Shown: piece after piece, positions 1 to 13,284 of the stretch
Numbering within the stretch: the stretch's first letter is position 1
Layout of the letters: every line of letters begins with the position of its first letter
Source of the DNA: an uncultured Lachnospiraceae bacterium
GTDB taxonomy: Bacteria; Bacillota; Clostridia; Lachnospirales; Lachnospiraceae
Direction of reading: 5' to 3'
Assembly (NCBI GenBank): GCA_902782815.1
Contig: CACZOS010000222.1
Location: 1-13,284, forward strand
DNA: 13,284 nucleotides
Program-made: the position numbers and the translations under genes
Notes under the pieces: model-generated
The model's database searches: none
Told to the model about the DNA's origin: nothing
Seen by the model: the letters and a program-made list of their open reading frames with translations, nothing else

Positions 1-199
1 CAATGAGATTTCCACAGTCTTCCACTATATCCCTCTTCACAGCGCTCCGGCAGGCAAAAAGTACGGACGTTTCCATGGTGAGGATGTCTATACCACCCGG
101 GAGAGCGAGCGTCTGACCCGCCTTCCCCTCTATTATGGACTCAGTGCGGAAAAAGTGCTTTTTGTATGCGATAAGATCAAAGAATTCTATGGCTTCTGA
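1..199 (+). CDS. wecE: dTDP-4-amino-4,6-dideoxygalactose transaminase (WecE/RffA-type), C-terminal end
   Basis: This is the last 65 codons of a gene that begins before the window; the frame runs from base 2 to a TGA at 197-199. The family (DegT/DnrJ/EryC1/StrS, PLP-dependent) moves an amino group from glutamate to the C4 keto group of dTDP-4-keto-6-deoxyglucose, giving dTDP-Fuc4N in the cytoplasm. The visible part carries the characteristic end of WecE proteins: FHYIPLHSAPAGKKYGRFHG, then a TTRESERLTRLPLYYGL-like stretch. The active-site lysine and PLP-binding regions lie outside the window, so activity cannot be judged. Its substrate is the product of RmlA and RmlB, both encoded on the opposite strand further along. 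It precedes a GT2 glycosyltransferase and an ATP-grasp ligase, which suggests an amino-sugar module. Other sugar aminotransferases of the same fold are possible, but the tail matches WecE well. Confidence 0.85.
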   Translation, partial: NEISTVFHYIPLHSAPAGKKYGRFHGEDVYTTRESERLTRLPLYYGLSAEKVLFVCDKIKEFYGF

Positions 200-242
200 G
201 GATAACAGCTTTGCATCTTAATTAATATGACGCAAAAGACCA

Positions 243-266
243 GGCTGCTGCACCTGTGCGGCAGCC
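243..266 (+). terminator. Hairpin between wecE and the GT2 gene, weak or intra-operon terminator
   Basis: GGCTGCTGCA (243-252) pairs with TGCGGCAGCC (257-266) around a CCTG tetraloop. This is a 10-bp stem including one T-G wobble. It is followed by TCTATTC rather than a true T-run, so efficient termination is doubtful; it could be a partial terminator or an mRNA-processing hairpin. The rest of the 200-308 gap shows no convincing promoter. Confidence 0.45.
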
Positions 267-296
267 TCTATTCACGAAAAAAAGACTGACATTCAT

Positions 297-302
297 GGAG
301 GA
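297..302 (+). promoter_or_regulatory. Ribosome binding site fixing a TTG start
   Basis: GGAGGA lies 6 bases before the TTG at 309-311 and supports that codon as the start of the GT2 gene. The ATG at 295-297 is in a different frame and overlaps the site. Confidence 0.75.
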
Positions 303-308
303 TTTGTT

Positions 309-1310
309 TTGTTATACTCTGTTATTATCCCCTGCTATAAATCTTCACAGACGATCCGGAAGATGGTCGAGATGACCAGCGAAGAGCTTGACCGTCTGGG
401 GAGACACGAGTACGAGTTCATCCTGGTGGATGATCACTCCCCTGACCAGGGAGCGACTCTGGCTGCCATCAGGGCATTGGCAGACGACTATCCCTTTGTC
501 AAGGCAGTTTCCCTTGCCAAGAACAGCGGCCAGCATAATGCCATCATGGCCGGCCTGAATCAGGCAGCAGGGGATTACTGCATCGGTATGGATGACGATA
601 TGCAGACTCACCCTTCACAACTGGTCTATCTGCTGGATGAAATAGACAAAGGTTATGACATCGTCTATGGGTATTATCCCAACAAGAAACATTCTTCCTT
701 CCGGAATTTCGGAAGTTTTATGAACTATGCCACCGTGCGTATCCTCATCGGTAAACCCAAGGATATGAAAACATCCAGTTACTGGATTATCCGCCGTTTT
801 GTACGGGACTACGTCATTCAGTATCAGAGCCCTTACACCCATCTTCAGGGACTCTTTTTAAGAACCACCAGAAATATAAGCTGTATCCCCATTGAACACC
901 ATGAAAGGGAAGTGGGACAATCGGGCTATACCTTTAAGAAGCTGGTTCAGCTTTGGTCCAACATCATGGGATATTCCGTCATCCCTCTGCGCATGGCCAC
1001 CTACTGCGGATATTTCTTTTCCCTGCTTAGTCTTCTGGGAGCTCTTGGAATAATCATCCGTAAATTTATGGTACCCACCATGCAGCTTGGCTGGCCTTCC
1101 CTGATGGTCGCCATCTGCTTCTTCACCGGCATCAACCTCCTCTTTCTGGGTCTGATCGGTGAATATCTGGGCAGGATGTTCCTGGGAATGAATCATCAGC
1201 CTCAGTTCGTCATCCGGGAGATTTACCAGCAGGGTAAGGAGCAGAAGTCTGACAAAGTTCAGAATCCTGTCATCGCAGAAGACGAAACTGCTGAGGAGGA
1301 ACAACAATAA
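309..1310 (+). CDS. Membrane-anchored GT2 glycosyltransferase, ArnC/DPM1-like (polyprenyl-phosphate sugar transferase)
   Basis: The protein has 333 residues and starts at TTG, chosen because a GGAGGA site lies just upstream. The N-terminal GT-A domain begins with SVIIPCYKSS (4-13), has the nucleotide-binding VDD (40-42), and has a metal-binding DDD at 95-97 in GMDDDMQ. Two hydrophobic segments follow at about 229-251 and 262-287, then a charged tail rich in Glu and Gln. This one-domain-plus-two-helix layout is typical of enzymes that move a sugar from a nucleotide onto undecaprenyl phosphate at the inner face of the membrane, such as ArnC. It lies 109 bp after the WecE-type transaminase and 50 bp before the ATP-grasp gene, so its donor is plausibly dTDP-Fuc4N or an acylated form; this is inference. 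A general rhamnosyl- or glucosyltransferase remains possible. Confidence 0.82.
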   Translation: MLYSVIIPCYKSSQTIRKMVEMTSEELDRLGRHEYEFILVDDHSPDQGATLAAIRALADDYPFVKAVSLAKNSGQHNAIMAGLNQAAGDYCIGMDDDMQTHPSQLVYLLDEIDKGYDIVYGYYPNKKHSSFRNFGSFMNYATVRILIGKPKDMKTSSYWIIRRFVRDYVIQYQSPYTHLQGLFLRTTRNISCIPIEHHEREVGQSGYTFKKLVQLWSNIMGYSVIPLRMATYCGYFFSLLSLLGALGIIIRKFMVPTMQLGWPSLMVAICFFTGINLLFLGLIGEYLGRMFLGMNHQPQFVIREIYQQGKEQKSDKVQNPVIAEDETAEEEQQ

Positions 1311-1360
1311 AGTTAAGAAGACAGACAAAAACAGAGTTTGGTAAGGAGACGGAATTTAAG

Positions 1361-2542
1361 ATGAAAAAGATAATGATATTGGGTGCCGGCATCTACCAGG
1401 TACCTCTGATCAAAACAGCAAAAAGAATGGGACTTTATACCATAGCTGTGAGTATACCCGGAAATTATCCGGGATTTGCCCTGGCAGACAAGTCCTACTA
1501 TGAAAACACCGTGGATGAAGAAAAGATGCTGGAGATTGCCAGGGCCGAGCAGATTGACGGGATCGTCACCACAGGGACCGATGTCTGTGTCCAGTCCATC
1601 GGAAATGTCTGCGACGCCTTAAACTTATGCGGAATCAGCCGGGAAGCTGCCGTCATCGCCAACAATAAGATGCTGATGAAAACAAAATACGAAGAATTCG
1701 GCGTCCGTACCGCCCGTTTCAGACAGGTTTCCTTCCAGGATCCTGATATTAAAAAAACCATCGAGGGTCTGGAATTCCCACTGATCTTCAAATCCGTGGA
1801 TTCTTCGGGAAGCCGCGGGATCATCCGGGTGGATTCCTATGATGCCTTCGATTCCGCCATGGCCTATGTTAAAGAAAGCACCAGAAAGGATTACTTCCTG
1901 ATCGAGGAATTTATCGAAGGGGAAGAGTTCGGTGCACAGGCCTTCGTCCACAAAGGAGAGGTGGTATTTATCCTTCCCCATGGCGATTATGTTTTCCATG
2001 GTGATACGGGAGTTCCCATCGGCCATTTCGCCCCTTACCAGCTTTCCGAAGAGGTGATCGAAGACGCCAGACGTCAGCTCAGGGGAGCAGTGAAAGCAAT
2101 GGGACTTGACAATTGTGCCATCAATGCGGACTTCATCCTGAAGGACGGGAAGACCTATGTTCTGGAGCTGGGGGGAAGATGCGGGGCAACCTGTCTGGCT
2201 GAACTGGTATCCATCTACTACGGTTTCGACTATTATGAAAAAATCATAAAAGTCGCCCTGGGAGAGGATCCGGGGTTTGACCTTGTCAGCCATGCCGTAC
2301 CTAATGCCAGCCATCTTCTTATGAGCGGCAAGGATGGGATCATTGTCTCCCAGAAGGACAATAATCCTCCTGATCAGAATATTTATGAAGTCCAGTTTGA
2401 TTACCGACCCGGCGATGAAGTTCATGAATTCCGTGTCGGTCCCCACCGGATCGGTCATATCATCACCCGGGGAGAAACCCTGGAGGAAGCCCAGGATCTT
2501 CTCTTTAAAGCCATGGACAAGATCGAGATCGCGGTGGAGTAG
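1361..2542 (+). CDS. ATP-grasp ligase (carbamoyl-phosphate synthase/biotin carboxylase-like), substrate unknown
   Basis: This 393-residue protein starts at ATG 1361, with AAGGAG about 12 bases upstream, and ends at TAG. An N-terminal Rossmann-like pre-ATP-grasp domain begins at 1 with KIMILGAGIYQVPLI. The ATP-grasp core shows KSVDSSGSRG (144-153), EEFIEGEEFG (182-191), INADF (254-258) and LELGGRCGAT (268-277), the last carrying the usual metal-binding Glu269 and an Arg273. Members of this superfamily join a carboxylate to an amine, thiol or phosphate by way of an acyl-phosphate. Here it is the last gene of an apparent wecE-GT2-ATP-grasp unit. It may form an amide between an amino acid and the 4-amino group of the sugar, but nothing in the sequence identifies the substrate. 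A strong terminator begins 14 bp after the stop. Confidence 0.85.
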   Translation: MKKIMILGAGIYQVPLIKTAKRMGLYTIAVSIPGNYPGFALADKSYYENTVDEEKMLEIARAEQIDGIVTTGTDVCVQSIGNVCDALNLCGISREAAVIANNKMLMKTKYEEFGVRTARFRQVSFQDPDIKKTIEGLEFPLIFKSVDSSGSRGIIRVDSYDAFDSAMAYVKESTRKDYFLIEEFIEGEEFGAQAFVHKGEVVFILPHGDYVFHGDTGVPIGHFAPYQLSEEVIEDARRQLRGAVKAMGLDNCAINADFILKDGKTYVLELGGRCGATCLAELVSIYYGFDYYEKIIKVALGEDPGFDLVSHAVPNASHLLMSGKDGIIVSQKDNNPPDQNIYEVQFDYRPGDEVHEFRVGPHRIGHIITRGETLEEAQDLLFKAMDKIEIAVE

Positions 2543-2555
2543 CTTAAAAAGATAA

Positions 2556-2598
2556 GGACGGGCATGTACATTGAAGTGTACTTGCCCGTCCGTTTTTT
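2556..2598 (+). terminator. Strong Rho-independent terminator between convergent operons
   Basis: GGACGGGCA-T-GTACA pairs with TGTAC-T-TGCCCGTCC with one T/T mismatch around a TTGAAG-type loop, followed by G and six Ts at 2593-2598. It ends the ATP-grasp unit. On the opposite strand the hairpin is followed after a few bases by a short T-run (the A-run at 2546-2550 on +), so it may also stop transcription leaving the flippase gene, whose stop is at 2634. Confidence 0.93.
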
Positions 2599-2633
2599 CT
2601 GCAATTATTCTCAATTATTTCTGACCGTTGTCT

Positions 2634-4154
2634 TTACTCTTCCGCTTCCTTCTTTCCCTTTCTGCCCCGGATCATCTTGTAAACAGCCAGGAATTGTTTC
2701 CTGAGAGCGATGAAAGCACAGATACCCACCAGGGCAAGGATGCCCCAGCGAAGGAACCAGGGGAGACGGTAAAGGCTGATGGATGCCACATTGACAGCCC
2801 CATAGGCCAGAGCGATCAGAACCGTCTTATGAAGAGGAACAATAACCTGACCCGTGATCCTATATTCCAGGATACCCTGGACGATCAGCAGGACAATATA
2901 GCTCGCGGCTGTGGTATAAGCAGCAGCCATATATCCGAATTTGATTATACAGACATAGTTCAGAATGACATTCAGGATCATGCTTCCTATGGTTCCCGCT
3001 GCCACATACTGGGTCTTTTTATAATAGTTTTCCACGGCGGAATAACTGTAGCTGAAGAACCGGAAAAGGGTTCCCGACAGCATGGGGGCCAGCAGATAGA
3101 TAGCCGCATGATATTTCTTTCCCCCCAGGATCAGGATCTCCTCCGGAGCAAGAACAACCAGAGCCCAGGAGATCAGCCCGAAGATGTGCATGACGGTGGT
3201 CCAGGGTTTGACCACATCCTTTGTCTCATTCCTGGATATTTTTTCATAGAGCCAGGGAATCCAGGCATTCCAGACAGAATCCTCCAGAATCCAGATGATA
3301 AAGGAAATGGTAGTGGCCATGGCAAAAATGCCTGTGGGGCCGGAACCGACCAGTTTCTGGATCATGATCTTGTCCGACTGGTTCATGATCTGGATGGACA
3401 GGGCTTCAGGAATCAGGGGAAGACTGTACAGAAGTGCATATTTCCAGTATTTCAGACTAACAATTTTTTTCCCCTGAACATAGATGACCACGGCAATGAT
3501 TGCCCCGCCGATGATCTGGGGAACATAATAGCCGATGACCCTGCGATGAACCAGGGTATCCAGAAGTCCCAGCTTCCTGCCCCGGTAGATCAGCCAAAGA
3601 GACAGGGCTGTGCCGGGGACAATGGTAAGCATGGTGGCCATGGTGCTGAACTTATACCGCAGCATCTGTTTGTCTCTTCTCTGGAGAAAGAGCATGCTGG
3701 TGTAGGTAAACACATAGAGGAAACACATGTAAAACATGAGATCGTCCATGGAGGTGAAGTCCTGGAAGGGACCTTTAAAGACCAGCGCAAGACCGAAGAA
3801 GCCGGCGATGGCCAGATAGGAAAGAGTATGTATACTGGAAGTGTACTCGTTAAATCTGTCCCTGAAATCAATCTTTGCCACATCCACACTTCGCCAGAGG
3901 CAGAGGGACATGAGGGTGTAGGCAATGATCAGCCAGGATTCATATACACGGATATCCCCAAGCTGAGCCGTGGACAGCATCCGGCTGTAAAAGGGGGTGA
4001 CCACAAAAGTCAGTCCTCTTACACAGAACTGGGCTAAGATATAGAAGAATCCCGATGTGAAGGCCATCTTATTGAGAGATGCTCCTTTGGCGGAGCTGTT
4101 CTTCTTTGCCTGTTCCACGATGGAATCCGGTATCTTGTCTATTTCACCTCGCAT
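2634..4154 (-). CDS. wzx: Wzx-type polysaccharide (lipid-linked oligosaccharide) flippase
   Basis: This 506-residue polytopic membrane protein looks like the MOP-superfamily polysaccharide transporters that flip undecaprenyl-diphosphate-linked repeat units. A 29-residue polar N terminus is followed by many hydrophobic segments, about 12-14 by eye: roughly 31-55, 71-88, 110-127, 138-156, 171-190, 207-226, 238-256, 274-292, 318-336, 349-367, 384-406, 410-428, 443-461 and 467-484. The stretch LPLIPEALSIQIMNQSDK (245-262) is a familiar signature of this family. The C terminus is short and basic. GAGGA lies 7 bases before the ATG at 4152-4154. The gene starts 16 bases before the upstream adenylate-forming gene ends, implying translational coupling. 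No Wzy-type polymerase is visible in the window. Its exact cargo cannot be deduced. Confidence 0.9.
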   Translation of the reverse strand: MRGEIDKIPDSIVEQAKKNSSAKGASLNKMAFTSGFFYILAQFCVRGLTFVVTPFYSRMLSTAQLGDIRVYESWLIIAYTLMSLCLWRSVDVAKIDFRDRFNEYTSSIHTLSYLAIAGFFGLALVFKGPFQDFTSMDDLMFYMCFLYVFTYTSMLFLQRRDKQMLRYKFSTMATMLTIVPGTALSLWLIYRGRKLGLLDTLVHRRVIGYYVPQIIGGAIIAVVIYVQGKKIVSLKYWKYALLYSLPLIPEALSIQIMNQSDKIMIQKLVGSGPTGIFAMATTISFIIWILEDSVWNAWIPWLYEKISRNETKDVVKPWTTVMHIFGLISWALVVLAPEEILILGGKKYHAAIYLLAPMLSGTLFRFFSYSYSAVENYYKKTQYVAAGTIGSMILNVILNYVCIIKFGYMAAAYTTAASYIVLLIVQGILEYRITGQVIVPLHKTVLIALAYGAVNVASISLYRLPWFLRWGILALVGICAFIALRKQFLAVYKMIRGRKGKKEAEE

Positions 4155-5428
4155 ACGATCATCCTCAGTTTTCCGTTTTTATCCGGGGGAATGGAGTCCA
4201 TCCACTCATACTCTATCTCAAAGGGGTATTTGAACTTTGCGTTAAGCTTCTCTGTGAGCATGTCCTCCACTTCCTTCCGGCTTAAAGTGGAAATCTCCTT
4301 ATTCTGCACACACTGAATATGGATCTTGTCATAGGATTTCTGAATAAACCGGATCTGGAAGATATCCTCACAGTGAGCGATGATGGGGGCAATCTCAAAA
4401 AATGTGGTAACTTCTCCGGTCTTATATCGGAAGAAATCATTCATCCTTCCCTGTACACCGGTGATAAACCGGACACCGTCCCTGACCTCACAGGTACCCC
4501 GGTCTCCGATGGCATAGTTGATCAGGGGAAGATCTGTTTTATACAGAGGAGTGACCACAATATTTCCTTCTGTTGCCGGCCGGTTGTTTTCATCATATAT
4601 ATTTACCACGAAGGAATCATTGTGCACCACATATTCTTTGCTGTCAAAAAGGCGGACCATGGCGGCGCCTGTCTCGGCGGTACCGTAGGAATCGATGATA
4701 CCCGGACCCAGGATCTCCCGGAAAAGTTTCCTGGCCGTATCGTCAATCTTCTCTCCTGTGGGACAGTAGAATTTCGGCTTTCTGAGTTTGACTTTATTTT
4801 GTTTACAATACAGGCAGATCCTCATGAATTCACTCTTGTTCATGTAGAGAAAATCCGGACGATAGGCATTGATCTGCTTTACGATCTCCGGTTCTGGATC
4901 ATACTGGGCTACAAAACCACGCCTGAGAAAAACGAAACGCTGCAAAAATGTATCATGTCCGCCGGAGATACTGTGGGCGCTTTTACGGCTCATGGTTTTG
5001 CCGATAAAAGGGTTATAGCCGGCAACCATCATCACCCGGAACCAGTTGGCCATATTGTAGGCCTTCTCCCTGGGGGAAACCAGAAGCATCAGGGGCACAC
5101 CTGAGGAACCGCTGGTGGTATCATGATACCAGTACTTGTATTTAGGCTTCTCAGCCTCCTCCTTCATCCAGGCCCTGAGTTCATCTTTGGTAAGCAGGGG
5201 AAGTTTTGAAAGATCATCCCCCGTCCTGATCTGAGATGGTTTTACCCCGGCTTCATCAAATCTCTTACGGTAAAAGGGGATCTTGTAAGCCTTTTTTACC
5301 AGTTTCCGTACTCTTCTGTCCTGAATCTTCATTACCCGGGAAAAATCCTCGGGTATCTTGGTCTTCATCCTGAACAGATCAAGAAACAGCAAGGCATTTA
5401 CCATTTTTCTCTGCATTTTCTCAAACAT
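4139..5428 (-). CDS. PaaK/CapK-like adenylate-forming enzyme of a polysaccharide locus
   Basis: The protein has 429 residues starting at the ATG at 5426-5428. This start is preferred over a GTG 14 codons upstream because AAAGGA lies 7 bases before it, and because the GTG falls almost at the predicted transcription start of the promoter at 5476-5504. Adenylation motifs are intact: TSGSSGVP (105-112, ATP phosphate loop), SYGTAETG (247-254), GDRG (308-311) and GKLR near the end (419-422, catalytic Lys motif). Relatives of phenylacetate-CoA ligase are common in capsule and O-antigen clusters (CapK), where they probably activate an acyl group or small carboxylate as an adenylate; their substrates are mostly unknown. 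It overlaps the flippase by 16 bp and ends in TAG. It could acylate the glycan or couple to the amino sugar made by the WecE-type enzyme; this is speculative. Confidence 0.85.
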   Translation of the reverse strand: MFEKMQRKMVNALLFLDLFRMKTKIPEDFSRVMKIQDRRVRKLVKKAYKIPFYRKRFDEAGVKPSQIRTGDDLSKLPLLTKDELRAWMKEEAEKPKYKYWYHDTTSGSSGVPLMLLVSPREKAYNMANWFRVMMVAGYNPFIGKTMSRKSAHSISGGHDTFLQRFVFLRRGFVAQYDPEPEIVKQINAYRPDFLYMNKSEFMRICLYCKQNKVKLRKPKFYCPTGEKIDDTARKLFREILGPGIIDSYGTAETGAAMVRLFDSKEYVVHNDSFVVNIYDENNRPATEGNIVVTPLYKTDLPLINYAIGDRGTCEVRDGVRFITGVQGRMNDFFRYKTGEVTTFFEIAPIIAHCEDIFQIRFIQKSYDKIHIQCVQNKEISTLSRKEVEDMLTEKLNAKFKYPFEIEYEWMDSIPPDKNGKLRMIVCEVK

Positions 5429-5475
5429 GGCCGTATCCTTTCTGAATGGTTCTGAATCGCTACAAATCACATAAG

Positions 5476-5504
5476 ATTGTATAAAAATCAGACCGGTTTG
5501 TCAA
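5476..5504 (-). promoter_or_regulatory. Near-consensus sigma-A promoter for the capK-like/wzx pair
   Basis: On the - strand a perfect -35 TTGACA (5499-5504) is separated by exactly 17 bp from a -10 TACAAT (5476-5481). The expected transcript start is near 5469, about 40 bases before the chosen ATG. The -35 box overlaps the TGA stop of the flavodoxin-like gene, so the two-gene unit has its own strong promoter. Confidence 0.88.
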
Positions 5505-6022
5505 TGAGAAGGCAGGCATCTTCGGACACATTCCGCAGTCTGCCGGAGGTCAGCCTCATCAGGGTGCCCCTGGGTCTCCAGAAATCTGGCATATTTTTCA
5601 TCAGAGAGAAAATGTCTGTCTTCTTTAGGGAGGAGTCTTCTTCCCTGAACTCTTTTCAAGTTTACGGCACCCTGGCAGATACATACTCCCAGACAGGCAT
5701 TCTCCTTCTCGATGATTGCCCGGACATTTTCCCGTACCCGGTCTCCGTAAGGACCGGAAGCATTACCGCCGATAGTACCCATAGCCAGGATCCTTTTTCC
5801 CCTCATCCGGGAAAGCGTCCTGAGGCTGAAGTCATCCATACCGGACCGGCGGCACCAGAAGGCCAGCAGAATAATTTCTGCCTCTTTGTCCGATTCCCCT
5901 CCGGGCAGGGCTGAATCATACAGTTCCGATTCATGGCCGTCAGCCTCCAGCTCCTTTTTGATATATTCTGCCAGTTTTTTTGTATTGCCGGTTATACTGG
6001 AATAATAAATTGGGATATACAT
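5501..6022 (-). CDS. Flavodoxin-like protein (Flavodoxin_3/BilS-type)
   Basis: This 173-residue protein starts at the ATG at 6020-6022, where AAAAGGAA lies about 5 bases upstream; an upstream in-frame extension lacks a ribosome site and is hydrophilic and unlike the family. The FMN phosphate loop is SSITGNTKK (8-16) after a first beta strand MYIPIYY. A second strand gives ILLAFWCRRSGMDD (51-64), and GTIGGNASGPYG (82-93) would form the second FMN loop. CICQGAV (113-119) resembles the end of the Flavodoxin_3 fold. Such proteins are cytoplasmic one- or two-electron carriers. The membership is recalled, not searched. The cysteines at 113, 115, 165 and 169 are unremarkable in pattern. It sits alone between a terminator and the next promoter, so a role in the polysaccharide pathway is not implied. 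No clear promoter was found upstream. Confidence 0.8.
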   Translation of the reverse strand: MYIPIYYSSITGNTKKLAEYIKKELEADGHESELYDSALPGGESDKEAEIILLAFWCRRSGMDDFSLRTLSRMRGKRILAMGTIGGNASGPYGDRVRENVRAIIEKENACLGVCICQGAVNLKRVQGRRLLPKEDRHFLSDEKYARFLETQGHPDEADLRQTAECVRRCLPSH

Positions 6023-6089
6023 CAGTATTCCTTTTCTATATTGATCAGATATTTCGCCCTTAGGGGAGAAAAACTTCTTGCATCGGGTA

Positions 6090-6131
6090 AAACAGAAAGA
6101 AGAAACCATCTCTGGTTTCTTCTTTCTGTTT
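6090..6131 (-). terminator. Perfect 18-bp hairpin, probably bidirectional terminator
   Basis: Bases 6090-6107 and 6114-6131 are perfect reverse complements around a 6-base loop (ATCTCT). The arms are purine-rich on one side and pyrimidine-rich on the other, ending in TTT on either strand. It lies 29 bp after the stop of the AbrB-like gene and would end that transcript. Confidence 0.88.
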
Positions 6132-6159
6132 AATGAATTGAATGTACCCCGGTCTCTCT

Positions 6160-6423
6160 CTATCCTTTAATCTCGAACCCGGCGATCCTTGCCAGCTCAC
6201 GGATAGAATTTCTGGATACTTTCTTCCCTTTATATTCAACAAGGTCGTCGCATGACCCGGTAAAAACATCACTTGGATTGTACTTTTTAATAATGATTTT
6301 ATCGCCCTCTGTAAAGATTTCAAGGGGTTCCCTCTCTCCGATCTCAAAGCTCTTGCGAAGTTCCATCGGCAGAGTGATCCGCCCAAGGGAATCCAGCTTT
6401 CTCACTATCCCAGTACTTTGCAT
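6160..6423 (-). CDS. AbrB/SpoVT-type DNA-binding regulator with degenerate C-terminal zinc site
   Basis: This 87-residue protein starts at ATG 6421-6423 with AGGAGGA 10 bases upstream, and ends in TAG. Residues 1-47 form the swapped-hairpin AbrB fold: STGIVRKLDSLGRITLPMEL, then LEIFTEGDKIIIKKY. Members bind DNA as dimers or tetramers and act as transition-state or local regulators. The C-terminal part, DVFTGSCDDLVEYKGKKVS, resembles relatives that carry a CxxC...CxxC zinc site there (recalled pattern such as CIFCG...YKGKxVCxxC). Here those positions appear to be Asp, Thr, Ser and Ser, with only one Cys left (Cys57), so a zinc site is probably absent. It has its own promoter and ATCGAA repeats around it, which suggests autoregulation, and it sits between the rhamnose operon and the export genes. 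Target genes are unknown. Confidence 0.87.
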   Translation of the reverse strand: MQSTGIVRKLDSLGRITLPMELRKSFEIGEREPLEIFTEGDKIIIKKYNPSDVFTGSCDDLVEYKGKKVSRNSIRELARIAGFEIKG

Positions 6424-6446
6424 TTTCTATCATTCCTCCTAAATTC

Positions 6447-6507
6447 ATCGAAAATATATGTCTGATAATAGTATATCATATCGAAAATAAGAGTCAATGA
6501 AATCGAA
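6447..6507. repeat. Direct ATCGAA repeats around the regulator promoter, possible operator
   Basis: On the + strand ATCGAAAATA occurs at 6447-6456 and again at 6480-6489, and ATCGAA at 6502-6507. Start-to-start distances are 33 and 22 bp, close to three and two helical turns. The middle copy lies within the promoter spacer and the third just upstream of the -35 box. This is compatible with an autoregulatory site, but the region is AT-rich and binding is only inferred. Confidence 0.45.
6470..6497 (-). promoter_or_regulatory. Sigma-A promoter of the AbrB-like gene
   Basis: On the - strand TTGACT (6492-6497) is followed after 16 bp by TATACT (6470-6475), giving a transcript start near 6463, about 40 bases before the ATG. 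Both boxes match consensus in five of six positions. Confidence 0.8.
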
Positions 6508-6510
6508 GGG

Positions 6511-6547
6511 AAAAGACTGGCATTTTCAGGAAAAAACCCAGTCTTTT
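6511..6547 (-). terminator. Hairpin terminator after the rhamnose operon
   Basis: AAAAGACTGG (6511-6520) pairs with CCAGTCTTTT (6538-6547) around a 17-base loop. On the - strand the descending arm ends in TTTT, giving a plausible Rho-independent terminator about 58 bp beyond the last rml gene. The long loop lowers confidence. Confidence 0.7.
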
Positions 6548-6604
6548 TCTGTATAATTTATAATATTTTGCACCAAAAAATTATCCGTCTACTGACCAGA
6601 CAGA

Positions 6605-7462
6605 CTATCTGAGTTTCAGCAGATACTGTCCGTAATTGGTCATTTTTAAGGATTCTCCGATCTCATGGACACGGTCAATATCGATGAATCCTTGTCTCCA
6701 GGCGATCTCTTCCAGACAGCCGACATAAGATCCGGACCGCTGCAGGGCTTTGATAGTCTCCGCCGCATCCAGCACACTGTCAGCAGATCCAGCATCCATC
6801 CAGGTAAGCCCCCTTTCAAAAGGATAGACATGGAGCTGACCTCTCCGGAGATACTCCAGGTTGACATCCGTGATCTCCAGCTCTCCCCTCTTGGAAGGTT
6901 TCAGGCTGCGGGCGATGTTTACCACCTGGTTATCATAGAAATAGAGTCCGGGGATGATATAATTGGATCTGGGATTTGCAGGTTTTTCTTCGATAGATAC
7001 CGCATTTCCCTCATCATCAAACTCTACCACACCAAAGGGTCTGGGATCATCCACATAATAGCCGAAAACCGCTGCCCCGGCAGGCTGCTCCTTTACTTTC
7101 AGAAGCACCTCGTCCATATTGTGGCTGTGGAAAATATTGTCTCCCAGGACCAGACATACACTCTCATCCTCTATAAAGTCATGACCGATCACCAGAGCAT
7201 CCGCGATACCCCTGGCCACTTTCTGGACAGCATATTCAATCTTGATACCCAGATGACTTCCGTCCCCCAGAAGTTCCCCGAAGGGTCTTTCCTCACCCGG
7301 AGGGATGATCACCAGGATTTCCCGGATACCGGCCTGGATCAGAGTGGAAATAGGATAGTAGATCATGGGTTTGTCGTAAACCGGCAGGAGGGGTTTACAA
7401 ACCGGTTTGGTCATAGGGTACAGGCGGGTACCTCTCCCGGCTGCAAGAACAATTCCTTTCAT
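6605..7462 (-). CDS. rmlA: Glucose-1-phosphate thymidylyltransferase-like protein, divergent copy
   Basis: This 285-residue nucleotidyltransferase starts at MKGIVLAAGR, where AAGGAG lies 6 bases upstream; a 12-codon upstream extension has no ribosome site. The family joins glucose-1-phosphate to dTTP to give dTDP-glucose. Intact elements include GRGTRLYP (9-16), Lys23, YDKPMIYYP (29-37), the metal-binding Asp108 in LGDNIF, and EEKP (158-161). It departs from canonical RmlA at two places. The residue after Lys23 is Pro instead of Gln, and the base-recognition loop after Gln80 reads KVARGIAD where the second copy in this operon has PSPDGLAQ. It is the last gene of the operon, 61 bp after rmlC. 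It may be a paralogue with changed nucleotide or sugar preference, or a functional second RmlA; sequence alone does not settle it. Confidence 0.86.
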   Translation of the reverse strand: MKGIVLAAGRGTRLYPMTKPVCKPLLPVYDKPMIYYPISTLIQAGIREILVIIPPGEERPFGELLGDGSHLGIKIEYAVQKVARGIADALVIGHDFIEDESVCLVLGDNIFHSHNMDEVLLKVKEQPAGAAVFGYYVDDPRPFGVVEFDDEGNAVSIEEKPANPRSNYIIPGLYFYDNQVVNIARSLKPSKRGELEITDVNLEYLRRGQLHVYPFERGLTWMDAGSADSVLDAAETIKALQRSGSYVGCLEEIAWRQGFIDIDRVHEIGESLKMTNYGQYLLKLR

Positions 7463-7523
7463 TTTCGTCTCCTTCCTATATCTTAAGCCTATAGTCAAGT
7501 CTGTGTTTTAGACTGGTTACCGA

Positions 7524-8117
7524 TCATTTTTCAGGAAGTCTGCCCCATTTCTGATCCTTCTCAGAGAGGATAAGGGGAGTCCCGTCAGTCAAATGATATC
7601 CCTCTGCCCGGGGACTGCCGGGATACTGTCCCATAATTTCCGGCCATTCTATGCCGATCCCGGGATCATTCCAGGCGATTCCTCCTTCGTCCCCCGGGTG
7701 ATAGAAGTCGGAACATTTATAGCAGAACTCCGCTTCATCCGACAAGACCAGAAAACCATGGGCGAACCCTTCACTGATGTAAAACTGCCTGTTATTCTGT
7801 TCAGAGAGGAGGCATCCGTACCATTTCCCGTAAGTTTCACTCTCTTTCCGCAGATCCACCGCCACATCAAAGACTGATCCTTTGATCACCCGTACAAGCT
7901 TGGCCTGGGGATGTCTTATCTGGAAGTGAAGTCCCCGCAGAACGCCTTTGACACTCATGGACTGATTGTCCTGGACAAAGCTCATCCGAATTCCTGCCTC
8001 TTCCATATCTCTTTGATTATAGGTCTCCATAAAATATCCCCGACCATCCCTGTGGACGGTGGGTTCGATGATATAGAGCCCCTCGATCGGGCATGTCTGT
8101 ACTTTGATCTGTCCCAT
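7524..8117 (-). CDS. rmlC: dTDP-4-dehydrorhamnose 3,5-epimerase
   Basis: The 197-residue cupin-fold enzyme epimerises C3 and C5 of dTDP-4-keto-6-deoxyglucose, giving dTDP-4-keto-L-rhamnose. The conserved core is present: DGRGYFMETY (24-33), VLRGLHFQ (59-66) with catalytic His64, Lys73 in QAKLVRV, GFAHGF (117-122) with His120, and Tyr133 in FCYKCSDFY. Length is slightly above the usual 180-190. The start at ATG 8115-8117 has AAAGGAG about 10 bases upstream. It lies 23 bp after rmlD and 61 bp before the divergent rmlA, in an operon with uniform orientation. It appears fully functional, although its substrate depends on the interrupted rmlB. Confidence 0.95.
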   Translation of the reverse strand: MGQIKVQTCPIEGLYIIEPTVHRDGRGYFMETYNQRDMEEAGIRMSFVQDNQSMSVKGVLRGLHFQIRHPQAKLVRVIKGSVFDVAVDLRKESETYGKWYGCLLSEQNNRQFYISEGFAHGFLVLSDEAEFCYKCSDFYHPGDEGGIAWNDPGIGIEWPEIMGQYPGSPRAEGYHLTDGTPLILSEKDQKWGRLPEK

Positions 8118-8140
8118 AGATCCTTCACTCCTTTATCCTG

Positions 8141-9001
8141 TCAATTATTCTCACCCAGCCGGACAAGATAGCGTTTCAAGGCATCCTTCCAGTCCGGAAG
8201 GGGGGCAAAGCCCTCAGCTGTAATCTTCTTCCTGTTCATTCGGCTGTTCTCAGGCCTCTTTGCCTTGGCGGCATAGTCCGCGGAAGATACGGGAACCACC
8301 TCCATATCAAGACCGGCCTGACGAAAGATCTCACAGGCAAAATCATACCAGCTGATATAATCTCCTTCGTTAGTTACATGGTAGATTCCGTAACGGTCAG
8401 TCAGAATCATATCCACCAGGAGTCTGGCCAGATCTTCCGTGTAGGTGGGTGTTCCGAACTGGTCATTAACAACAGTGATCCTTCTCGTTTTCTCATAAAG
8501 AGACAACATGGTTTTTACGAAATTTTTACCGTTTATCCCGAACACCCAGGCTATGCGCACGATAAAATACCGGTCCAGCAAGGACCTTACCGCTTCCTCC
8601 CCCTGATACTTGGTCAGACCATAGACATTCAAAGGTTTGGCAACCGGATCATCAGGTTCCCAGGGTCTTTGACCCTGGCCGTCAAAGACATAATCGGTGG
8701 AAATATACATCATGGGACATCCGATCTTACGGCAGGCCCGGGCTACATTTTCCGTTCCTTCGGCATTGACCTTCCTGCATGCTTCCTCCGCGTCCTCCGC
8801 AGCATCCACCGCAGTCCATGCCGCACAGTGGATCACCGCATCCGGATCATAGCCGGTGATCACCCGGTCCGTCATCTCCCTGTCCGTGATATCCATCTGC
8901 GGAAGATCCAGACCGATCACTTCCAGATTCCGTCGCCTAAGCTCCGCCGATACATCATATCCCAGCTGTCCGTCAACACCTGTTACTAATACTTTCATCA
9001 T
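8141..9001 (-). CDS. rmlD: dTDP-4-dehydrorhamnose reductase
   Basis: This 286-residue extended short-chain dehydrogenase reduces dTDP-4-keto-L-rhamnose to dTDP-L-rhamnose with NAD(P)H. The nucleotide loop is GVDGQLG (8-14), STDYVF (101-106) holds the catalytic Thr, and YGLTK (127-131) is the YxxxK pair. TVVNDQFGTPTYTEDLA (177-192) is typical of RmlD. AAAGGG precedes two consecutive ATG codons at 8996-9001; the first is chosen, although the second gives the better spacing and would remove one residue. It follows the rmlB stop at 9011 by 9 bp, so it is tightly coupled to rmlB, and 23 bp separate it from rmlC. A polar effect of premature termination in rmlB on this gene is conceivable. Confidence 0.95.
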   Translation of the reverse strand: MMKVLVTGVDGQLGYDVSAELRRRNLEVIGLDLPQMDITDREMTDRVITGYDPDAVIHCAAWTAVDAAEDAEEACRKVNAEGTENVARACRKIGCPMMYISTDYVFDGQGQRPWEPDDPVAKPLNVYGLTKYQGEEAVRSLLDRYFIVRIAWVFGINGKNFVKTMLSLYEKTRRITVVNDQFGTPTYTEDLARLLVDMILTDRYGIYHVTNEGDYISWYDFACEIFRQAGLDMEVVPVSSADYAAKAKRPENSRMNRKKITAEGFAPLPDWKDALKRYLVRLGENN

Positions 9002-9010
9002 TTGAACCCT

Positions 9011-10048
9011 TTATTCTTCTGCGCCACGCAGACGGTCTCCGTACATCTTCTCAAAATAATCCTGATATTCACCGGAAATGATCCGCTCCCACCATTCCCT
9101 GTTGTCAAGATACCAGGAGATGGTTTTCTGTATGCCGTCTTTAAACATGGTCTACTGAAGCCAGCCCAGCTCACGGTGGATCTTCTCCGGGTCAATGGCA
9201 TAACGCATATCATGACCCTTCCGGTCCTCCACATGGGTAATCAGAGATTCCGGCTTGCCCAGGGCATGGCAGATCAGCTTTACAATATCGATGTTTTTCA
9301 TCTCATTGTGGCCTCCCACATTGTAGACCTCTCCTGCTTTTCCCTGACGAATGATCAGGTCGATGGCCTTGCAGTGATCCTCCACATAGAGCCAGTCCCT
9401 GACATTCAGACCCTCGCCGTAGACCGGCAGGGGTTTATCTGCCAGGGCATTGGCGATCATCAGAGGGATCAGCTTCTCCGGGAACTGATAGGGTCCGTAA
9501 TTATTGGAGCAGCGGGATATGCTGGTGGGAAGCCCGAAGGTACGGTGATAGGCATTGACCAGCAGGTCTGCTCCTGCTTTGGAGGAACTGTAGGGGCTGC
9601 TTGTCTTCAGGGGAGTATCCTCCGTGAAGAAAAGATCCGGCCGGTCCAGAGGAAGGTCACCGTAGACCTCATCAGTGGATACCTGATGGTATCTCTTTAC
9701 CCCGTACTTCCGGCTGGCATCCATCAGAACCTGGGTCCCTATGATATTGGTCTGAAGAAAGATCCCGGGGTCTTCGATGGACCGGTCCACATGGCTTTCG
9801 GCGGCAAAATTAACCACTATATCAGGCTTCTCTTCCTCAAACAGTCTGAAGACGGCCTCCCTGTCACAAATATCCATCCTCTCAAAACGGAAATCGGGAC
9901 AGTCCATGGCTTCTTTCAGGGTCTCCATGTTCCCGGCATAGGTCAGTTTGTCAATGCAGACGATCCGGTCTTCCGGATGGTCTTTAAGTTCCAGATATAC
10001 AAAATTAGCTCCGATAAAACCGGCTCCGCCGGTAACAATAATTGTCAT
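9011..10048 (-). pseudogene. rmlB: dTDP-glucose 4,6-dehydratase interrupted by an in-frame TAG at codon 299
   Basis: RmlB converts dTDP-glucose to dTDP-4-keto-6-deoxyglucose with bound NAD. The first 298 residues (9155-10048) are intact: GGAGFIG (7-13), AAESHVDRS (82-90), STDEVYG (124-130) with the catalytic Thr-Asp-Glu, and YSSSK (153-157). After LGWLQ there is TAG at 9152-9154. The same frame then continues as TMFKDGIQKTISWYLDN and on to TAA at 9011-9013, which is the normal RmlB C terminus. The total frame of 345 residues matches the usual family length, so this is a nonsense change without a frameshift. Ancestral codons were probably CAG or CCG followed by GAG. The lost 46 residues form the end of the substrate-binding domain. 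An ATG at 9146-9148 could restart translation of the tail, but has no evident ribosome site. GAGGA lies just before the ATG at 10046-10048. The open part is 9152-10048. Confidence 0.88.
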
Positions 10049-10087
10049 ATTCTTCCTCTTTCCTGCAGATCACGGGCCGGCGGGATA

Positions 10088-10972
10088 TCAGTCCAGATAT
10101 TTCCCATCCAGCACATCTTTGAGATACTGGCCGTACTGATTATTTTTCATGGCCTCATAGGTATTGGCAAGCTCCTCCCTGCCGATCCAGCCGTTCATGT
10201 AACCCAGCTCCTCCAGACAGGCAATCTTACGGTGAGAATGCTGCTCGAAAGTCTTGACGAAATTGGTAGCGTCGACCAGACTTTCATGGGTTCCGGTATC
10301 CAGCCAGGTAAAGCCCCTGCCCAGAAGTTCCACATGAAGTTCATCACTCTCCAGATAAATGCGGTTAAGATCTGTGATCTCCAGTTCACCGCGGGCAGAA
10401 GGAGCCAGGTTTTTGGCATAATTCACCACCCGGTTATCATAGAAATAAAGACCGGTCACACAGTAGTTGCTCTTTGGTCTGGCAGGCTTCTCCTCAATGG
10501 AAATCGCCTTGCCGTCCTTAAACTCCACTATGCCGAAACGTTCCGGATCATCCACATAGTATCCGAAAACAGTGGCTCCGTGTTCTTCCTCGGCCCGGGC
10601 CACGGCAGCCCGCAGTCTCTTTTTCAGACCATGACCGTTGAAAATGTTATCCCCCAGGACCATAGCTACCGAATCCTCTCCGATGAAGTCCTCCCCGATG
10701 ATAAATGCCTGGGCCAGTCCATCGGGACTGGGCTGAACGGCATAGCTTAAGTTCATCCCAAACTGATGTCCGTCCCCCAGAAGAGCCTCGAACCTTGGGG
10801 TATCATCAGGAGTCGAGATCAGCAGAACATCGCGGATCCCGGCCATCATCATCACGCTCATGGGATAATAGATCATGGGCTTATCATAAACGGGTAACAA
10901 TTGTTTGCTGGTGACTTTTGTAAGCGGATAGAGTCTGGTCCCCGATCCGCCCGCAAGAATAATCCCTTTCAT
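10088..10972 (-). CDS. rmlA: Glucose-1-phosphate thymidylyltransferase, canonical copy
   Basis: The 294-residue enzyme makes dTDP-glucose from dTTP and glucose-1-phosphate, the first step to dTDP-rhamnose. Every hallmark is present: [12 protein letters not shown] (8-19), [16 protein letters not shown] (22-37), [11 protein letters not shown] (80-90, thymine-binding loop), LGDNIF (106-111) with the metal-binding Asp, [11 protein letters not shown] in the sugar-binding region, and a C-terminal NNQYGQYL. The start is MKGIILAGG at 10970-10972, with AAGGAG about 8 bases upstream; the 27 in-frame codons further upstream fall in the structured leader and look non-coding. It is the first gene of the operon, 39 bp before rmlB, and is driven by the promoter at 11054-11082. 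Confidence 0.95.
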
Positions 10973-11003
10973 CTTTCTGTCTCCTTCCCATCGTGTCGGT
11001 CTT

Positions 11004-11049
11004 CCCGGCCGGGTAGAAACCGGTACCGGATCCAGGTGGAAAAACCTGG
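11004..11049 (-). promoter_or_regulatory. Palindrome-rich 5' leader of the rml operon
   Basis: The untranslated leader, about 75 bases long, contains three successive inverted repeats: CCAGG/CCTGG arms at 11032-11036 and 11045-11049, CCGGTACCGG at 11020-11029, and CCCGGCCGGG at 11004-11013. None is followed by a T-run. They may fold the mRNA leader or bind a protein. Two are short perfect palindromes, so chance in GC-rich sequence is possible. Confidence 0.4.
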
Positions 11050-11053
11050 GCAA

Positions 11054-11082
11054 ATTATATCATGCCTATCTTCTTTTCACAA
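11054..11082 (-). promoter_or_regulatory. Extended -10 promoter of the rml operon, inside the upstream gene
   Basis: On the - strand TTGTGA (11077-11082) and a perfect TATAAT (11054-11059) are 17 bp apart, with TGA directly before the -10 giving an extended -10 motif. The -35 box overlaps the last codons of the glycerophosphotransferase gene. The transcript start would be near 11047. Confidence 0.8.
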
Positions 11083-12739
11083 GTTCGGTAAGCATCTGAT
11101 CACGAATGTAAGACACGATCCGTTCCGTACACTGACCATCCAGAGCCGATAGGAAATCCTGACTGAAACGTTCCTTTTTTCGGATGATCTCCCTTTCGGA
11201 TTCCTCGTCCGTCTCCCCGTTTAATATCTTTCCCGCCCGATATCTCATCCCGGCGAAATCCGTCTCCACATAGCCGGGCGCAAATCGGTCATAATCACAG
11301 TAGAAATCCCGGCTTCTGCCGTAATCCTCTTTGTCAAAGGCATAGAAAAGCATGGGAACATCCAGGATAGCAGCCTCGAAAACGGAGGAACTGTAGTCAG
11401 TGATCAGCAGGTCGGTGATCAGCATCAGGTCGTTGATCAGTTCTTTTCCGGACAGGTCCAGAACCCGGTCCTGAAGATATTCTGCCACCCTGACGGGCTG
11501 ACGGACAAAGGGATGGTGTTTAATGATACAACAGGTATCCTCCGGCAAGCCTTCCATGAAAAGATTCACGTCAAAAGCTTCCTCCGGATAATAGGCATCC
11601 TTGTTTCCGTCTCCGCGGAAAGTGGGGGCAAAGAGGATGACCCTGCGGCCGGCCAGCCGGGGATAACGCTGAAGAAGCTCGGATCTCCTGGCATCCTTGT
11701 AAGCAGGATCAAAAAGCACATCCGTCCTGGGAACTCCAAGCGCTTTAACCTTCCCTGAGGTGATGGCAAAAGCTTCCGCATAAAATCCCCGGACCGCCTC
11801 GCTGCTGACCGTTACCAGATCATAATTGCGGTGATTTAAAGAACTCTGGAGGGCGGTACCCGGCTGGCCCAGACGACTGAAGCCGAAAGTCTTGAAGGCA
11901 CCGCAGGCATGCCAGAGCTGTACCACACTGGTCTGAGGCCGGATATTCAGGCTATGGAGCTGGGGGTAGAAGTCCTCCAGAACGATCACCTGGGCTCTGG
12001 CACATAATCTTGCACATTCCCGCAGTTCTTTTCTGGAAAGCCGGTCCACGGTTTTGGGAACCAGAAAACGGGATACGGAAATCCCCTTCTCCTGTCTGCA
12101 TCTCTCCATAACCTTCAGGAGGTTTCCCCCCTCCTCCGGCGGACGTTCGGAGAGGAAAAGAATGTTCTTCTGTTTCACCTCAAGCTGGCGGACGAAATGA
12201 TCATACTTAGAGGAAAAGTAATCCGTATTTCGCTGCCTGGGACTGTAGTCATAGCCGCTGAAATCATGAAGAAAGTTGTTGGCTTCTTTAAAAGAAGCTT
12301 TCTTATCGCTGTTTTTCCGGTAATTTTTCAGGATCAGAACAGGGAGGGCAAGGGTTCCCAGAGCAAACCGGACCGGACTTTTCCGGTTTTTTCTCTCATT
12401 CCTGTTAAAGAGATCTTTCTGGATGGGAAAAGGCTGGTCACGAAGAATGGTCTCTTCCATCCCCAGCCAGACTGAAAAGATCACATTAACTTTATGCCGG
12501 GGAGAATTGACAAAGACATAGGGGAGCTCCACCAAAGCGTCCGCCCTGATCTCCTGTCCCGTTTCCCCTTCCACGATCTGAACCTCCATGGGGAAACGAC
12601 GTTCCAGGCTCCTTTGCGTAAAAATCGCCTGAACTCTGACCTTCTCCCCTTCATAATCCTGGGGAAGCCTGGCACGGAAACCCAGTTTCAGCATTTTATC
12701 CTCTATATGTACTGTTGTTCTATAGTTGAATTTTCTCAT
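11066..12739 (-). CDS. CDP-glycerol glycerophosphotransferase family protein (TagF/TagB-like)
   Basis: This 557-residue protein has a poorly conserved beta-rich N-terminal part (about 1-110), a linker, and a GT-B-like glycerophosphotransferase domain from about 190 to the end. Family motifs include VVQLWHACGAFKTFGF (272-287) with the key His277, VSSEAVRGFYAEAF (311-324), LGVPRTD (334-340), APTFRG (371-376), IKHHP (406-410) and ITDYSSSVFEAAIL (446-459). The family transfers glycerol- or ribitol-phosphate from CDP-alditol to a lipid-linked or glycan acceptor during wall teichoic acid or capsule synthesis. The length is typical of TagF-like proteins with an extra N-terminal domain. No CDP-glycerol synthase is visible, so the donor must come from elsewhere. 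The start at ATG 12737-12739 has GAGAGGA just upstream. It ends in TAG and its end overlaps the rml promoter. Confidence 0.88.
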   Translation of the reverse strand: MRKFNYRTTVHIEDKMLKLGFRARLPQDYEGEKVRVQAIFTQRSLERRFPMEVQIVEGETGQEIRADALVELPYVFVNSPRHKVNVIFSVWLGMEETILRDQPFPIQKDLFNRNERKNRKSPVRFALGTLALPVLILKNYRKNSDKKASFKEANNFLHDFSGYDYSPRQRNTDYFSSKYDHFVRQLEVKQKNILFLSERPPEEGGNLLKVMERCRQEKGISVSRFLVPKTVDRLSRKELRECARLCARAQVIVLEDFYPQLHSLNIRPQTSVVQLWHACGAFKTFGFSRLGQPGTALQSSLNHRNYDLVTVSSEAVRGFYAEAFAITSGKVKALGVPRTDVLFDPAYKDARRSELLQRYPRLAGRRVILFAPTFRGDGNKDAYYPEEAFDVNLFMEGLPEDTCCIIKHHPFVRQPVRVAEYLQDRVLDLSGKELINDLMLITDLLITDYSSSVFEAAILDVPMLFYAFDKEDYGRSRDFYCDYDRFAPGYVETDFAGMRYRAGKILNGETDEESEREIIRKKERFSQDFLSALDGQCTERIVSYIRDQMLTELVKRR

Positions 12740-12758
12740 GGATCGTCCTCTCCTATCT

Positions 12759-12779
12759 AAAATAATTATAAATTATTTT
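12759..12779. repeat. AT-rich perfect palindrome over a promoter
   Basis: AAAATAATT (12759-12767) and AATTATTTT (12771-12779) are perfect reverse complements with ATA between. It covers the -10 box of the glycerophosphotransferase promoter and could be an operator. The base composition is extremely AT-rich, so chance is not excluded. Confidence 0.35.
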
Positions 12780-12792
12780 CGCTAAAACACAA
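12765..12792 (-). promoter_or_regulatory. Probable promoter of the glycerophosphotransferase gene
   Basis: On the - strand TTGTGT (12787-12792) precedes a perfect TATAAT (12765-12770) by 16 bp. The transcript start would be near 12758, about 20 bases before the ATG. The -35 box matches only TTG, so activity may need help or the palindrome-binding factor. Confidence 0.55.
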
Positions 12793-12931
12793 GAAATTAT
12801 TACCAAGATATTGCATCAAAATCCCCTTTACCCGACTTTCCCGACGGGTTGATGTGTGGTAAGATAAAAGCAGACATTTTCCGGGCACATGATGCGGCTT
12901 CGGCGGGAAATCACAGAATAAGGACGATCAT

Positions 12932-13284
12932 ATGGAAGACAGATTTACTTTCAGGGAATTCCATTCCATTGTTGCTGCTTTGCGGGGTGAGGGCGGCTGC
13001 CCCTGGGACAAGGCGCAGACCCATGATACATTAAAAGAAACAGTCATTGAAGAAGCCTATGAAGTGAACCAGGCAGTGAATGACCTTCATGCCACCGGGG
13101 ACCCTTCCAATCTCAGGGAAGAACTGGGGGATCTTCTGCTTCAGATCATGCTCCACAGCCGGATTGCCGAAGAAGCAGGGGAATTTACTCTGGAGGATGT
13201 CATCGACGGTATTTCCCGCAAGATGATCCGCCGTCATCCCCATGTATTCGGAAACAAGAGCTATGCAAACATGGAGGAACAAAA
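12932..13284 (+). CDS. mazG: Nucleoside triphosphate pyrophosphohydrolase MazG, N-terminal part
   Basis: The first 117 codons of a gene that runs out of the window. MazG hydrolyses (d)NTPs to monophosphates and pyrophosphate and is a general housekeeping enzyme. The visible sequence has GCPWDKAQTHDTL (22-34), the metal-binding EEAYE (40-44) and EELGD (63-67), and RRHPHVFG (100-107), all standard for the family. The ATG at 12932-12934 follows AAGGA by 7 bases. It is divergent from the glycerophosphotransferase gene across 192 bp. A candidate promoter upstream is poor (TAAGAT at 12860-12865 without a good -35). It probably marks the edge of the polysaccharide locus, next to conserved chromosomal genes. 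Confidence 0.95.
   Translation, partial: MEDRFTFREFHSIVAALRGEGGCPWDKAQTHDTLKETVIEEAYEVNQAVNDLHATGDPSNLREELGDLLLQIMLHSRIAEEAGEFTLEDVIDGISRKMIRRHPHVFGNKSYANMEEQ

Follow-up and report, generated by a model that had tools for sequence, protein, structure and literature searches.

The rmlB gene of an uncultured Lachnospiraceae bacterium is interrupted by an in-frame TAG at positions 9152-9154 of the minus strand, 298 codons beyond its ATG start at 10048, after which the same frame continues through 46 sense codons of a normal RmlB C terminus to a TAA at 9011-9013 (minus strand). A stop at this position is absent from all 61 RmlB sequences with which the gene was compared, and coding sequence is conserved beyond it—the pattern by which a pseudogene is recognised. 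To judge from these comparisons of sequence, there is about an even chance that the stop marks a recent, private loss allele of rmlB that arose by a nonsense change. The event looks like one of an ordinary kind, with no new reading of the genetic code.

Materials and Methods

The window, that is the whole stretch of 13,284 nucleotides that was analysed, is an entire contig. The draft genome to which it belongs comprises 458 contigs and 2,352,747 bases, with a completeness of 84.62% and a contamination of 5.5%. The genome collections used for comparison hold one genome per species.

The set of 61 RmlB sequences was made up of 27 of the 30 loci L006-L035 and 34 of a further 80 loci. From the former, the window itself (L006), a locus cut by a contig end (L019) and a locus broken by N (L033) were dropped; the latter were hand-picked among matches of 76-85% identity, with some in that range and all weaker matches left out. 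Substitutions in the C-terminal tail were counted between the window and 13 congener sequences. Proteins from 1.2 Mb of the 3.5 Mb genome of the congener G005 were aligned to a sample of 385,973 bases from this genome, made up of 60 of its 458 contigs.

Results

The rml locus

The minus strand of the window carries rmlA, rmlB, rmlD and rmlC, together with a second, divergent rmlA (Table 1). An earlier note on this DNA had described all neighbouring genes as intact, which holds for the rml genes, all of them open, and fails for the wecE-type gene, of which only a C-terminal piece stands at the contig end.

Table 1. Features of the rml locus and of the interrupted rmlB gene (positions in the window).
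Feature	Position	Strand	Basis
rmlB open frame as found (dTDP-glucose 4,6-dehydratase, C-terminally truncated)	9152..10048	-	TIGR01181, 448 bits
TAG found in none of the other RmlB sequences compared	9152..9154	-	0/61 others
RmlB C-terminal tail, 46 sense codons and TAA; absent from the product if UAG terminates	9011..9151	-	alignment
Codon 298, Gln (Pro in 60/61 relatives); neighbouring departure	9155..9157	-	alignment
Candidate restart ATG, no evident Shine-Dalgarno sequence	9146..9148	-	sequence reading
rmlA, open, upstream of rmlB (start at the ATG of MKGIILAGG)	10088..10972	-	TIGR01207
rmlD, open, downstream of rmlB	8141..9001	-	TIGR01214
rmlC, open	7524..8117	-	TIGR01221
Second rmlA, divergent, TAG-ended (start at the ATG of MKGIVLAAG)	6605..7462	-	profile match
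wecE-type transaminase, C-terminal piece truncated at the contig edge	2..199	+	TIGR02379, profile 313-375

The wecE-type gene seems to be split between two contigs: profile positions 313-375 of TIGR02379 match at window 2-190, within the piece at 2-199, and positions 1-265 match at the end of contig C55 (9030-9821), which leaves about 47 intervening profile positions uncovered. Contig C55 and the window contig are probably neighbours in the genome. Since a wecE-type gene lies across the contig edge, the RmlB intermediate would feed two branches; this bears out what had been proposed for the RmlB product, albeit with that gene at a contig edge in a draft from which about 15% of the genome is missing.

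The rml operon is flanked by its two rmlA genes, 6605-7462 and 10088-10972. In most of the printed congener and family loci, the rmlA beside rmlB is 79-94% identical to the rmlA at 10088-10972 and only 48-56% identical to that at 6605-7462, which marks the latter as a divergent paralogue. Where seen in congeners L007-L021, RmlD is only 65-73% identical to the product of the gene at 8141-9001, compared with 88-94% for RmlB and 84-94% for RmlA; rmlD may therefore have been replaced, or may be evolving faster. A foreign origin of the contig was not favoured, given the 88-94% identity of RmlB to most congeners having the gene and a G+C content of 0.42-0.53 along the window. Identity of RmlB is lower in some congeners, at 78-79% in three (G005, G017, G018) and 61% in one (G003).

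A second intact rmlB, which would remove the functional consequence of the stop, was not found in this 84.6% complete draft. The next-best match of the RmlB search was only 33% identical, and we interpret the other matches as relatives of GalE or RmlD type.

The truncated frame and the missing tail

The central claims of the earlier note—an amber codon in frame 46 codons short of the natural end, no indel, and a gene that codes for RmlB—all hold. The 298-residue form scored 448.3 bits against TIGR01181, for which the cut-off is 365.1, and the tail aligned without a gap to the C termini of relatives. Like the RmlB family (TIGR01181; solved structures 1kep, 1g1a and 1bxk), the protein matches along its residues to 297 and retains, in its truncated form, the catalytic TDE and YxxxK motifs tabled in PMC8987622 (here STDEVYGD and YSSSK). 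Unlike the family, it ends 46 residues short, the aligned relatives (of which a few are truncated at contig ends) having 328-354 residues; its match to TIGR01181 stops at profile position 295 of 321, so the C-terminal domain is incomplete. In the portion of PMC8987622 covered here, the RmlB tail is not mentioned, and one passage places the Rossmann domain at the C terminus, which we take for a slip.

The lost residues correspond to two helices (302-315 and 317-336) in the structure that AlphaFold predicts for an intact relative, the last residues having low confidence. Solved RmlB chains likewise extend well past the stop, the match to 1g1a ending at residue 317 of 361. Mean pLDDT was 70.2 for the truncated window protein and 79.0 for the intact relative, these being two different proteins modelled with the same 24 sequences in a shallow alignment. 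Confidence differed most in the C-terminal domain, starting near residue 211: ten-residue blocks between 211 and 298 gave 33-87 for the truncated form and 62-96 for the intact relative. The models suggest that the tail braces the C-terminal domain, and truncated RmlB is probably inactive or unstable.

Could the two parts act as separate chains? A 298-residue body and a 45-residue tail, the latter restarted at ATG 9146-9148, would then have to reassemble into an enzyme. Only one codon lies between the TAG and this ATG, a spacing that allows a ribosome to restart, and the frame is open to the TAA. However, a Shine-Dalgarno sequence is not evident ahead of the ATG, which weakens the restart suggested in the earlier note; moreover, the tail consists of just two helices, matches no Pfam family when searched alone and is split off in none of the 61 relatives. 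We hold a two-chain enzyme to be very improbable.

A stop private to this genome

In the column occupied by the TAG, all 61 relatives carry a charged or polar residue (the same residue in 57), and the tail beyond this column shows good conservation. Across 23 congener genomes, the RmlB match spans the tail in 17, with no stop at the TAG position. In G018, one listed TAG falls at the end of the match and was taken for the natural end of the gene; in G019, rmlB lies in two contig pieces; and G003 has a more distant RmlB (59% identical over a longer query, 61% in the other search). Three congeners (G002, G010 and G015) gave RmlB-like matches of only 31-33% identity, which we counted in favour of rmlB being dispensable, though these genomes are drafts that are 84-87% complete.

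Two further irregular copies of rmlB were seen among the genomes compared. That of G007 (locus L033, contig C155, 20656-21744) contains runs of 10 N and, just after one of them, within the gene body, a TAA in frame; its tail is intact, and this TAA is probably an assembly fault. A genome of the same family, G033, has a second rmlB match on contig C58 (4774-5757), split into one piece covering residues 1-193 and another covering 188-297. Each piece is listed with a 421-residue open frame, and an intact copy is found on another contig; the second match is perhaps a copy with an insertion.

Two adjacent odd codons

A total of 217 alignment columns are near-invariant, with one residue in at least 93% of sequences. 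The window departs from the consensus at three of them: column 41, column 298 (the Gln codon before the stop) and column 299 (the stop itself). By our own arithmetic, the chance of an adjacent pair given three departures in 217 columns is roughly 3%. Among the other 61 sequences, adjacent departures occur only in L034, L035, L076 and L077, each of which has at least eight departures in total. With codon 298 odd as well, an ancestral CAG GAG pair, from which the earlier note had derived the stop by a single change, would be unlike the relatives. The pair at 298 and 299 may reflect one clustered event, a local consensus error or chance.

These adjacent departures, with one other in 217 conserved columns, are the main reason for keeping high the explanation by an error of the draft assembly, in which the stop would stem from miscalled bases where coverage is low, or from merging several strains into one consensus, and living cells would have an intact rmlB. 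This explanation is a serious one, short of an even chance. It is favoured by the fragmented and incomplete state of the draft described above, by a stop private to this genome amid neighbouring rml genes that are open, and by the draft rmlB of G007, where a stop adjoining an assembly gap shows that such faults can put stops in rmlB. Against it, the site is well inside the contig with no run of N near, and no other fault of this kind turned up in the portion of the genome that was sampled. The alignment of G005 proteins gave 89 non-overlapping homologous segments (26,187 codons), with stops in five; four of these stops lay no more than 16 residues from an alignment end, and rmlB alone had a mid-gene stop with conserved sequence on both sides. 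As rmlB is the finding under test, the fair background is 0 of the 88 other segments. A simple test found no frameshift-like breaks in the 89 segments. A de novo scan for interrupted genes by codon statistics was discarded: on inspection by eye, shadow frames or adjoining genes accounted for most of its 18 candidates, and rmlB itself was not among them.

Evolution of the tail

Between the window and L011, the tail differs at 17.5 of 19.7 synonymous and 5.5 of 100.3 nonsynonymous sites; the corresponding counts for L020, the most distant sequence, are 15.5 of 20.0 and 21.5 of 100. Synonymous differences are thus near saturation, with nonsynonymous differences fewer. The nonsynonymous rate was higher in the tail than in the body in 13 of 13 comparisons, which looked like decay, but the same is seen in intact congeners: the window had a mean tail-to-body ratio of nonsynonymous rates of 2.1, and a control that set 14 congener sequences against one another gave mean ratios of 1.5 to 2.8. 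Relaxed selection on the tail was accordingly rejected, and a ratio within the congener range, with no sign of relaxed selection, argues that the stop is recent. On these substitution counts, the tail appears to be constrained at the protein level, either until recently or still. Such constraint fits a recent mutation, an assembly error and readthrough alike, and so separates none of them.

UAG as an ordinary stop

Five other genes of the window that had been cited as TAG-ended (ATP-grasp, capK-like, AbrB-like, the divergent rmlA and a glycerophosphotransferase) were confirmed to be so. In the sampled contigs, 74 genes aligned with the congener's protein to within 12 residues of its C terminus: 31 ended in TGA, 23 in TAA and 13 in TAG, and 7 were undecided. 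UAG is therefore in use as an ordinary stop, contrary to what recoding would entail. The release factor 1 gene, prfA, is present (544 bits) and, together with the 13 TAG-ended genes, puts a general reassignment of UAG out of consideration. PylS was not found: the single PF01409 match in the 84.6% complete genome (344.7 bits) we read as PheS, and pyrrolysine was rejected as far as a draft of that completeness allows. The view in the earlier note that UAG is not generally reassigned thus stands.

A suppressor tRNA with a CUA anticodon had also been offered as an option. The genome gave only 15 tRNA matches, a plainly incomplete set, from which ARAGORN called 14 distinct tRNAs, none of them with a CUA anticodon; for the fifteenth match (L050), at a contig end, no anticodon was called. 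Nor did CUA occur among 11 tRNAs in 386 kb (an overlapping set) or among 24 tRNAs in 1.2 Mb of G005.

If UAG were read through at a useful rate—by a leaky stop, a suppressor tRNA or a special residue—full-length RmlB would still be made. The tail does evolve like the tails of intact relatives, and a suppressor tRNA could have been missed in so small a set of matches, one of which lacks an anticodon. Yet neither a CUA anticodon nor PylS was seen in the draft, UAG ends 13 of the 74 aligned genes, none of the 61 relatives has a stop here, and conservation of the tail is just as well accounted for by a recent mutation. Readthrough is on balance improbable, and readthrough and a split enzyme, even taken together, are unlikely. 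It is distinctly improbable that short and long forms of RmlB, made by a leaky UAG or by restart at the next ATG, set the deoxysugar supply for the cell surface.

Discussion

The recent loss of rmlB that we favour would proceed by familiar steps. A strain-level nonsense change in the rml operon would truncate RmlB after residue 298, with UAG read by release factor 1 as usual and the last 46 residues lost. The missing part would comprise the two helices that end the C-terminal substrate domain, leaving an enzyme that is probably inactive; as no second RmlB was seen, neither dTDP-rhamnose nor the WecE-type amino sugar would be made. Known loss alleles of genes for surface polysaccharides have an outcome of the same kind. 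For such a loss, we infer a real base, an inactive product and an affected cell surface.

That bacteria can alter their surface by losing rml genes is known. In the parts of the published reports covered here, phage selection on Pseudomonas aeruginosa yielded mutants in each of the four rml genes, with nonsense and frameshift changes among them (PMC11450229); a Salmonella double mutant of both dTDP-glucose dehydratase genes was viable, with altered surface and shape (PMC12136496); and pneumococcal serotype 33E is defined by a nonsense mutation in the capsule gene wciE (PMC12534171). The present locus resembles the rml loss alleles and the wciE allele of 33E in that one enzyme gene is cut or changed in an otherwise complete polysaccharide locus. 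It differs from the former in that the P. aeruginosa rmlB mutant characterised in that report is a missense mutant, whereas here the change is nonsense and comes from one draft genome's sequence alone, and from the latter in that the 33E gene codes for a glycosyltransferase. Literature searches requiring all terms returned no paper on premature stops in metagenome assemblies or on truncated dTDP-glucose dehydratases.

The phage-selected rml mutations of P. aeruginosa, with their nonsense and frameshift alleles, lend some plausibility to a standing strain polymorphism or a switch that turns a surface sugar on and off, under selection by phage for example; the earlier note had likewise raised a phase-like loss of a surface antigen. 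The site itself, however, has no repeats able to flip the frame reversibly: direct or inverted repeats of at least 12 bases were absent from 8900-9400, and the only tandem repeat in 8500-10100 (8859-8887) lies inside rmlD, with none in rmlB. No reversible switch is therefore apparent, and we consider this the least probable of the explanations weighed here.

Recoded stop codons, as in pyrrolysine systems and amber-reassigned lineages, share with this gene a UAG in frame, with conserved coding sequence beyond it. Here, by contrast, PylS was not found, release factor 1 is present, UAG serves as an ordinary stop and only one gene in the sample compared is affected.

General understanding would be unchanged whichever explanation is right. 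If the stop is an error, it would serve as a warning against reading a single stop in a draft genome as recoding. A genuine stop would mean that the lineage behind this draft has recently and simultaneously lost two branches of dTDP-sugar synthesis for its surface polysaccharide, a strain-level change of the cell surface.
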